Below, one piece after another: positions 1-64,000 of a stretch of DNA of 64,000 nt (the first letter of the stretch is position 1; each line of letters opens with the position of its first letter). The notes below the pieces were generated by a model. It saw nothing but the letters and a program-made list of their open reading frames with translations. It did no database searches and was not told the DNA's origin. The DNA is from Beggiatoa alba B18LD (GTDB lineage: Bacteria > Pseudomonadota > Gammaproteobacteria > Beggiatoales > Beggiatoaceae), in contig NZ_JH600070.1 in the NCBI RefSeq assembly GCF_000245015.1, positions 3,678,684 through 3,742,683 on the forward strand, in the 5' to 3' direction. The position numbers and the translations under genes were made by a program.

Positions 1-26
1 TGTTCACTCATAAAAAACTCTCAAAA

Positions 27-64
27 AAAAGACACTGCCGTTTTAACGAACAGTGTCTTTATCT
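27..64 (-). terminator. Rho-independent terminator after pilE
   Basis: Inverted repeat with arms GACACTG (31-37) and CAGTGTC (51-57). Read on the minus strand, the hairpin is followed by a run of eight T. It lies 20 bases past the pilE stop and closes the pilus operon. Confidence 0.8.
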
Positions 65-84
65 TTTGCAATGAAATTAAGTTA

Positions 85-549
85 TTACCAACAATCTGCG
101 CTTGTTGTTCCCGTCGCGCCTTTTGTTCCTGTGGCATTAAGCGTGAATGAAGTACATTTTGTATCTTTTGCTTGTACCCCTGATGTAGGGGCTTTTGCTT
201 CAACAACAAAGTTTGTTGCGGTTGCGGTTGTTAACCGAATTTCATAGTAGCCTTCTTTAGAGCAAGCAACACCAGTTGCAACAGTACATTTACCTGTTTT
301 AGAACCAAAGCCTTTTGTATCTTTATTAGGCATTAATAGCTCCATGGTTGTTGCATATGCATTATGGTCAGCGTAATAAGTTTCTTGCAATTGTGTCACT
401 TCACTTAAGGATACTTTCGCATCTGACCGACGTGCTTTCTCTACATAGGATTGATAAGTAGGAACTGCAATTGCCACTAATATAGCAATAATAGCGACAA
501 CTGACATTAATTCTAACATTGAAAACCCGTTTTCTTTTCTGCGTATCAT
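85..549 (-). CDS. pilE: Type IV pilin-like minor pilin PilE
   Basis: 154-residue prepilin. It is expected to be cleaved by PilD prepilin peptidase and assembled into, or prime, the type IV pilus. The short leader MIRRKENG is followed by FSMLELM and a hydrophobic helix. Glu5 of the mature protein is present, while the usual FTLIE is FSMLE. The C-terminal half has cysteine pairs (GKCTV, VACS, TKCTS, ADCW) suited to the pilin disulfide loop. It is the last gene of the fimU-pilV-pilW-pilX-pilY1-pilE order known from Pseudomonas. The ribosome site AGGAG lies about 7 bases before the ATG. A hairpin separates it from pilY1, so its dosage may differ from the upstream genes. It could instead be a major pilin paralogue, but the position favours the minor pilin. 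Confidence 0.87.
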   Translation of the reverse strand: MIRRKENGFSMLELMSVVAIIAILVAIAVPTYQSYVEKARRSDAKVSLSEVTQLQETYYADHNAYATTMELLMPNKDTKGFGSKTGKCTVATGVACSKEGYYEIRLTTATATNFVVEAKAPTSGVQAKDTKCTSFTLNATGTKGATGTTSADCW

Positions 550-581
550 CGTATTCTCCTGAATACCTTCAGTGTGTTAAT

Positions 582-611
582 GGGACTCTTTAATTTAATG
601 TAAAGAGTCCC
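582..611 (-). other. Stem-loop between pilY1 and pilE
   Basis: Perfect 11-bp stem GGGACTCTTTA (582-592) / TAAAGAGTCCC (601-611) with an 8-base loop. No T-run follows on either strand, so it is more likely an mRNA processing or stability element, or a weak attenuator, than a full terminator. Confidence 0.5.
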
Positions 612-632
612 TTAACAACTGATATGTCCCGA

Positions 633-3600
633 CTATTCTTGTCGCCAGAAAGTGGGGGTTAGGGTAATTTGATTAATTGACCCTGCATTGACAGGTTGAA
701 CCGCTAATGGAATACCCAATGCATCATTAGCTGCTCCATTGGCACTAAAGCCTTCATTGGCAGTATCAGGGTCGTTAGAGATGAGACGAATATCACCATT
801 GGATAAGAACATGGCTGAAATATCAGAAGTAATCCCTTCTTTAATTTCTCGAGAACGTTCATCTCCGTATGCAGAGACAGCGGTAAATAAGCTGACCGCG
901 TACAAGAAGCTTGTACCATCACCACTGGATTCACAAATTGAATTTGGGCACGCGCCTAATGAGTCACCATGCGCTTGGTGAGCTGACCATGCAGATTCAT
1001 CAATAGAGATGGTGTGGGCATTGCTATTATTACCCGGTGGGTAGTGACAAATAATAACTTTACCTTTCTTCAGCTCTGCTTCAGGGTCAAAGGGCGGTGA
1101 GTAGGTCGTGAAATATACTTTACTATCTAACACAACAGGTGACGCTAAGGTCTTTTCACCATTGTCATAGTTAAAGTTGATGAACCACCCTCTACCATTT
1201 TGTAAGGCATCCAATTCAGATTGAATCGCGGTTTCATTATCACCTGTGTATTTTGTGCCAATCACATCTGTTGTGACATCAAACAAATTAGTTTGCGTGA
1301 TGGTGCAGAACTTTTTATCTGATGCAACCGATGCGGTGGGTGTGCTTGCACATGTTTTAAATGTCCCATCAGATTCACGGGCATCTCTGAAGCTTTCATA
1401 AGTTGTCGCGTTATCACGTAAAACATAGAATTGGTCTTGGATTGAACGCCCTAAGGGGTTAGGACGATTACCTGTGCCAATTGTAACAGCATCAAATGCG
1501 GCATCCGCAAAGCGTTCATCAGGCGTTGGTACACGAGCAACATCAGGCGCGTAAAAGAATTTACGGGCATTTTTCTCATCCGTTACATCGCTGAGTATGG
1601 CTAAGAGTCCGACAATGGGTTGTTTGATAGCGGTATCCTTAAAGCTGCTTAAATCCAACCGCCAAACTTGTCCGCCTAAATCGCCAACATATAAGCGGTC
1701 TGTCGTATTATCGCCAGTGCTATCCATGAAGGAAATTTCAGAGGGAATCCCATAAATCATCTTCGGAATATTAAGACCGCTGGCTGTTGAGTAGCCGGTA
1801 TAAGGCTTGTTAACGATTGTTGAACCCCCTTTCCAAATTAACTTGCCTGTTTTGGCATTGACGATGAAGATAGCATTACCACCTGAATTGCTTTCTCCCT
1901 CAACATCACCAGGAAAACCACCGCCAAAGATTAAGGTCACAAGGATTTTATCACCGAAATTAACCGCCGTTACTTTAGGTGCTGACCATGTATAAGCTAA
2001 TTCAGAGAAATCGCCTGTACCCCCTTTAATCGTCCATATCAATTTAGGTGTCACAGTGCCATTACCATCATAACTTAAGTCAAATGCGTAGATATTTTTA
2101 CCACCACGACGCATCCCAATGTACATTCTGACAAAATCACCACTGGCTGTTTCAATCACACCATTTTGATTATTGTCATTAATCCAGAATTGTGCAGTGC
2201 TATCAACCCCGTAAATGCGGCTTAAGCTTTCTTTGTTGAGCATTAAGGCATTTTGAATACCAAATAATTCTTTTGGTAAGAATGCCCATTCTTCCTTTCC
2301 ATCCTCTGCATTAATCATATGGATAAGCCCATCGTTTGTACCCACAAATAATTTTGTGTAGTACTTAGAGGCTGTTCCAAATGTGACAGAAGTCGGACTG
2401 CTATGTAACGGGTCGGCAAATGCCCAACGATTTTCATCAGTGACTGTATTTGAATCTTCGTCTTTGACATCTTTACCCCGAATCCAATCAGCTAACAAAC
2501 TCGCTGATGCATTATCTAAGGTATTCGCTGTTGCTAAGGCACTAACAACACTGGAATCAGTGATAGAAACCATACTTGTGCAACTATCTGCTAAACAAGT
2601 ACCTATATTCCGTGTGGAATAAGAGGGAACCATGACACCAGCCCCGCCTTTAGTCACAACGTTACCGTCACCTGTTGTGCAATTACCTTTTGTACAAGTG
2701 TTCTTTCCCCAGAAACTGCTTGCTGTACTCTTGATATTACCAGGAGCAAATTCTTCATAACGGATACAATTTGCATCAGAACTATCATCTGTTTCATAAT
2801 TTGAATCACATGCAGCACGTTGACCATTTGCATCCAGTAATTCACCTGGGCTACAACCTGTAGAGCTATCTTCACAAATGAGATATTTCTTCACATTACC
2901 TGCCCAACGATGTGTCCGTTGTGGTTTGAAGGATGCAAAGTAAACTTCATTACGATGATATAAGCGGTTAAATGAACTGACAGAAATACTAGGCGCGGCA
3001 AACGTAGCACTTTCAGTGACAGCACCTGCCACAATAGTACGGAACGCATTCAGTAAGGATTCCACGCTTTGTGTATAGTAGAAGTCTCCCCCGCCTTGTT
3101 TTGCAAGTTCATACAAGTATGCAATCGCCATATCACTCAGCGCAGATTCTCGTAAGTCTTCATACAATATGTAGTAGTATTTTACTTCTGTACTCTGCCA
3201 CTTATAAGAATTGTCTGCTTGTTTTACCCAGCGGTTTGCTGTTCCACGGAGGAAGTCTTCTTTAACACCATTATTGGTAAACTGCATTTTCTTAACAAAT
3301 TTAACTTCAGAGTGTTTATCCCATGCTTGTTTACGGGCTGTTTCCATTGCTTGGTCACGTGGAGACATGCCAGTCCATTCTTGATAGTAATAGGCTTCAA
3401 GAGCCGCACCACCACTATTGCAATAGTAAGATGATATGGTACTGCAATTAGAATTTTGATAGTCAGAGCCGCGTGAATACCCACCGACGTTGACATTGCC
3501 TAAATCACCAACCGTGTACATACCAAATGCACCATTGCCACCATTGGATCTATTATAGAATGGGTTTCTTAAACTTAACCCAATGGTATGTAAGGTTAAA

Positions 3601-6600
3601 TTAGAACCATCAATATTAGGATCTACGTCTGTCTTATTCATGTACTCAGCCATATCAACCCCGCATAATTCATGAGAGGAGAATTTAGTTCTGTATTGGG
3701 TCATACTAGACAACGTAATATTTTGACGATTGTTAAACGGTGCAAAGGTAGCTTGACAACTACTCTTTTTCGTCAAGGTTTTGACAGCTGCTTCAGCCCC
3801 ATTCCCATTTGCCGCGCCGTCTGTTAATAAAACAACATGGTTTTGAGAGCAGACATTAGATTTAGGGGCAACATAGTAATTGACATTACTTTTTTTCGTG
3901 GTTGCTGCAACATGACTGGTTGAAGTGCCATTATTCAATTGACCATTAACAACTTTACCACCCATATAGTACTGAAATGACTCATAAAGTGTTGGGACAA
4001 TAGGTGTGCCACCACTCGGCGTATGTTGTTTAATCAATTCAACTAAGCGATCACGAACAGGCGGAGAAAAACTTGTTCCTGTTTGGTCAACAATAATTCT
4101 GAGACGTGGGGCTACTAACGTGGGATCAACACGTTCCCCATCATAAGAAGCCACTTGTCTTAAACCAGAACCAGAGATAAAGAACGCCATATTGCTACCC
4201 GTTTGCCATGAGGTTGCTAATATCGCTTCTTCTACAACATTAGTCACATCAATGGTATAGGATTGCCCTTTATTCCAAGTGGTGCTAATGTTTTGTGTTA
4301 CTTTATTACTGGTTTTAGTCCGATTGCTTAAATCGCCAATAACATCAGACTTAAACGTAGTAGCACTCCCTTTTTCCCCCACAATTTCTAATTTCGCATT
4401 ATTGCTATCTGCAACATTCGTATCAGGCGCAGAAGTGAAAATTAATTCTGCCTTTTTAATGGCTTGTCCACGTGTTAAAGCAACACTGGGGAAGCGTAAA
4501 CCAACCAAACGCTCTGTTAAGTCACTCCCTGTCCCTGTTGTCGTCATTTCTAAAATCGGGCTGGTAAGGAATACAGAACCATCGGCACTTCCGCCTGTTT
4601 TCAATTGCTCTTCTGCATCATCATTGCTATTGGTAATCCGATAAGAAAGTGTTTGTTGCACGCAACCTGTGGTATTGCTGGCATCGAACTTGATTTCGAG
4701 TTGTGGCGAATAACTGGGTGAATCGTCATAAGACAAGGCGCGACGAATTGGGCTACCTGAAATAGACTCAATCATAAAGGTCATGGCATTGCCACCGCAC
4801 CAGCCTGAACGATTAATAATTGGCTGTACTAAGGTCTTGATATCCCCTGTACTATAACTAGAAATCAATGGTACATCTGGATTATCAGGATCAACCGTTG
4901 GAATTGTCCATTGTGTTAAACTCCAATCGTATGTTGTTGTTGCGTAAGACCGAGATGAAATATTGTTCTTGGTTGTCGTAATTTCTGATGAATTATCGAC
5001 ATTTTCAACTTTGACGCGGACACTGGTATTCGGTGTAAATGACGCTTCATCTGTGGTAAAGGTCAGTTTTGCACTGGTAATAACCGCACCTTGCGGAACA
5101 CGGACATTATCAAAACGCAAGCCTATTTTTTGATCATAGCCTGATACAACCGTTGTTCCTGTTGTTGTCGTAACACTAGGGACAGGTAACTTGTAACCAT
5201 TACCACTGTTATAAACAGCAGTTACTTTAGACGCACTCCACATTGTTGGGCTTAGAACAATTTCATCCATAACCCCTTTAAACGGACGATTTAAGAGTGT
5301 GCTACTTTCTTGGGTAATCCCCGCAGCCCCAATGTTCCAGCCTGCATTAATGTTAGAAAGATAAGCATATGAAGTATTTGTGTTGCTGGCAGATACCGCA
5401 CCATCAACATAAATATATATATCTTTAGCTGTCTTATCCCATGTGACTGCAACATGATGCCATTGTCCTGTTGGATTACTGATAGTCGCTGAACTTAATG
5501 TGACGGAATTCCCCACAAAAGCAGTAACAATCTTTTTATTAGTTTTGTCATAATAAACAGACAATGCTCTATAAGTACTACTCGTACTACCTGTCGTATC
5601 ACCTTTAGCGATAAAGGTAACGCCATCATTTGTAAAAGCATCAGAATCCGCTTTAAACCAAAATGCAACAGTTCCTGTATTGCCCAGTTCTAAATCAGGC
5701 GCGTCGTCTGTGGAAAAAGAAGAATGAGCGTCATTGACACGAATATGCCCACCGGTGCCATTAAAGTAAACCGCACTACTATTAACTTTCCCTGTTTGAT
5801 AACTAGGCACTGCAACAGCCCCTAAAGAATCAACGAAAGTGATACCAGCGACATTATCCGTCATCGTGCTATCACCACTAATACCCGTTGCTGTCCCTGA
5901 AGAACCCCCATTCAACTTAACATTATGTGGAGAAACAGCTGTTGCTTTTAAGTCCCAAATAGCATTAGCGCCATTATCACCACAGTTTTGCGTATTATCA
6001 CCCGCACAAAGGTCTGCACTGCTGGTACATAGACTTGAAAAACCTTTAGAGCCATAAGTATCACCACATCTACAATATTGGCTGTTTTGTACCCCCATAA
6101 AACGATAGCCTTGCTTTTGACAATGCAACGCACATACATCTAGGGTTAAAGCAGAATTTTGTAACAAAGTTGATTGCGCTAAATCACGACTGCTTGTAGA
6201 TGTTGGACTCGCTTCAGTAAAACACCCGACATAACTTCTAACGGGTGGCTCATCATCAGCCGTTGTACTTGCAAAGCGAGTAATATCTAACACAAGGTCA
6301 TTTAAAGAAATTTTACCTGCTTCAGTATCGCTTGCTGTACCGACACGCTCCTCAGCATCATCATTCGGCCCGCCAATATAAGTCGTTGATGTCGCTACCC
6401 CCGCATTTTCTCCTGTTACATCAGAAACAGGGGTATTAACATTGGTAATGGGAAAGACAACAGGAATTTGCCCTTCACCTGAAGTAAATGACATTAAACC
6501 AATGTTGACATTAGTCACCTCTGCCAATAATTGATAAAGAGCTTCTTTCAACATATCAATCCGTTTAATTGCGCTCCCAGAACCAACAGGATTATCAACT

Positions 6601-6800
6601 AACGAACCATCAGCATTGTAGTCATAGTAATTCATACTACCTGATCTATCTAAAATCAGCAGGATATTGGGATACGTTTCTGTAGAGCCTGTATAAGCCT
6701 GTCTGAGGTAGAGCTCTGTATCATCTGCATAGCTTGTACTGACAAAGCCTGAGCAAATGCTTAACAGAACCGCAGATATAACAGATTTTAAGCGTTTCAT
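633..6800 (-). CDS. pilY1: PilY1-type pilus tip adhesin with inserted WSC and LamG domains
   Basis: About 2,055 residues, against roughly 1,160 for Pseudomonas PilY1. The ATG at 6800 is chosen because AGGA lies 8 bases upstream and a signal peptide (MKRLKSVISAVLL..., cleavage near SYA) follows; the longer frame starts at a TTG. Domains in order: first part of a von Willebrand A domain with MIDAS motif DRSGSM (about residues 51-56); a cysteine-rich WSC-like domain (about 190-285); a LamG/concanavalin-like domain (about 330-535); two similar beta-sandwich repeats, each with NDDAEE and GLRF; the rest of the vWA domain (SGGTP near 930, LLTDG near 993); then the PilY1 C-terminal beta-propeller (FVGTNDGLIHMIN) with an acidic loop DNNQNGVIE that may bind calcium. 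Near the end a small ICHYPPGN...AHGD module appears. PilY1 acts at the pilus tip in adhesion, retraction control and surface sensing. Confidence 0.9.
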   Translation of the reverse strand: MKRLKSVISAVLLSICSGFVSTSYADDTELYLRQAYTGSTETYPNILLILDRSGSMNYYDYNADGSLVDNPVGSGSAIKRIDMLKEALYQLLAEVTNVNIGLMSFTSGEGQIPVVFPITNVNTPVSDVTGENAGVATSTTYIGGPNDDAEERVGTASDTEAGKISLNDLVLDITRFASTTADDEPPVRSYVGCFTEASPTSTSSRDLAQSTLLQNSALTLDVCALHCQKQGYRFMGVQNSQYCRCGDTYGSKGFSSLCTSSADLCAGDNTQNCGDNGANAIWDLKATAVSPHNVKLNGGSSGTATGISGDSTMTDNVAGITFVDSLGAVAVPSYQTGKVNSSAVYFNGTGGHIRVNDAHSSFSTDDAPDLELGNTGTVAFWFKADSDAFTNDGVTFIAKGDTTGSTSSTYRALSVYYDKTNKKIVTAFVGNSVTLSSATISNPTGQWHHVAVTWDKTAKDIYIYVDGAVSASNTNTSYAYLSNINAGWNIGAAGITQESSTLLNRPFKGVMDEIVLSPTMWSASKVTAVYNSGNGYKLPVPSVTTTTGTTVVSGYDQKIGLRFDNVRVPQGAVITSAKLTFTTDEASFTPNTSVRVKVENVDNSSEITTTKNNISSRSYATTTYDWSLTQWTIPTVDPDNPDVPLISSYSTGDIKTLVQPIINRSGWCGGNAMTFMIESISGSPIRRALSYDDSPSYSPQLEIKFDASNTTGCVQQTLSYRITNSNDDAEEQLKTGGSADGSVFLTSPILEMTTTGTGSDLTERLVGLRFPSVALTRGQAIKKAELIFTSAPDTNVADSNNAKLEIVGEKGSATTFKSDVIGDLSNRTKTSNKVTQNISTTWNKGQSYTIDVTNVVEEAILATSWQTGSNMAFFISGSGLRQVASYDGERVDPTLVAPRLRIIVDQTGTSFSPPVRDRLVELIKQHTPSGGTPIVPTLYESFQYYMGGKVVNGQLNNGTSTSHVAATTKKSNVNYYVAPKSNVCSQNHVVLLTDGAANGNGAEAAVKTLTKKSSCQATFAPFNNRQNITLSSMTQYRTKFSSHELCGVDMAEYMNKTDVDPNIDGSNLTLHTIGLSLRNPFYNRSNGGNGAFGMYTVGDLGNVNVGGYSRGSDYQNSNCSTISSYYCNSGGAALEAYYYQEWTGMSPRDQAMETARKQAWDKHSEVKFVKKMQFTNNGVKEDFLRGTANRWVKQADNSYKWQSTEVKYYYILYEDLRESALSDMAIAYLYELAKQGGGDFYYTQSVESLLNAFRTIVAGAVTESATFAAPSISVSSFNRLYHRNEVYFASFKPQRTHRWAGNVKKYLICEDSSTGCSPGELLDANGQRAACDSNYETDDSSDANCIRYEEFAPGNIKSTASSFWGKNTCTKGNCTTGDGNVVTKGGAGVMVPSYSTRNIGTCLADSCTSMVSITDSSVVSALATANTLDNASASLLADWIRGKDVKDEDSNTVTDENRWAFADPLHSSPTSVTFGTASKYYTKLFVGTNDGLIHMINAEDGKEEWAFLPKELFGIQNALMLNKESLSRIYGVDSTAQFWINDNNQNGVIETASGDFVRMYIGMRRGGKNIYAFDLSYDGNGTVTPKLIWTIKGGTGDFSELAYTWSAPKVTAVNFGDKILVTLIFGGGFPGDVEGESNSGGNAIFIVNAKTGKLIWKGGSTIVNKPYTGYSTASGLNIPKMIYGIPSEISFMDSTGDNTTDRLYVGDLGGQVWRLDLSSFKDTAIKQPIVGLLAILSDVTDEKNARKFFYAPDVARVPTPDERFADAAFDAVTIGTGNRPNPLGRSIQDQFYVLRDNATTYESFRDARESDGTFKTCASTPTASVASDKKFCTITQTNLFDVTTDVIGTKYTGDNETAIQSELDALQNGRGWFINFNYDNGEKTLASPVVLDSKVYFTTYSPPFDPEAELKKGKVIICHYPPGNNSNAHTISIDESAWSAHQAHGDSLGACPNSICESSGDGTSFLYAVSLFTAVSAYGDERSREIKEGITSDISAMFLSNGDIRLISNDPDTANEGFSANGAANDALGIPLAVQPVNAGSINQITLTPTFWRQE

Positions 6801-6901
6801 ATCTGTCTTCCTATTTAAGTGCAACTAAAGCTTTTAAACTCAAGTTAGTTATTTTAATAAACACCAATTACAACATAAGAAAAACGGGGGTAATTGTCTT
6901 T

Positions 6902-7543
6902 TTATGGATTATCACCAAATGCTAATGACCCATCCGTTGCTGGTACAAGTCGTGTCATCCCTCCCTTTAAATTAACACGTGGCGCAGTAATATCTGGTTT
7001 TGTAGAACCTGATTGACTCTTACTCGCTCCTCGACTCACATTAATAAAGTGAGCTACTCTAAAACTTTCCGTACTACTTAACCCCGTTAAGTTAGTAAAT
7101 GTCCCTGGTGCGCGAATAGTGACAAACTCCAATGAATACTTATCTGTTGTTGCAGCACGTTGCAGATCATCTTTTGTTCGCCAACAAGGGCCAGGTTTTG
7201 TATCTGTGCAAGAACTACTAGGAAAGTCCACCACCTCAGCGGCTGTATCAAATGGCGAGGAAATTCTGTCCATAATTTTCAAACCTTCTACATTGGTCAC
7301 ATCCCCATATTCGCGCTCTGGTAATGCAACTCCTAACTCAGACACTTGGAATGCACGATTATATTCAGCCGTATTTGCTGCTTCACGTGTTTGGAGTTTT
7401 GTCGAATTTAACGCACTAACGCCTAACATCGTTAAGACAACTAACAATAACAAAGCCACAATTAAAACAGCACCTTGCTCTTGTTTTCTATATCGTATTC
7501 CATATAGCGTTGTCGGATGTCTAAATAAATCCATGGTTTTCAT
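6902..7543 (-). CDS. pilX: Minor pilin PilX
   Basis: 213 residues. The N-terminal segment QGAVLIVALLLLVVLTM, followed by LNSTKLQTREAAN and later FQVSELGV, is the PilX N-terminal family pattern. PilX is part of the minor-pilin complex that primes pilus assembly and carries PilY1. The ATG at 7543 has AAGGGTG about 8 bases upstream and lies 13 bases after pilW. This gives an unusually long leader of about 23 residues before the QGAVLIV helix. Cysteines SSCTD and GPCWR suggest a disulfide. The gene sits between pilW and pilY1, as in Pseudomonas. Confidence 0.87.
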   Translation of the reverse strand: MKTMDLFRHPTTLYGIRYRKQEQGAVLIVALLLLVVLTMLGVSALNSTKLQTREAANTAEYNRAFQVSELGVALPEREYGDVTNVEGLKIMDRISSPFDTAAEVVDFPSSSCTDTKPGPCWRTKDDLQRAATTDKYSLEFVTIRAPGTFTNLTGLSSTESFRVAHFINVSRGASKSQSGSTKPDITAPRVNLKGGMTRLVPATDGSLAFGDNP

Positions 7544-7556
7544 GATAATTGCACCC

Positions 7557-8687
7557 TTAACTGTTTCTAATGCGGATTACACTCGTAAATAAGCGATGAC
7601 GGTAGCCAATCTCATTAGTCAGATTTGCTGTTGCATTAGGTTCATAAATCACCGCAGGGTCTAACGTAAACTTAGCCTCTGTTGTATCCCCTAAATCAAA
7701 CCGTTTATTAGCGGTCCGCATCAACAAAGTTATTTTCACAGCAATAATACGATTAGCATCAACATTTGCAGTGGGTTCAATATACTGATTAGGAACACCA
7801 TCCCCTGTAGTATCCAATCCCAAACGCACCTGCATATTTTGCACACCCTCAATAAAGGGAATCATGTTGCAATTAGCGGCTACCGTACAATTAGGATCAG
7901 TCTTATAGAGCGTGTATCCATCCTCAGGGTCATTTGCATCACCATCCCCATTATTATCTACACCACGCACTTCATACCTTACTGAATCTGTGACATTTGT
8001 AAAAACCTCAATAGGCCACGCATAAGTTCTACGGAATGTTGTCGTTGAACCGTCCAAGTCCTTTACTGCAACAGTATTACCCGTAACGCTTGCAACCTTA
8101 TAAGCCAAACTACCGCCACAATCACTAATGACAATAGTGCTATCTATCGCAGGCTTTACACTACTGGCATCCAACGTAAAACTATTTGCGTTAGGATTTG
8201 CAAATGCCGTGTTAATAGTATTCTGCTCTACCAATAAATTTTCCCGTACCGTTCCTAAAGATGCTGCACTAGTCGTTTGTAATAAATCTAGAGAAGCAGG
8301 ATTTAAGGTTAAATTACTTCCATAATAACGAATGGTTAATGCATCAGATTTAGAAATACTACTTGCTGTATTTTTACTCACAGTACTAACACCAGTCGCA
8401 TCTTTAATAGCAACATTATTCTCTACTTCGATACGCGCTCCAGTGTTTAGGTTCGTTGGTGAACGTGTAGAACACCCATAATACCCAGACATACGTAACC
8501 CAAACGTCATATCATCCATGACAAAACGAGCGTTATCCTGTAACGTTGAAAGCTCAGCCTGTAAAGAGTAAGTCCGCTTACTACTTGCAAAAATGGTTAA
8601 CACCCCAGCCAATAAAATTAAACTAATGGTAAGAGCAACCATAATTTCTATGAGGCTAAAGCCTTTTTGCTTGCTTTTCATGTTCAT
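7557..8687 (-). CDS. pilW: Minor pilin PilW
   Basis: About 376 residues. The leader MNMKSKQKG precedes FSLIEIMVALTISLILLAGVLTIF, a class III prepilin signal with Glu5. The body contains the PilW-type stretch LQDNARFVMDDMTFGLRMSGYYGC. The start at 8687 is preferred because its ATG overlaps the pilV stop as ATGA, implying translational coupling; the ATG two codons later is equally compatible with a short leader. The C-terminal part RIIAVKITLLMRTANKR is also typical of PilW. PilW works with PilV, PilX and FimU as the priming complex at the pilus tip. Confidence 0.88.
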   Translation of the reverse strand: MNMKSKQKGFSLIEIMVALTISLILLAGVLTIFASSKRTYSLQAELSTLQDNARFVMDDMTFGLRMSGYYGCSTRSPTNLNTGARIEVENNVAIKDATGVSTVSKNTASSISKSDALTIRYYGSNLTLNPASLDLLQTTSAASLGTVRENLLVEQNTINTAFANPNANSFTLDASSVKPAIDSTIVISDCGGSLAYKVASVTGNTVAVKDLDGSTTTFRRTYAWPIEVFTNVTDSVRYEVRGVDNNGDGDANDPEDGYTLYKTDPNCTVAANCNMIPFIEGVQNMQVRLGLDTTGDGVPNQYIEPTANVDANRIIAVKITLLMRTANKRFDLGDTTEAKFTLDPAVIYEPNATANLTNEIGYRHRLFTSVIRIRNS

Positions 8688-9169
8688 AATACCATTATCC
8701 ATTGTTGCTCAACCTTTGTTGTACTATTACGTTCCTCTTGCCAACGCAACGTAACTGTATAAGTTCTTGTTACGGCATCATAAGCCACACCAGCCTCAGG
8801 ATTTGGTAATGCAACGATTTGACCTGTTACCGCAATAACCCCCACAGCTTTGCCCCATTCAGACAAATCATAATCTTTCAACTCCGCAGGTGTACAAACC
8901 TGTGTTGCACAATCCTTTGCATTACTAATGCTGGTAAAAAAGCCAATACCATAAGCCCCATTAGCCGCTTGTACAGGATTCGTACGGATTCTATCCATCA
9001 AGTCATACGCTAAAAAAGTTGCTTGAGTACGAACATAAGCACTGTGATTAAAGCGTTGTCCTGTTGTTTGAAGGGCTGCAACCCCTAATAAACCAATAGA
9101 AAGCACCAACAAGGCGATCAACATCTCTATTAAGGTAAAGCCCGCAGATTTATATTGTTGCGTGTTCAT
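8684..9169 (-). CDS. pilV: Minor pilin PilV
   Basis: About 161 residues. Leader MNTQQYKSAG, then FTLIEMLIALLVLSIGLLGVAALQ, as in PilV. The longest frame starts 30 bases earlier and overlaps fimU, but the ATG at 9169 lies 4 bases after the fimU stop and gives a normal 10-residue leader, so it is taken as the start. The sequence LMDRIRTNPVQAANGAYG matches the conserved LxxRIRxNxxA part of PilV. A cysteine pair (AKDCATQVCTPAELKDYD) follows, a pattern common in this family. Confidence 0.88.
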   Translation of the reverse strand: MNTQQYKSAGFTLIEMLIALLVLSIGLLGVAALQTTGQRFNHSAYVRTQATFLAYDLMDRIRTNPVQAANGAYGIGFFTSISNAKDCATQVCTPAELKDYDLSEWGKAVGVIAVTGQIVALPNPEAGVAYDAVTRTYTVTLRWQEERNSTTKVEQQWIMVL

Positions 9170-9173
9170 AGTC

Positions 9174-9722
9174 TTACTTACCATTGCCGTTTGTAACACA
9201 TTTCAATTCACGATTAATCAATTTTAACCGTCCAAAAACATCTAACTGTAAACGACGACCAGCTGGGTCCTTAGTTTTATGATTTTTAATACAAACATCA
9301 AAATTGACAGGCGCATCATTCACAACACCGCGTCCAACAAAGCTAATATTTGTTACTGCTTTATCAGGTGTAATCGTGATGGAATCATCTTCAAAAGTTA
9401 CTTGGCGAATAATATCCCCTTTACTCGCATCTTCACTTTTATCACCATCCGTATCCGTCCAAACTTTCCATCCTTTTGTCCAGTCGCCACTTAAAGCAGT
9501 CACTTGAACACAAACACCACTGGTTGCAGTACAAGTTGAGCCGAAAGAAGTATAAGAATTACGCGCATAAGCAAGGGTATTAACAAACTCATTTGTTCTT
9601 GTCGTAATTCGGTTATTCATGATGGTATAACGCATTTCTGGTACGGCAATGACGATTAAAATAGCTAAAACCATAATCGTGACCATTAACTCAATAAGCG
9701 TAAAACCAGTTTGTGTTTTCAT
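9174..9722 (-). CDS. GspH/FimT-family minor pilin (FimU/FimT)
   Basis: 182 residues. Leader MKTQTG followed by FTLIELMVTIMVLAILIVIAVPEMR is a textbook type IV prepilin N-terminus. The region NEFVNTLAYARN is typical of the GspH/FimT fold. FimU and FimT cannot be told apart with confidence by eye; its place as first gene before pilV-pilW-pilX-pilY1-pilE favours FimU. Cysteines in TCTATSGVCVQV probably form a disulfide. The operon promoter should lie in the 380 bases upstream. Confidence 0.85.
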   Translation of the reverse strand: MKTQTGFTLIELMVTIMVLAILIVIAVPEMRYTIMNNRITTRTNEFVNTLAYARNSYTSFGSTCTATSGVCVQVTALSGDWTKGWKVWTDTDGDKSEDASKGDIIRQVTFEDDSITITPDKAVTNISFVGRGVVNDAPVNFDVCIKNHKTKDPAGRRLQLDVFGRLKLINRELKCVTNGNGK

Positions 9723-10105
9723 AATATTTAAACCTTTAACATATACAAAAGTGAATGGGAGATAACATAGTGATAAAGGGCAAATTTCCCTTGATTAATG
9801 GCTAGCAATCTCATCGTTGTCATGATTGAGCCTCGCGATAGTTTAGTTATTTAACCTTCCCAATTCTTTTTAACTTCTTCAAGAATATATGTAATGAAAA
9901 GCAAGACAACTGTCACCTATACAGTGGACAAATGGTGAAAACATCCTGATTAGTGGTGACATTCTTCTAATTTAAAGCGGATGGATTAAAAACAATAAAA
10001 ATATATAGTTAGTAATCAAAAAACAAAAGACCTTAAGGTCTTAGACAGACATTAAGGTCTTTATCAAAAAATTGGTAGTCTTTAAAATAAAAAAATTCAC
10101 AACCA
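9723..10105. other. Intergenic region upstream of the pilus operon
   Basis: About 380 bases with no credible gene. It holds a dyad TGTCACC (9911-9917) / GGTGACA (9955-9961), a short palindrome AAGGG...CCCTT near 9776-9792, and the terminator of the converging CRISPR operon at its right end. No convincing sigma-54 or sigma-70 promoter for the pilus operon could be fixed by eye. Confidence 0.45.
10026..10062 (-). terminator. Terminator of the type III CRISPR interference operon
   Basis: Arms AAAGACCTTAA (10026-10036) and TTAAGGTCTTT (10052-10062) with a 15-base loop. On the minus strand the second arm continues into TTTTGTTTTTT. It lies 44 bases past the last RAMP gene. Confidence 0.75.
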
Positions 10106-11545
10106 CTACAGTTTTATAGCGTTAATCCATTGTTCTATATCATTACGTTGAAAAATTCTTACTAATTCATGAATATGTTTAATTTCTTCACCATTCATTT
10201 TAAATACCACTTCAAAATTACCAAAGCCCCGACTTTTTCCCCAACCTAGCGTTAATTCACCTTCTAACAAATCCCGCGCAACCAATAATAAAAGCCCTTT
10301 TCCAGCATTCGAAATCGAAAATTCATCTTCTAACGAATCCCGCGCAACCAATAATAAAGGCCCTTTTTCAGCATTCGAAATCGAATCGTGCTTACTCAAA
10401 TGATGAATCGCAACAGAACCAGTTAAACCCTTACACTGAACCGCTTCAACCGTATAAAGCGCACCATCAGCAACTCCACCCGTAAACCTATCAACCGCGT
10501 TAAAAATTTGCTTTTCTGAAACATCATTTCCTTCAGAAATCAAATCACTAAAAAATAACACACCACGATGATTTGTATCACCAAACAAAGACGTTAAACA
10601 GTTTTCAACTTTTTCTTCACCTATCGTCAATAAAATTTTTCTGACTCGCCCACGCACCCAACCTCGCAAAGCCGTTGCAGGAATAAAAGCCCGCCCATCA
10701 GATAAACGGCTAAAAGCTAAATCTGGCTCATCATCCTCTTTTTCTTCTTTTTTAATGACAAAAGCAGGGTCATTCAACAAAAATTTAGTTTTAGGTACTA
10801 AAGTAATTTCAACTATATACCCTTGCTTTTTCAATATATCTAATTCAGCGGTAGGATACTGCCAATCTTTATAAGATTTATTTAATTCATGAGGTTGACC
10901 ATCTTTTAACCACTGAGCTAATGCGTCAGTTGTTAAATAACGCACCTTCAAATTTTCCAACTTAACTAATCCAAATCCTTTACTTCTGCCCGCGCCAACA
11001 GTTGCAAACTGCTTACCATCCCAACAAGCGAATAATAAACCACAAAACTGCTTAATATTTTCTTCAGTCACTTCTTTATTAAGCGATTCCAGACTCATTT
11101 CCAGTTTAAAAACAGCTCCCTCAGGCACGATTTCCAAGCTGAATAAATGATGTTCTTCCGCCACGCCTAAAATAGGATTTATACTAATTGATGTTCTTAA
11201 AATCGTACCTTGTTCTAAAGTATTAACCTTATCTTTAAAACTTGGTAAAGATTCTAAAGTCGCATCAAAAACACGCAAAATCCCTTCTTCTTTAGAATCA
11301 TCGAAATGACTGTTTCCAAAAAAACATTGACGTACTTTATTTTCATTTTCATTTTTAAAAAAATACGGTACTGCACTCGCCAAAACCCCACGCAAACTTG
11401 ATGCGGGTAAATACGGTTTTTTATTAAAATCTAAATACAATGTACTATAACTTTCTTTACCCTGCTCTTTTTCTACCCCACTCCCCACATGCAAAGCACT
11501 CAATGTTTTTAACTCAGCAGAAATCAAAACACGGCAGAAACTCAT
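10106..11545 (-). CDS. Two-domain RAMP (Cas7-like) type III CRISPR protein
   Basis: About 479 residues. The start at 11545 is secure: its ATG overlaps the previous stop as ATGA and is preceded by GGAGGAG; the longer reading frame is an artefact. Two RAMP (RRM-fold) units are visible. The first begins VLISAELKTLSALHVGSG with LPASSLRGVLA; the second begins near PKTKFLLNDPAF with IPATALRGWVRGRVR. Each ends in a glycine-rich loop (AGRSKGFGLV; WGKSRGFGNF). This is a fusion of two Cas7-type backbone subunits, as seen in III-D variants (Cas7-2x), and is expected to bind crRNA. A 22-residue segment in the second unit is tandemly duplicated. It is the last gene of the minus-strand operon. Confidence 0.8.
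   Translation of the reverse strand: MSFCRVLISAELKTLSALHVGSGVEKEQGKESYSTLYLDFNKKPYLPASSLRGVLASAVPYFFKNENENKVRQCFFGNSHFDDSKEEGILRVFDATLESLPSFKDKVNTLEQGTILRTSISINPILGVAEEHHLFSLEIVPEGAVFKLEMSLESLNKEVTEENIKQFCGLLFACWDGKQFATVGAGRSKGFGLVKLENLKVRYLTTDALAQWLKDGQPHELNKSYKDWQYPTAELDILKKQGYIVEITLVPKTKFLLNDPAFVIKKEEKEDDEPDLAFSRLSDGRAFIPATALRGWVRGRVRKILLTIGEEKVENCLTSLFGDTNHRGVLFFSDLISEGNDVSEKQIFNAVDRFTGGVADGALYTVEAVQCKGLTGSVAIHHLSKHDSISNAEKGPLLLVARDSLEDEFSISNAGKGLLLLVARDLLEGELTLGWGKSRGFGNFEVVFKMNGEEIKHIHELVRIFQRNDIEQWINAIKL
10254..10385 (-). repeat. 66-bp in-frame tandem duplication inside the RAMP gene
   Basis: Two adjacent 66-bp units (10254-10319 and 10320-10385) differ at only a few bases. They encode two copies of about SISNAxKGxLLLVARDxLE. 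Because 66 is a multiple of 3 the reading frame survives. Confidence 0.9.
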
Positions 11546-13311
11546 GCTAACTCCTCCCAATCCTTGTCTAAACCACCAAGCCCTTGCCACTGCGGATTAA
11601 TCACAATTTCCCCATACCCATTATTCGCAATATACGGATTCTCATTCCATGCTGACCCGCCCAATGTTTCTGAATGTTGTGGTAATCCTGTTTTAATCCA
11701 TTTTTTTAAAATTTCCAGCGTTTTCTCAAAATTCACAATATCAAATACAAATATGCTACCCGCACAAGTTAATACTTGAGGATTATAAGGATGTTTCGAC
11801 CAAAATCGCTTTTGCAAATATCCGCCACCGACTAAGGTTTGCCGAGCATAAAAATGAGATAAACGGAAAGCCCCCGCCTCGTTTGCCAAATTTTCCCATG
11901 TTTTAGCATATTGCTGATGTAATGCATCCCCGCCATTTGTCGCAGGAATATCATACGGATTTGGCAATAACAACGCAGGTGTTTGTAACATCAATACAAA
12001 CTGTGCATTATTCTGCTTAGGCAATTCATTTTCTACTAAAAATTTAAATGGCTCTTGATAGACAGTAACTGTTGCTGTTGCTTTAGTCTTACCTAAACCC
12101 ACTAACTCCACAGAAAAAATGTTAGCTAGCTCAGACAATACCGCTTTACGTTCAACTTCAGGAATTGCTTCACAATCAATATTTGCTAACCACACATAAT
12201 CCTGTGGATGAATCACTTCCATTGAAAATAGACTCTCATCCTTTGCCCTATTAGTCCCTTCTTCAATCGCCGTGCGTATATTGACTGACCGCTCAAGGTC
12301 TAATTGACCACACAATTTACTGGCATTTCCCCAAGTTTCCCCTTTCCAATCCACAGAAAAGGCAGGCGCACAGTTTTTAATTAATCCCGCTGTCTTTTTT
12401 AAACTCACGTCATATAGTTTTTTATCTGCCTCAACAAAACTATACGGAATCGCCATTGAACGCTTTTTTTCTTTTTCATTGGATTCTTCACAAGCAAAAG
12501 CATGGGAAATTTTAATAAAACTAATAGATTTCTTTAACTCATCATGCTGATGACATTGTCGCATTAATGCGCCTAAAATAGCTGCACCAGATACAACCGT
12601 TTCCGCAGCAAAATGATTATTACCATGATGATGTTTTGCAAAACAAAAAGGACGGTCAAATTTTAAAGCAATGCCAAAAACGGCATTTTTTGGAATATTT
12701 GCCTTTTTAAGTTCAGGTAAAGGAATTTCTTTTACTGCCACTGACTCAATTCGCCCAAATCCCACACCACGCATTGCACCGATTGCAGAAATATATGCCA
12801 ATCCTTTATTTAACCAACGTAATAAACGTTCTTTCTCTTCTTTGTCTTTTAAAAATGCGCGAATATTACCTTTAAAAGATACTACCTGTCCTGTTATAAA
12901 AGGCGTTTCAATGACTTGTAATGCGCCTTCCTCTACTGTTCCTTCTTCACTAATCTTAATACGATGCCGTACTGATTTTTCTGAATTTTCTACTGTTTGC
13001 GCCTGCCAATAATAACTAAAGAACAAATTCGCCCGTTGTGGCTCATTACTACTATTTTCATCCGTATCTTCATCAAATTCAGATTTAGCCCCTAACCACG
13101 TTTTAATATCTATATTTGCTTGTGGATAAATCCTATTAAAAAATTCCCATGTTTGCCGTAAATTTCCACGCACGGACGACCCCAATAAGCAAGGCTTACC
13201 TTCATTGTCACGCAATGTAATCGTGTCAAGCCCATGCGCTCGCCCACCAGTTGCTTGTGTCAAAACAGGCGCATGAATATTCAATGTCACTTCAAATAGA
13301 TAATGTTCCAT
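11542..13311 (-). CDS. RAMP-superfamily type III CRISPR protein, Csx10/Cas5-like C-terminus
   Basis: 589 residues. The N-terminal unit starts LFEVTLNIHAPVLTQATGG with GSSVRGNLRQTWEFF and a glycine-rich loop AMRGVGFGRIESV. A second unit starts FGIALKFDRPFCFAKHHHG. The C-terminal third has RLSHFYARQTLVGGGYLQKRFW followed by TCAGSIFVFDI, resembling the R...GG...AGSVF pattern of Csx10/Cmr3-type Cas5 proteins. It probably combines Cas7- and Cas5-like parts and caps the crRNA 5' handle; that role is inference. It overlaps the next RAMP gene by 4 bases and follows the Cas10-like gene by 63 bases. No strong ribosome site is seen. Confidence 0.75.
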   Translation of the reverse strand: MEHYLFEVTLNIHAPVLTQATGGRAHGLDTITLRDNEGKPCLLGSSVRGNLRQTWEFFNRIYPQANIDIKTWLGAKSEFDEDTDENSSNEPQRANLFFSYYWQAQTVENSEKSVRHRIKISEEGTVEEGALQVIETPFITGQVVSFKGNIRAFLKDKEEKERLLRWLNKGLAYISAIGAMRGVGFGRIESVAVKEIPLPELKKANIPKNAVFGIALKFDRPFCFAKHHHGNNHFAAETVVSGAAILGALMRQCHQHDELKKSISFIKISHAFACEESNEKEKKRSMAIPYSFVEADKKLYDVSLKKTAGLIKNCAPAFSVDWKGETWGNASKLCGQLDLERSVNIRTAIEEGTNRAKDESLFSMEVIHPQDYVWLANIDCEAIPEVERKAVLSELANIFSVELVGLGKTKATATVTVYQEPFKFLVENELPKQNNAQFVLMLQTPALLLPNPYDIPATNGGDALHQQYAKTWENLANEAGAFRLSHFYARQTLVGGGYLQKRFWSKHPYNPQVLTCAGSIFVFDIVNFEKTLEILKKWIKTGLPQHSETLGGSAWNENPYIANNGYGEIVINPQWQGLGGLDKDWEELA

Positions 13312-13374
13312 AAAAACGGCTTTTGCGGGAGAAAAGTTAGAAGGGAAATAAAAGCTAAAAAAGCTGTTTACGCT

Positions 13375-14826
13375 TTATTTACTATTTGTATCTGAATAAC
13401 AAATATAATCCCATAACTCAACTAAATGTATCCATTGCCATTCTTTAGATTGATTAGGAAAGGCTTCATCAAGATATGGGTCTATCTGGTCACTAATTTT
13501 TTTCCCATCCTCATCTTTTTCATCACCTAATACTGTCGTTAAGCGGTTTCGTTGTTCCTCAAACCTACTTTTATCACCATTGATAGCGTGCACAATTTGA
13601 TAGGCTTGCGACTTAGGAATGTGCACAAGGTAAGCCAAACTGTCAAAACCTTCTTTAGTAAAAGGTCTTAAAGGCAGGTGGGAAGCAGATAAGGAAGGAT
13701 GAATTTTCTTACGCAAAGAAGAAGGGGATTCTGATGGATAATCAATGGACTCTAATACCATATAATCAAAAAAATTATCTTTTCTATAAGAACCATCCTT
13801 GTCCTTATTTTTAACCTCATCCGCCAACTCTTGCGCAAATTGACGAATACGCCGAATAGGCGTTTTAGCTCGACAAAAAACTAAGCCACCCGCGTGGGTT
13901 AATCGCTCATTTTCAAATTTCCAATCTTGGCTAAACGCATAAAAAGCCATCAATAACTGCAAACCACGCCATGCAGGGACAACAAATAACATTTCGTCGC
14001 CCCCCCATAACAAGGTTTCTAAACGAACTTTGTTATAATTCAAAAAATGAGGGTCTTTTACAATGGTCTCAAGCAAGTTTTTTAGAAAGTTCTTACGTTT
14101 ACCCTGAACATCATGGTCAAATTTAACTTGAGATTCTTTATTTTTACAATGATTTGTTTGAATTTTACTAAAACTATTACCATCTAAATATAAAACAGCG
14201 ATTTTATCCGCTAATTTTGCATAACTATTATCTTTTTCTGATAACTCATGCAAATCATCGGTAAACTCATAATTTAACCCTGTTTCATCTTTATAAAAAC
14301 CTTTCTTTTGCTCACGTCCATACTTTAAACGTACACTCACAGAGCTAGAAACAGCTTTTTTTTCTTCTCCGATTCTCTCTTTTTCAACAATTGCAGGAGT
14401 TAAGTTAGTTAACTCACAAACTAAAGTATCTGCTTTATCATTTTTCTCAGGAATAACTAACGAAAATTGTTGCATCTGTCTAAAGCGATTACGTGCAATT
14501 AATGCCTCTTTATCTCGAATAAATTCGCTAGTTTCAGCTTGTATATCGACAACAAAATTAAAATGCTTAAATTTATCATTTTCATTAAGAGCCTTTACAA
14601 CATTATCAGCAGTTTCCTGTGCTTTTTCTGGTGTATTTGCCTCGAAAGCAAATAAGCCAATAGAAGCCCCAACAGAAATGATGTTTTTATCATTAAATTG
14701 TTTTGAAACTTCTTTTGCCGCATCGCGTAATAAAAAACTTGCTCCACGAATAACACTAATTTGATTAGTATCATCAAGAACAGCACTTAAATTAACACCT
14801 TCCATCCGTAAATAATAAGTAGGCAT
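13375..14826 (-). CDS. cas10: Short Cas10-like protein with GGDE palm motif, no HD domain
   Basis: About 483 residues, far shorter than typical Cas10 (700-1,000). The N-terminus YYLRMEGVNLSAVLDD and later IRGASFLLRDA resemble the first palm domain of Cas10/Cmr2-type proteins. The second palm carries VLYLDGNSFSKIQ and LLWGGDEMLFVVP (GGDE at about residues 275-278), then HAGGLVFCRAKTPIRRIRQ. GGDD/GGDE palms in Cas10 make cyclic oligoadenylates or SAM-AMP in known systems; here this is inference. No HD nuclease motif is present. The ATG at 14826 has GGGA upstream and fits the family start; an ATG at 14850 overlapping the previous stop (ATGA) is the alternative. It is the second gene of the operon. 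Confidence 0.8.
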   Translation of the reverse strand: MPTYYLRMEGVNLSAVLDDTNQISVIRGASFLLRDAAKEVSKQFNDKNIISVGASIGLFAFEANTPEKAQETADNVVKALNENDKFKHFNFVVDIQAETSEFIRDKEALIARNRFRQMQQFSLVIPEKNDKADTLVCELTNLTPAIVEKERIGEEKKAVSSSVSVRLKYGREQKKGFYKDETGLNYEFTDDLHELSEKDNSYAKLADKIAVLYLDGNSFSKIQTNHCKNKESQVKFDHDVQGKRKNFLKNLLETIVKDPHFLNYNKVRLETLLWGGDEMLFVVPAWRGLQLLMAFYAFSQDWKFENERLTHAGGLVFCRAKTPIRRIRQFAQELADEVKNKDKDGSYRKDNFFDYMVLESIDYPSESPSSLRKKIHPSLSASHLPLRPFTKEGFDSLAYLVHIPKSQAYQIVHAINGDKSRFEEQRNRLTTVLGDEKDEDGKKISDQIDPYLDEAFPNQSKEWQWIHLVELWDYICYSDTNSK

Positions 14827-14846
14827 GGTTTTTCCCGTATCAATTA

Positions 14847-17330
14847 TCATTTTTTAGAACCAAACTCACGTTTTAACCAAATAACTAACCAAACAACGGC
14901 AATAAATGATAAAGATAGTCCCAAAGTATCTTTGAACGCTTTAAGCCAATTTAGGATGAATATATCGCTACCATCAACCGTAAATAGCGTGACAAATAAA
15001 GTCACTAGTGCAAACCAAAAAGCAGCTTTATTGAAATTCTTTGTTTGCAAAGTAACCGCATACTCATCCGCCCGCTCCATTTCATCCTTAATCAAGGCAT
15101 ATTCTTTTTCTAAACCCAAATTTTTAGTTTGTAATTCAAAAACTTCTATTCCCTGTGTTTGATTAGTAACTTCTCGAAACCAATAATTATTGGTAAATAA
15201 AATGAATTTTTTGCGCAACTCTCTAAAATTCTCAGTTTTATTTTGTGTAGATAAGGCTTCTGTTGCATGACTGATTCGGCGGTTATAATGGCGTAACGTC
15301 ATTTGATAAAACAAAGAAACTAATAACATACGTCCGTAGATAAAAGGCACATGTGACGGCGCGATAACATGGCTAAAAAAACCACCAAATCCCATATATG
15401 CGTTAGCATAACTACAGCAGCCTGAATATGTACCATTTTCTTCCCAACGGGATAAAGTATGTTGTTTTAAAAGGTTTTTTGTAAACTCAGAATCATAAGC
15501 ATATTCTTGGCAATCAGAAAATACTAAGTTCTTATGGTCAACATACAAAGCTAGGCTAAATAAGCGTTTTACTTCATCTTTTGCAAATTGAGTTTTAGGC
15601 AGTGTGCCACTCAGCCCATACGCAACAGAAACAAACATACGGTCATCAGGTAAAGGTAAAGAAATGAGACGTTTTTCAATGGAGGTAGATGCAAAAAAAT
15701 ATTTTAATAAATGCATAATAATGCCAGATAACTGGCTAGTTGTTTTAGATATTTCTTCATTTTTTGTTAAAAATGATGTGGATTTTTCTGCATCACCTTC
15801 TTTCCAAGTTAATTCTAAATTGGGGAGTTTTCCCTCTTTCACCTGTTCATAAAAACTGGCATAAATCAAACGTGCCTGATTTGTAAAATGTAGCCAATTT
15901 TGCAACTGTAACGATTTTATTTTATTGAATTCTTCAGGACTGCTAAAAAACAAATCATGCCACCATGAATCATTATCTTGCACTAAACTGCTCTTACTAC
16001 CTAACTTTTCATCTGATTCTACAGATATAGTAAGAACATATAAACCATTAAAATAAGTGAATAAAGAGACATCTTTAACTTGAGTAGTAATTTTACTTTT
16101 CTCTGTATTCAAGATAAGTTTTAGTTTTAAATCATTGATACGTTTTAATCTATCTTGTTTGATAGGCTCTTCGGCTTTTGTCGGTTCATTTTTAATATCA
16201 AAAATCAGGTTTCTGATATGTGGTAAGAAATATAGATAAGCCTGACGCTCTTTTGAAATTGGTGCATCTTCTTTTGCTTCCTCTAAACTAACAGGCTTAT
16301 CAATATCAATTTGATAAGATTCGACATATTCTGGCTTTATAGCATATAAATTTAGTAATTTATTTGCTTCTAGTTCTTCCTCAGAAAACAAATCCAACGG
16401 TAAATAAAAAGTGCATCCATAATGACGCAATGGGCGACCATAATGTAAGCAAATATCTAATAATTGAGAGACTAACTCATTAATATTAGCCAGCTTGTGA
16501 CGAGGTATTGCTCCAAAAAAACAACCTAATTCCCCACCGCCTTGCCAAGTGATAAAGTCTTTTTCCCATTTTCCTTGAGTACGTAATTGTTCTAATGCGC
16601 TTTTATATTTAGCAGAACCCGCAAATTCAATTTGAGAAATATTTTTAGGGTTATTATCATCACAATAAATCACCATAACATTTTTTAAAGAGATAACTTT
16701 TTTATATTCCAGTGATTCGTTATATTTCTTTTCTGTTGGAAACTGTGCAGCTTCTAACATAACGCTAGAAAACTTTTCAGGAGCTAGCACTAAACGGACA
16801 TTTTCTAAATCACGCACATTTTTCTCAAGATACTCAAACGCTTCACTCATCAGTTTTGATTTATCTTGTAACTCCCATTCTTTACGCCGTAAACAATAAG
16901 CCTCTCCCCAAGGCACTTGTGCTTGAGATAAACCCATTAAAAAATCACGGTCATTAATCGCAATTTTAATCTGTTCTTCTGTTAGTTTATAATCAATGAG
17001 TTGAGCGAATTGCTCTAGGGAAGAGAGGGAAGAAACGAGCTGAGTTTGGTCATCATATAAATGATGGTCAATAATGTGAAGTGTTTTACCGAGTTGTTCT
17101 AACTGTTTAATATAAATTTGCCCTTCTGATTTATCAGGCATTTCAACAATTAAGACATGTGGGCGTAATTGGGTTAAATCAATCTGTTTAAGAGCATTTT
17201 CTAATGTTAAACCCCAGCTCCCTTCAATTTTATAGAAATTTAGCCCTTTTTCTTTTGCAATCTCTAAAATAGTTTTACTTTCTAAATCATTACAAGGACA
17301 CAATAGAGTAATTGCAGTTAGGTCTAACAT
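14847..17330 (-). CDS. DHH-motif protein with two C-terminal membrane helices
   Basis: 827 residues, not matched to a named family. The N-terminal ~150 residues look like a DHH-phosphoesterase fold: IVEMPD (61-66), then LHIIDHHLYD with DHH at 88-90, then NDRDFLMG. The first metal motif expected in DHH enzymes (HxDxDG-like) is replaced by CPCNDLESKT, so activity is uncertain. The middle has no recognisable motif. The C-terminus has a coiled-coil-like stretch (LGLEKEYALIKDEMERADEY) and two hydrophobic helices at about 769-785 and 804-819. First gene of the Cas10/RAMP operon; AGGA lies 8 bases before its ATG. A nucleotide-signal phosphodiesterase or membrane effector is a reasonable guess only. 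Confidence 0.6.
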   Translation of the reverse strand: MLDLTAITLLCPCNDLESKTILEIAKEKGLNFYKIEGSWGLTLENALKQIDLTQLRPHVLIVEMPDKSEGQIYIKQLEQLGKTLHIIDHHLYDDQTQLVSSLSSLEQFAQLIDYKLTEEQIKIAINDRDFLMGLSQAQVPWGEAYCLRRKEWELQDKSKLMSEAFEYLEKNVRDLENVRLVLAPEKFSSVMLEAAQFPTEKKYNESLEYKKVISLKNVMVIYCDDNNPKNISQIEFAGSAKYKSALEQLRTQGKWEKDFITWQGGGELGCFFGAIPRHKLANINELVSQLLDICLHYGRPLRHYGCTFYLPLDLFSEEELEANKLLNLYAIKPEYVESYQIDIDKPVSLEEAKEDAPISKERQAYLYFLPHIRNLIFDIKNEPTKAEEPIKQDRLKRINDLKLKLILNTEKSKITTQVKDVSLFTYFNGLYVLTISVESDEKLGSKSSLVQDNDSWWHDLFFSSPEEFNKIKSLQLQNWLHFTNQARLIYASFYEQVKEGKLPNLELTWKEGDAEKSTSFLTKNEEISKTTSQLSGIIMHLLKYFFASTSIEKRLISLPLPDDRMFVSVAYGLSGTLPKTQFAKDEVKRLFSLALYVDHKNLVFSDCQEYAYDSEFTKNLLKQHTLSRWEENGTYSGCCSYANAYMGFGGFFSHVIAPSHVPFIYGRMLLVSLFYQMTLRHYNRRISHATEALSTQNKTENFRELRKKFILFTNNYWFREVTNQTQGIEVFELQTKNLGLEKEYALIKDEMERADEYAVTLQTKNFNKAAFWFALVTLFVTLFTVDGSDIFILNWLKAFKDTLGLSLSFIAVVWLVIWLKREFGSKK

Positions 17331-17405
17331 AAAAAATTCCTATAGTCAGAATGCATAATTCATTGTTATGATATTAATATCTTAAATGCCTTTATGGAGT
17401 TAATC

Positions 17406-19460
17406 ATGTCAGAATTTCACCACGTTTACAACTTTATTCCTACAACAGGCAAATTGAATAATAAAGACACACTAACAACTGATTATTCAGAAATTAAAGA
17501 CGGTGAAACGCATATTCGACATGATAAATGGGAAACAGGAACACGTTCAGGACGTATTGTGGCGCGTGTGCATTTAAAAACGCCAACGGTTGTTGGTGGA
17601 CAACATGAAAAAAGAGAAGATGGGACAACACTGGTTAAACCCTATCAATTTAATGAAAAAATTGCAATTCCCGCCAATAGTTTACGTGGGATGATTGGTA
17701 GCATTATGGAAACTTTGAGCCAGTCTGCTTTGCGTGTTTTGGAAAAAAAGCAGTATTCAGTGCGGAAAGAGGTTAGTGAGGGGTTATCTGCGATTGGGAT
17801 GTTACGTAAAAATAAAGAAAATTCAGAAAAATGGGAAATTTTACCGCTGACTGTACTAACAAATTTAAATGGTTTATGGAAAACAGTATTGCTCGAAAAA
17901 AAGTTTAATGACTTATCCAGAATAGCTATTTTATTAAGTGGTTATACTCCTATTGGTAATAGTTCTTTGAGGAAAAGCGATTTTCTCGCTAAAGACCCAG
18001 AATTAGAATCCTTTCATGGAAAAAATAAGGTTAAGTTTTACTATGCCAAAGTTGCGGGTAATAAAGTAGTAGATATTAAAAAAGAACCGTCAAATGGTTA
18101 CGTAAAAGGATTTTTACGAATTCTAGGAATTGATGGGCGAGAAAAAGATATGTTGACAAAACGACATGAATTTTTCATTCCTTATCCTGATGGCGAGACC
18201 AGACCAGACAGAATTCCTTTACCTGATGAAGTCATTGAAAATTTCATCACATTAGCTAAAGAACGCAATGCAGAAGATGAAGACTTGCCGTTTGTTCTAA
18301 AAGGATATACACAAGTTAGTGATAAGTGGCAACCCGAAGATGGACAACTCGTTTTTTTTGATATTAAAAACGAGAAGGGGGAAATCGTTGTTAAAGAAAT
18401 TAGTTACTCCTCTATTTGGCGTAAATTGATTGATGGTGATAGTCATGCGTTTTTTGAGCAAATCAATAAAAATCTACTCCCCTTTAATCCTAACCGAGAC
18501 GGCTTAACCCCCGCTGAATGTATTTTAGGTACGATTGAAACAATCGAAAAAGGGGGGAATAAGCGGGAAGGTGAAAAACAAGCGCGGGCATTAGCGTCGC
18601 GGGTGCGGTTTTATGATGCGCAAGTGGCTGAAGGTGAAACCGTGAAAACAGAAAAAGAAGTTATATTAAAAATTCTCAGTAGTCCTAAACCACCTTGCCC
18701 TGCCATGTATTTTCATCAGAATGGCGACAAAGAACAACGAACTTTTATTAAAAAAACAGCGTTGAAAGTTGGTGAACATCGCCCTAATGGACGTAAAGTG
18801 TATTTGCATCACAAGCCGACGGAAAAAAACTGGGAGACAAAACACAAAGACCCTATCAAAGACAAAAACGCGAGCTTAGACCAAAAAATGCGTTGCTCTC
18901 CGATGCAAGCAGGACAAAGTTTTTATTTTCATATTGATTTTGATAATTTAACAGATACAGAATTAAGTTTATTAATTTGCAGTTTATATCCGTCTGAAGC
19001 GTTTCAGCACCGTTTAGGATTGGGCAAGCCGTTGGGATTGGGGTCAGTAAAAATTGACATCATGGGTGTGTTTTTAATTGACCGTTTAAAACGTTACACA
19101 GCGGACGATTTTCTTTCTGGTAATCGTTATCATGATGTGGTTCAGGGAACAGACACCGATGATAAATGGCAGAAAAATTACCCCACAGAGTTTGATGCGT
19201 TGCGAAAGCAAGAAACACAATCACCTGAGAGTTATCGTAAAGACAATGAGCTTATTGATGAGACGACACTGGGGTTATTAAATACCGTCGGTAATCCTGC
19301 TAATTTAAAGGTAGAGGTTAAACCGCCTTTAACAACAAAGCAAACTGATGATGAACTAGAAACGTTTGAATGGTTTAGTGAAAATATAAAGAAAGGTAAG
19401 GGTAAAGCATTAGGTCTTATTAAAGCAGGCGAAAAGTTACCAACCTTTAAAGTAACCTGA
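17406..19460 (+). CDS. TIGR03986-like RAMP-superfamily CRISPR protein
   Basis: About 684 residues. The ATG at 17406 is chosen over 17394 because GGAG sits 6-7 bases upstream. The N-terminus HVYNFIPTTG and GRIVARVHLKTPTVVGG, followed by IPANSLRGMIGSIMETLS, is the RAMP pattern of the TIGR03986 type. A long insertion separates it from a C-terminal CSPMQAGQSFYFHIDF ... HRLGLGKPLGLGSVKID, another glycine-rich RAMP loop. It is divergently transcribed from the DHH/Cas10 operon across 75 bases, so both promoters share this gap. In III-D-type complexes a Cas7 with an insertion is one backbone subunit; that equivalence is inference. Its stop codon lies inside a palindromic repeat that starts at 19453. 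Confidence 0.78.
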   Translation: MSEFHHVYNFIPTTGKLNNKDTLTTDYSEIKDGETHIRHDKWETGTRSGRIVARVHLKTPTVVGGQHEKREDGTTLVKPYQFNEKIAIPANSLRGMIGSIMETLSQSALRVLEKKQYSVRKEVSEGLSAIGMLRKNKENSEKWEILPLTVLTNLNGLWKTVLLEKKFNDLSRIAILLSGYTPIGNSSLRKSDFLAKDPELESFHGKNKVKFYYAKVAGNKVVDIKKEPSNGYVKGFLRILGIDGREKDMLTKRHEFFIPYPDGETRPDRIPLPDEVIENFITLAKERNAEDEDLPFVLKGYTQVSDKWQPEDGQLVFFDIKNEKGEIVVKEISYSSIWRKLIDGDSHAFFEQINKNLLPFNPNRDGLTPAECILGTIETIEKGGNKREGEKQARALASRVRFYDAQVAEGETVKTEKEVILKILSSPKPPCPAMYFHQNGDKEQRTFIKKTALKVGEHRPNGRKVYLHHKPTEKNWETKHKDPIKDKNASLDQKMRCSPMQAGQSFYFHIDFDNLTDTELSLLICSLYPSEAFQHRLGLGKPLGLGSVKIDIMGVFLIDRLKRYTADDFLSGNRYHDVVQGTDTDDKWQKNYPTEFDALRKQETQSPESYRKDNELIDETTLGLLNTVGNPANLKVEVKPPLTTKQTDDELETFEWFSENIKKGKGKALGLIKAGEKLPTFKVT

Positions 19461-19749
19461 GTTCTGCGAGTTTAAAAAATAATGGTTTGTCTGGTGAATC
19501 TCGATGAAAAACAAGAAAGGAAGGTCTGCCAGTCCTTCAAACTTTTTCGCATGTTCCTACAGACCTGCTAGGTTTTAAAAACCTAGCAGGTTTTTTCTTG
19601 TCTGAATCAGAATTAGCAGAATTAAAAAGCATGATTCACCTTAATTTTTTGGTTTAAGGGTTTTAAATTCTGTTAATTCTGAAAATTCTGTGAATTCTGA
19701 TTCAGACAAGCTGTTGTCTTTTTAACAGAAACTCGCCGAACTCAGGTTA
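19453..19749. repeat. Nested palindromic repeat, copy A
   Basis: Outer inverted repeat TAACCTGAGTTCTGCGAG (from 19453) and CTCGCCGAACTCAGGTTA (to 19749). Inside lie a hairpin CCTGCTAGGTTTTxAAAACCTAGCAGG near 19564-19592 and an inner pair GTCTGAATCAGAATT (near 19600) / AATTCTGATTCAGAC (near 19692-19707). The inner hairpin ends in TTTTTT and can terminate the upstream RAMP gene. Related copies are at 35238, 39577 and 45168. Confidence 0.8.
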
Positions 19750-19785
19750 GAATAGGATTATCGTTCAGTTAGATAGGTATAAAAC

Positions 19786-19821
19786 AAAAAAGCCTCCGTA
19801 TTTTGATACGGAGGCTTTTTT
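19786..19821 (-). terminator. Strong bidirectional terminator beyond the CRISPR array
   Basis: Perfect 15-bp stem, arms AAAAAAGCCTCCGTA (19786-19800) and TACGGAGGCTTTTTT (19807-19821), with a 6-base loop. It lies 9 bases past the leader-distal repeat and would end the array transcript on the minus strand. Confidence 0.88.
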
Positions 19822-19830
19822 GTTTGTTCT

Positions 19831-20001
19831 GTTTCAACCGCCTGCATTGGCGAATCAGCTGTAACACGCTACCAAACGGTATAATAAAACGTTACAAGGT
19901 TTCAACCGCCTGCATTGGCGAATCAGCTGTAACAGCTCTCTGAAGCTATAGATGATTTTAATAAGTGTTTCAACCGCCTGCATTGGCGAATCAGCTGTAA
20001 C
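19831..20001 (-). CRISPR. CRISPR array of three 35-bp repeats and two 33-bp spacers
   Basis: Identical 35-bp repeats at 19831-19865, 19899-19933 and 19967-20001; spacers at 19866-19898 and 19934-19966. Read on the minus strand the repeat starts GTTACAGCTGATTC and ends GGCGGTTGAAAC, giving an 8-nt handle GTTGAAAC typical of type III/I repeats, and a short CGCC/GGCG stem. Direction minus is supported by this end, by the promoter and AT-rich leader on the right, and by the terminator on the left. Confidence 0.93.
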
Positions 20002-20216
20002 CCCGACGGTTAAAATAATCGCATACTTTTCACCTGCTTGCAAGCCAAAATTTTCACGAAAAATCGCTCGAAAAAGTAGAACTCTTTTGCATATTTTTTG
20101 CATAAAGAAATAATGTTTAAATTCAATAAAATATGGATAGCGATTTTCAAAAAAACACCTCATTTTACGACACTCGAAAAGTAGAACTCTCTTCATGATT
20201 TTAAAGGATTATTTTA
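20002..20216 (-). promoter_or_regulatory. CRISPR leader region
   Basis: AT-rich 215 bases between the cas1 stop and the first repeat. It contains a direct repeat of about 19-20 bases, CTCGAAAA(A)GTAGAACTCT, at 20066-20085 and 20171-20190, about 105 bases apart. A candidate promoter sits next to the array. Confidence 0.6.
20015..20043 (-). promoter_or_regulatory. Candidate sigma-70 promoter of the CRISPR array
   Basis: On the minus strand TTGCAA (20043-20038), a 17-base spacer, then GATTAT (20020-20015). Transcription would start within a few bases of the first repeat. Confidence 0.5.
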
Positions 20217-21167
20217 TCATTCCATTATTTCCGCAGTTGGATGAATAACTCGATATTGACGTAATTTATTCAATAAAACGGCTAAACTATCGCGCATCGG
20301 TTGCTGTAAAAAATCCTCCGCTTCTCCATACCACGCGCCATAAAACCGACTACGCCCCGACTTTTCCAAACTACACGCCCCCTCTTTACCAACAAAAAAA
20401 TCCGCTGGACTTAATAACCCTGCTTCAACCTGTTGCCATAACCATTCATCCACAAAAGGGCGCACCCGTTCCAACACGTCTAACGCCAACGAAGGACGAC
20501 CACGATAAGGCACATGTAAAAAACCAATCCCTAACTCTAACCCGTGCGACACGACTAACTGCCCAACACTATGCCCCGCTAAAGTATATCCTAATGATAA
20601 TAAAGTATTAACAGGGTCACGTGGTGGGCGACGATTACGCGCTTTAAATCCCCATGTATCAGCCCATAAAGTCCGCCATTTTTCAAAATATATCTGTGCA
20701 ACACTACCTTCAATCCCCATTAAAACAGCAATATCACTTGCTTGCTGTACTTGCCTCACCATTGGGGCTAATTGATGCACAATCTGATGATGCCCTAACC
20801 ATTGAATTTGGGCTTCTATTTTTTCCACAACCATCAACTTAGCTAAAGCAAGACGCGCCGAATCATCCGCAAATGCGCGATATTGTGCGAGACGTAAATC
20901 AATATTACGAGAAGATTGAGGAAATAAATAAATCCCTTCCCCTGCGCCATGTGCAGGTAATAACACAACACTAACGCCGACAGTATGTAACGCCCGCAAT
21001 AAACTCGTCGGCAAATTGACTTCGCCTTGTACAACAATTTGTTTTAACGCATTTATCCCAATTCGAAAAATATCCCCATCAGGATAACGTAAACAAACCA
21101 CTTGTCGATTACTGCTTAAACTTAATTCAGCGTCGCGACGGTCGACTAATAACGTCATTGCAGTCAT
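20217..21167 (-). CDS. cas1: CRISPR integrase Cas1
   Basis: 316 residues, normal for Cas1. Metal-binding residues look intact: the Glu in GIEGSVAQIYF, the His in GFLHVPYRGRP, and the Asp/Glu in SLALDVLERVRP. Cas1 with Cas2 inserts new spacers at the leader end of the array. The ATG at 21167 has GAGAGGG about 7 bases upstream. The gene is last in the operon cas6-RT-cas2-cas1, and the array follows directly. Because the cas2 copy here is broken, Cas1 may have no local partner. Confidence 0.92.
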   Translation of the reverse strand: MTAMTLLVDRRDAELSLSSNRQVVCLRYPDGDIFRIGINALKQIVVQGEVNLPTSLLRALHTVGVSVVLLPAHGAGEGIYLFPQSSRNIDLRLAQYRAFADDSARLALAKLMVVEKIEAQIQWLGHHQIVHQLAPMVRQVQQASDIAVLMGIEGSVAQIYFEKWRTLWADTWGFKARNRRPPRDPVNTLLSLGYTLAGHSVGQLVVSHGLELGIGFLHVPYRGRPSLALDVLERVRPFVDEWLWQQVEAGLLSPADFFVGKEGACSLEKSGRSRFYGAWYGEAEDFLQQPMRDSLAVLLNKLRQYRVIHPTAEIME

Positions 21168-21194
21168 ATAAACCCTCTCAATATTCCGCCTTAC

Positions 21195-21512
21195 TTAACG
21201 AAACCACTTCAATAACTTTTGCCACAAACCTGCCTGTTTTGGGGCTTGCTGTGTCTGCATCTGTGGTAAAGGCGGTGCATCATGCGTTAAAAACCAAATA
21301 TCACTGGGGCTTGCCAATACATAAATTCTTAAATCATCATCATCCTGCATCAAATCACTAACCTGCATGATTAACTTTTTTAATACTCGCCCATCACCCT
21401 AATATAAATAAACAGAACGTTGTAAATAATAGGTTTTCTTTACAGTCACTCGTTGAATTTTTTGCAACCGACTATTTTCTCGAATGTCATAACAAAACAA
21501 ATACCAACCATA
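21195..21512 (-). pseudogene. cas2: cas2 remnant with in-frame stop and lost start
   Basis: Translating the minus strand from 21512 gives YGWYLFCYDIRENSRLQ, then KKTYYLQRSVYLY, a TAG stop at 21399-21401, then GDGRVLKKLIMQV and DDLRIYVL, ending at TAA 21195-21197. WYLFCYDIRENSRL and YYLQRSVYLY are the strand 1 and strand 2 signatures of Cas2, and the stop sits where Cas2 proteins often have Glu. There is no ATG in frame at the 5' end: the frame runs straight into reverse transcriptase sequence, so the first codons are lost. The order cas6-RT-cas2-cas1 supports the call. A sequencing error could explain the stop but not the missing start. Confidence 0.85.
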
Positions 21513-22140
21513 AAATCGTATCTAACTCATGTAAATACAAATTGCACAAAAAAGGCGACAATACCATCCCTTGCGGTAATCCGCGCCCTTTACCACTGGG
21601 ACGAAACTTATCAGGCATACTCTCAATACCTGCTCTTATTGTATTAACTAACTCATTGTCATCACACAATTTTTGTAATCGTTTTAAGGCTGATTCATAA
21701 GGGATGTTATCAAAGCACCCCTGAATATCTGCATCACCCAATCAAACAAAATCTTTCTGTACCCACTCGCGCACTTTAGCAACCGCCATATCAACCGTAC
21801 ATTGTGGACGATAACCAAAACTAGACTCATGAAAAATAGCCTCGCCTAAAGGCTCTATAACGGTCAAAATGGCACGCTGTACTAACCTATCCTGCACAAC
21901 GGAACTACAAATTAAACGTTTTTTACCATCTGCCTTATCAATTTCAAAACAATTCATTCGTTCAGGCTGATACTTTCCTGCTAAAACCTTTTCTGATAAC
22001 AAACCAACATGTTTAATCAAATTCGACTGCATTTCTTCAACAGAAATACCATGACACCATAAACCCCGCTCATTTTTAAAATATCGCCAAACATGATTTA
22101 AAACAGCAGGAGACATTGCTTTTTCAAGATATTTTCCCAT
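21487..22140 (-). pseudogene. CRISPR-associated reverse transcriptase, broken
   Basis: Group II intron-like RT that accompanies type III adaptation genes. The first 132 residues run from MGKYLEKAMSPAVLNHVWR through KKRLICSSVVQDRLVQRAIL and SSFGYRPQ to WVQKDFV, where TGA (21742-21744) stops the frame. The same frame continues GDADIQGCFDNIPY, with the first catalytic Asp, and GKGRGLPQGMVLSPFLCNLYLHELD. The expected YADD box and thumb are missing, because at about 21513 the sequence switches to cas2 in another frame. TGA probably replaces a Trp codon (TGG). Start at 22140 has AAGAGGG upstream. Two independent lesions make RNA spacer acquisition by this protein very unlikely. Confidence 0.88.
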
Positions 22141-22165
22141 TAATAACCCTCTTTAAATTTAAAAG

Positions 22166-23161
22166 TTATCGTACCCAAGCACGCACCACCCCAAAACCAA
22201 GCGCACGTTTTTGCCCACCTCCTGCTAAAGATAAAGCTAATAACCAAGGCATTGCAGGTTGTAATATTCCTTCAATATCAGCAATCCCTGTAAACCCCTG
22301 TATTACATATTCATGCTGATTCCGTCGTGAAAAACGGCTACCTAAATCTATTTCTGTCAGTTGTAAACGCGCCACAGTTAGTCCTTCTGCACTTAAACGC
22401 GCAGCATTACGTGCAATACACGCTAAGCTATGACGTTCTGATTTATCTAAAGTTAAACGACGGTCTTCTATATCCCACGCTACCCACTCATAAGCCACAT
22501 TAGCAAGAAGTAATTTTAATGGTAAGCCGTTGTTTAAATCATATGTTTTTCTAAAATAACCCGCCTGTCCATCACGAGAACTTAACAATAAAGGGGTCAT
22601 AAACTCTAATAACAAATGATTCATACTCTGCCAAACAGTTAAACGCTCTGCGATGCTAAGAACAGGGCTTGCTGTCACTGAAATAATAGAAAAAGGGATT
22701 AAAACCCCTTCACAACGTAAGCCAGTTATACCCATATTTTTAATAACTTGTAGCACAGCTGTTTGTGAACTCACTGCTTGCCGTCCCCATAAAGTCACCT
22801 CTAAGGTAAAACCAGAAATCTCTTCCCCTTGCTGTTGCTCTAACGTTGGTGAATACAAAAAAACGGGGCGGGCAAAATCACGTCGATGGATTGCAGAATA
22901 CGGTTTGTATAAACAGTGAACGAGACATTTATCAGGTTGTTGGCAAACAGGCTCACCGTCTGTTTGGCGTTCACAAGCGGATTCTCCGAATACACACAAT
23001 TGCCAAACCGCCCGCCCAAAGCTACCCGCTAATGAAGTGCTGGGTGTACTGCCATTTTTTTGCGATATCCATTGTAGCGGGTATTCAGTAATACATTGTA
23101 TTGTCAATGTTTTAACAGGTAGTTCTAGGGGGGATAATAAAGGATGATAGGTTTGTGTCAT
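22166..23161 (-). CDS. cas6: CRISPR RNA-processing endoribonuclease Cas6
   Basis: 331 residues. The C-terminal glycine-rich loop SLAGGGQKRALGFGVVRAW is the Cas6 RAMP signature. A cysteine cluster (CVFGESAC ... PVCQQPDKCLVHCLYKP) matches the CRISPR_Cas6 (PF10040) type. Cas6 cleaves the precursor at the repeat stem and leaves the 8-nt handle. It is the first gene of the cas6-RT-cas2-cas1 operon, 25 bases before the RT. In other type III loci these three activities are fused as Cas6-RT-Cas1; here they are separate genes in the same order. Confidence 0.87.
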   Translation of the reverse strand: MTQTYHPLLSPLELPVKTLTIQCITEYPLQWISQKNGSTPSTSLAGSFGRAVWQLCVFGESACERQTDGEPVCQQPDKCLVHCLYKPYSAIHRRDFARPVFLYSPTLEQQQGEEISGFTLEVTLWGRQAVSSQTAVLQVIKNMGITGLRCEGVLIPFSIISVTASPVLSIAERLTVWQSMNHLLLEFMTPLLLSSRDGQAGYFRKTYDLNNGLPLKLLLANVAYEWVAWDIEDRRLTLDKSERHSLACIARNAARLSAEGLTVARLQLTEIDLGSRFSRRNQHEYVIQGFTGIADIEGILQPAMPWLLALSLAGGGQKRALGFGVVRAWVR

Positions 23162-23342
23162 GATTGTAGAGAGATATTTGATTTTGATTTAAGTAAATAG
23201 ACTTAGCAGTCAATAAGATTTTAAGCACCTAGAAAAATACCAAAAAATTAGGTTATTTATCATGAACAATGATAAGTTATTCCCACAAAATAACTAATGT
23301 TTTTCGCCATGTAGCCTTAATCACAAATCAGGGAAAAATGGC

Positions 23343-23358
23343 TGTCGTGTTTGCGACA
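23343..23358 (+). promoter_or_regulatory. NifA upstream activator site
   Basis: TGT (23343-23345), ten bases, ACA (23356-23358): the TGT-N10-ACA consensus bound by NifA. It lies about 67 bases before the -24 element of the nifB promoter. Confidence 0.8.
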
Positions 23359-23407
23359 AAGCAACGACACAAATAGTTTATTAACAGTAAAATCAGAAAA
23401 TTAAAAT

Positions 23408-23459
23408 TTAGGCATGGTGTTTGCCTTAGCATCAATACGAAATGAGACACCATGCCTAA
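23408..23459. other. 13-bp dyad spanning the nifB promoter and leader
   Basis: Perfect inverted repeat TTAGGCATGGTGT (23408-23420) / ACACCATGCCTAA (23447-23459), with 26 bases between. The left arm contains the -24 element and the right arm lies at or after the expected start of transcription, so the symmetry exists in DNA rather than in the transcript. Confidence 0.75.
23410..23426 (+). promoter_or_regulatory. Sigma-54 (-24/-12) promoter of the nifB operon
   Basis: AGGCATG-GTGT-TTGCC: GG at 23411-23412 and GC at 23423-23424 with the required ten bases between. Close to the consensus TGGCACG-N4-TTGC. Together with the NifA site this indicates expression under nitrogen limitation and low oxygen. 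Confidence 0.82.
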
Positions 23460-23483
23460 AACTGTTAAATAGAGGATAGTGCG

Positions 23484-24992
23484 ATGATGGAATTAACCGT
23501 GTTAGGGCAGGAGCCTGTGGCAAAAGGCGGATGTTCTTCCAGTTCCTGTGGAAGCACCAATGACCAATTAGGTCATTTACCCGAACATATTCGCGAAAAA
23601 GTTCACAATCACCCCTGCTATTCAGAGGAAGCGCATCACTACTACGCACGTATGCACGTTGCCGTCGCGCCAGCCTGTAATATTCAATGTCATTACTGCA
23701 ATCGTAAATACGATTGTGCCAACGAATCTCGCCCTGGTGTCGTCTCCGAATTGTTGACCCCAGACCAAGCGATTAAAAAGACGCTAGCAGTTGCCGCTAC
23801 GATTCCTCAAATGACAGTTTTAGGCATTGCAGGCCCAGGCGACCCATTAGCAAACCCTGAAAGAACCTTTGCAACATTCCGTGCTTTATCAGAACAAGCT
23901 CCTGATATTAAATTGTGCGTTTCTACCAATGGGTTAGCCTTACCTGAATCAGTTGATGAATTAGCTAAACATAATATTGATCATGTGACTATCACCATCA
24001 ACTGTGTTGACCCTGAAATTGGTGCACAAATTTATCCGTGGATTTTCTGGAAAAATCGTCGGATTAAAGGGATTAAAGGCGCGCAAATCCTGATTGAACA
24101 GCAACAAAAAGGCTTAGAAATGCTCACCGCTCGGGGCATTTTAGTCAAAGTAAATTCTGTCATGATTCCTGGTGTGAACGATAAGCACTTAGTGGAAGTC
24201 AGCAAAGTGGTAAAAGCGAAAGGCGCGTTTTTACATAACGTCATGCCTTTAATTGCCGAAGCGGAACATGGCACATTCTACGGTGTGATGGGACAACGTG
24301 GCCCTGAACCTTCAGAATTGAAAGAGTTACAAGACCAATGTGAAGGCGACATGAATATGATGCGCCATTGCCGTCAATGTCGTGCGGATGCAGTTGGTTT
24401 ATTAGGCGAAGACCGTGGCTCAGAATTTACCATTGATAAAATTGAAGAAATGGAAATTAATTATGCTGAGGCGATGGTCAAGCGTGCCGAAGTTCATGCC
24501 AAAATTGAAGCGGATTTAGCTGAGAAGAAAGCGAAGCAAAATCAACCGCAATTAATTCAATTGCAAGGTTTAAGTGCGAAACCGCGCAAAACTTATCGTC
24601 CTGTTCTTATGGCGGTCGCAACCCAAGGCGGTGGTTTAATTAACCAGCATTTTGGACATGCAAAAGAGTTTTTACGCTATGAAGTGACTGAAAATGGCGT
24701 GAAAATGGTCGGACATGCAAAGACGGATTTATATTGCAGTGGTGATTCTACATGTGGTGAAGCAGAAACCACTTTGCAAAAAATTATCCGTGCTTTAGAC
24801 GGTTGCGAAGTCGTCCTATGCTCCAAGATTGGTTATGAACCTTGGTCACTGTTGGAAACTGCGGGTATTCAACCCAATGGCGAACATGCAATGGAACCCA
24901 TTGAGGAAGCCTTATTAGCGGTTTATCAAGAAATGATAAACAACGGTAAGTTAGACGACGTAGTTGAAACTCAACGCCAAGCCATTGCTTAA
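23484..24992 (+). CDS. nifB: Nitrogenase cofactor radical SAM enzyme NifB
   Basis: 502 residues. The radical SAM motif CNIQCHYC binds the [4Fe-4S] cluster. It makes NifB-co, the carbide-containing Fe-S precursor of FeMo-co. The N-terminal CSSSSCGS and later CRQC cysteines fit ligands for additional clusters. The C-terminal ~110 residues ([25 protein letters not shown]...) form the NifX/NafY-like carrier domain found fused in many NifB proteins. AGAGGA lies about 8 bases before the ATG. First gene of a nif accessory operon with a NifA/sigma-54 promoter. Confidence 0.97.
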
Positions 24993-25062
24993 GTGTCACA
25001 ATCAGCAGGTATAAGTAAATGCTTATCCTGCTGAATGCAAAACAGTAAACGGAGTAATGCTA

Positions 25063-25566
25063 ATGAACACCCAAGAAATTAAACGTTGTGAACGTTCATT
25101 TGCCGCTGAAACTTGTCAACCTTGTTATGAACAACTCAGCAAGGCAACACGAGAACAGTTTATTCCACTTTATTGTTTGCGAAATAAACAACCTTATCGT
25201 TCTGTTTTAATGGCGGTTGCAAGCCATGGCGAGCTGATTAATCAGCAATTTGAACAAAGCCAAGCCTTTTTAATTTATGAAACAACTTGTCATGAAGTCA
25301 AACTTGTCGGGCGTTGTTGTGTTAAACCCTGTGAAAGTTGTCCCAATGAAGAACAAGCTGTTCATGAAGTTGTTAATGCACTGGATGGCTGTGAAGTCGT
25401 ACTCTGTACGGCAATCGGTCAAAAAGCACGCGATGCTTTAGAAAGTGCTCAAATACAAGCAAATAATAAACATCCTTTAGAGCGCGTTGAAGACGCTTTA
25501 CGAGCCGTTTATCAGAGCATGTTAGCAACAGGAAAATTGGGTAAAAAGCCCTCTCTTGCTTTCTAA
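25063..25566 (+). CDS. NifX-like FeMo-cofactor carrier, copy of the NifB C-terminal domain
   Basis: About 167 residues. The ATG at 25063 is preferred to 25057 because GGAG is then 8 bases upstream instead of 2. Residues from about 45 on match the NifB C-terminal domain next door: YRSVLMAVASHGELINQQF against [20 protein letters not shown], and [11 protein letters not shown] against [11 protein letters not shown]. The HFGHA segment of NifB is QFEQS here, so the likely cofactor-binding histidines are lost. The N-terminal ~40 residues contain CERS and CQPCYEQL cysteines. It probably binds or transfers a cofactor intermediate, or regulates it. It could also be described as a NafY/NifX-family protein. 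Confidence 0.8.
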   Translation: MNTQEIKRCERSFAAETCQPCYEQLSKATREQFIPLYCLRNKQPYRSVLMAVASHGELINQQFEQSQAFLIYETTCHEVKLVGRCCVKPCESCPNEEQAVHEVVNALDGCEVVLCTAIGQKARDALESAQIQANNKHPLERVEDALRAVYQSMLATGKLGKKPSLAF

Positions 25567-25629
25567 ACAAAATATGTCTGCATAAACTGACTATTGACTA
25601 AGATATCTTATTGAGAAGGAACGCTAATC

Positions 25630-25908
25630 ATGGCACTAAAAATCATTGATTCATGCGTCAATTGCTGGGCCTGTGAACCCCTCTGTCCTAGCAAGGCAAT
25701 TTTTGAAGCAAAACCGCACTTTCTTATCGACGCAAAAAAATGCACAGAATGCGATGGTGACTATACCGACCCGCAATGTGCCAGCATCTGTCCTATTGAA
25801 GGAGCAATTTTAACCAGCGCAGGCGTACCCTGTAATCCAGCAGGCTCATTGACAGGCATTCCCCCTGAAAAAATGCAAGCGGCAATGGCTGAATTACGGG
25901 CGCACTAA
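25630..25908 (+). CDS. fdxN: FdxN-type 2[4Fe-4S] ferredoxin
   Basis: 92 residues. Two cluster motifs: CVNCWACEPLCP and CTECDGDYTDPQCASICP; the longer spacing in the second is typical of ferredoxins next to nifB. Such ferredoxins donate electrons to NifB or nitrogenase. AAGGA lies about 10 bases upstream of the ATG. It is followed after 5 bases by the nifO-like gene. Confidence 0.92.
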   Translation: MALKIIDSCVNCWACEPLCPSKAIFEAKPHFLIDAKKCTECDGDYTDPQCASICPIEGAILTSAGVPCNPAGSLTGIPPEKMQAAMAELRAH

Positions 25909-25913
25909 ATCCT

Positions 25914-26345
25914 ATGGTCGATGTCGTTTTTTACGAAAAATCTGGTTGTGGCAACAATACAAGGCAAAAGAATCTGTTAGCAGACGCAGGGCATACCGTG
26001 ATTGCTAAAAATTTGTTGACAGAGGCATGGACGATTGAAAAGCTATTAGCTTTTCTAAGCCCTTATCCTGTGCCCGACTGGTTCAATCGTGCCGCACCCC
26101 GTGTTAAATCGGGAGAAGTCAACCCTGAAACGGTGAGTGCAGAAGAGGCATTGCAATTGATATTGGCAGAACCCTTACTCTTACGTCGTCCGCTCATGCA
26201 AGTGGGAGAAGAACGACGTATTGGGTTTGACCCTGAAACAGTTGCCCAATGGATTGGATTAACGCCTGTAGAGACTGGAACAGACCTAGAATCCTGTCCC
26301 CGCCAACACACGCATAATCCCTGTGCAGATACTGAAGTACGGTAG
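25914..26345 (+). CDS. nifO: NifO-like ArsC-family nitrogenase-associated protein
   Basis: 143 residues. FYEKSGCGNNTRQKNLL is the start of the ArsC/Spx thioredoxin-like family seen in nitrogenase-associated NifO; only one cysteine (Cys12) occurs in the expected CxxC-like loop. Later, LLRRPLMQVGEERRIGFDP matches the conserved C-terminal part of ArsC-like proteins. NifO has been tied to molybdenum use or nitrate effects on nitrogenase in Azotobacter; its chemistry is not settled. It starts 5 bases after the ferredoxin and is surely co-transcribed. Confidence 0.82.
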   Translation: MVDVVFYEKSGCGNNTRQKNLLADAGHTVIAKNLLTEAWTIEKLLAFLSPYPVPDWFNRAAPRVKSGEVNPETVSAEEALQLILAEPLLLRRPLMQVGEERRIGFDPETVAQWIGLTPVETGTDLESCPRQHTHNPCADTEVR

Positions 26346-26445
26346 GTAATTCGTTATTTTCTACTTGTTATTCAGCCTGTTAAATTGCCAACTCTCTTGG
26401 GTGCGACAGCGTCGCGCCCAATCGCGCTCGACATGAGTTTAGATT

Positions 26446-27741
26446 ATGAATGTGTTAGCAACTACTTTGCCCAATAGTAGCGTCAATGTCGCGCAAACCC
26501 GTGTCGCTTATCCGCTATCAGAGCGGGTTTTTTGGATAGGGGCATTAGACCCTACGCTAAGAACCTTTGATATTATTCTTAAAACAGCAAATGGTACAAC
26601 TTACAACGCCTACCTCATCCGAGGCAGTGAAGGCGTTGCCATCATTGATACTGTCAAAGAAAACTATGCGGATGAATTTTTTGCCCGTTTAGAATCCGTT
26701 GCACGCTATGACGAAATTAAAGTTATTGTTTTAAATCACTTAGAGCCAGACCATAGTGGCGCGTTACCTGAGTTATTAAAACGTGCCCCACAAGCCCGTT
26801 TATACATCTCTTTTAAAGCACAAACCATGCTCAAAGCCGTGTTAAAAGGTGATGATGAACTCTGTTTTACCCCCGTTAATACCAATCATACCGCCAGTTT
26901 AGGCGATTTAACCCTGCGTTTTTTACATACCCCTTATTTACATTGGCCAGATACTCAATGCACCTACCTAGAAGAAGAGCAAATTCTATTCTCAGGCGAT
27001 GCCTTTGGCTGTCACTTTTGCGACCCCCGCTTATTTAATGACCTTGTTGGCGATTTTCGATTTTCCTTCGAATACTATTACGCCCACATCATGCGCCCCT
27101 TTAAAGTGCATGTTTTAAATGCACTTGCCCTCATAGAACCGTTACCCCTCAAAATTATCGCGCCCACTCATGGTCCAGTCTTACGCGACAATCCGCAAAA
27201 TTATGTTAAACGGTTTCGTGAACTGGCTAATCCGCGCTTACAAAAAGACACCAAAGATAAAACCCTACTAGTTTTTTATATCAGTTCCTACGGCAATACC
27301 GCTAAAATGGCAGAGGCGGTTTATAGTGGTGCGAGTGCGGTAGAAGGGGTGAGAGTCTCTATTTTCGACCTAGAAGGGGGCGAAGTAGAACCCTTTGTTG
27401 ACCTGATTGAAGAAGCCGATGGCATCATACTCGGTTCACCCACTATCAACGGTGATGCCACAAAACCCATGTGGGATTTACTTTCTTCCCTAACAGTTAT
27501 CAACCTACAAGGGAAAATTGGGGCAGTGTTTGGTTCTTACGGTTGGTCAGGAGAAGCGGTGACTATGCTAGAAGACCGCATTAGAGGGCTAAAACTCCGT
27601 GTGCCTATCAAAGGGTTACGGGTTAAACTCCGCCCAACCACAGAAGAACTGGAATATTGTCGCCAACTGGGGCAAAACATCGCAGAAGTGATGGTCGGTA
27701 AATACCAACCAAAAGAAATTGATATGGCAGATTTACTCTAA
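26446..27741 (+). CDS. Flavodiiron protein (oxygen or NO reductase)
   Basis: 431 residues. The N-terminal metallo-beta-lactamase domain has the diiron motif HLEPDHSG, then GDAFGCHFCDP and APTHGPVLR. The C-terminal flavodoxin domain begins LLVFYISSYGNTAKMAEAVY and has a second loop LGSPTINGDATKP. Flavodiiron proteins reduce O2 to water or NO to N2O with electrons from ferredoxin or rubredoxin. Placed between nifO and two ferredoxins, an oxygen-scavenging role for nitrogenase protection is likely. It follows a 100-base gap with a GC-rich hairpin (about 26399-26419) but no T-run. Confidence 0.9.
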   Translation: MNVLATTLPNSSVNVAQTRVAYPLSERVFWIGALDPTLRTFDIILKTANGTTYNAYLIRGSEGVAIIDTVKENYADEFFARLESVARYDEIKVIVLNHLEPDHSGALPELLKRAPQARLYISFKAQTMLKAVLKGDDELCFTPVNTNHTASLGDLTLRFLHTPYLHWPDTQCTYLEEEQILFSGDAFGCHFCDPRLFNDLVGDFRFSFEYYYAHIMRPFKVHVLNALALIEPLPLKIIAPTHGPVLRDNPQNYVKRFRELANPRLQKDTKDKTLLVFYISSYGNTAKMAEAVYSGASAVEGVRVSIFDLEGGEVEPFVDLIEEADGIILGSPTINGDATKPMWDLLSSLTVINLQGKIGAVFGSYGWSGEAVTMLEDRIRGLKLRVPIKGLRVKLRPTTEELEYCRQLGQNIAEVMVGKYQPKEIDMADLL

Positions 27742-28066
<325 letters not shown>

Positions 28067-28089
28067 ATTTTTATTAACAACACTTGTAA

Positions 28090-28389
<300 letters not shown>

Positions 28390-28422
28390 TAGTGTTGATT
28401 TAGAAGTCAGGAGTTAAGAAAT

Positions 28423-28770
28423 ATGGCTAATATTACATTTAGCAACCCCAACTATCGGGACAAAACTGTTTACGCTGTCGCAGGTAGCCACACAGAAACC
28501 ATTCTTTCTATCGCCCGTGAATACAAGATTCCCATAGAATTCAACTGTGGTGATGGCGAATGCGGTACTTGCGTCATTAAAGTTAGCAGCCTTGACGAAA
28601 AAGGACGCATGAGCAGTTTCTTAACAGATAAAGAAAAAGTTGTTTTAAAACAAGTCGGTAAATTAACGGCTGAAGACATAGAAAAAGCGGAAGTTTCTGA
28701 TATTCCCCCACAATGGCGATTAGCTTGCCAATTTATTGTGCGGGATGAAGATATTCTCGTCGAATACTAA
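28423..28770 (+). CDS. Shethna protein II (FeSII), nitrogenase-protective ferredoxin
   Basis: 115 residues. Cluster ligands CGDGECGTC and LACQ. Unlike the two preceding ferredoxins it has the FeSII-type insertion: MSSFLTDKEKVVLKQVGKL, then DIPPQWRLACQFIVRDEDILVEY. This layout, including LTDKE and the RLACQ...DEDLLVE ending, is that of Azotobacter FeSII as I remember it. FeSII forms an inactive, oxygen-tolerant complex with MoFe and Fe proteins under oxygen stress. AGGAG lies upstream. Its place in the nif operon supports the function. Confidence 0.88.
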   Translation: MANITFSNPNYRDKTVYAVAGSHTETILSIAREYKIPIEFNCGDGECGTCVIKVSSLDEKGRMSSFLTDKEKVVLKQVGKLTAEDIEKAEVSDIPPQWRLACQFIVRDEDILVEY

Positions 28771-28780
28771 GCCCGTTGTC

Positions 28781-28820
28781 TCTCGTTTCTACCAAATATT
28801 GTCCCGAGGTAGAAACGAGA
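28781..28820 (+). other. 13-bp stem-loop between FeSII and nifQ
   Basis: Perfect arms TCTCGTTTCTACC (28781-28793) and GGTAGAAACGAGA (28808-28820), 14-base loop, no T-run after it. Probably an mRNA stabiliser or processing site. Confidence 0.6.
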
Positions 28821-28848
28821 ATTGCAATACAAAATGAGAGGATACATC

Positions 28849-29445
28849 ATGCAAACCGAAGTGATACACCCAAGGCTGACAACGTCTAGCACTTCCCGTG
28901 ATGTTTACTACAGCCAACTCATGGCACACGCGCAAAAGAATACGGAAAATACCCATATTCTTGCCTGCATGATTACAAGCTGGCTTGTTGGACAAGGCAA
29001 CATGCCGACCCGTTTAGGATTAAACGACAACGCATGGAATAAGCTGTTACAACAATATTTTCCTAATTACAAACTTCCCGCGCGTCATCTCCCCTCTCAC
29101 ACTGTGGACATCTCCCGATTACCCGAAGTTGATGAACTCCGTACTCTTTTTTACACACACTGCGACAACCTAACCCAAGATAAACAATGCTTTGCTGACA
29201 TTCTCATTGCTGGCTGCATGGGCAATGACCACCTTTGGCAAGATTTAGGACTCTGGTCGCGCAAAGATTTAACCGCACTCATCAACAACAATTTTCCAAA
29301 ACTGGCGGCAAAAAACAACCGCGACATGAAATGGAAAAAATTTTTCTACAAACAACTCTGTTTACAAGAAGAGATTTATGTTTGTCGCGCCCCCTCCTGT
29401 GAAGTTTGTGCCGACTATCAAAACTGTTTCGGTAGTGAAGAATAA
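28849..29445 (+). CDS. nifQ: Molybdenum-donor protein NifQ
   Basis: About 198 residues. The ATG at 28849 is chosen because AGAGG sits 7-8 bases upstream; an ATG 27 bases earlier has none. The C-terminal CRAPSCEVCADYQNC is the NifQ signature Cx4CxxCx5C, which holds an Fe-S or Mo-Fe-S cluster. LIAGCMGNDHLWQDLGL and MKWKKFFYKQLC are also family features. NifQ supplies molybdenum to NifEN/NifH during FeMo-co assembly. Confidence 0.93.
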   Translation: MQTEVIHPRLTTSSTSRDVYYSQLMAHAQKNTENTHILACMITSWLVGQGNMPTRLGLNDNAWNKLLQQYFPNYKLPARHLPSHTVDISRLPEVDELRTLFYTHCDNLTQDKQCFADILIAGCMGNDHLWQDLGLWSRKDLTALINNNFPKLAAKNNRDMKWKKFFYKQLCLQEEIYVCRAPSCEVCADYQNCFGSEE

Positions 29446-29512
29446 CCCCCGCTCACGAGACACAACAGCTTTAAACTCATGAGCAAATATAAATATTTTT
29501 AGGAGCGTATCC

Positions 29513-30382
29513 ATGTTTCAAGACATTATCGCAGGCTTACAAAACGGCTCGATTATCCCCTATCTCGGCGCGTATGCCCTTGTTGGCTCTACCAATAAAT
29601 TAACAGGCGAACCTATTCCCGCCGACAGCAACAGCCTCATTCTTGCCATGAATAACGGACAACCCATGGCCCCCAAATTAATGTACGAATTCCCCCGTGC
29701 AGCCATGAACCAAGAGTTAAAAAAAGGGCGTTCATTCGTCAACAAATTTTTAACCAAACTCTATGGCGAAACCCAATGGACACCCGCACCATTACACACA
29801 TGGTTAGCCAGCTTAAACCTACCCTACCTAATTGACACCAACCGCGACACCCACCTACAAGATGCCTACACTAACCGCGCTCATCTCCTCATTGTGGGTT
29901 TAGCACGGGTTGGCGGTACAGACTACCGTTTTCGTTTATACCACTTTGACGGCACAGCATACCAAGAAACCACCGTCGAAGTGGCAGACACCAGCCTACC
30001 TATTATTTTCAAACCCTTAGGAACACCGCGCCCCCAAGCGGATTTTATCGCCTCTGATGCTGACTATGTCGACTACATTACTGAATTAATGGGGGGTTTT
30101 GGGATGCCTGCCTTCTCAAAACAATATCGCCGTGGCAAACAATACCTATTCCTAGGCTTGCCCCTAACCCGCGACACAGAACGGATGATACTATCCGACA
30201 TGATTTATGACGCAGCACAACCCGCAGGCTGGGCCGTGATTCCCGACCCCTCTGATAAAGAAATTCGTTTCTGTAAAAAAATGGGGATTGAAGTGATTAA
30301 TGCCGAAGTTAAAGATTTATTAGCCGAAGTCGGCATTGAAGCCCCTTCGATTAAAAATCCTGCGTTAGGTGTTGCTGTGTAA
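29513..30382 (+). CDS. SIR2-like domain protein of the nif operon
   Basis: 289 residues. The start MFQDIIAGLQNGSIIPYLGAYAL resembles the SIR2_2-type nucleotide loop (IPFxGAG), though the usual glycine-rich loop is altered to GAYALVGS. C-terminal GKQYLFLGLPLTRDTERMI and DPSDKEIRFCKKMGIEVIN fit the end of SIR2-like folds. AGGAG lies before the ATG. It is the last gene of the nif operon, after nifQ. Similar genes are known to me from other nif clusters but without a defined function. NAD hydrolysis or binding is possible; not shown. Confidence 0.6.
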   Translation: MFQDIIAGLQNGSIIPYLGAYALVGSTNKLTGEPIPADSNSLILAMNNGQPMAPKLMYEFPRAAMNQELKKGRSFVNKFLTKLYGETQWTPAPLHTWLASLNLPYLIDTNRDTHLQDAYTNRAHLLIVGLARVGGTDYRFRLYHFDGTAYQETTVEVADTSLPIIFKPLGTPRPQADFIASDADYVDYITELMGGFGMPAFSKQYRRGKQYLFLGLPLTRDTERMILSDMIYDAAQPAGWAVIPDPSDKEIRFCKKMGIEVINAEVKDLLAEVGIEAPSIKNPALGVAV

Positions 30383-30409
30383 TATCATTAATATTCTGAT
30401 ATTCAGAAT

Positions 30410-30453
30410 AAAAAACCTGATACTCATCGTATGAGCAGTATCGGGTTTTTTTA
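30410..30453. terminator. Bidirectional terminator after the nif operon
   Basis: Stem AAACCTGATACT / AGTATCGGGTTT with one G-T pair and an inner CTCAT/ATGAG stem, flanked by A- and T-runs. It ends the nif operon on the plus strand and the small converging gene at 30451 on the minus strand. Confidence 0.8.
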
Positions 30454-30795
30454 TGCGTGATACTCACCAATTACCTCAATCAATCCCACAATATTCATAT
30501 TAAGCATTTCCAAATCTTTCGCAGGAATCCACCATTCTGTATGGTGTGCGCCCCCAACCTTATGAATTTTATAACGACTCATAAAATTCTGATTGACCCT
30601 AAACATCATGACATATCCGACTCCATAAGCAGGAACATTCCACTGTTTTGCAATTTCAACAGCATAAAGTTCATTAGTGACAGGATAAAAAATAGGTTGT
30701 TCAGGTAAACGCGGTGACCATTTTTTAAACCCCGAGGCTTTTATCAACGTAAATTCTTCCGCCCCTGTTGGTCTATAACAAATTACAGTTTTCAT
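30451..30795 (-). CDS. Conserved hypothetical protein
   Basis: 114 residues, no transmembrane segment or signal. Motifs seen: YRPTGAEEFTLIKASG, FKKWSPRLPEQPIFYPVTN, and a C-terminal HHTEWWIPAKDLEMLN. Proteins of this pattern are sometimes labelled ADP-ribosylation/crystallin J1-like; I cannot support a function. It ends in the terminator shared with the nif operon and probably forms a two-gene operon with the small gene 20 bases upstream. Confidence 0.6.
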   Translation of the reverse strand: MKTVICYRPTGAEEFTLIKASGFKKWSPRLPEQPIFYPVTNELYAVEIAKQWNVPAYGVGYVMMFRVNQNFMSRYKIHKVGGAHHTEWWIPAKDLEMLNMNIVGLIEVIGEYHA

Positions 30796-30815
30796 AGTCT
30801 ATTTAAACATTTAAG

Positions 30816-31028
30816 TTAAGCTAATATCTTAACCCGTCTAAAAATCTTCAACATCTCATCAATAGCATCACGATGTGTTGCGGGCATGGTTGCTAACTTA
30901 TCAGCCATTTGCTGACGATTTTCTTCAGGGGCATCATTCAATAAATAATCAATCGCGGCAATCCACCGATAATTATCACTTCCCCCTTCTTTTAAAACGG
31001 CTAACGCCTCAGCCACATCTTTAAACAT
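30816..31028 (-). CDS. Small hypothetical protein
   Basis: 70 residues, acidic-helical: MFKDVAEALAVLKEGG, LLNDAPEENRQQMADKL, DEMLKIFRRVK. No known domain recognised. The stop lies 20 bases before the ATG of the next minus-strand gene. The call as a gene rests on its spacing and even codon use; it could be spurious. Confidence 0.45.
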   Translation of the reverse strand: MFKDVAEALAVLKEGGSDNYRWIAAIDYLLNDAPEENRQQMADKLATMPATHRDAIDEMLKIFRRVKILA

Positions 31029-31257
31029 TATCTATTTATTCCAACAATAAGCGTTTAAATAAGCAATGTAACACAAAACTAAACTTATCTATTCACTTTT
31101 CCCTGTTTTATCCCCATCATGCAGCATAAAAACACGCTTAAAACATTCATTTATTAAATAATTCCCCTGAAAAATATAAGTTTTTCATGTCGTTACCTGC
31201 CTTTTTCTGCTAAACTTCGACCTCCTTAGACTTTCATTACCATCGGTTGTTACACTC

Positions 31258-34200
31258 ATGACGACACAAACCCGTATTCGTGAAATCCCTTACAACTACA
31301 CGTCTTTTTCTGACCGAGAAGTTTTCCTCCGTCTCATGGGCGAAAACGCTTGGCAAACTTTCAACGAATTACGTACACAACGGAAAACAGGACGTTCCGC
31401 CCGTATGTTGCTGGAAGTACTGGGAGATATTTGGGTTATCCAACGTAATCCCTTTATTCAAGATGACTTACTCGATAACCATAAACGGCTTGAATCTCTG
31501 ATTCACTCCTTAACCCATCGTTTAAACCAAATCGAAACCCGTGCCGATAATAATCCACTTGCCAATGAGTTAATTAAAAGTGCGCGGCAAACCGTGCAAC
31601 AATTTCATACATGGTTAGACAGTCAGCATGCCTTACGCCGTAAAGTGCGCCGTCGCTTAAGCCAAGTCACGCATAAAGATAATATTCGTTTTGACGGATT
31701 AGCCCGTGTTTCCCACGTAACGGATGCGACTGATTGGCGCGTTGAATATCCGTTTGTCGTGTTATGCCCTGATACTGAAAAAGAAACAGCGGGTTTAGTA
31801 AAAGCTTGCATCGAATTAGGATTAACCTTAATTCCTCGCGGTGGCGGTACAGGCTACACGGGCGGTGCTGTGCCTTTAGTCCAAGAAAGTGCTGTGATTA
31901 ACATGGAAAAGTTAGATGCCATGAGCGATGTCACACAACGCACGTTACCAAATGTCAACCACCCTGTTTCTACCATTTGGGTTGAGGCGGGAGTTGTGAC
32001 AAAGCGTGTTGCAGACCGTGCAGCCGAACATAAATGTATTTTTGCCGTTGACCCGACCTCACATGAAGCCTCGACCATTGGTGGCAATATCTCCATGAAT
32101 GCAGGCGGAAAAAAAGCTGTTTTATGGGGCACAACCCTCGATAATCTGGTTTCATGGAAAATGGTCACGCCTGATGCAGATTGGATAGAAATTGAACGCT
32201 TAAATCACAATTTAGGCAAAATTCATGAAATTCCCTTTGCAGAATTCCGTGTAACTCGTTATGAAATAGATGGTAAAACGCAAAAAGGCGAACCAAACAT
32301 TTTACGGATTCCCGCTCATGAAATCCGTAAACGCGGGCTAGGCAAAGACGTAACCAATAAATTCCTTGGCGGTTTACCAGGTGTCCAAAAAGAAGGTTGT
32401 GATGGCTTAATTACTTCTGCCGTATTCATTTTGCACAAACAGCCAAGTTTTACCCGCACGGTCTGCTTAGAATTTTTCGGCGCAGATTTACGCAAAGCGG
32501 TGCCCGCTATTGTGGAAGTAAAAGACTATTTAGCCAGCGTGCCTGATGTGTTACTGGCAGGCATGGAGCATTTAGACGAACGCTATGTTCGCGCTGTGAA
32601 ATACAGCACCAAAGCCCCACGCCAAGAACTGCCGAAAATGGTCTTACTCATTGATGTTGCGGGAGAAGATGAAAATGCCATTGCACAAGCCGCTTCACAT
32701 ATCGTCCGTTTAGCCAATGCCCGTGAAGCAGAGGGCTTTGTTGCCATTACCCCCGAAGCTCGGCAACTATTTTGGAAAGACCGCTCACGCACTGCCGCGA
32801 TTGCCGCACATACAAATGCGTTTAAAGTCAATGAAGACGTTGTGATTCCGCTTGACCGTTTAGCCGAGTACAACGATGAAATTGAACGGATTAATATCGA
32901 ACAATCCACGCAAAATAAATTACAAATTGTCGATGAAATTCTGCACTACTTAGAACACGAATTACCCAACAGTTTCAGCACAAAACAGAGTGGCGATTTT
33001 GGACATTGCCAAGAATCAGGCGAAATTTTAGCCACGAAAAAAACAGCGGCTATTGCGTATCTCCAGAAAATTAAACAATTATGGACATACCTAATGGCAA
33101 ATTTAGACCAGTCCGCGCAGACTTTAAAAACTTTAGCGGACGCGAGTTTATTAACCTTTAAAGAAAACTACCCTTTTAGCCAACTCGACGCAGACCCCGC
33201 AGAAACTATTTTTACTCTGCTACAACGCCGAGATTTACGCATTTCTTACCGTCTAACCGTACAAAAAACCCTAGACGACATTTTTATCGGCTTAAATTTG
33301 GCGGATGTACAACAAAAAATCCGCGAAATTCATCGGAAAAAACGCACAGGACGGCTATTTGTCGCAACCCACATGCACGCAGGGGACGGCAACGTCCACA
33401 CCAACATCCCCGTTAATTCCAACGATTACGAAATGCTACACGAAGCTGACCGCATTGTTGCGCGGGTGATGGCATTCGCCGAAAAACTCGGCGGGGTAAT
33501 TTCTGGCGAACATGGTATCGGTATCACCAAACTACAATTTTTAAGCCCTGAATATCAACAAGCCTTTATTCAATATAAAGAAAAGATAGACCCCAAAGGG
33601 CATTTTAATCGTGGAAAACTGCTCCCAAACGGCGGATTGCAAAACGCCTACACCCCTTCTTTACGACTACTAGAACAAGAAGCCTTATTACTAGAAGCCA
33701 GCGAATTGGGTGAATTAAACGTCATGATTAAAGACTGTTTACGCTGTGGCAAGTGCAAACCCGTCTGCAATACCCATGTTCCCCGCGCTAATCTGCTCTA
33801 CTCACCACGCAATAAAATCCTTGCCACAGGCTTAATTATTGAAGCCTTTTTATATGAAGAACAAACACGGCGCGGGATTTCCTTACGCCATTTTGACGAA
33901 ATGAACGATGTTGCTGACCACTGCACCGTTTGCCATAAATGCGAAAATCCCTGCCCTGTCAACATCGACTTTGGCGATGTTACCATCAAAATGCGTACGA
34001 TTTTAAAGAAACAAGGACAACGGCGCGTTAGTTTAGGCACATGGGCAGCCATGCGCTACCTGAACGCTACTGACCCGCTTTTTATCAAATTTCTACGCAC
34101 AACCATGCTCGGCTGGGGCTTTAAAGCACAAAATTTAGGCTATCAAATTGCGAAAAAACTCGGTTTAGCGGGTAAAAAGACCATTCCACCTGCCACCACA

Positions 34201-35145
34201 GGGAAAATGCCTTTAAAAGCCCAAATTATTAACTTTGTTAAAAAACCCTTACCCGCCAGTTTACCCACTAAGACAATGCGCGGTTTATTAGAATTGGAAG
34301 ATAGAAACACGATTCCAATTTTACGCGACCCCGCCAAAGTCACCGACGACAGCGAAGCCGTGTTTTACTTCCCAGGTTGCGGTTCTGAACGCCTATTTAG
34401 CCAAGTCGGTCTTGCAACCCTCGCCATGCTCTACGAAGTTGGCACACAAACTGTCCTCCCACCGGGTTATCTATGCTGTGGCTATCCGCAAATTGCCAAC
34501 GGCGACGAAGCCAAAGGACAAAACATCACCACAGGCAATCAAGTCTTATTCCATCGAGTTGCTAATAACCTGAACTATTTGGATATTAAAACGGTCATTG
34601 TCTCTTGTGGGACTTGCATGGATCAACTTTTAAAATACCAATTCGAGCAAATTTTCCCCAACAGTCGCTTATTAGATATTCATGAATATCTGATGGAAAA
34701 AGGCATTACTTTAGATGGCGTAAGTGGAACACGCTATATGTACCATGACCCTTGCCATTCGCCGATGAAAACCTATAACCCGACCAAAGTCGCCTCGACC
34801 TTAATGGGGCAATCGGTACTACTATCGGAGCGGTGTTGTGGTGAAGCGGGCACATTTGCCGTTGCGCGTCCTGACATTGCAACGCAAGTGCGTTTCCGCA
34901 AGCAGGAAGAGTTACAGAAAGGCGTTAAAAAACTCAGTGGTTCAGAAACAAACGAACAAGGCACGGTCAAAATGTTGACATCTTGCCCTGCATGTGTGCA
35001 AGGACTATCCCGCTATCGTGACGAAGTCGGCATTGAAACCGATTACATTGTTGTTGAACTCGCGACTAAAAATTTAGGCACAGACTGGCAACGGCGTTTT
35101 CTGGAAAAAGTGAAACAAGGCGGGATTGAACGGGTAGTACTTTAA
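31258..35145 (+). CDS. Large FAD-linked oxidoreductase with Fe-S and CCG domains
   Basis: 1,295 residues. Order: N-terminal DUF3683-type region; FAD-binding-4 domain with [15 protein letters not shown] (about 188-203); FAD-oxidase C-terminal domain with [13 protein letters not shown] and GEHGIG; two [4Fe-4S] motifs [11 protein letters not shown] (about 826) and [12 protein letters not shown] (about 887); two cysteine-rich CCG units, CCGYPQ (about 1072) and CCGEAGTF (about 1192). This is a glycolate/D-lactate dehydrogenase-like fusion of GlcD-, GlcF- and DUF3683-type parts. The substrate is probably a 2-hydroxy acid, passing electrons to the quinone pool; not certain. It stands alone, followed by a palindromic repeat. 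Confidence 0.85.
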
Positions 35146-35237
35146 TTTATATTATTGGATGGGTGAGATTATGTTTTCCTTATCCATCTCAATATCAAAC
35201 ATTAATTTTTATGCCCTAAGAGTGAATCATATTGTTT

Positions 35238-35420
35238 TAACCTGAGTTTTGCGAGTTTTTTAAAAAAAGACAACAGCTTGTCTGAATCAGGATTAGCAGG
35301 ATTGAAAAGCGTGATTCGCATTAATTTCTTGGTTTTAGGGTTTAAATCCTGTTAATTCTGAAAATCCTGATTCAGACAAATGTTTATCTTTATTAACAGA
35401 ATCTCGCCGAACTCAGGTTA
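35238..35420. repeat. Nested palindromic repeat, copy B
   Basis: Outer arms TAACCTGAGTTTTGCGAG (from 35238) and TCTCGCCGAACTCAGGTTA (to 35420). Inner pair TTGTCTGAATCAGGATT and AATCCTGATTCAGACAA. 183 bases, without the CCTGCTAGG hairpin insert of copy A. It fills most of the gap between the oxidoreductase and pgm and may terminate both converging genes. Confidence 0.8.
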
Positions 35421-35428
35421 GGTTAATT

Positions 35429-38022
<2,594 letters not shown>

Positions 38023-38032
38023 TTAGAACATA

Positions 38033-38554
38033 TTAAGAAGAGTATGGCGCGTGTTGGGAATGGCTCAACCAAAGCGCATCAATCAGTAACATGATAGCCC
38101 CCACTGTAATCGCACTGTCTGCTATGTTAAACGCGGGGAAATGCCACGTTTGATAATAAACATCAATAAAGTCGATAACATAACCGTACAGCACGCGGTC
38201 GATAAGATTACCGATTGCCCCCCCCAGAATTAAAGCTAACGTTGCGGCTAACCATTTTTGTTGGCTAGATAAACGGCTCAACCAGATAATCATCACGAGA
38301 CTGATAACAATAGCGAGTCCTGTTAAAAAATAACGTTGCCAGCCTCCTGCTTCCGCCAGAAAACTAAAAGCAGCCCCCGTATTGTAAACAAGGGTAAAGT
38401 TTAAAAAAGGCAGAATGGGATACGGTTCGTGGTAAACCAATGCACTGTTTGCCCAAAGTTTGGTGAGTTGGTCAATGATGAGGACTAAGAGCGATAAACT
38501 TAACCACCATAACGCACGATAACGCGGTGCGTTTGCGATTGGGGAATATGCCAT
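38033..38554 (-). CDS. lspA: Lipoprotein signal peptidase LspA
   Basis: 173 residues with four hydrophobic helices. Catalytic aspartates lie in GNLIDRVLYGYVIDFIDVY and FNIADSAITVG; FNFTLVYNTGAAFSFL is the conserved second box. It cleaves prolipoproteins after lipid attachment in the inner membrane. Ten bases separate it from gspK. Confidence 0.95.
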   Translation of the reverse strand: MAYSPIANAPRYRALWWLSLSLLVLIIDQLTKLWANSALVYHEPYPILPFLNFTLVYNTGAAFSFLAEAGGWQRYFLTGLAIVISLVMIIWLSRLSSQQKWLAATLALILGGAIGNLIDRVLYGYVIDFIDVYYQTWHFPAFNIADSAITVGAIMLLIDALWLSHSQHAPYSS

Positions 38555-38651
38555 ACTTAAGAAGTTCCTTATATTGCGATATTAACAGTTTTTTTTTGAT
38601 ATTTTATCATAGACTATAGAAAAGTATTTTTAGTGATGGAGCAGATTTCTC

Positions 38652-39566
38652 ATGGCTGATCGGCGTTTACAAGTGTTTTATACCGTTGCGCGTTTATTGA
38701 GTTTTACCAAAGCAGCGGAAGCATTACACATGACACAACCTGCGGTTACTTTCCAAGTTCGGCAGTTAGAAGAGCATTTTAATACCCGTTTATTTGACCG
38801 CACACACAATCGAATTGCCTTAACCGAAGTTGGAAAACGGGTATTTTTTCATGCTGAGAAAGTCTTTGAGCAATATGCACTGATGGAAAATGATGTGCGG
38901 GAAATGACAGGCAATATGAGCGGATTTTTATTAATCGGTGCAAGTACAACCATTGCCGAATATATGTTACCCGCGCTGTTAGGCGATTTTAAAAATAAAT
39001 ATCCTGATGTCGGTATCCGTTTAAAAGTCTCAAATACAGAAGAAATTGTTTCCATGGTTGAAGACAATATGATTGATTTAGGCGTGGTAGAAGCCCCTGT
39101 CGGTAATAAAAGTTTAGCGGTGGAATTGTGTCGAATGGATGAATTAGTGGCGATTGTACCGATGAATCATCCTTTAACCCGAAAAACAGCCGTAACACCG
39201 CAAGAGTTAGCGACTTATCCATTTATTTTCCGTGAAGAAGGGTCGGGCACGCGGGAAGTTGTGATGGAGTATTTAACCCGTGCAGGGTTGTCTTTGTATG
39301 ATTTAAATGTCGTGATGGAATTAGGCAGTTCTGAGTCAATTAAGGGCGCAGTAACATCAGGCATGGGCATTTCTATTTTATCGCGGGCAGCAATTCAAAA
39401 AGAGTTACAGCTTAGAACCTTAAAGCAAGTGCAATTAATGCCCCGTTTAGAAAGACCATTTTCATTCGTACATCAAAAACAAAAATTCCGTTTTCGGGCA
39501 ATGGAAGAACTTTTAAAATTTGCGAGCCATTACTGTAGTACGCGCCCATTGCAAAGTGTGGCGTAA
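38652..39566 (+). CDS. LysR-family transcriptional regulator
   Basis: 304 residues. The N-terminal helix-turn-helix RLLSFTKAAEALHMTQPAVTFQVRQLEEHF is typical. The C-terminal effector domain starts near GFLLIGASTTIAEYMLP. The close match to the CysB/CbbR-like group with the phrase TQPAVTFQ suggests control of anion or sulfur/carbon metabolism, but the target is not evident: the divergent neighbours are lspA-gspK-pgm. LysR proteins usually control a divergent gene. Confidence 0.88.
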   Translation: MADRRLQVFYTVARLLSFTKAAEALHMTQPAVTFQVRQLEEHFNTRLFDRTHNRIALTEVGKRVFFHAEKVFEQYALMENDVREMTGNMSGFLLIGASTTIAEYMLPALLGDFKNKYPDVGIRLKVSNTEEIVSMVEDNMIDLGVVEAPVGNKSLAVELCRMDELVAIVPMNHPLTRKTAVTPQELATYPFIFREEGSGTREVVMEYLTRAGLSLYDLNVVMELGSSESIKGAVTSGMGISILSRAAIQKELQLRTLKQVQLMPRLERPFSFVHQKQKFRFRAMEELLKFASHYCSTRPLQSVA

Positions 39567-39576
39567 AATCCAACAG

Positions 39577-39612
39577 ACCTGCTAGGTTTTTAAAACCTAG
39601 TAGGTTTATGTT
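39577..39612 (+). terminator. Terminator of the LysR gene, part of the repeat family
   Basis: Arms ACCTGCTAGGTTTT (39577-39590) and AAAACCTAGTAGGT (39592-39605), followed by TTATGTTTT. About 20 bases on, TTCGCCGAACTGTGGTTA resembles the outer arm of repeats A and B, so this looks like a reduced copy. Confidence 0.7.
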
Positions 39613-39848
39613 TTATTTTGGAAAATTCGCCGAACTGTGGTTATTTTTAATGAAACTTGTGATGTTTATACAGAATTTGGCTTATTTTTATTCTTTATCT
39701 GCTTAACATAAACTACGATAATGCAAAGTTTTTCTGAATAAATTCAGATTTTGCAAGATTGGGTCAGTATTTATCTATGTGCTTGTATCCCGCCTAAAAA
39801 TCCCTAGCTTATTACTGTAATACGTTTTTTTAAGAGGAAAGTTTATTC

Positions 39849-41849
39849 ATGAGCTTATTAATGGATGCGTTGCACCAAGCAGAGTTTAGCAAACAGCATA
39901 AGCCTATGGATAAAAAGGATGATTCTGTCATAGGTGATGAGAATGTAGCGATACAAACGCCCGTGTTAGCGGATGATGTGCATGTGTTAGATTGGAATCC
40001 TGCATTAATTCCAAGCGCAGAAGCACTCGTGATTAAAGTGAATCATCTGGATTTGCCCAATTCACCAACAGCAGAAAATGTGAGTAATGAACAAGATAAT
40101 GATATTTTACGATGGGATGCCGATTTAATCTGTGAAACGACGGCTACAATGACCGTAAGTGAAGACGAATTAATCTTGATTGATGATTCTACAACGTCAT
40201 CATCTACTTCCCTACAAGACGTTTCTGATACTTCCGTAGAAACAGCTTTAGTCTGGGATGATGCATTAAAATTAGTCGATGATGAAGTTTTAGAGCTTGA
40301 ACCAAACGGAGAAATAGACAATAAAGAGACAAGATTAGTCTGGGCTGATGAATTGTTTATTCAATCCAGCCGTGAATTAGATGATACGCCTTCTCGTTCA
40401 TCTCCTGACTCAAGCCAAACCTCACACGATTTAGAAAGTCGTTCAGCCCATCAGCTTTATTTAACGATGGGAGATGAAAATAGTGAAAGTCCGATAACGA
40501 CTGAAAATAGAGACGCAAGCCCAACAGCAAGAGCCTTTACGCCTGATACATCTGAAGAAACTACTGAAAAAACTGTGGATAAAGCGACGCATTTAACATG
40601 GGATGACGCTATTTTTTCAACACCACATCCCAGCGTGGCTGAAAGACAGCACAATGTACATCGGATTTTATCAGCGTCCTCAGCACGTCCTGTTAACACT
40701 CAATCTTATTGGGCAATTGCTGGTTTAGGTCTATTTTTAGGTGTCGCAGGTTTGTATTATTTTGATAATATTGTTTCTGATACGATGTTGTCAGCTAAAA
40801 ATATAACAGGTAATGCACAACATAATCCTATTCCTCTTCAAGCACATGCGCGGAGTAATCAGCCTAGTCAAATCGTGCCTTTAACCATAGAGCCAATGCA
40901 TATTGGTATCAGCGAAGAAGGAGATTTGAATGATTCAGAAGCCAATGGCACAACGCAAGCGGAAAAGCTCTCTACTGATGAAAAACCAACATTAACCATT
41001 CCTAAAGCGTCTTCTTTATTGAGTGCACGCGATACAAACAACGCATTATTAAATCTATTAGCACTAAAATCCGCAACGCAAAACTCCGCTACAGAAACAG
41101 TAACATCCACTAATAGCCCACCCTCTCCAACGGTGACAACGACAAACCCTACTTCGTCTGTCAGTGCGCATACGGTTGATGCTGAAGTTGAAAAAATTAG
41201 TATTCGTCGGACAGTACGCAATAAAAACGAGTTAGTCAGTCATTTGACAACGGCATATACAGCATTACAACAGGGTAATTTAACAACAGCTAACCGTTAT
41301 TACTTACAAGTATTACAACAAGATGCCAATAATCGGGATGCTTTGCTAGGAATGGCAGCGATTGCCAGTAAACAGCAACAAGCAAATCTTGCAAAAACTT
41401 ATTATCAACGGGTATTAAATCATTATCCACAAGACCCCGTCGCTAAAATGGGGCTATTACAAATTTTACCGACTCAAGATATTGAGCAACAAAAAAATCA
41501 GTTAAAACAACTTTTACAAGAACAACCGCAAGCCGCTTATTTACACTTTGGTTTAGGCAATGCTTATGCAACACAAGGACAATGGCGCAGTGCGCAAGAA
41601 GCCTATTTCAATGCATATCGTTACGACAAACAAAAAGCAGATTATGCGTATAACTTAGCGGTTAGTTTGGAACATTTGAATAAACCACAACTTGCCATTC
41701 CTTATTATCAACAAGCATTGCAATTAGCCTCGCAACAAGCCGTGAGCTTTGACCCACACGCTTTGCAAACTTATCTTGCTGACTTAAATATTGCCCTACC
41801 AACGAATCAAACAACCGACGCGCTTTCCGAATTAGCAAATTCACACTAA
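39849..41849 (+). CDS. TPR membrane protein with five repeated W-D motifs, secretion/pilus associated
   Basis: 666 residues. The start MSLLMDALHQAEFSK is shared by MshN/GspB-like accessory proteins. Residues 40-260 are acidic and low in order, and contain five short motifs around Trp49, 89, 136, 165 and 251 (LDWNPAL, LRWDADL, LVWDDAL, LVWADEL, LTWDDAI). One membrane helix follows at about 288-305. The outer part has Ser/Thr-rich linker, then TPR repeats from about 400 to 640 (TTAYTALQQGNLTTANRYYL; YLHFGLGNAYATQGQWRSAQ). Thus the motif region would be cytoplasmic and the TPRs periplasmic. The GspE-type ATPase gene follows after 134 bases. Confidence 0.7.
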   Translation: MSLLMDALHQAEFSKQHKPMDKKDDSVIGDENVAIQTPVLADDVHVLDWNPALIPSAEALVIKVNHLDLPNSPTAENVSNEQDNDILRWDADLICETTATMTVSEDELILIDDSTTSSSTSLQDVSDTSVETALVWDDALKLVDDEVLELEPNGEIDNKETRLVWADELFIQSSRELDDTPSRSSPDSSQTSHDLESRSAHQLYLTMGDENSESPITTENRDASPTARAFTPDTSEETTEKTVDKATHLTWDDAIFSTPHPSVAERQHNVHRILSASSARPVNTQSYWAIAGLGLFLGVAGLYYFDNIVSDTMLSAKNITGNAQHNPIPLQAHARSNQPSQIVPLTIEPMHIGISEEGDLNDSEANGTTQAEKLSTDEKPTLTIPKASSLLSARDTNNALLNLLALKSATQNSATETVTSTNSPPSPTVTTTNPTSSVSAHTVDAEVEKISIRRTVRNKNELVSHLTTAYTALQQGNLTTANRYYLQVLQQDANNRDALLGMAAIASKQQQANLAKTYYQRVLNHYPQDPVAKMGLLQILPTQDIEQQKNQLKQLLQEQPQAAYLHFGLGNAYATQGQWRSAQEAYFNAYRYDKQKADYAYNLAVSLEHLNKPQLAIPYYQQALQLASQQAVSFDPHALQTYLADLNIALPTNQTTDALSELANSH

Positions 41850-41983
41850 TTTAGATTAGAAAAGTCTTCCAGATAATACCGAACAATGCATGACAAGCGT
41901 GGCGAATAGGAATAGCATTTGCAATTAATGTATTATCTCTTCCGTTACTCCTACTCGTTGCTGCTTGATAGATTACACTGCTT

Positions 41984-43708
41984 ATGAATCCAGTTGCCTC
42001 ACCAACACTTAACCACGAAATCGCACGCCCCCGTTTAGGAGAAATTCTAATTAGTCAGCAGATTATCAGTGCTGACCAACTTAAAGTTGCGCTCACAGAA
42101 CAGAAAAAGACGCAAGAACAACTAGGCAAAATTTTAGTTAAACTCGGCTTTGTCTCTGAAGCCGTGATGCGCGATTTATTAGGACAAACTTTAGGACAAA
42201 GTAGTATTGAATTGTCCAAATTAGTCGTTGACCACGAAACATTAAGCCTTGTACCGAAACAATTAGCCCGCCGTTATTCTCTTATTCCCATTAGTTTTGA
42301 TAAAAAAGCAAATTTCTTACGTGTTGCAATGGCTGATATTTTCAATGTTTTAGCCATTGACCAATTGGTTGCGACCTTAGGGGGAAATATTCGGGTTGAG
42401 CCATTGCTCGCCAGTGAAGCAGAAATTTTATCGGCGATTGACCATTTTTATGGCTATAACCTCTCTTTAGATGGGATTTTGCATGAAATTGAAACGGGTG
42501 AAGTTGATTACCAAAGTTTACCCGCAGGACGGGAAGAATATAGTCAACCCTTTGTCCGTTTAGTTGATGCGTTACTTTCTGATGCGGTTAAACGGGGCGC
42601 GTCCGATATTCACTTTGAACCCGAAAAAGGCTTTTTACGGATACGTTACCGCTTAGATGGTGTATTACAACAAATTCGTAGCTTGCATAAAAGTTATTGG
42701 TCAGCGATTGCGGTGCGCATTAAAGTGTTAGCGGGTTTAAATATCGCGGAGAATCGCATCCCCCAAGATGGACGAATTAGCTTAACCCTTGCAGGACGTT
42801 TAATCGATTTTCGGGTGTCTGTGCAGCCAACGATTTACGGCGAAAACATTGTATTGCGGATTTTAGACAGTCAACGCGGTCTGTTATCGCTCAATCAATT
42901 AGGATTAATGGATGATAGTTTACAGACATTAAAACTCATGGTTGCACGCCCTGAAGGGCTTATTTTAATTACAGGGCCAACAGGGAGCGGGAAAACGACA
43001 ACGTTGTATTCTGTACTGAATCATCTCAATACAGAAGCAGTTAATATCATGACCTTAGAAGACCCCGTCGAATATGCTTTAGGGCGGGTACGACAAACGG
43101 CGGTTAATGAAGGGGTTAAACTCGATTTTGTCACAGGCGTGCGCTCAATTTTACGACAAGACCCTGATATTATTCTGGTTGGGGAAATTCGTGATGAAGA
43201 GACGGCAGAAATGGCTTTTCGGGCTGCGATGACAGGGCATCAAGTCTATTCAACCTTACATACCAATTCAGCAATTGGTGCGATTCCGCGTTTATTAGAT
43301 ATTGGCGTACAACCTGATTTAATGGCGGATAACATTATCGGTATTATCGGACAACGCTTAGTTCGCAAACTCTGTTCGCATTGCAAACAACCCTACCCCC
43401 CAGCAGATATGCACCGTCGTTTATTAGGCTTATCGGTCAATCAAACCGCGACACTTTACCGTGCAACGGGTTGTGAACAATGCGAACAACGTGGCTATAA
43501 AGGACGTTTAGCCCTGATGGAAATTTTACGCTTAGATGATGGCTTACAAGAACTCATTGCTCATCGAGCCACCACCTATGATATTAAACATCATACGCAA
43601 CGTGCAGGCTTTCGTGCCTTAGCACAAGAAGGCATCCGACGTGTTTTAGAAGGCATTACCAGTTTAGAAGAAGTTGCGCGGGTAGTTGATTTAACAAGCC
43701 AACTTTAA
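41984..43708 (+). CDS. GspE/PilB-family secretion ATPase (MshE-like)
   Basis: 574 residues. An N-terminal T2SSE_N domain begins RLGEILISQQIISADQLKVAL. Walker A GPTGSGKTTT is near residue 331, the Asp box LEDPVEYAL follows, then the Walker B segment PDIILVGEIRDEETAE and the His box MTGHQVYSTLHTN. A C4 zinc site is formed by CSHCKQ (about 464) and CEQCEQRGYKG (about 497). It powers assembly of a type II secretion pseudopilus or type IV pilus. The pairing with a MshN-like TPR protein suggests an MSHA-like or secretion role distinct from the main pilB. Confidence 0.9.
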   Translation: MNPVASPTLNHEIARPRLGEILISQQIISADQLKVALTEQKKTQEQLGKILVKLGFVSEAVMRDLLGQTLGQSSIELSKLVVDHETLSLVPKQLARRYSLIPISFDKKANFLRVAMADIFNVLAIDQLVATLGGNIRVEPLLASEAEILSAIDHFYGYNLSLDGILHEIETGEVDYQSLPAGREEYSQPFVRLVDALLSDAVKRGASDIHFEPEKGFLRIRYRLDGVLQQIRSLHKSYWSAIAVRIKVLAGLNIAENRIPQDGRISLTLAGRLIDFRVSVQPTIYGENIVLRILDSQRGLLSLNQLGLMDDSLQTLKLMVARPEGLILITGPTGSGKTTTLYSVLNHLNTEAVNIMTLEDPVEYALGRVRQTAVNEGVKLDFVTGVRSILRQDPDIILVGEIRDEETAEMAFRAAMTGHQVYSTLHTNSAIGAIPRLLDIGVQPDLMADNIIGIIGQRLVRKLCSHCKQPYPPADMHRRLLGLSVNQTATLYRATGCEQCEQRGYKGRLALMEILRLDDGLQELIAHRATTYDIKHHTQRAGFRALAQEGIRRVLEGITSLEEVARVVDLTSQL

Positions 43709-43950
43709 GCAAGACTCTTCAACCACGTATTAACTTCTTCCTCTGTGGGCACTTTAGCTTTTTTCGTCATCACCTTTCCATTCAATGTTACTGTGGGTGT
43801 AGATAAGACCCCCGCAATAGCCATTTCTTGATAATCTGTGACTTTTTTCAGGGTAAATGGAAGATTTTGGGCAGTTAATACTTGGCGAATCAAGTTTTCT
43901 GTATTACTACAATTTGCACAACCTGGTCCATACACAATAAACTCGTACAT
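43705..43950 (-). CDS. Small thioredoxin-like redox protein
   Basis: About 81 residues. YGPGCANCSNTENLI gives the CxxC active site (Cys-Ala-Asn-Cys), and VLSTPTVTLNGKVM supplies the cis-proline loop. Start at 43950 puts GAGG 6 bases upstream; a GTG at 43962 overlapping the permease stop is possible. Proteins of this type often follow permeases of the neighbouring family and may reduce or assist it. Its stop overlaps the end of the converging ATPase gene by 4 bases. Confidence 0.82.
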   Translation of the reverse strand: MYEFIVYGPGCANCSNTENLIRQVLTAQNLPFTLKKVTDYQEMAIAGVLSTPTVTLNGKVMTKKAKVPTEEEVNTWLKSLA

Positions 43951-43958
43951 CATAAACC

Positions 43959-44972
43959 TCACATGATAGCGTTAAATAAATACCCAACAGTTAAAATTCC
44001 CAAAGCAACAATACTGATGAAAGTCACAATAAGACGGACTTTTAACACCTTGCGTAAAATAATCATTTCAGGCAACGATAAGGCAGTAACTGCCATCATA
44101 AATACCAACACTGTCCCTAAAGCTGCGCCTTTAGCGAGTAAGGCTTGTACAATGGGAATAACGCCAGCAGCGTTGGAATACATCGGAATCCCAACAAGAA
44201 TGGCTAAAGGCACTGACCACCAACTTGCCCCCAGTAGAGAAGCTAAAATATTTTCAGGGACATAACCATGAATTCCTGCCCCAACGGCAATCCCTAATAA
44301 TACATAGAACCAGACTTTGCCAACGATATCGCGCACAGCTTGTATGCCTAACTCGATGCGATCATTCATTGTCAACCGTGCTTCAGCACTATCTGGCATT
44401 GGCGGGATTTTATAAACCCAATCTTCTACATACTGTTCCATACCGAGTTTTCCCAACACATAGCCTGATAGAATTGCAATGATTAACCCCATGCTTAAAT
44501 ACAAGCCTGCGATATGCCAGCCAAATAAACCAAATAACAACCCTAGCGCGATTTCATTCACCATTGGGGCTGCGATTAAAAATGCAAAAGTGACTCCTAA
44601 GGGCACACCTGCGGTGAGAAATCCAATAAACAGCGGTACAGCAGAACAGGAACAAAATGGGGTAACTACGCCGAGTAATGCAGCAAGAATATGGCTTAGA
44701 AAATTTGCTTTACCTGCTAATAAGGCGCGGGTAGATTCTGGCGTGAAAAAAGAACGAATGACCCCCATTATGAAAATAATCAATGAAAGTAATAATAAAA
44801 CTTTTGGAACTTCAAAAATAAAAAAAGCCACAGCAATGCCAAAAGCATTCGTTTTAGATAAGCCAAAAATTTGGTAAACCAATGCTTCAGTCAATACTTG
44901 TAAATTGAGATATAACAGTAGCCACAGGATAAATGCGCCACTTAATTTTAGAGCCAATATGGGTAGTGACAT
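43959..44972 (-). CDS. DUF318/ArsP-type permease
   Basis: About 337 residues and about eight hydrophobic helices. The core motif VVTPFCSCSAVPLFIGFLTAGVP, and a second half LVGIPMYSNAAGVIPIV, define the family, whose members transport arsenic compounds or other soft solutes. The reading frame opens at 45029, but that ATG lies within an operator-like palindrome; MSLPILALKLSGAFILW from 44972 is a better start, though no strong ribosome site is seen. Operon with the thioredoxin-like gene. Confidence 0.83.
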   Translation of the reverse strand: MSLPILALKLSGAFILWLLLYLNLQVLTEALVYQIFGLSKTNAFGIAVAFFIFEVPKVLLLLSLIIFIMGVIRSFFTPESTRALLAGKANFLSHILAALLGVVTPFCSCSAVPLFIGFLTAGVPLGVTFAFLIAAPMVNEIALGLLFGLFGWHIAGLYLSMGLIIAILSGYVLGKLGMEQYVEDWVYKIPPMPDSAEARLTMNDRIELGIQAVRDIVGKVWFYVLLGIAVGAGIHGYVPENILASLLGASWWSVPLAILVGIPMYSNAAGVIPIVQALLAKGAALGTVLVFMMAVTALSLPEMIILRKVLKVRLIVTFISIVALGILTVGYLFNAIM

Positions 44973-45011
44973 GGTATTTACATTATTTATAGAGGTCTTG
45001 GTATTATCATT

Positions 45012-45031
45012 ATATACGAATATTCGCATAT
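45012..45031 (-). promoter_or_regulatory. ArsR-type operator upstream of the permease
   Basis: Nearly perfect 20-bp palindrome ATATACGAATATTCGCATAT centred on GAATATTC, within AT-rich DNA. This is the kind of site used by ArsR-family repressors, including the sulfide-sensing BigR/SqrR group. No such repressor gene is in the window. Confidence 0.5.
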
Positions 45032-45167
45032 TATAATGTAATCGTTTCTTATATAACGTCAGGTTTTAGTTGTTAGTTAATCTTAAGACTTTTGTCTGAA
45101 TTAAGTTTTACGTGTTGAAAACCTAAACTTGTTTAGCACTACTAAATAAATTGTATTTTTCTAACAA

Positions 45168-45567
45168 TAACCTGAGTTCGGCGAGTTTCTTTTAAAAAGA
45201 CAACAGTTTGTCTGAATCAGAATTTTCAGAATTAAAAAGACAAGAAAATTAAAAGAATAAAAAATTATGTTTTTAATTGTTTTTAATTCTGCTAATTCTG
45301 AAAATTCTGTGAATTCTGATTCAGACAAAAAAAGACCTGCTAGGTTTTCAAAACCTAGCAGGTCTATCGGAACACGCGAAAAGGGCTGAGGGATTGGCAG
45401 AGATTACTCTCTTGTTTTTCATCGGGATTCACCAGACAAGATTAAAACATTGTCTGAATCAGGATTTAAAACCCTCAAACCAAAAAGTCAGGTGAATGAT
45501 GCTTTTTAATCCTGCTAATCCTGAAAATCCTGTGAATCCTGATTCAGACAAGCTGTTGTCTTTTTTA
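45168..45567. repeat. Nested palindromic repeat, copy C (compound)
   Basis: Left arm TAACCTGAGTTCGGCGAG at 45168; no matching right arm was found. Contains two CTGAATC/GATTCAG palindrome units, with a CCTGCTAGG hairpin near 45341-45364 between them. The segment 45411-45439 (CTTGTTTTTCATCGGG...) is the reverse complement, with one difference, of part of copy A at 19484-19512. Fills most of the 594 bases between permease and sensor kinase. Confidence 0.75.
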
Positions 45568-45623
45568 TTATTTAAGATATCCATAAAAACCCTGTTCTTC
45601 TCTACAAAACAACCTATATTCCT

Positions 45624-47159
45624 ATGACTGGTCAATCTCTCGACCCCCATATTCTTATCGTGGATGATAAATCCACTAATATTCAATTTTTAGGGATGGT
45701 TTTACGCCAACAAAACTACCGCATCAGTGTTGCCCAAGATGGTTACCAAGCAATTAAAATTGTTGATAAAATCATCCCTGACCTCATCTTGCTCGATATC
45801 ATGATGCCTGAAATGGATGGTTTTGAAACCTGCTTAAAATTAAAAGAAAATCCTGCACTCAAAAACGTCCCTATCATCTTTCTTACTGCTAAAGATGACA
45901 CAGAAGACATCTTAAAAGGCTTCCAACTCGGCGCGGCGGATTACATCACCAAACCTTTTAACTCAGCGGTTTTACTAGCCCGTGTTGCAACACATATCAA
46001 CTTACGCCAAAAAACCCAGTTACTAGAACAACAACGTCAAAAAACACAAATCGCTTTACAAATTAGTCAAGAAAAATACCGTTTTTTAGTCGAAAACCAA
46101 ACCGATTTTGTGATTAAACTAGACGCACAAGGACAATTCTTATTTGCTAGCCCCTCCTACTGCGAAAAACTCCAAAAAAATGAAAATCAACTCCTTGGGA
46201 CAACATTCACGCAATACTTAATCCCCGAAGAACAAACCAACTTTACGCAACTGTGCGAACAGCTCCAACATCCTCCTCATATAGGACATATAGAACTACA
46301 ACTCCCCCAAACACAGCCCCTATGCTGGGTTGCATGGTCATGTAAAGCCATACTAGGACATGACAAACAAATTCAAGAAATTGTTAGCGTTGGTAGAGAC
46401 ATTACCGCCCGCCGTCAAGCAGAAGAAAAAGCCCGCCAAACACTACACGAACTCGCCCATATCTCCCGCCTCAACACCATGGGCGAAATGACCACCGCGC
46501 TTGCTCATGAAATCAACCAACCCTTAACAGCAATTCTAAGCTTTTCCCAAGCAGGGCTACGCCTCATTGATACACCAAATTTTGATTTAGAAGACCTGCG
46601 CCTTGCTCTCACAGGCATAGAACGCAACAGCAAACTTGCCAGCGAAATTATCAAACGTATTCGCTTTTTTGCACGAAAAGACAAACAATTTAAAAAAGAA
46701 CCGATAGATATTAATCAACTGATTAATGAAGTAGAATATCTCGTTCATCCTGAACTACGTCGCCATCAAGTACAACTAAGCCTAGCACTTAGCCCACACC
46801 TCCCCCCCGTTACGATTGATAACATTCAAATCCAACAAGTGATTTTAAATCTTGTTCGCAATGCAATGGATGCTGTTTTAGCCGTAACAACACAACGCAT
46901 CATTACCATTAAAACCATGCTTTCCAGTCCTCACTATTTAGAAGTTGCGATTTACGACACAGGCATCGGCATTGCCCCTGAAGTAAAAAACACACTCTTT
47001 GAACCTTTTATAACCACTAAAAATAATGGTGTTGGGATTGGTTTATCGATATGTCGGTCTATTATTGATGAACATGGCGGACAACTACACTTTACAGATA
47101 ATCCACAAGGGGGCAGTATTTTCCGTTTTAGCTTACCCATCCGCGAGATAGATAAATGA
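45624..47159 (+). CDS. Receiver-PAS-histidine kinase hybrid sensor
   Basis: 511 residues, no membrane helix. Receiver domain with phospho-acceptor Asp58 in ILLDIMMPEMDG and Lys110 in YITKPF; coiled coil; PAS domain (about 150-265); HisKA with His295 in ALAHEINQPLTAILS, the FixL/DctB-like form; HATPase with NLVRNAMDAVL, DTGIGI and GVGIGLSI. The soluble form with an N-terminal receiver suggests it takes phosphate from another kinase as well as sensing a ligand. It overlaps the next gene by 4 bases (ATGA). Confidence 0.92.
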   Translation: MTGQSLDPHILIVDDKSTNIQFLGMVLRQQNYRISVAQDGYQAIKIVDKIIPDLILLDIMMPEMDGFETCLKLKENPALKNVPIIFLTAKDDTEDILKGFQLGAADYITKPFNSAVLLARVATHINLRQKTQLLEQQRQKTQIALQISQEKYRFLVENQTDFVIKLDAQGQFLFASPSYCEKLQKNENQLLGTTFTQYLIPEEQTNFTQLCEQLQHPPHIGHIELQLPQTQPLCWVAWSCKAILGHDKQIQEIVSVGRDITARRQAEEKARQTLHELAHISRLNTMGEMTTALAHEINQPLTAILSFSQAGLRLIDTPNFDLEDLRLALTGIERNSKLASEIIKRIRFFARKDKQFKKEPIDINQLINEVEYLVHPELRRHQVQLSLALSPHLPPVTIDNIQIQQVILNLVRNAMDAVLAVTTQRIITIKTMLSSPHYLEVAIYDTGIGIAPEVKNTLFEPFITTKNNGVGIGLSICRSIIDEHGGQLHFTDNPQGGSIFRFSLPIREIDK

Positions 47160-47788
47160 AGCCACAACATCCAGCACCACAAGTTTTTGTTGTCGATGAT
47201 GAACCTGATATTCGTGCGGCTATTCGCTTACTCCTAAAAACAGTCGGCTTAAATGTCATCACCTTTGAATCAGCCATAGACTTTCTACAAAAATACCAAC
47301 CTGATTGGACAGGCTGTTTAATTGCCGATGTTCGTATGCCTGGTATGAGTGGTTTAGAACTACAAGCCAAACTCCAAGAAATGAAATCCCCCTTAACACT
47401 CCTGATTATTTCAGGACATGGGGAAGTCGAAATGGCGGTAAAAGCCGTGAAAGCGGGCGCGATGGATTTTATTCAAAAACCCTTTAGCGACCAACGCTTA
47501 TTAGATTGTGTACAAGAAGCCTTGCAACATGGTGTCGAAACTTACCTACGTTACCAAGAAGAAGCAGAAATTATTCACCGCTACGAACAACTGACCAGCC
47601 GTGAAAAAGAAGTGATGTGGCTTGTTGCCGAAGGCAAAGCCAATAAAAATATTGCAACTGAGCTTAATATCAGCGTGCGCACCGTAGAAATTCACCGCGC
47701 CCGTATGATGGAAAAACTCATGATAGACACATTTCCCACCCTCTTGCGCACAGTTACCATTGTAGAAAAAACAATTAAACCGCTATAA
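47156..47788 (+). CDS. FixJ-family LuxR-type response regulator
   Basis: 210 residues. Receiver with Asp58 in LIADVRMPGMSG and Lys in FIQKPF; LuxR helix-turn-helix LTSREKEVMWLVAEGKANKNIATELNIS. Typical FixJ/TtrR-type partner of the upstream kinase, with translational coupling through ATGA. Targets are not evident from neighbours. Confidence 0.93.
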   Translation: MKPQHPAPQVFVVDDEPDIRAAIRLLLKTVGLNVITFESAIDFLQKYQPDWTGCLIADVRMPGMSGLELQAKLQEMKSPLTLLIISGHGEVEMAVKAVKAGAMDFIQKPFSDQRLLDCVQEALQHGVETYLRYQEEAEIIHRYEQLTSREKEVMWLVAEGKANKNIATELNISVRTVEIHRARMMEKLMIDTFPTLLRTVTIVEKTIKPL

Positions 47789-47834
47789 ACTCACGCAGAT
47801 TAATAAAATTAACGCCCTGACCACGCTAATAATT

Positions 47835-48743
47835 TTATAAAAACCCATTACGGCGCAACCAAATATAAATTAAACCAACAAACCCAACAAACGACCCCCA
47901 CACCGCAAAATAACCATAATGCCAATGTAACTCGGGCATATAATCAAAATTCATCCCATAAATGCCCGCGATAAAAGTTAAAGGCATAAAAAACACAGAA
48001 AAAATAGTTAATACCCGCATTGTCTCATTCGTTTTATACGACGCTAACGACAAGTTTAACGTCAACAAGTTATCCGCACTCTCAACCGTATGGTCAACTA
48101 AAAAACATAAACTTTCTAACTCTTCGCGCAAATCTTGCAATAATGGACTATGTAACTCAAACGGCGAATCTAACTTAATTAAAATATCTTGGAACAAATA
48201 CAACATTCTTTGATAAATTGACATTTTTCGCCGTAATAAATATAAATTTTGTACAGAATCAATCGTTGATTTCCCCTCAAAAATCGTTGCTTCAAACCGC
48301 TCTAATTCGCCTTGACCCGTCACTAATGGAGCTTCATAAGATTTAATCACCCCTTTCAACAAATCACGCAAAACTAATACAACTAACTCATTAAAATGGA
48401 TTGATTGAGACTGTTCCCATTTTTCCCGCAATTCATCTAAAAAAGATAAATCCACACGGTGAACCGTAATCAAAAAATCTTTACTCAAAAAAATAGCAAT
48501 TTTACGAGTCAATTGATGCACATTATTCGCAGTCTCTGGCGCATTTTCATCAAAAACCCGCACAATGATAAAATTAACCCCTTTAATATCCTCCTGTTTT
48601 GGCAAATGCTCAGGCTGTAAACAATCCTGTATTGCCGTTTGATGAATAGAAAATTCATGTCCTAAGTTTTCTAACTCCTCATAAGTCGGACTAACAACAT
48701 CAATCCACTGAAAATCATTATTTTTTAAGACAACTCTACGCAT
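47835..48743 (-). CDS. corA: CorA-family magnesium/divalent metal channel
   Basis: 302 residues. Two C-terminal membrane helices around the selectivity motif YGMNF and the following MPELHW loop. The long helical cytoplasmic part (LDELREKW, LYLLRRKMSIYQRMLYLFQDI) is normal for the family. AGAGG lies 8 bases before the ATG. Type III CRISPR systems sometimes use CorA effectors, but this copy lies 30 kb from the CRISPR genes and looks like a housekeeping transporter. Confidence 0.93.
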   Translation of the reverse strand: MRRVVLKNNDFQWIDVVSPTYEELENLGHEFSIHQTAIQDCLQPEHLPKQEDIKGVNFIIVRVFDENAPETANNVHQLTRKIAIFLSKDFLITVHRVDLSFLDELREKWEQSQSIHFNELVVLVLRDLLKGVIKSYEAPLVTGQGELERFEATIFEGKSTIDSVQNLYLLRRKMSIYQRMLYLFQDILIKLDSPFELHSPLLQDLREELESLCFLVDHTVESADNLLTLNLSLASYKTNETMRVLTIFSVFFMPLTFIAGIYGMNFDYMPELHWHYGYFAVWGSFVGFVGLIYIWLRRNGFL

Positions 48744-48829
48744 TAAAATGCCTCTTTATCTCAAGAACGGGATTTGCAACAATGGTACACTGAAAAAAAT
48801 AAACCCCCAACAATGCCAAAAACAATCGT

Positions 48830-49750
48830 ATGTTTAAAAACCTTTTTCTCTTTCGCTTTTTAAAACCCTTTACCCTCTCTACTGATGAACTCCATCAAAA
48901 ACTGGCTGAACAAGCATTTCGCCCTTGTGGCGGGCTGGATTTATACAGCATGGGCTGGGTACCGCCTTTAGGGCAAGAAGCGAATTACTACACCCATAGT
49001 ATTAATAACTGCATCATATTCACCGCTCGCCGTCAGGAAAAAATCCTCCCTGCAAGCGTCATTCGTGAACATTTAGATGAGAAAGTTAAAGAAATAGAAT
49101 CAACAGAACATCGTAAATTAAGCAAAAAAGAAAAAAATGTGTTAAAAGAAGAAGTTTTGCAAACCCTTATCCCCCGTGCATTTAGCCGTACTAGCCATTT
49201 ATCCGCCTATATTGATGTACAAAATGGTTGGTTAATCGTCAATACAGGCAGCGAGAAAAAAGCCCAAGAATTGACAGTTTTATTACGCAAAACGATAGAT
49301 AGCTTACCGATAGTCATTCCACACACAAACCGCGCCCCCGCCTCCGTCATGACAGCATGGTTGAGCGAACAGCAATACCCGCATGATTTTAAAATAGAAG
49401 ATGCTTGCCAAATGGTGGACAATGAGCAGGCAAGCGTACAGTGTAGAAAACAGGATTTATTAACGGAAGAAATTCACGGACATTTAGAAGCAGGCAAACA
49501 GGTAAAAAAACTCGCTTTGCAATGGGAAGAGCGTTTAAGTCTTGTATTAACCGATGAATTAGTGATTCGCAATTTACGCTTTTTAAATGAAAGCCCTGAA
49601 ACTGATGGTAGTAGCGAAGATGCTAAAGAAAGTTATACCGAACGTTTTGATAGTGAGTTCACCTTGATGATTTTAGAGTTACGCCAATTTTTACCACGTT
49701 TGTTTGAAGTGTTTGGCGGAGAGAATGAGGAGAGTTATCAGCGGTTATAA
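48830..49750 (+). CDS. rdgC: Recombination-associated protein RdgC
   Basis: 306 residues. MFKNLFLFRF at the start, then AFRPCGGLDLYSMGWVPPLG, RQEKILPASVIREHL, and RKLSKKEKNVLKEEV are diagnostic. RdgC is a ring-shaped DNA-binding protein of the nucleoid that limits RecA. Single gene; ends at a hairpin shared with nadB. Confidence 0.95.
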   Translation: MFKNLFLFRFLKPFTLSTDELHQKLAEQAFRPCGGLDLYSMGWVPPLGQEANYYTHSINNCIIFTARRQEKILPASVIREHLDEKVKEIESTEHRKLSKKEKNVLKEEVLQTLIPRAFSRTSHLSAYIDVQNGWLIVNTGSEKKAQELTVLLRKTIDSLPIVIPHTNRAPASVMTAWLSEQQYPHDFKIEDACQMVDNEQASVQCRKQDLLTEEIHGHLEAGKQVKKLALQWEERLSLVLTDELVIRNLRFLNESPETDGSSEDAKESYTERFDSEFTLMILELRQFLPRLFEVFGGENEESYQRL

Positions 49751-49782
49751 GTGTTTTTTCTTTGAAACTGCGTGATGATTCT

Positions 49783-49815
49783 AGGACTGGCAGTCCTTGA
49801 AGGACTGCCAGTCCT
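49783..49815. terminator. Bidirectional terminator between rdgC and nadB
   Basis: 15-bp arms AGGACTGGCAGTCCT (49783-49797) and AGGACTGCCAGTCCT (49801-49815), then TTCTTTTT. The same CTGCCAGTCC word occurs in repeat copy A at about 19525-19540, so it may belong to the same repeat pool. Confidence 0.75.
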
Positions 49816-49833
49816 TTCTTTTTGACTGGATGA

Positions 49834-51426
49834 CTAGGGCATTAAAATCGTATTTTCTGGCTCTGGCAAGCGTTCAGGATAATCTAGGGTGTAATGTAAG
49901 CCACGGCTTTCTTTACGTAGTAAAGCAGAGCGGATAATTAAATCAGCAACAACCACTAAATTCCGTAATTCAATTAAATCGTTTGTAACGCGGAAATTAC
50001 TATAATATTCATGAATTTCGTTTTGTAATAAGTCAACCCGTCGTTTTGCCCGTTCTAGGCGTTTGGTAGTGCGGACAATGCCGACATAATCCCACATAAA
50101 CCGTCGTAATTCGTCCCAGTTGTGTGAGACGACAACTTCTTCATCGGAATCCGTTACACGGCTTTCGTCCCAATCAGGTACGGTTGGCGGTGTTGCGACA
50201 GTATCGAGTTCTTTCAAAATATCTTGGCTGGCACTGTGTCCAAATACTAGACATTCTAGTAAGGAATTGCTCGCCATACGGTTTGCGCCATGTAGTCCCG
50301 TAAATGCGGATTCTCCAATGCAATATAAGCCTGCAATATCGGTGCGTCCGTGTTGGTCGGTAACAACGCCGCCGCAGGTGTAATGGGCTGCGGGTACAAT
50401 CGGAATTGGTTGATTTGCCATGTCGTAGCCCAATTCTAAACAGCGATGATAGATATTGGGGAAATGGGAAACAATGAATTGTTCGGATTTATGGGTTATG
50501 TCTAAAAAGACGTAATCGCTACCGATGCGCTTCATTTCGTGGTCTATGGCGCGGGCGACGATGTCGCGGGGGGCAAGTTCGGCACGGGGGTCAAAGCGAT
50601 GCATGAAGGGTGTGCCATCGGGGAGGAGTAAGCGTCCACCTTCGCCCCGTACTGCTTCGCTGATGAGAAATGATTTTGCTTCGGGGTGAAATAAACATGT
50701 CGGGTGGAATTGGATAAATTCCATATTGCCCACTCGACAGCCTGCTCGCCATGCCATCGCAATGCCATCGCCTGTCGCAACGTCGGGGTTGCTGGTATAT
50801 AGATAGACTTTGCCCGCACCGCCTGTGGCTAGGACGACAAAACGCGCCCGCATGGCTATCACTTCGTTGGTGTCGCGGTTTAAGACGTAAGCCCCAATAC
50901 AGCGGTTTGTATTTAGCCCTAATTTTTTGCCTGTAATCAGGTCGATAGTAATGTGGCGTTCTAAAAGTTGAATATTGGGATGTACAGCGGCTTTTGCGGT
51001 GAGTGCAGTAACAACGGCTTTTCCTGTGGCATCGTCGACATGGATAACGCGACGGTGGCTGTGTCCGCCTTCACGGGTCAGATGATAGGTTAATTGCCCA
51101 TCAATATTGGATTCTTGGGTAAAGGGTACGCCTTGTTTTATCAGCCATGCAATGCGTTCAGGGCCTTCGGCGACGGTGAAATTGACGATGTCGCGGTTGC
51201 AAAGTCCTGCACCTGCGTTGAGGGTGTCTTCCACGTGGGAAGTGAGGGAGTCATCTTCACCCAGTACAACGGAAATTCCCCCTTGCGCGTATTGGGTGCT
51301 GCCTGAATCTATGGAGGCTTTAGAGAGGACGGCGATGCGTGCATGGTCTGCTAGTTCTAAAGCAAGGCTTAGTCCTGCCGCCCCGCTTCCTATTACGAGT
51401 ACATCATATTCAGCCTGTTGGGTCAT
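49834..51426 (-). CDS. nadB: L-aspartate oxidase NadB
   Basis: 530 residues. FAD-binding [18 protein letters not shown]; substrate and flavin segments [48 protein letters not shown] and [20 protein letters not shown] are all present. It oxidises aspartate to iminoaspartate, the first step of NAD synthesis. The succinate dehydrogenase family relative is excluded by the NadB-type end and lack of partner subunits. Single gene. Confidence 0.96.
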
Positions 51427-51615
51427 GATTTATTCAAGTTCTTCCGTAATCTTAGCTGGTTAGCTTATTAATTTGGTGTTGTGATTTTTTGAACAACCTA
51501 GTAAAAAGATTAACATAATTTTTTATTTTTTAATTATGCCGTTTGTAAGGGATTTCAGGGCTATTAGGGTATCGCAAATTAGATAAAGGTTATTTTTTGT
51601 CAAAGTGGGGTGTGT

Positions 51616-52401
51616 TTAGGAATATTCACGCGGTTGGTCAAAATAAAAGAGGGTTTGCCCGCTGGCGGTGGTTAGTATTTCGCTGTGAAGTTGGAAGTTG
51701 TCGCGTAATGTTTGTGGGGTTAATACGGTTTGTGGTGTTCCCATCGCTTGTAGTTGTCCTGCGTTTAATAAAATGACTTGGTCGGCGTAGCGAAGTGCGG
51801 CATTGATATCGTGTAGGGATAAAAGCATTAAATGTCCTTCATCTGCGAGTTGGCGACAGAGTTGGAGAATGCTAAGTGCGTGGGCAATATCTAGGCTTGC
51901 AGTAGGTTCGTCGAGTAGGAGTATATTGGCTTGTGTTGCTAGACTACGGGCGATAATAACGCGCTGTTTTTCACCGCCTGAGAGTTCATGAAACCAGCGT
52001 TGTGCAAGGTGTTGGGTATCGGTACGGTAAAGTGCTTGAGTGACACTGTCGCGGTCTTGTGTCGTTTCTGCTTGGAAACGTCCTAAATGGGGATTGCGTC
52101 CCATCATGACGATGTCCCAAACGGTGAGGGCAAATTCAAAATGGGTTTGTTGGGGTACATAGCTGATTTGGGTGGCGAGTTGTTGACGAGGAATGCGTCG
52201 AAGTTCGGTCGAATTTAAGTAAACGTGTCCTGTTGTTGGCGGGTATAAACCAGCGAGGAGTTTTAATAAGGTGGTTTTGCCTGCTCCGTTGAGTCCCAGT
52301 AATGCAACGAGTTGCCCGCTAGATAAGTAGAGCGTGATATGCTGTAGTAGTGTTTTTTTAGCAAGAATGACACTGGCTTGTTGTGTTTGTAACTGGTTCA
52401 T
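51616..52401 (-). CDS. FecE/BtuD-type ABC transporter ATPase, orphan
   Basis: 261 residues. Walker A LLGLNGAGKTT, Q-loop SYVPQQTHF, signature ELSGGEKQRVIIARSLA, Walker B ILLLDEPTASLD, and H-switch SLHDINAALRYAD. The family imports iron-siderophores, haem or cobalamin. No permease or binding-protein gene lies on either side, so the partners must be elsewhere. It is 189 bases upstream of nadB on the same strand. Confidence 0.88.
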   Translation of the reverse strand: MNQLQTQQASVILAKKTLLQHITLYLSSGQLVALLGLNGAGKTTLLKLLAGLYPPTTGHVYLNSTELRRIPRQQLATQISYVPQQTHFEFALTVWDIVMMGRNPHLGRFQAETTQDRDSVTQALYRTDTQHLAQRWFHELSGGEKQRVIIARSLATQANILLLDEPTASLDIAHALSILQLCRQLADEGHLMLLSLHDINAALRYADQVILLNAGQLQAMGTPQTVLTPQTLRDNFQLHSEILTTASGQTLFYFDQPREYS

Positions 52402-52569
52402 AAAATTGGAAAATTAAATATGAGCTTTCAGCTATGGCGTAAATTCTGCATTTCTTATCTTAATCAATGTTAATGCGCTGTATTGATTGTGTTAGCATTT
52501 GAATCAATAGTTTTTTATAAAACATTCTGTTTTTAATTTTTAGAGAATTGTCAAAATTTTATTTAATTT

Positions 52570-53640
52570 ATGATTCATTACGCCCCTTTTTCAGGGAGTT
52601 ATCTCCCAACAGATGTTTTATTATTGTTTAAGCCCATTCTGATTGAATCTCTTGAGACTTCACAGGTCGTAAACATACGTACAGGTGAGCCTATTGTAGA
52701 GCCGTTACCAACGGAAGATTATTTAACATTTTTTTATCAAGCTGTTACGCATAATAAGAAAAAGTTAGCGTATCACATTTTAAGTTTGGCGCATTTACTC
52801 CACACGACAAAATCACAGTTTACGTTAGTCTCTTTAGCCCGTTCTGGCACTCCTATCGGTGTTTTAATCAAACGAACCTTAGAGGCTGTGTTTAGTCAAA
52901 CAGTTCCCCATTATTCAATATCGCTGATTCGTGAAAAAGGCATCGATGAAAATGCATTAAGATATATTTTGGAACAACAGGGGACAAATGGAGAGGATAT
53001 TGTTTTTATTGATGCGTGGACGGGGAAGGGGATTTTAACCCGCGAATTGCATAAATGGGTTTCATTGTTTAATCATCATTTTAATACCTGTATTTCTACA
53101 AAATTGTGGGTTATTACGAATATTGCAGGCGGCGCGGTTAATTCGATTAGTTTGGAAGATTATTTAATTCCATCAGCATTGTTAAAAACGACGGTTAGCG
53201 GTTTAACCAGTCAGGCAATTTTGCATCGTCGTTATGTAGGCGTTGATGATTTTCATGGCTGTTTTTTTTATCAGGCTTACCAACAGCAAGATTTATCATT
53301 ATGGTTTGTTGAACAAATCATGGCTGAAGTTAACGCATTAGCAGAACATCCCGTCAGTTATGCAACCGTCAGTGCAGAGGCAAAAATATTGCGTCAACAA
53401 GAAAATGCGAATTTCTTAGAATATTTAATGCGCCATCTCCATATTCCACACAGTAGCCATATTTATCCAAGCATTGGTGGCACTATCCGTGTGTTATTAC
53501 GCCATATGCCTCAAAAAATTTTGGTCAAGCGACCACAATGTATAGATGTTGCTGCAATTGAGTATTTAGCAAATATAAAACAAGTGCCTATTGAAGTTCA
53601 TACCGAGATGCCCTATCAGGCTGTCGGCATTATGAATTAA
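52570..53640 (+). CDS. StiP-family (phosphoribosyltransferase-like) protein
   Basis: 356 residues. PFSGSYLPTDVLLLFKPI at the start, then LVSLARSGTPIGVLIKR, ENALRYILEQ, FIDAWTGKGILTRELHK, and DEFHGC-like VDDFHGCFFYQ fit the cysteine-protease-StiP/PRTase family. FIDAWTGKG resembles a PRPP-binding loop. Family members normally sit with tellurite-resistance and nucleoside-like biosynthesis genes; here it is alone. Substrate unknown. Confidence 0.7.
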   Translation: MIHYAPFSGSYLPTDVLLLFKPILIESLETSQVVNIRTGEPIVEPLPTEDYLTFFYQAVTHNKKKLAYHILSLAHLLHTTKSQFTLVSLARSGTPIGVLIKRTLEAVFSQTVPHYSISLIREKGIDENALRYILEQQGTNGEDIVFIDAWTGKGILTRELHKWVSLFNHHFNTCISTKLWVITNIAGGAVNSISLEDYLIPSALLKTTVSGLTSQAILHRRYVGVDDFHGCFFYQAYQQQDLSLWFVEQIMAEVNALAEHPVSYATVSAEAKILRQQENANFLEYLMRHLHIPHSSHIYPSIGGTIRVLLRHMPQKILVKRPQCIDVAAIEYLANIKQVPIEVHTEMPYQAVGIMN

Positions 53641-53707
53641 TCCTAACCTTAACAGCCAACTAACTATTTTTTATAAAAAAGACCCTATCTAAATCGTATA
53701 GTAATGG

Positions 53708-53736
53708 TTGCAGGTGAGTATAACGTCATCTATACT
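53708..53736 (+). promoter_or_regulatory. Sigma-70 promoter upstream of rimP
   Basis: TTGCAG (53708-53713), a 17-base spacer and TATACT (53731-53736). Well matched, and oriented to rimP-nusA-infB. Confidence 0.65.
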
Positions 53737-53760
53737 ATGCAGAAAATTTCGCATTAACCA

Positions 53761-53787
53761 AAAGCCCCCTTTTTAGGGGGTTTTTGC
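53761..53787 (+). terminator. Strong hairpin terminator just after the promoter
   Basis: AAAAG-CCCCC, six-base loop, GGGGG-TTTTT. About 20 bases after the predicted start of the preceding promoter and 120 bases after the StiP stop. It may end the StiP message or truncate the rimP message. Confidence 0.75.
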
Positions 53788-53922
53788 TGAATGAGGCGAC
53801 AGCTTTGTATATTCCAAGCGTTTAAATAAGGCAGGGCAAGGTATTCATAACATGCAAATACAACACAACATTTACCAACGAATGCTGTGAGAGTGCACGC
53901 TATGAAGGGGCAAGCAAAGGAG

Positions 53923-53945
53923 TGGGCAATATGCCCATTTTTTAT
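53923..53945 (+). terminator. Attenuator-like hairpin in the rimP leader
   Basis: Stem TGGGCA (53923-53928) / TGCCCA (53932-53937), three-base loop, then TTTTTTATTTTA. A leader hairpin of this kind, with a conserved purine-rich stretch before it, is known before rimP in gammaproteobacteria. Likely controls read-through into the operon. Confidence 0.65.
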
Positions 53946-54019
53946 TTTATAGATAGGTTAAATCAACACATGATTAATATGTTTATATCAGCAGTTAGTC
54001 ATGTCTATGAAGTGGAATT

Positions 54020-54493
54020 ATGTTTGATACGAAGTTACAAGCGTTATTAGAACCCACCGTTACCGCACTCGGTTATGAATTAGTTGGCGTGGATCGTCTC
54101 TCTCAAGGATTAAGCCGTGGGATTTTACTGCGCATTTACATTGACAGCGCGGTAGGCATCACCCTAGACGATTGTGAACGTGTGAGTAATCAAGTGAGTG
54201 GGGTGCTTGATGTTGAAGACCCCATTAAAAGTCATTACACCCTAGAAGTTTCTTCGCCTGGTTTAGATAGACCCCTATTCACCCTCGAACACTTTACCCG
54301 TTTTATTGGTCGCCACGTGAATATTCGCTTAACAAAGCCCTTAGGCACACGGCGAAATTTCGTCGGTTTGCTTGAAAATGTGCAAGACCAACAAATTCTA
54401 CTCGTGGTAGAAGGGACAGCGTACAGCCTGCCTTACGAACAGATAGACAAAGCACGCCTAGTGCCTGAAGAACTCAACTTTGCAAAACATTAA
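54020..54493 (+). CDS. rimP: Ribosome maturation factor RimP
   Basis: 157 residues. LEPTVTALGYELVGVD and LRIYIDSAVGITLDDCERVSNQVSGVLDVEDPI are conserved RimP segments, followed by YTLEVSSPGLDRPLF. It assists 30S subunit maturation. First gene of rimP-nusA-infB-rbfA-truB. Confidence 0.96.
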   Translation: MFDTKLQALLEPTVTALGYELVGVDRLSQGLSRGILLRIYIDSAVGITLDDCERVSNQVSGVLDVEDPIKSHYTLEVSSPGLDRPLFTLEHFTRFIGRHVNIRLTKPLGTRRNFVGLLENVQDQQILLVVEGTAYSLPYEQIDKARLVPEELNFAKH

Positions 54494-54517
54494 GTCTTCT
54501 GGATAGAGGGAATGGCT

Positions 54518-56017
54518 ATGAATAAAGAAATCCTACAAGTTGTAGAAGTGGTTTCCAATGAAAAGGGCGTGAGCAAAAATACAATTTTTGAAGCCTTAGA
54601 ATGTGCTTTAGCAAGTGCCACTAAGAAACGTTACAGCAATGAAATCGATGTGCGCGTTACCATCAACCGCCAAACAGGCGATTATCAAACCGTTCGCCGT
54701 TGGATAGTGGTCGAAAGCGAAATACAACGCCCTGAACAACAAGCAAAACAAATTAGTTTTGCGGATGCCCAGAAAAAAGATAATCAATTGACCATTGGCG
54801 ACTATTGGGAAGAACAAATCGAATCTGTGAACTTTGACCGCATTGGCGCGCAAACGGCCAAACAAGTCATCGTGCAAAAAATTCGCGAAGCAGAACGCGC
54901 ACTCATTATCGATGCATACGCCAGCCGTCAAGGCGAAATTATCAGCGGTATCGTAAAACGCATCGAAAAGGGCAATATCATCGTCGACGTTGGTAGCAAC
55001 ACTGAGGCAATGATACCCCGTGATGAACTGATACCCCGCGAAGCCGTCCGTACTAATGACCGCATTCGTGGTTTTTTAAAGAGCGTTCGCTTTGAACAAC
55101 GAGGGCCTCAACTTTTTTTAAATCGCACCTCCCCCGACTTTCTAAAAGCCTTATTCACTGTAGAAGTGCCCGAAATTGGCGAAGGACTGATCGAAATCAT
55201 CAGTGCCGCCCGTGATCCTGGTTTACGTGCTAAAATTGCGGTGCGCAGCAAAGATGCCCGCTTAGACCCTGTTGGTGCCTGTATTGGAATGCGTCGCTCA
55301 CGGGTTCAAGCGGTTATGAATGAACTCTGTGGCGAAAAAATTGATATTATTCTATGGGATGAAAATCCTGCGCAATTCGTAATCAATGCCATGTCACCTG
55401 CGGAAGTAGTCTCCATCATACTTGATGAAGATGCCCACAGCATGGATGTCGCCGTAAAAGAAGAGCAACTTTCTCAAGCAATTGGAAAAGGCGGACAAAA
55501 TGTTAAGCTCGCCAGCCAACTCACAGGCTGGACACTCAACGTGATGACCGAATCCCAAGCAGAACAAAAAAACGAAGCAGAAATGCAAGTGTTACGTAAC
55601 ATGTTCGTGCAAAAACTAGACATAGAAGGAGAAATCGCTGATATCCTCGTACGTGAAGGCTTCTCTAGCCTTGAAGAAGTCGCCTACGTACCACTGAGCG
55701 AAATGTTAGAAATCGAAGAATTTGACGAAGACTTAGTAAAAGAACTACGCAATCGGGCAAAAGACGCGCTCGTAACTAACGCAATTGCCGAAGAAGAAAC
55801 CCTAAGCGATGCACAACCTGCCGAAGACCTTGCTAATATGGAAGGCATGGACAGTGAACTTGCTAAACGCTTAGCCAGTCACGGCATCATCAGCATGGAT
55901 GATTTAGCCGAACAATCGGTCGACGACTTAATGAGTGTAAGCGGAGTCGATAAAGCCCGCGCTAGCACATTAATCATGCAAGCCCGTGCCCCTTGGTTTG
56001 AACAGGAAAAACAATAA
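54518..56017 (+). CDS. nusA: Transcription elongation/termination factor NusA
   Basis: About 499 residues. MNKEILQVVEVVSNEKGV at 54518 is the family start, with GAGGG about 8 bases upstream; an ATG 6 bases earlier is too close. N-terminal RNA polymerase-binding domain, S1 domain (GEIISGIVKRIEKGNIIVDVG), KH1 (DPVGACIGMRRSRVQAV) and KH2 (QAIGKGGQNVKLA), then two acidic helix-hairpin repeats (ADILVREGFSSLEEVAYVP; MEGMDSELAKRLASHGI). Confidence 0.97.
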   Translation: MNKEILQVVEVVSNEKGVSKNTIFEALECALASATKKRYSNEIDVRVTINRQTGDYQTVRRWIVVESEIQRPEQQAKQISFADAQKKDNQLTIGDYWEEQIESVNFDRIGAQTAKQVIVQKIREAERALIIDAYASRQGEIISGIVKRIEKGNIIVDVGSNTEAMIPRDELIPREAVRTNDRIRGFLKSVRFEQRGPQLFLNRTSPDFLKALFTVEVPEIGEGLIEIISAARDPGLRAKIAVRSKDARLDPVGACIGMRRSRVQAVMNELCGEKIDIILWDENPAQFVINAMSPAEVVSIILDEDAHSMDVAVKEEQLSQAIGKGGQNVKLASQLTGWTLNVMTESQAEQKNEAEMQVLRNMFVQKLDIEGEIADILVREGFSSLEEVAYVPLSEMLEIEEFDEDLVKELRNRAKDALVTNAIAEEETLSDAQPAEDLANMEGMDSELAKRLASHGIISMDDLAEQSVDDLMSVSGVDKARASTLIMQARAPWFEQEKQ

Positions 56018-56203
56018 TTAAGGTCATCAAATGCTTCATTGTGCAACTCGCAAAACCAGATGCACCAAAAAATTCGCACAATAAGCCCCAGAAAATCCTT
56101 AGTAAACGAGTGTGAAGATTCACACTCCCTATTCATCCGCTTGTGTACTTATGGCTAACGATTCAAGCCCAACGAATAACTAAACCCGGTAACTGAGAGT
56201 AGT

Positions 56204-59188
56204 ATGGCTGAAGTGACAGTAAAACAATTTGCAGATGTGGTGGGGATTCCGCTAGAACGTCTATTAAACCAATTAGGCGAAGCAGGATTACCTACGAAAA
56301 ACGCCGACGACAATATTAACGACCGTGAAAAATTGCAACTGCTAACCCATTTGCGCCAGTTACACGGCAAAGATGTTGAAAAACCCGTTGCCCCACACAG
56401 TAGCGGTGGAAACAGCAGTGAACCGAATAAAATCACCCTCACCCGTAAAACCGTCAGCGAAATTCGCGTGCCTAGTGCTACACAAGGCGGACGTGCTAAA
56501 ACAGTTAGCGTAGAAGTACGGAAAAAACGTACTTACGTTAAACGCCCAGCGGGAGATGATGAGCCAAAAATCACCCAGTTTATTCAACAAGAAAAATTAG
56601 ACGCGGCGCAACGGGATGTAGAAGCTGAAATCCGTCGCCAAGAAGAAGCTGAATCCCGTCGTAAACAAGAAACGGCAGAAAAAGTCCGCCTTGAAGCGGA
56701 AGAAAAACAACGGCGCGAAGTTCAAGCGCGTAAACAAACACAGGAAAAACCAGCGCACGAGCGAGTAACAGCACCTGCTCAAGCGAATGCGGTTGCTACC
56801 CCCCAAACCGCAACACCGCCCGCTCAAACTAGCCCATCCATGTCTAGCAGTCATCAACCGCAAGTACAAGTCATTGCAAAAAACACGGTTACGGTAGAAG
56901 TTCGCGCGGAAAAAACAGAAAAAACGGCTCGCCCAACAGAAAATAGAGGACAAGGGCAACAACGGACAAATCATCACAACCGTTCACAGCAACAAACAAC
57001 TTCTACGGGAACAAACGCAAATCGTTCAGAACGTCAAGAACGCACAGAACAAACACGTCAGCCCCAAGCAACCCAAGCCCAACAACCACAAAACACGGCA
57101 AAAAAAGCAACGGATGCTAAACGAAAACCGCCTGTTGCAGCTCCGATTATCCCCACTGTCGACGATAGTGATGATGACGAAATCCTTAACTTAGTTGATG
57201 AGGAACGTTTAGGCAAAGGGGGTAAACAAAATAAAGTAGCACGCCCCAGCAAAGTCGTCAGCAAAGATAAAGGCGGACGTGAAGGTAAATCAGCCCCAAG
57301 CGGACGTGAACGCGATGACCGCCCGACTAAACACGAACGTCAACAAGATGATGTAGGTGGTAAACACCGTAAAAAACAGAAAAAAGTCGGCAAATTTGAC
57401 CAACCCTTACACGGCTTTAATAAACCAACTGCGCCTATCATCCGTGAAGTCAGTATTCCCGAAACGATTACTGTCGCTGATTTAGCACAAAAGATGTCAG
57501 TTAAAGCGGCTGAAGTCATCAAAGTCATGATTAAACTTGGCAGCATGGTCACGATTAACCAAATCTTAGACCAAACCACCGCTGCTGTTTTAGTCGAGGA
57601 AATGGGACATACGCCTAAACTGCTGAAAGAAAATGCCCTCGAAGAAGAGGTCATGCAAACCCAATTAGAAGGTCATCACACCACCCGTGCCCCTGTTGTC
57701 ACCATCATGGGACACGTTGACCATGGGAAAACCTCTCTACTCGACTATATCCGTGTTGCCAAAGTGGCTGCAGGGGAAGCAGGCGGGATTACACAACATA
57801 TCGGTGCTTACCACGTTGACACCCCACGCGGAACGATTTGCTTCTTAGACACCCCAGGTCATGCTGCCTTTACCGCTATGCGGGCGCGGGGTGCGAAAGC
57901 AACAGATATTGTCGTGCTGGTCGTTGCGGCTGATGATGGCGTGATGCCTCAAACCATTGAAGCAATTCAACACGCTAAAGCGGCAAAAGTGCCCATTGTC
58001 GTCGCTGTCAACAAAATTGATAAACCACAAGCCGACCCAGACCGGGTGAAACAAGAATTATCAGGATATGAAGTTGTCTCTGAAGAGTGGGGCGGCGATA
58101 CCATGTTTGTCAGCGTGTCCGCAAAAACAGGGCAAGGCATTGATAACCTTTTAGAAGCTATATTATTACAAGCAGAAGTTTTAGAACTGACAACGGTTGT
58201 TGATGGGGCAGCCCGTGGGGTTGTGATTGAATCCCGCTTAGATAAAGGACGCGGCGTTGTTGCAACTGTTCTCGTTCAAAGTGGTACTTTACGCCGTGGT
58301 GATATTCTACTGACGGGGCAAGAATTTGGTAAAGTACGCGCATTAATTGATGAGCATGGAAAACCCATTGAAGCAGCAGGACCTTCTGTTCCTGTAGAAG
58401 TCTTAGGCTTATCAGGGATGCCAAGCGCAGGCGATGAAGCTATTGTCGTTGCTGACGAACGTAAAGCCCGTGAAATTGCCTTATTCCGTCAAGGGAAATT
58501 CCGTGAGGTCAAACTGGCCCGCCAACAAGCTGCAAAACTTGAGAACATGTTCTCACAAATGCAGACAGGTCAAGTCAATACCCTGACTATCGTCTTAAAA
58601 ACCGATGTGGGTGGCTCTCTCGAAGCGTTACAAGATTCCTTAATTAAACTTTCTACCGATGAAGTCAAAGTGAATATTATCGGTAGCGGCGTTGGTGCAA
58701 TTACCGAATCAGACGTAAACCTTGCGATTGCCTCTAATGCCATTCTAATAGGCTTTAACGTCCGCGCCGATAATACGGCACGACGGATTATCAGCGAAGA
58801 AGAAGTCGACCTGCACTACTACAGCGTGATTTACGAAGCCATAGACGAAGTGAAGAAAGCTTTAGGTGGTATGTTAGCCCCTGAAGTCAAAGAAGTTATT
58901 ATCGGTCTGGCTGAAGCACGTCAAGTTTTCCGTGTTTCTAAAGTCGGCACGATTGCGGGCTGTTTAGTTACCGAAGGGGTGATTAAACGTCAATGTCCGA
59001 TTCGTGTTTTACGGAATAATGTTGTGGTGTTTGAAGGTGAACTTGATTCATTACGTCGCTTTAAAGATGATGTTAATGAAGTCAAAGCAGGGACAGAATG
59101 CGGTATCGGTGTTAAGAACTTCAATGATTTACAAGAAGGCGATCAGATTGAAGTTTACGATAAAGTCACCATTCAACGGAAGTTATAA
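56204..59188 (+). CDS. infB: Translation initiation factor IF-2
   Basis: 994 residues. N-terminal domain [15 protein letters not shown], long charged and Gln-rich linker (about 120-400), second IF2_N domain ([19 protein letters not shown]), then the G domain with [12 protein letters not shown] (about 500), [16 protein letters not shown] and NKIDKP. C-terminal domains complete. It places initiator tRNA on the 30S subunit. 186 bases after nusA. Confidence 0.97.
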
Positions 59189-59228
59189 ACCCGTTGTGAT
59201 GTAATTGCGCATTGCGTGCAGTTAATAT

Positions 59229-59266
59229 AAACCTGTTGAGTGCTACACTTGACAGGTTTTTGTTTT
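59229..59266 (+). terminator. Hairpin terminator after infB
   Basis: Arms AAACCTGT (59229-59236) and ACAGGTTT (59252-59259), extended by an inner GAGTG/CACTT pairing, then TTGTTTT. It may separate rbfA-truB from infB in part. Confidence 0.7.
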
Positions 59267-59353
59267 ATGAGGGAATTTAGTGCATAATTTATTGTAAATC
59301 AGTGCATTAAATACCACACTCCTGTTTTTGAGAGAATGATTTAATTCGTTACT

Positions 59354-59767
59354 ATGCCAAAAGAATACAAACGTACTCAACGTGTTGGTGAAATGATTCA
59401 ACGCGATTTAGCGGACATTATCCGCCGCGATATTAATGATAGCAGTTTAGGCATGATTACTATTGCGAGTGTAGATGTTTCCCCAGATTTAAAATATGCA
59501 AAGGTTTACATCAGTTTATTAGCCAATAAGCGCGAGCCAGCGGAAGTCGTTGCTCTGTTAAATCAAGCCGCAGGGAGTTTGCGCCATGAATTAGCGCAAC
59601 GCTTAACCATTCGTGTCACGCCACGCTTGCATTTTATCCATGATGGTACGGTTGAGTATGCGTTACAACTGTCTCATTTGATTGACTCCGTTGTGCCGTC
59701 ACCACTCGCAGATGGAGAGACAGACGCAGATAACGCCAACAATCCCAGCAACGATAAACACGAGTAG
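59354..59767 (+). CDS. rbfA: Ribosome-binding factor A
   Basis: 137 residues. RTQRVGEMIQRDLADIIRR, SVDVSPDLKYAKVYIS and the end RLTIRVTPRLHFIHDGTVEYA are conserved in RbfA. It assists 16S rRNA 5' end maturation. Its stop is 7 bases before truB. Confidence 0.96.
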   Translation: MPKEYKRTQRVGEMIQRDLADIIRRDINDSSLGMITIASVDVSPDLKYAKVYISLLANKREPAEVVALLNQAAGSLRHELAQRLTIRVTPRLHFIHDGTVEYALQLSHLIDSVVPSPLADGETDADNANNPSNDKHE

Positions 59768-59774
59768 CGATTTT

Positions 59775-60722
59775 ATGAGTAAACCGCGTCGTCCACGTCG
59801 TTCTGTACACGGCATTATTTTGTTAGATAAACCGTTAGGAATTAGCTCTAATCATGCCTTGCAACAGGTTAAACATTTATTTCAAGCAGAAAAAGCAGGA
59901 CATACAGGCAGTTTAGATAATTTAGCGACAGGTTTATTGCCGATTTGTTTAGGAGAAGCGACAAAATTATCAAGTTTTCTGTTAGATGCGGATAAACAGT
60001 ATCGAGCCGAATGTACGTTAGGGAAAACGACCCGTACAGGGGATGCAGAAGGCGAGATTTTACAGACGCGGTCAACAGCTAATATTGATTTGGCTCATAT
60101 TCAGGCAGTTATCCCCCAGTTTTTAGGCGAAATTCAGCAAGTTCCGCCCATGTATTCGGCGTTAAAACATCAAGGGCAACCGCTATACAGTTTGGCGCGT
60201 CAGGGCAAAACTATTGAGCGACAAGCACGCCCCGTTACGATTTATGCAATAGATATTATTGATTTTCAAGAAAATCGTTTAACGTTAGATGTTCGTTGTT
60301 CGAAAGGAACTTATATTCGTACCTTAGCGGAAGATATTGGGGAAGCATTAGGCTGTGGTGCGTATATCAGTGCGTTGCACCGTACTGGGGTTGGGCAATA
60401 TCATGAATTATTAGCGATGGACGTGCTGACGCAGGCAAGTACGCAAGGTTTCGCTGCGTTGGATAGTTACCTACGCCCCTTATATACAGCCTTGCCTTTA
60501 TGGTCTGTGGTTTGTTTATCGGCGACACAAGCTGATGCTATCCAACATGGGCAGGCGGTGACTGTTGCACATGACTATCCAATTCATCAATGGGTTAAGT
60601 TGCAGACGACGTTAACGCCCAGTTGTGACAAAACGGATTTTCTTGGCTTAGGTGAAGTGTTAAGTGATGGGCGAATTGCGCCAAGACGTGTTTTTAATTG
60701 GGAGATGGACAAAAATAACTAG
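59775..60722 (+). CDS. truB: tRNA pseudouridine synthase TruB
   Basis: About 315 residues. The longer frame from 59682 overlaps rbfA; MSKPRRPRRSVHGIILLDKP at 59775 is the family start. GHTGSLDNLATGLLP holds the catalytic Asp; most homologues have Pro in the place of Asn after it. GKTTRTGDAEGEI, VPPMYSALKHQG and CSKGTYIRTLAEDIGEALG are further motifs. It makes pseudouridine 55 in tRNA. Confidence 0.95.
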   Translation: MSKPRRPRRSVHGIILLDKPLGISSNHALQQVKHLFQAEKAGHTGSLDNLATGLLPICLGEATKLSSFLLDADKQYRAECTLGKTTRTGDAEGEILQTRSTANIDLAHIQAVIPQFLGEIQQVPPMYSALKHQGQPLYSLARQGKTIERQARPVTIYAIDIIDFQENRLTLDVRCSKGTYIRTLAEDIGEALGCGAYISALHRTGVGQYHELLAMDVLTQASTQGFAALDSYLRPLYTALPLWSVVCLSATQADAIQHGQAVTVAHDYPIHQWVKLQTTLTPSCDKTDFLGLGEVLSDGRIAPRRVFNWEMDKNN

Positions 60723-60897
60723 TCAGTTTCTTAACAGAAAGTAACTAGGGAAAAATCCTTAAGTAGAAACCGATCTTAAATTAAGGGTTAATACGAATTT
60801 TCCTTTTACTGAGACCCTCGTAAACTTTTCAACATCATAGATAGATATTATTCATAATATATCATAAAAACTAATTGATGTTCTGAGGGTTACAGAA

Positions 60898-61278
60898 ATG
60901 GGCAGATTTATTAGTGTAGGTAATAATGAGCGGACTTATACGTTGGACTATAGCGTTTTAACGGATCTTTATCGATTGATGGGAAAAGAGGCGTTAGCCT
61001 GTTTAATTGATGAATTTTTAAGTAGCCATTGGCAGCAAGTTAATGCGTTAGAAGCCACTTTACGGGCGCGAGATGTGCAACAAATTAATTTAACGGCGAA
61101 TGAGTTTAAATTAACTTGTCAGCAATTAGGTGCAAGTAAACTCAGTGATTTATATGGAAAATTAGCCGAATGTGGCAAAAGTGCTGAGTTTGGTCAGGCA
61201 AATACTTATCTGCATTTAATTCAATGTGAACTTGCTCAATTAAATGTTGCTTTTCGACAAATTGGGTTCACACAGTAA
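60898..61278 (+). CDS. Hpt-like protein lacking the phosphoacceptor histidine
   Basis: 126 residues, helical. The Hpt signature AHxLKGxxxxLGA appears as ANEFKLTCQQLGA at about residues 67-79: the His is Asn68 and the LKG is FKL. LGASKLSDLYGKLAECGK continues the usual fourth helix. It therefore looks like a histidine phosphotransfer fold that cannot carry phosphate. It stands alone between truB and a converging sensor kinase. It could bind a receiver or kinase as a competitor. Confidence 0.6.
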   Translation: MGRFISVGNNERTYTLDYSVLTDLYRLMGKEALACLIDEFLSSHWQQVNALEATLRARDVQQINLTANEFKLTCQQLGASKLSDLYGKLAECGKSAEFGQANTYLHLIQCELAQLNVAFRQIGFTQ

Positions 61279-61371
61279 GTTAAAAATTATCTATGACTGC
61301 TTAATCTGCCTATTTTCAATATCCTTCCTGTTATCCATTTTTATCAATTAAAAAACGGATTTTTATGATGA

Positions 61372-61402
61372 CACTCCCTAGATAACAGGGAGTGGTTTTC
61401 TC
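61372..61402 (+). terminator. Terminator after the Hpt-like gene
   Basis: Arms CACTCCCT (61372-61379) and AGGGAGTG (61387-61394), then GTTTTCTC. It lies between two converging genes. Confidence 0.65.
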
Positions 61403-61421
61403 TTTCCATGTCGCAATCATT

Positions 61422-63527
61422 TTACGCGCTGGTTTCGTCGCTTTCAGGTTCTTTATCTTTGAGTTGGGTTGGTAATTCAATGATAAAGGTTGAACCTTTA
61501 CCGAATTCGCTTTCTACAATCACATCTCCGCCCATCATTTGACAGAATTGTCGTGTAATGACTAAGCCTAACCCTGTACCGCCATATTTACGAGTGGTTG
61601 AGGAGTCTGCTTGCATAAAGGCACGGAATAGTTTTGACGTTTGTTCAGGTGTCATGCCGATGCCTGTATCTGTGACGCGGAAACGTATCCAATCCAGTGC
61701 GTCAACTTGATAACTTTCAACGCTTAGGAAAATTTTACCATTTTCGGTGAATTTGCTGGCATTACTGAGTAAGTTAAATAAGCATTGGCGCACTTTGGTG
61801 ACATCTGAGTGCATCATGCCTAATTCTTCGGGAGATGTGACTTCTAAAGCATTTTGGTTTTTTTCAATCAGGGGTTGAATGGTGAAGATAACATCTTGAA
61901 TCATCATATTAATGGAGAAAGTTTCTAAATATAACTCCATTTTTCCAGCTTCTACTTTGGAGAAGTCCAGCACATCGTTAATCAGTGCGAGCAAATGTCG
62001 ACCTGCGCTATCAATTTTTTTCAGGTCGGGAATAAAATCTTCCATACCCATATCGGCGGCTTCTTCTTGCAACATTTCGCTGTAGCCGATGATTGCATTG
62101 AGTGGGGTGCGTAATTCATGGGTCATATTCGCCACAAACATGCTTTTTACTTTGTTAGCTTCTTCGGCTGCTTCGCGGGCTTTTTGTGCTTCTTCGCGTT
62201 TTGCATCTAGGATAGAGAAGGAAACACGGAGTTGTTTTGCCATTTGATTGAAGGTATTGGCAAGAATGCCAATTTCATCATTGCTTTTAACATCAACACT
62301 TTGTTGCCAGTCTCCTTCTGCCAATTTTGTTGCAGCAGTCGTTAAACCTGTAATCGGTTTGAGTAGGCGATTAGCCAGTAACCATGTGAAAGCGCAAACG
62401 ATTAAGACTGCAATCAGGGCAACAATTAAAGACAATCGCCAGAAAAATTGTTCCCGTTCTAATACTTCAGACTCTTGTTGTAAGGCAATTACGCTCCAAC
62501 CATTGGCAATGCGCAGACCATGAGAAAGCCAGCTCACATTATTTTCATCAATAAATGCGTATAACCCACTGTTACCTATAAGAATGTGTTGTACAGCAGG
62601 ATGTTTACTAAAGTCGGTGAGTTCATCGCCAGTGACATATTTCGCTTCAGGATGTGCAAGAACACGACCTTTTTCATCCACCATGAAGGCATATCCTGTA
62701 TGACCTAAACGAACTGCTCCAACGGCTTTACCCAATTCGGTTAAGAAGGTAAGAACAACCGCAACGCCAATAATCGGACGGTCTGGCGGTGGTACTTTTT
62801 TCTCTTCCCATTGTTTGATAATACCTAAGAGTTCTAGGGTGAGAGGGTCGGCAATTCCTGTTGCAATCAGTCCAGGGTAGTCCATTTGATAGGTGCGAAC
62901 TGTGTCTTCTGTCGCTTTGTCATAAATACCAGTGACTTCTATTTGATTTTTATAGTAGGGAATTTCTTTCAGTTTCGTTTGTAGTTGGCTGACAAGTTCA
63001 CCTTTATCTCCCCGTAGTAGGGTTGGAATGGAACGGACAGGCGATGAGAAGGTAACAGCAGGCTGTTCATAAGTGCGAGAAATTTGGGCACTGCGGGTGA
63101 TATCATGCCCTTCTAACGCGCCTTGAAACCATTCTCGATGGCTTAGGTTGATTGGGTTGCGATGTACGATGCCTGTCCCGCTGGTGAAGTTAAGCCCATT
63201 GCTTTTAACAACGGCAGTGCCATAAATTTCGGGGTAAACGCGATAAATGGCAGAGAGACTCGGAATCTGCTTTTCTGCTTCCATCGTGGTAAAGGCGGCA
63301 TTTTGACTTAATGTCATGAGTGATTTGACATTCATCTCATCCCATCGTGTGACGCTATCAGCCAAAGAGGTGGCACGCAACATCAGGTTTTCTTTAGCTT
63401 CCTGCCGAATAATTTGTGCCGCTTGCGAACTGGCAAATAATATTGCTATCAGCATAGGTGGAACTACACCGAGTAATATCATTGCTATCATACGGAAGCG
63501 TAAACTGATGAAAAATTTATTTTCCAT
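61422..63527 (-). CDS. Sensor histidine kinase with Cache domain and inserted peptidoglycan-binding domain
   Basis: 701 residues. N-terminal membrane helix (about 12-33). A Cache-type extracellular sensor runs from about 40 to 355 (INLSHREWFQGAL, AFMVDEKGRVLAHP). Between its halves sits a PG_binding_1-like unit (about 170-236): LLRGDKGELVSQLQTKL, VTGIYDKATEDTVRTYQ. Second helix at about 362-385, HAMP domain, coiled coil, HisKA with His470 in NMTHELRTPLNAII, and HATPase with NLLSNASKFTENG, DTGIGM and GTGLGLVI. No receiver domain. It has no adjacent response regulator. Confidence 0.85.
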   Translation of the reverse strand: MENKFFISLRFRMIAMILLGVVPPMLIAILFASSQAAQIIRQEAKENLMLRATSLADSVTRWDEMNVKSLMTLSQNAAFTTMEAEKQIPSLSAIYRVYPEIYGTAVVKSNGLNFTSGTGIVHRNPINLSHREWFQGALEGHDITRSAQISRTYEQPAVTFSSPVRSIPTLLRGDKGELVSQLQTKLKEIPYYKNQIEVTGIYDKATEDTVRTYQMDYPGLIATGIADPLTLELLGIIKQWEEKKVPPPDRPIIGVAVVLTFLTELGKAVGAVRLGHTGYAFMVDEKGRVLAHPEAKYVTGDELTDFSKHPAVQHILIGNSGLYAFIDENNVSWLSHGLRIANGWSVIALQQESEVLEREQFFWRLSLIVALIAVLIVCAFTWLLANRLLKPITGLTTAATKLAEGDWQQSVDVKSNDEIGILANTFNQMAKQLRVSFSILDAKREEAQKAREAAEEANKVKSMFVANMTHELRTPLNAIIGYSEMLQEEAADMGMEDFIPDLKKIDSAGRHLLALINDVLDFSKVEAGKMELYLETFSINMMIQDVIFTIQPLIEKNQNALEVTSPEELGMMHSDVTKVRQCLFNLLSNASKFTENGKIFLSVESYQVDALDWIRFRVTDTGIGMTPEQTSKLFRAFMQADSSTTRKYGGTGLGLVITRQFCQMMGGDVIVESEFGKGSTFIIELPTQLKDKEPESDETSA

Positions 63528-63887
63528 ATAGGTTTTTGTCAGACCGTGTTTGAGCTAAACAAGGTGTTTAAGAAGGTAAGTAGCGTAGCGTAAATTAGTT
63601 GAGACTGACTAGCTTTTTATTGATGTCCCATTTTAGTCCGTGATACGCAAAGCATTATACTGAGTGCATTGTAACAGTAGGCAGGTATATTTTAACGAGT
63701 TTTCAGCAGGATTTTGTTTTTTTATTAAAAATCATCTGTGATAAGCGGATAATAATTGCTGCAATAGGCATTTAGCGAATGGGGCGAGACCTGATAGACT
63801 ATTGTTAATTGAGTTGTAAGCCATTTATTTGGGTTATGACATTAATGATTCTTCTGTGAATAGATAAGTGATATTAAGGGTATTTAT
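63528..63887. other. Divergent intergenic region
   Basis: 360 bases between the sensor kinase and the dehydrogenase gene. No gene, RNA or clear repeat was recognised; presumably holds the two promoters. Confidence 0.4.
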
Positions 63888-64000
63888 ATGATGGATTATA
63901 CACCTGCTCCCGATTTGTTGAAAAATCGTGTCATTTTAATTACAGGTGCGGGGGATGGCATAGGGCGAGCGAGTGCGCGGACTTTTGCGCAGCATGGGGC
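63888..64000 (+). CDS. YciK-like short-chain dehydrogenase, partial
   Basis: The first 37 codons are in the window: MMDYTPAPDLLKNRVILI, then TGAGDGIGRASARTFAQHGA. This is the Rossmann TGxxxGIG cofactor loop of short-chain dehydrogenases, and the N-terminal YxPxxDLLK...R pattern resembles YciK. AAGGG lies 7 bases before the first ATG. Cut by the end of the window, so the catalytic region cannot be checked. Confidence 0.75.
   Translation, partial: MMDYTPAPDLLKNRVILITGAGDGIGRASARTFAQHG

Follow-up and report, generated by a model that had tools for sequence, protein, structure and literature searches.

The closest described counterparts of the locus studied here are the RT-associated type III modules in which the reverse transcriptase (RT) and Cas1 are separate proteins, such as those of clades 9 and 13 of Toro et al. 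(2018; PMC6013744), where, as in the present case, a group-II-like RT is found by cas1 and cas2, beside a type III module. The same set of Cas6, RT, Cas1 and Cas2 makes up the Thiomicrospira complex, in which one Cas6-RT-Cas1 fusion and one Cas2 form a heterohexamer around a central Cas2 dimer (PMC8102632). In the described integrases, two Cas1 dimers flank a Cas2 dimer (PMC8102632; PMC10011333), the central dimer being made of one Cas2 (PMC8102632; PMC10011333; PMC9048733), and the type III adaptation systems that have been tested require Cas1 and Cas2, and are inert after either has been knocked out (reviewed in PMC9048733). As regards the genus Beggiatoa, a published remark credits B. alba with six repeat regions, a cas1 and a RAMP gene, and states that Cas genes were not identified in B. 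leptomitiformis (PMC5728499).

The DNA analysed here, hereafter the window, is a stretch of 64,000 nucleotides of the B. alba B18LD genome (genome G000, 4.27 Mb in 3 contigs; positions 3678684-3742683 of contig C2). It differs from the modules of clades 9 and 13 in that its RT and cas2 are broken. Whereas Thiomicrospira has a Cas6-RT-Cas1 fusion and a single Cas2, the genes of the window are separate, and in its relatives two Cas2 units, Cas2A and Cas2B, are joined in one chain (Cas2A::Cas2B). Such a fused tandem Cas2 is not mentioned in the available text of PMC5513706, PMC5541045 and PMC6013744.

Layout of the locus and interference genes

The features of the locus are collected in Table 1.

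Table 1. Features of the CRISPR locus, in window coordinates.
Feature	Position	Strand	Supporting match
Cas7_IIId-like RAMP protein, two RAMP stretches	10106..11590	-	best PADLOC model Cas7_IIId
RAMP protein, Csm4/Cas5- and Cas7-like	11542..13311	-	best PADLOC model III-D Csm4
Cas10-like protein, palm with GGDE	13375..14850	-	family and PADLOC matches
DHH phosphodiesterase-CorA membrane protein fusion, predicted signalling effector	14847..17330	-	PADLOC CorA E 4e-117, DHH_CorA E 5e-8
TIGR03986-family type III RAMP protein, divergent strand	17394..19460	+	E 8.6e-84
Terminator-like perfect 20-nt inverted repeat, 3' of last repeat	19782..19825	n/a	
CRISPR array, 3 repeats and 2 spacers	19830..20001	-	
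Leader, common to six further arrays of the genome	20002..20216	-	
cas1 integrase, open, 316 aa, E, H, D/E motifs	20217..21167	-	PF01867 E 1e-62
cas2 remnant, Cas2B half of tandem Cas2, startless, TAG at 21401-21399	21195..21512	-	
Deletion junction (putative), RT frame to Cas2B frame (+1), approximate	21510..21516	-	
RT continuation past TGA through QGMVLSPFLCN, stops short of YADD and thumb	21511..21741	-	RVT_1 E 1e-10
RT 5' part, ATG at 22140, up to and including TGA 21744-21742	21742..22140	-	
cas6 crRNA-processing endoribonuclease, open, 331 aa, first gene of operon	22166..23161	-	

The frames of Cas10, the RAMP proteins, the DHH-CorA fusion and Cas6 are all open, the interference genes spanning 10106-19460. 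They include a Cas10 and RAMP proteins of the III-D Cas7 and Cas5 types, a subtype that is given by model matches; for the RAMP protein on the divergent strand, the PADLOC ranking placed Csm3 models first and Cas7_IIId next. The cyclase motif of Cas10 is GGDD; the Cas10-like protein of the window has GGDE at residue 283, and an HD domain was absent from its family matches. The cas6 product scored 24.6 bits with PF10040, slightly below the cut-off of 25, and matched Cas6 of PADLOC with an E-value of 2e-12.

The module also encodes a CorA-like membrane effector with a phosphodiesterase part, whose DHH motif is at residues 88-90; the fusion protein gave no match with Pfam and NCBIfam. The SAM-AMP type III loci with CorA and NrN (PMC10600005) likewise combine CorA with a DHH phosphodiesterase, and the two are fused in the window as they are in Aliarcobacter butzleri; the loci shown there, however, are III-B, while the window locus is III-D-like by model matches. 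According to the available text of the 2025 classification (PMC12669027), III-D loci do not encode any of the known enzymes that cleave SAM-AMP; in contrast, the DHH-CorA fusion stands in a III-D-like locus.

The broken adaptation operon

An earlier note, made from the letters of the window, had described an adaptation operon in which the RT frame is interrupted by a TGA at 21742-21744, lacks YADD and thumb from about 21513, and is joined to a startless cas2 frame with a TAG at 21399-21401, between an intact-looking cas6 upstream and cas1 downstream. This account is confirmed, and the interpretation given with it is right in outline. Both stop codons were found at the same coordinates on the - strand, the flanking cas6 and cas1 frames are open, and the other points were borne out by frame reading, by alignment with relatives and by the match of the remnant with PF09827.

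A group-II-like RT adjoins cas1 and cas2 at the locus. The sequences preceding and following the TGA both resemble RTs far beyond chance (TIGR04416, E 3.1e-22 and 4.3e-15, respectively), and the position of the TGA is Trp in all 13 other aligned RT rows. Past the TGA, the RT frame is open to 21487, and similarity to RTs continues to about 21511, ending ...LCNLYLHELDTIL. The RT catalytic core is thus incomplete, with a TGA inside it and a frame that ends before YADD. When the 5' part of the RT was used as query against viral contigs, no relative was found.

The Cas2 remnant is offset by one base from the RT frame; likeness to Cas2 begins at 21512 (YGWYLFCYDI), and the frame is closed by a stop at 21197-21195. 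The remnant, with its internal TAG, scored 41.2 bits with PF09827, above the cut-off. The stretch past the TAG gave 101 bits with a Cas2B profile, one of whose four seed rows is the window's own remnant, and no match with a Cas2A profile. There is therefore no intact Cas2 here: a start is lacking, a TAG interrupts the frame, and Cas2A is absent.

The nature of the missing part becomes apparent from three metagenome-assembled genomes (MAGs) in which the RT is uninterrupted. In a Thiomargarita MAG (L032) the order is RT, Cas2A::Cas2B, a second RT and cas1; a Thiomargarita MAG contig of 5428 bases (L050) is identical to L032 where the two were compared. In a Thioploca MAG (L040; L051) RT and Cas2A::Cas2B are followed, close to where the contig ends, by the beginning of a cas1 that is truncated, and in a Methylococcaceae MAG (L052) the contig ends soon after RT and Cas2A::Cas2B. 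As far as about nucleotide 626 of the gene, the window RT is colinear with those of Thiomargarita and Thioploca; beyond this point the sequence passes directly into Cas2B, the last RT-like codon being at about 21513 and the first Cas2B-like codon at 21512. By hand subtraction of the alignment offsets, the missing stretch amounts to about 538 nt against Thiomargarita and about 614 nt against Thioploca; it comprises the RT from about residue 210 on, including YADD and thumb, and the whole of Cas2A.

Since the remnant is the Cas2B half only, while the relatives have a fused Cas2A::Cas2B, one deletion would have taken both the 3' part of the RT and all of Cas2A, fusing the RT, shortly before YADD and out of frame, to the start of the Cas2B domain. 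The remnant would be startless because Cas2A, the upstream half of the fusion, was deleted. The TGA in the RT and the TAG in Cas2B would be further lesions beside the deletion, and the ancestral order would have been cas6, RT, cas2A::cas2B (one fused protein) and cas1. The combination of a deletion and two nonsense codons that the earlier note had suggested fits the relatives, with the refinement that the deletion would also have removed an entire first Cas2 domain.

The fused Cas2 of the relatives

PF09827 matched two stretches in all four fused proteins tested (those of the three MAGs and of L084). Identity over Cas2B was 50.0% between the window and Thiomargarita, 58.7% between the window and Thioploca, and 48.3% between Thiomargarita and Thioploca. 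An AlphaFold2 model of Cas2A::Cas2B from one sequence was unusable (pLDDT 44.5), whereas a three-row alignment gave a pLDDT of 73.1 and a pTM of 0.70, with two predicted ferredoxin-like units in succession. In a Foldseek search with this model, solved Cas2 chains were among the best matches, with modest E-values (about 1e-3 to 4e-4) and mostly over one unit. The chains spanning both units, such as YkoF, aligned poorly (rmsd near 12), so that the model says nothing on dimer geometry.

The second RT of the Thiomargarita contig (1247-2170) has a frame that stays open over about 308 codons, adjoins an apparently active RT, and has no counterpart in the window. The Asp residues of motif A, QG and ADD are RT motifs; in this protein, Asn replaces the first Asp of motif A and PG replaces QG, ADD being unchanged. 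With one contig as evidence, it may be either a pseudogene at an early stage or a partner with a structural role, and the tree does not place it. The identification of the RTs of L033 and L034 with this second RT was dropped, as the tree does not resolve it and no cas2 was found beside them; they may instead be other decaying copies.

Gene copies and age of the break

Over the whole genome, the Pfam Cas1 profile had a single match, the cas1 of the locus. With the Pfam Cas2 profile, the 4.27 Mb yielded the broken copy and one 14.6-bit match, below the cut-off and with a stop, and no other. The search for a second cas1-cas2 set that the earlier note had recommended therefore ended, with these models, without any set above the cut-off.

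Identity of the RT to the outgroup L052, over the columns of the window RT, was 56.0% for the window, 56.5% for Thiomargarita and 56.0% for Thioploca. Compared with Thiomargarita, the window RT was 67.4% identical before the TGA and 67.5% after; compared with Thioploca, 66.7% before and 63.6% after. Because the remaining RT codons have diverged no more than those of the intact copies, the break of the operon is probably young, and the RT and Cas2B pieces bear no sign of long unconstrained drift. The catalytic residues of Cas1 are E, H and D/E; the window Cas1 is intact, and these motifs align with those of its relatives. Its identity to four relatives is 51.8-54.0%, against 58.4-73.4% among the four themselves; it is simply the outlier, so that these identities give no rate test for Cas1.

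Loss in the genus and decay in the family

In a second genome of the same genus (G005), which in view of the published remark on Cas genes may be that of B. leptomitoformis, the region extending from the pilin genes as far as nifB is colinear with that of the window. The site between fimT and nifB contains about 660 unmatched bases with a hairpin at the end, followed, at L120 17079-17470, by one repeat, the end of a leader and a cas6 stub, codons 1-113, that is 72% identical. No Cas1 match and no RAMP match were found in that genome. With no Cas1 or RAMP match and a cas6 stub at the same site, the system is one that the genus has lost elsewhere too. Judging from the colinear site and the stub, the common ancestor of the two genomes probably had it at the fimT-nifB site, where one species has since lost it and the other has it in broken form.

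Among 42 genomes of the family, 20 had a match in the Cas1 search. RT, Cas2 and full-length Cas1 occurred together on only one of the examined contigs with close homologues (L032-L043), namely the Thiomargarita contig L032 of genome G006. The RT of G023 has a frameshift and two stops, and that of G024 has altered catalytic residues and ends at a contig end; in neither was cas2 found between RT and cas1. Many matches in the family are cut by contig ends, so that no rate of decay can be given. Short Cas1 pieces of the same type are present on four contigs of G028 (C17, C22, C99 and C174), two of which end at residue 226 at contig ends, and one family genome (G037) has 65 RT matches, many of them within longer frames that may be those of group II intron RTs.

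CRISPR arrays and leaders

Within 3 mismatches of the local repeat, 29 repeats in seven arrays are present in the genome: the three local ones, 23 in five arrays that differ by one base, and three in an array with three differences. The six other arrays (L044-L049, near 233, 363, 432, 2213, 3054 and 3977 kb of C2) are 87-90% identical to the local one over a 251-nt query comprising the leader and the first repeat. In all six, the last repeat is degenerate and a similar hairpin comes after it; the local array closes with an undegenerate repeat and a different hairpin.

Genome G005 has three orphan leader-array cassettes elsewhere, at sites unlike those of the six arrays compared, and only the leader and repeat stretches match. 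Its repeat differs from that of B. alba; a search with it retrieved arrays in L121 and L122 and none in L123, although an earlier comparison had given repeat matches in L123. As the seven scattered cassettes have a common leader and their sites are not common with G005, whole leader-array units appear to move or to be copied. Array orientation was considered as a signal, all seven B. alba arrays being on the - strand, and was dropped since G005 has two on - and one on +.

In the array near 233100 of C2 (L044), a spacer and its repeat occur as two consecutive copies, which resembles the adaptation-independent repeat-spacer duplication mentioned in PMC9048733.

Paired Cas2 in the class

Paired Cas2 proteins were sought in the class in two overlapping samples. 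In the first, a two-row profile (A1) had matches in 34 of 369 genomes, and 20 regions from 17 of the matched genomes were picked by hand from the profile matches, a choice biased towards pairs. Most of these regions, one on G360 among them, hold a listed Cas2 pair. All 20 contain a Cas2 that scored better with the A profile and, downstream of it, another that scored better with the B profile; the assignment is by profile scores only, and the margins are small in some loci. Cas2A and Cas2B are fused in one of the 20 (L084). The second survey, with Pfam Cas2 alone, covered 274 genomes of the class, of which 75 had Cas2 (117 matches in 93 loci). Two Cas2 matches within 4 kb were present at 24 of the 93 loci, in 20 of the 75 genomes, and the remaining 69 loci had a single Cas2.

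Two layouts were recognized, cas2A-cas2B-cas1-RT (L073-L079) and cas2A-cas1-X-cas2B (L083, L089 and L091 among others). The protein X has PDLC01185 as its best PADLOC match in all three loci tested (L083, L089 and L091), and also matches Pfam Cas1 over its N-terminal part only. The PADLOC description of PDLC01185, 'Cas1, diverged variant, second in the loci', points to another adaptation locus with paired paralogues; it is absent from the window, which has one Cas1. Unequal partners are recurrent, with a diverged second Cas1 in one layout and, on one contig of Thiomargarita, a second RT whose catalytic residues are altered.

In the available text of the open-access literature searched, tandem, paired, fused or heterodimeric Cas2 is not described, save for a passing mention of two Cas2 proteins in a Methylacidiphilum strain with a truncated cas1 (PMC6688271), which is not proof of novelty. 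The term 'fused cas2' occurs elsewhere, and other uses of such terms refer to the two copies in the usual integrase or to one Cas2 in each of two loci.

The fixed order of the A and B types, and their fusion in some lineages, suggest a Cas2A-Cas2B heterodimer. Type III adaptation uses no PAM (PMC9048733), and the orientation of new type III spacers has been called unclear (PMC5576922); the asymmetry of Cas2A-Cas2B could orient prespacers under such conditions. We regard as possible, although rather doubtful, that the intact operon belongs to a widespread and undescribed class of modules, whose core is a Cas2A-Cas2B heterodimer (fused in some Beggiatoaceae) that tells the ends of prespacers apart and sets the direction of insertion without a PAM. 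Against this stands the Marinomonas RT-type III-B system, described with one Cas2, which acquires spacers in either orientation (PMC5576922), so that control of orientation is not a general need. According to a review (PMC9048733), RT-active systems show no strand bias outside rRNA genes.

Discussion

Three separate lesions are present in one operon that has open genes on both flanks. The window very probably holds a recently pseudogenised RT-type adaptation operon (deletion, TGA and TAG) on a III-D-like module, in which acquisition is dead and use of the stored spacers may persist. Since RT catalytic residues, Cas2A and a translatable Cas2B are lacking and no further cas1 or cas2 was recognised in the genome, the acquisition of new spacers is not to be expected; considering that Cas6, Cas10, the RAMP proteins and the CorA effector are open, transcription, processing and use of the spacers stored in the seven cassettes could continue. 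It counts against this reading that RT, Cas2 and full-length Cas1 occur together in only one relative contig, which also has a second RT absent from the window. In addition, the open cas1 with its motifs counts against it, because an unused gene would not last long.

Two alternatives take this open cas1 as their starting point. It might be kept for another job, e.g. DNA repair, beside partners whose loss is old; the broken RT pieces, however, have no excess divergence, and a young break accounts for an open cas1 without any second job, which makes this explanation improbable. Equally, acquisition might go on with the Cas1 of the locus if Cas2 (and RT) came in trans from a different replicon or element, as the conserved motifs would permit, but the 4.27 Mb genome contains no further Cas2 above the Pfam cut-off, and such a supply appears distinctly improbable. 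An error of sequencing or assembly, making intact genes appear broken, is conceivable in a genome that is in 3 contigs; it would have to produce, within about 350 nt, two stops and a deletion of more than 500 nt that takes a whole domain, next to neighbours that are open, and is very improbable.

As to recoding, the RT codons past the TGA are as conserved as those before it, as would be expected if the stops were read through to give a functional RT-Cas2. A young lesion explains this conservation better, and the product would have an RT without YADD and thumb, no Cas2A, and a Cas2B in another frame, so that readthrough is hardly credible. Finally, the best NCBIfam family of the RT is that of the group II intron RTs (TIGR04416), which might indicate a degenerate group II intron landed in the operon rather than a CRISPR RT. 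No Rfam match at the gathering threshold is present at 19000-23500, though, and the same kind of RT directly adjoins Cas2 in the Thiomargarita, Thioploca and Methylococcaceae MAGs; the chance of such an insertion is practically negligible. Readthrough, intron insertion and a second adaptation set, each of which was considered, were rejected on this evidence.

As a broken operon, the locus is a case of ordinary decay, and the ancestral double Cas2 is the part worth following. The break appears to be a familiar fate, that of a type III system losing the half that writes memory and keeping the half that uses it, and is a clean example because a genome of the same genus shows further loss at the same chromosomal site. 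Its useful by-product is the ancestral anatomy, in which Cas2 is a fused tandem, together with the wider occurrence of Cas2A/Cas2B pairs. An unequal Cas2 pair would make the orientation of spacers in PAM-free type III systems directly testable.
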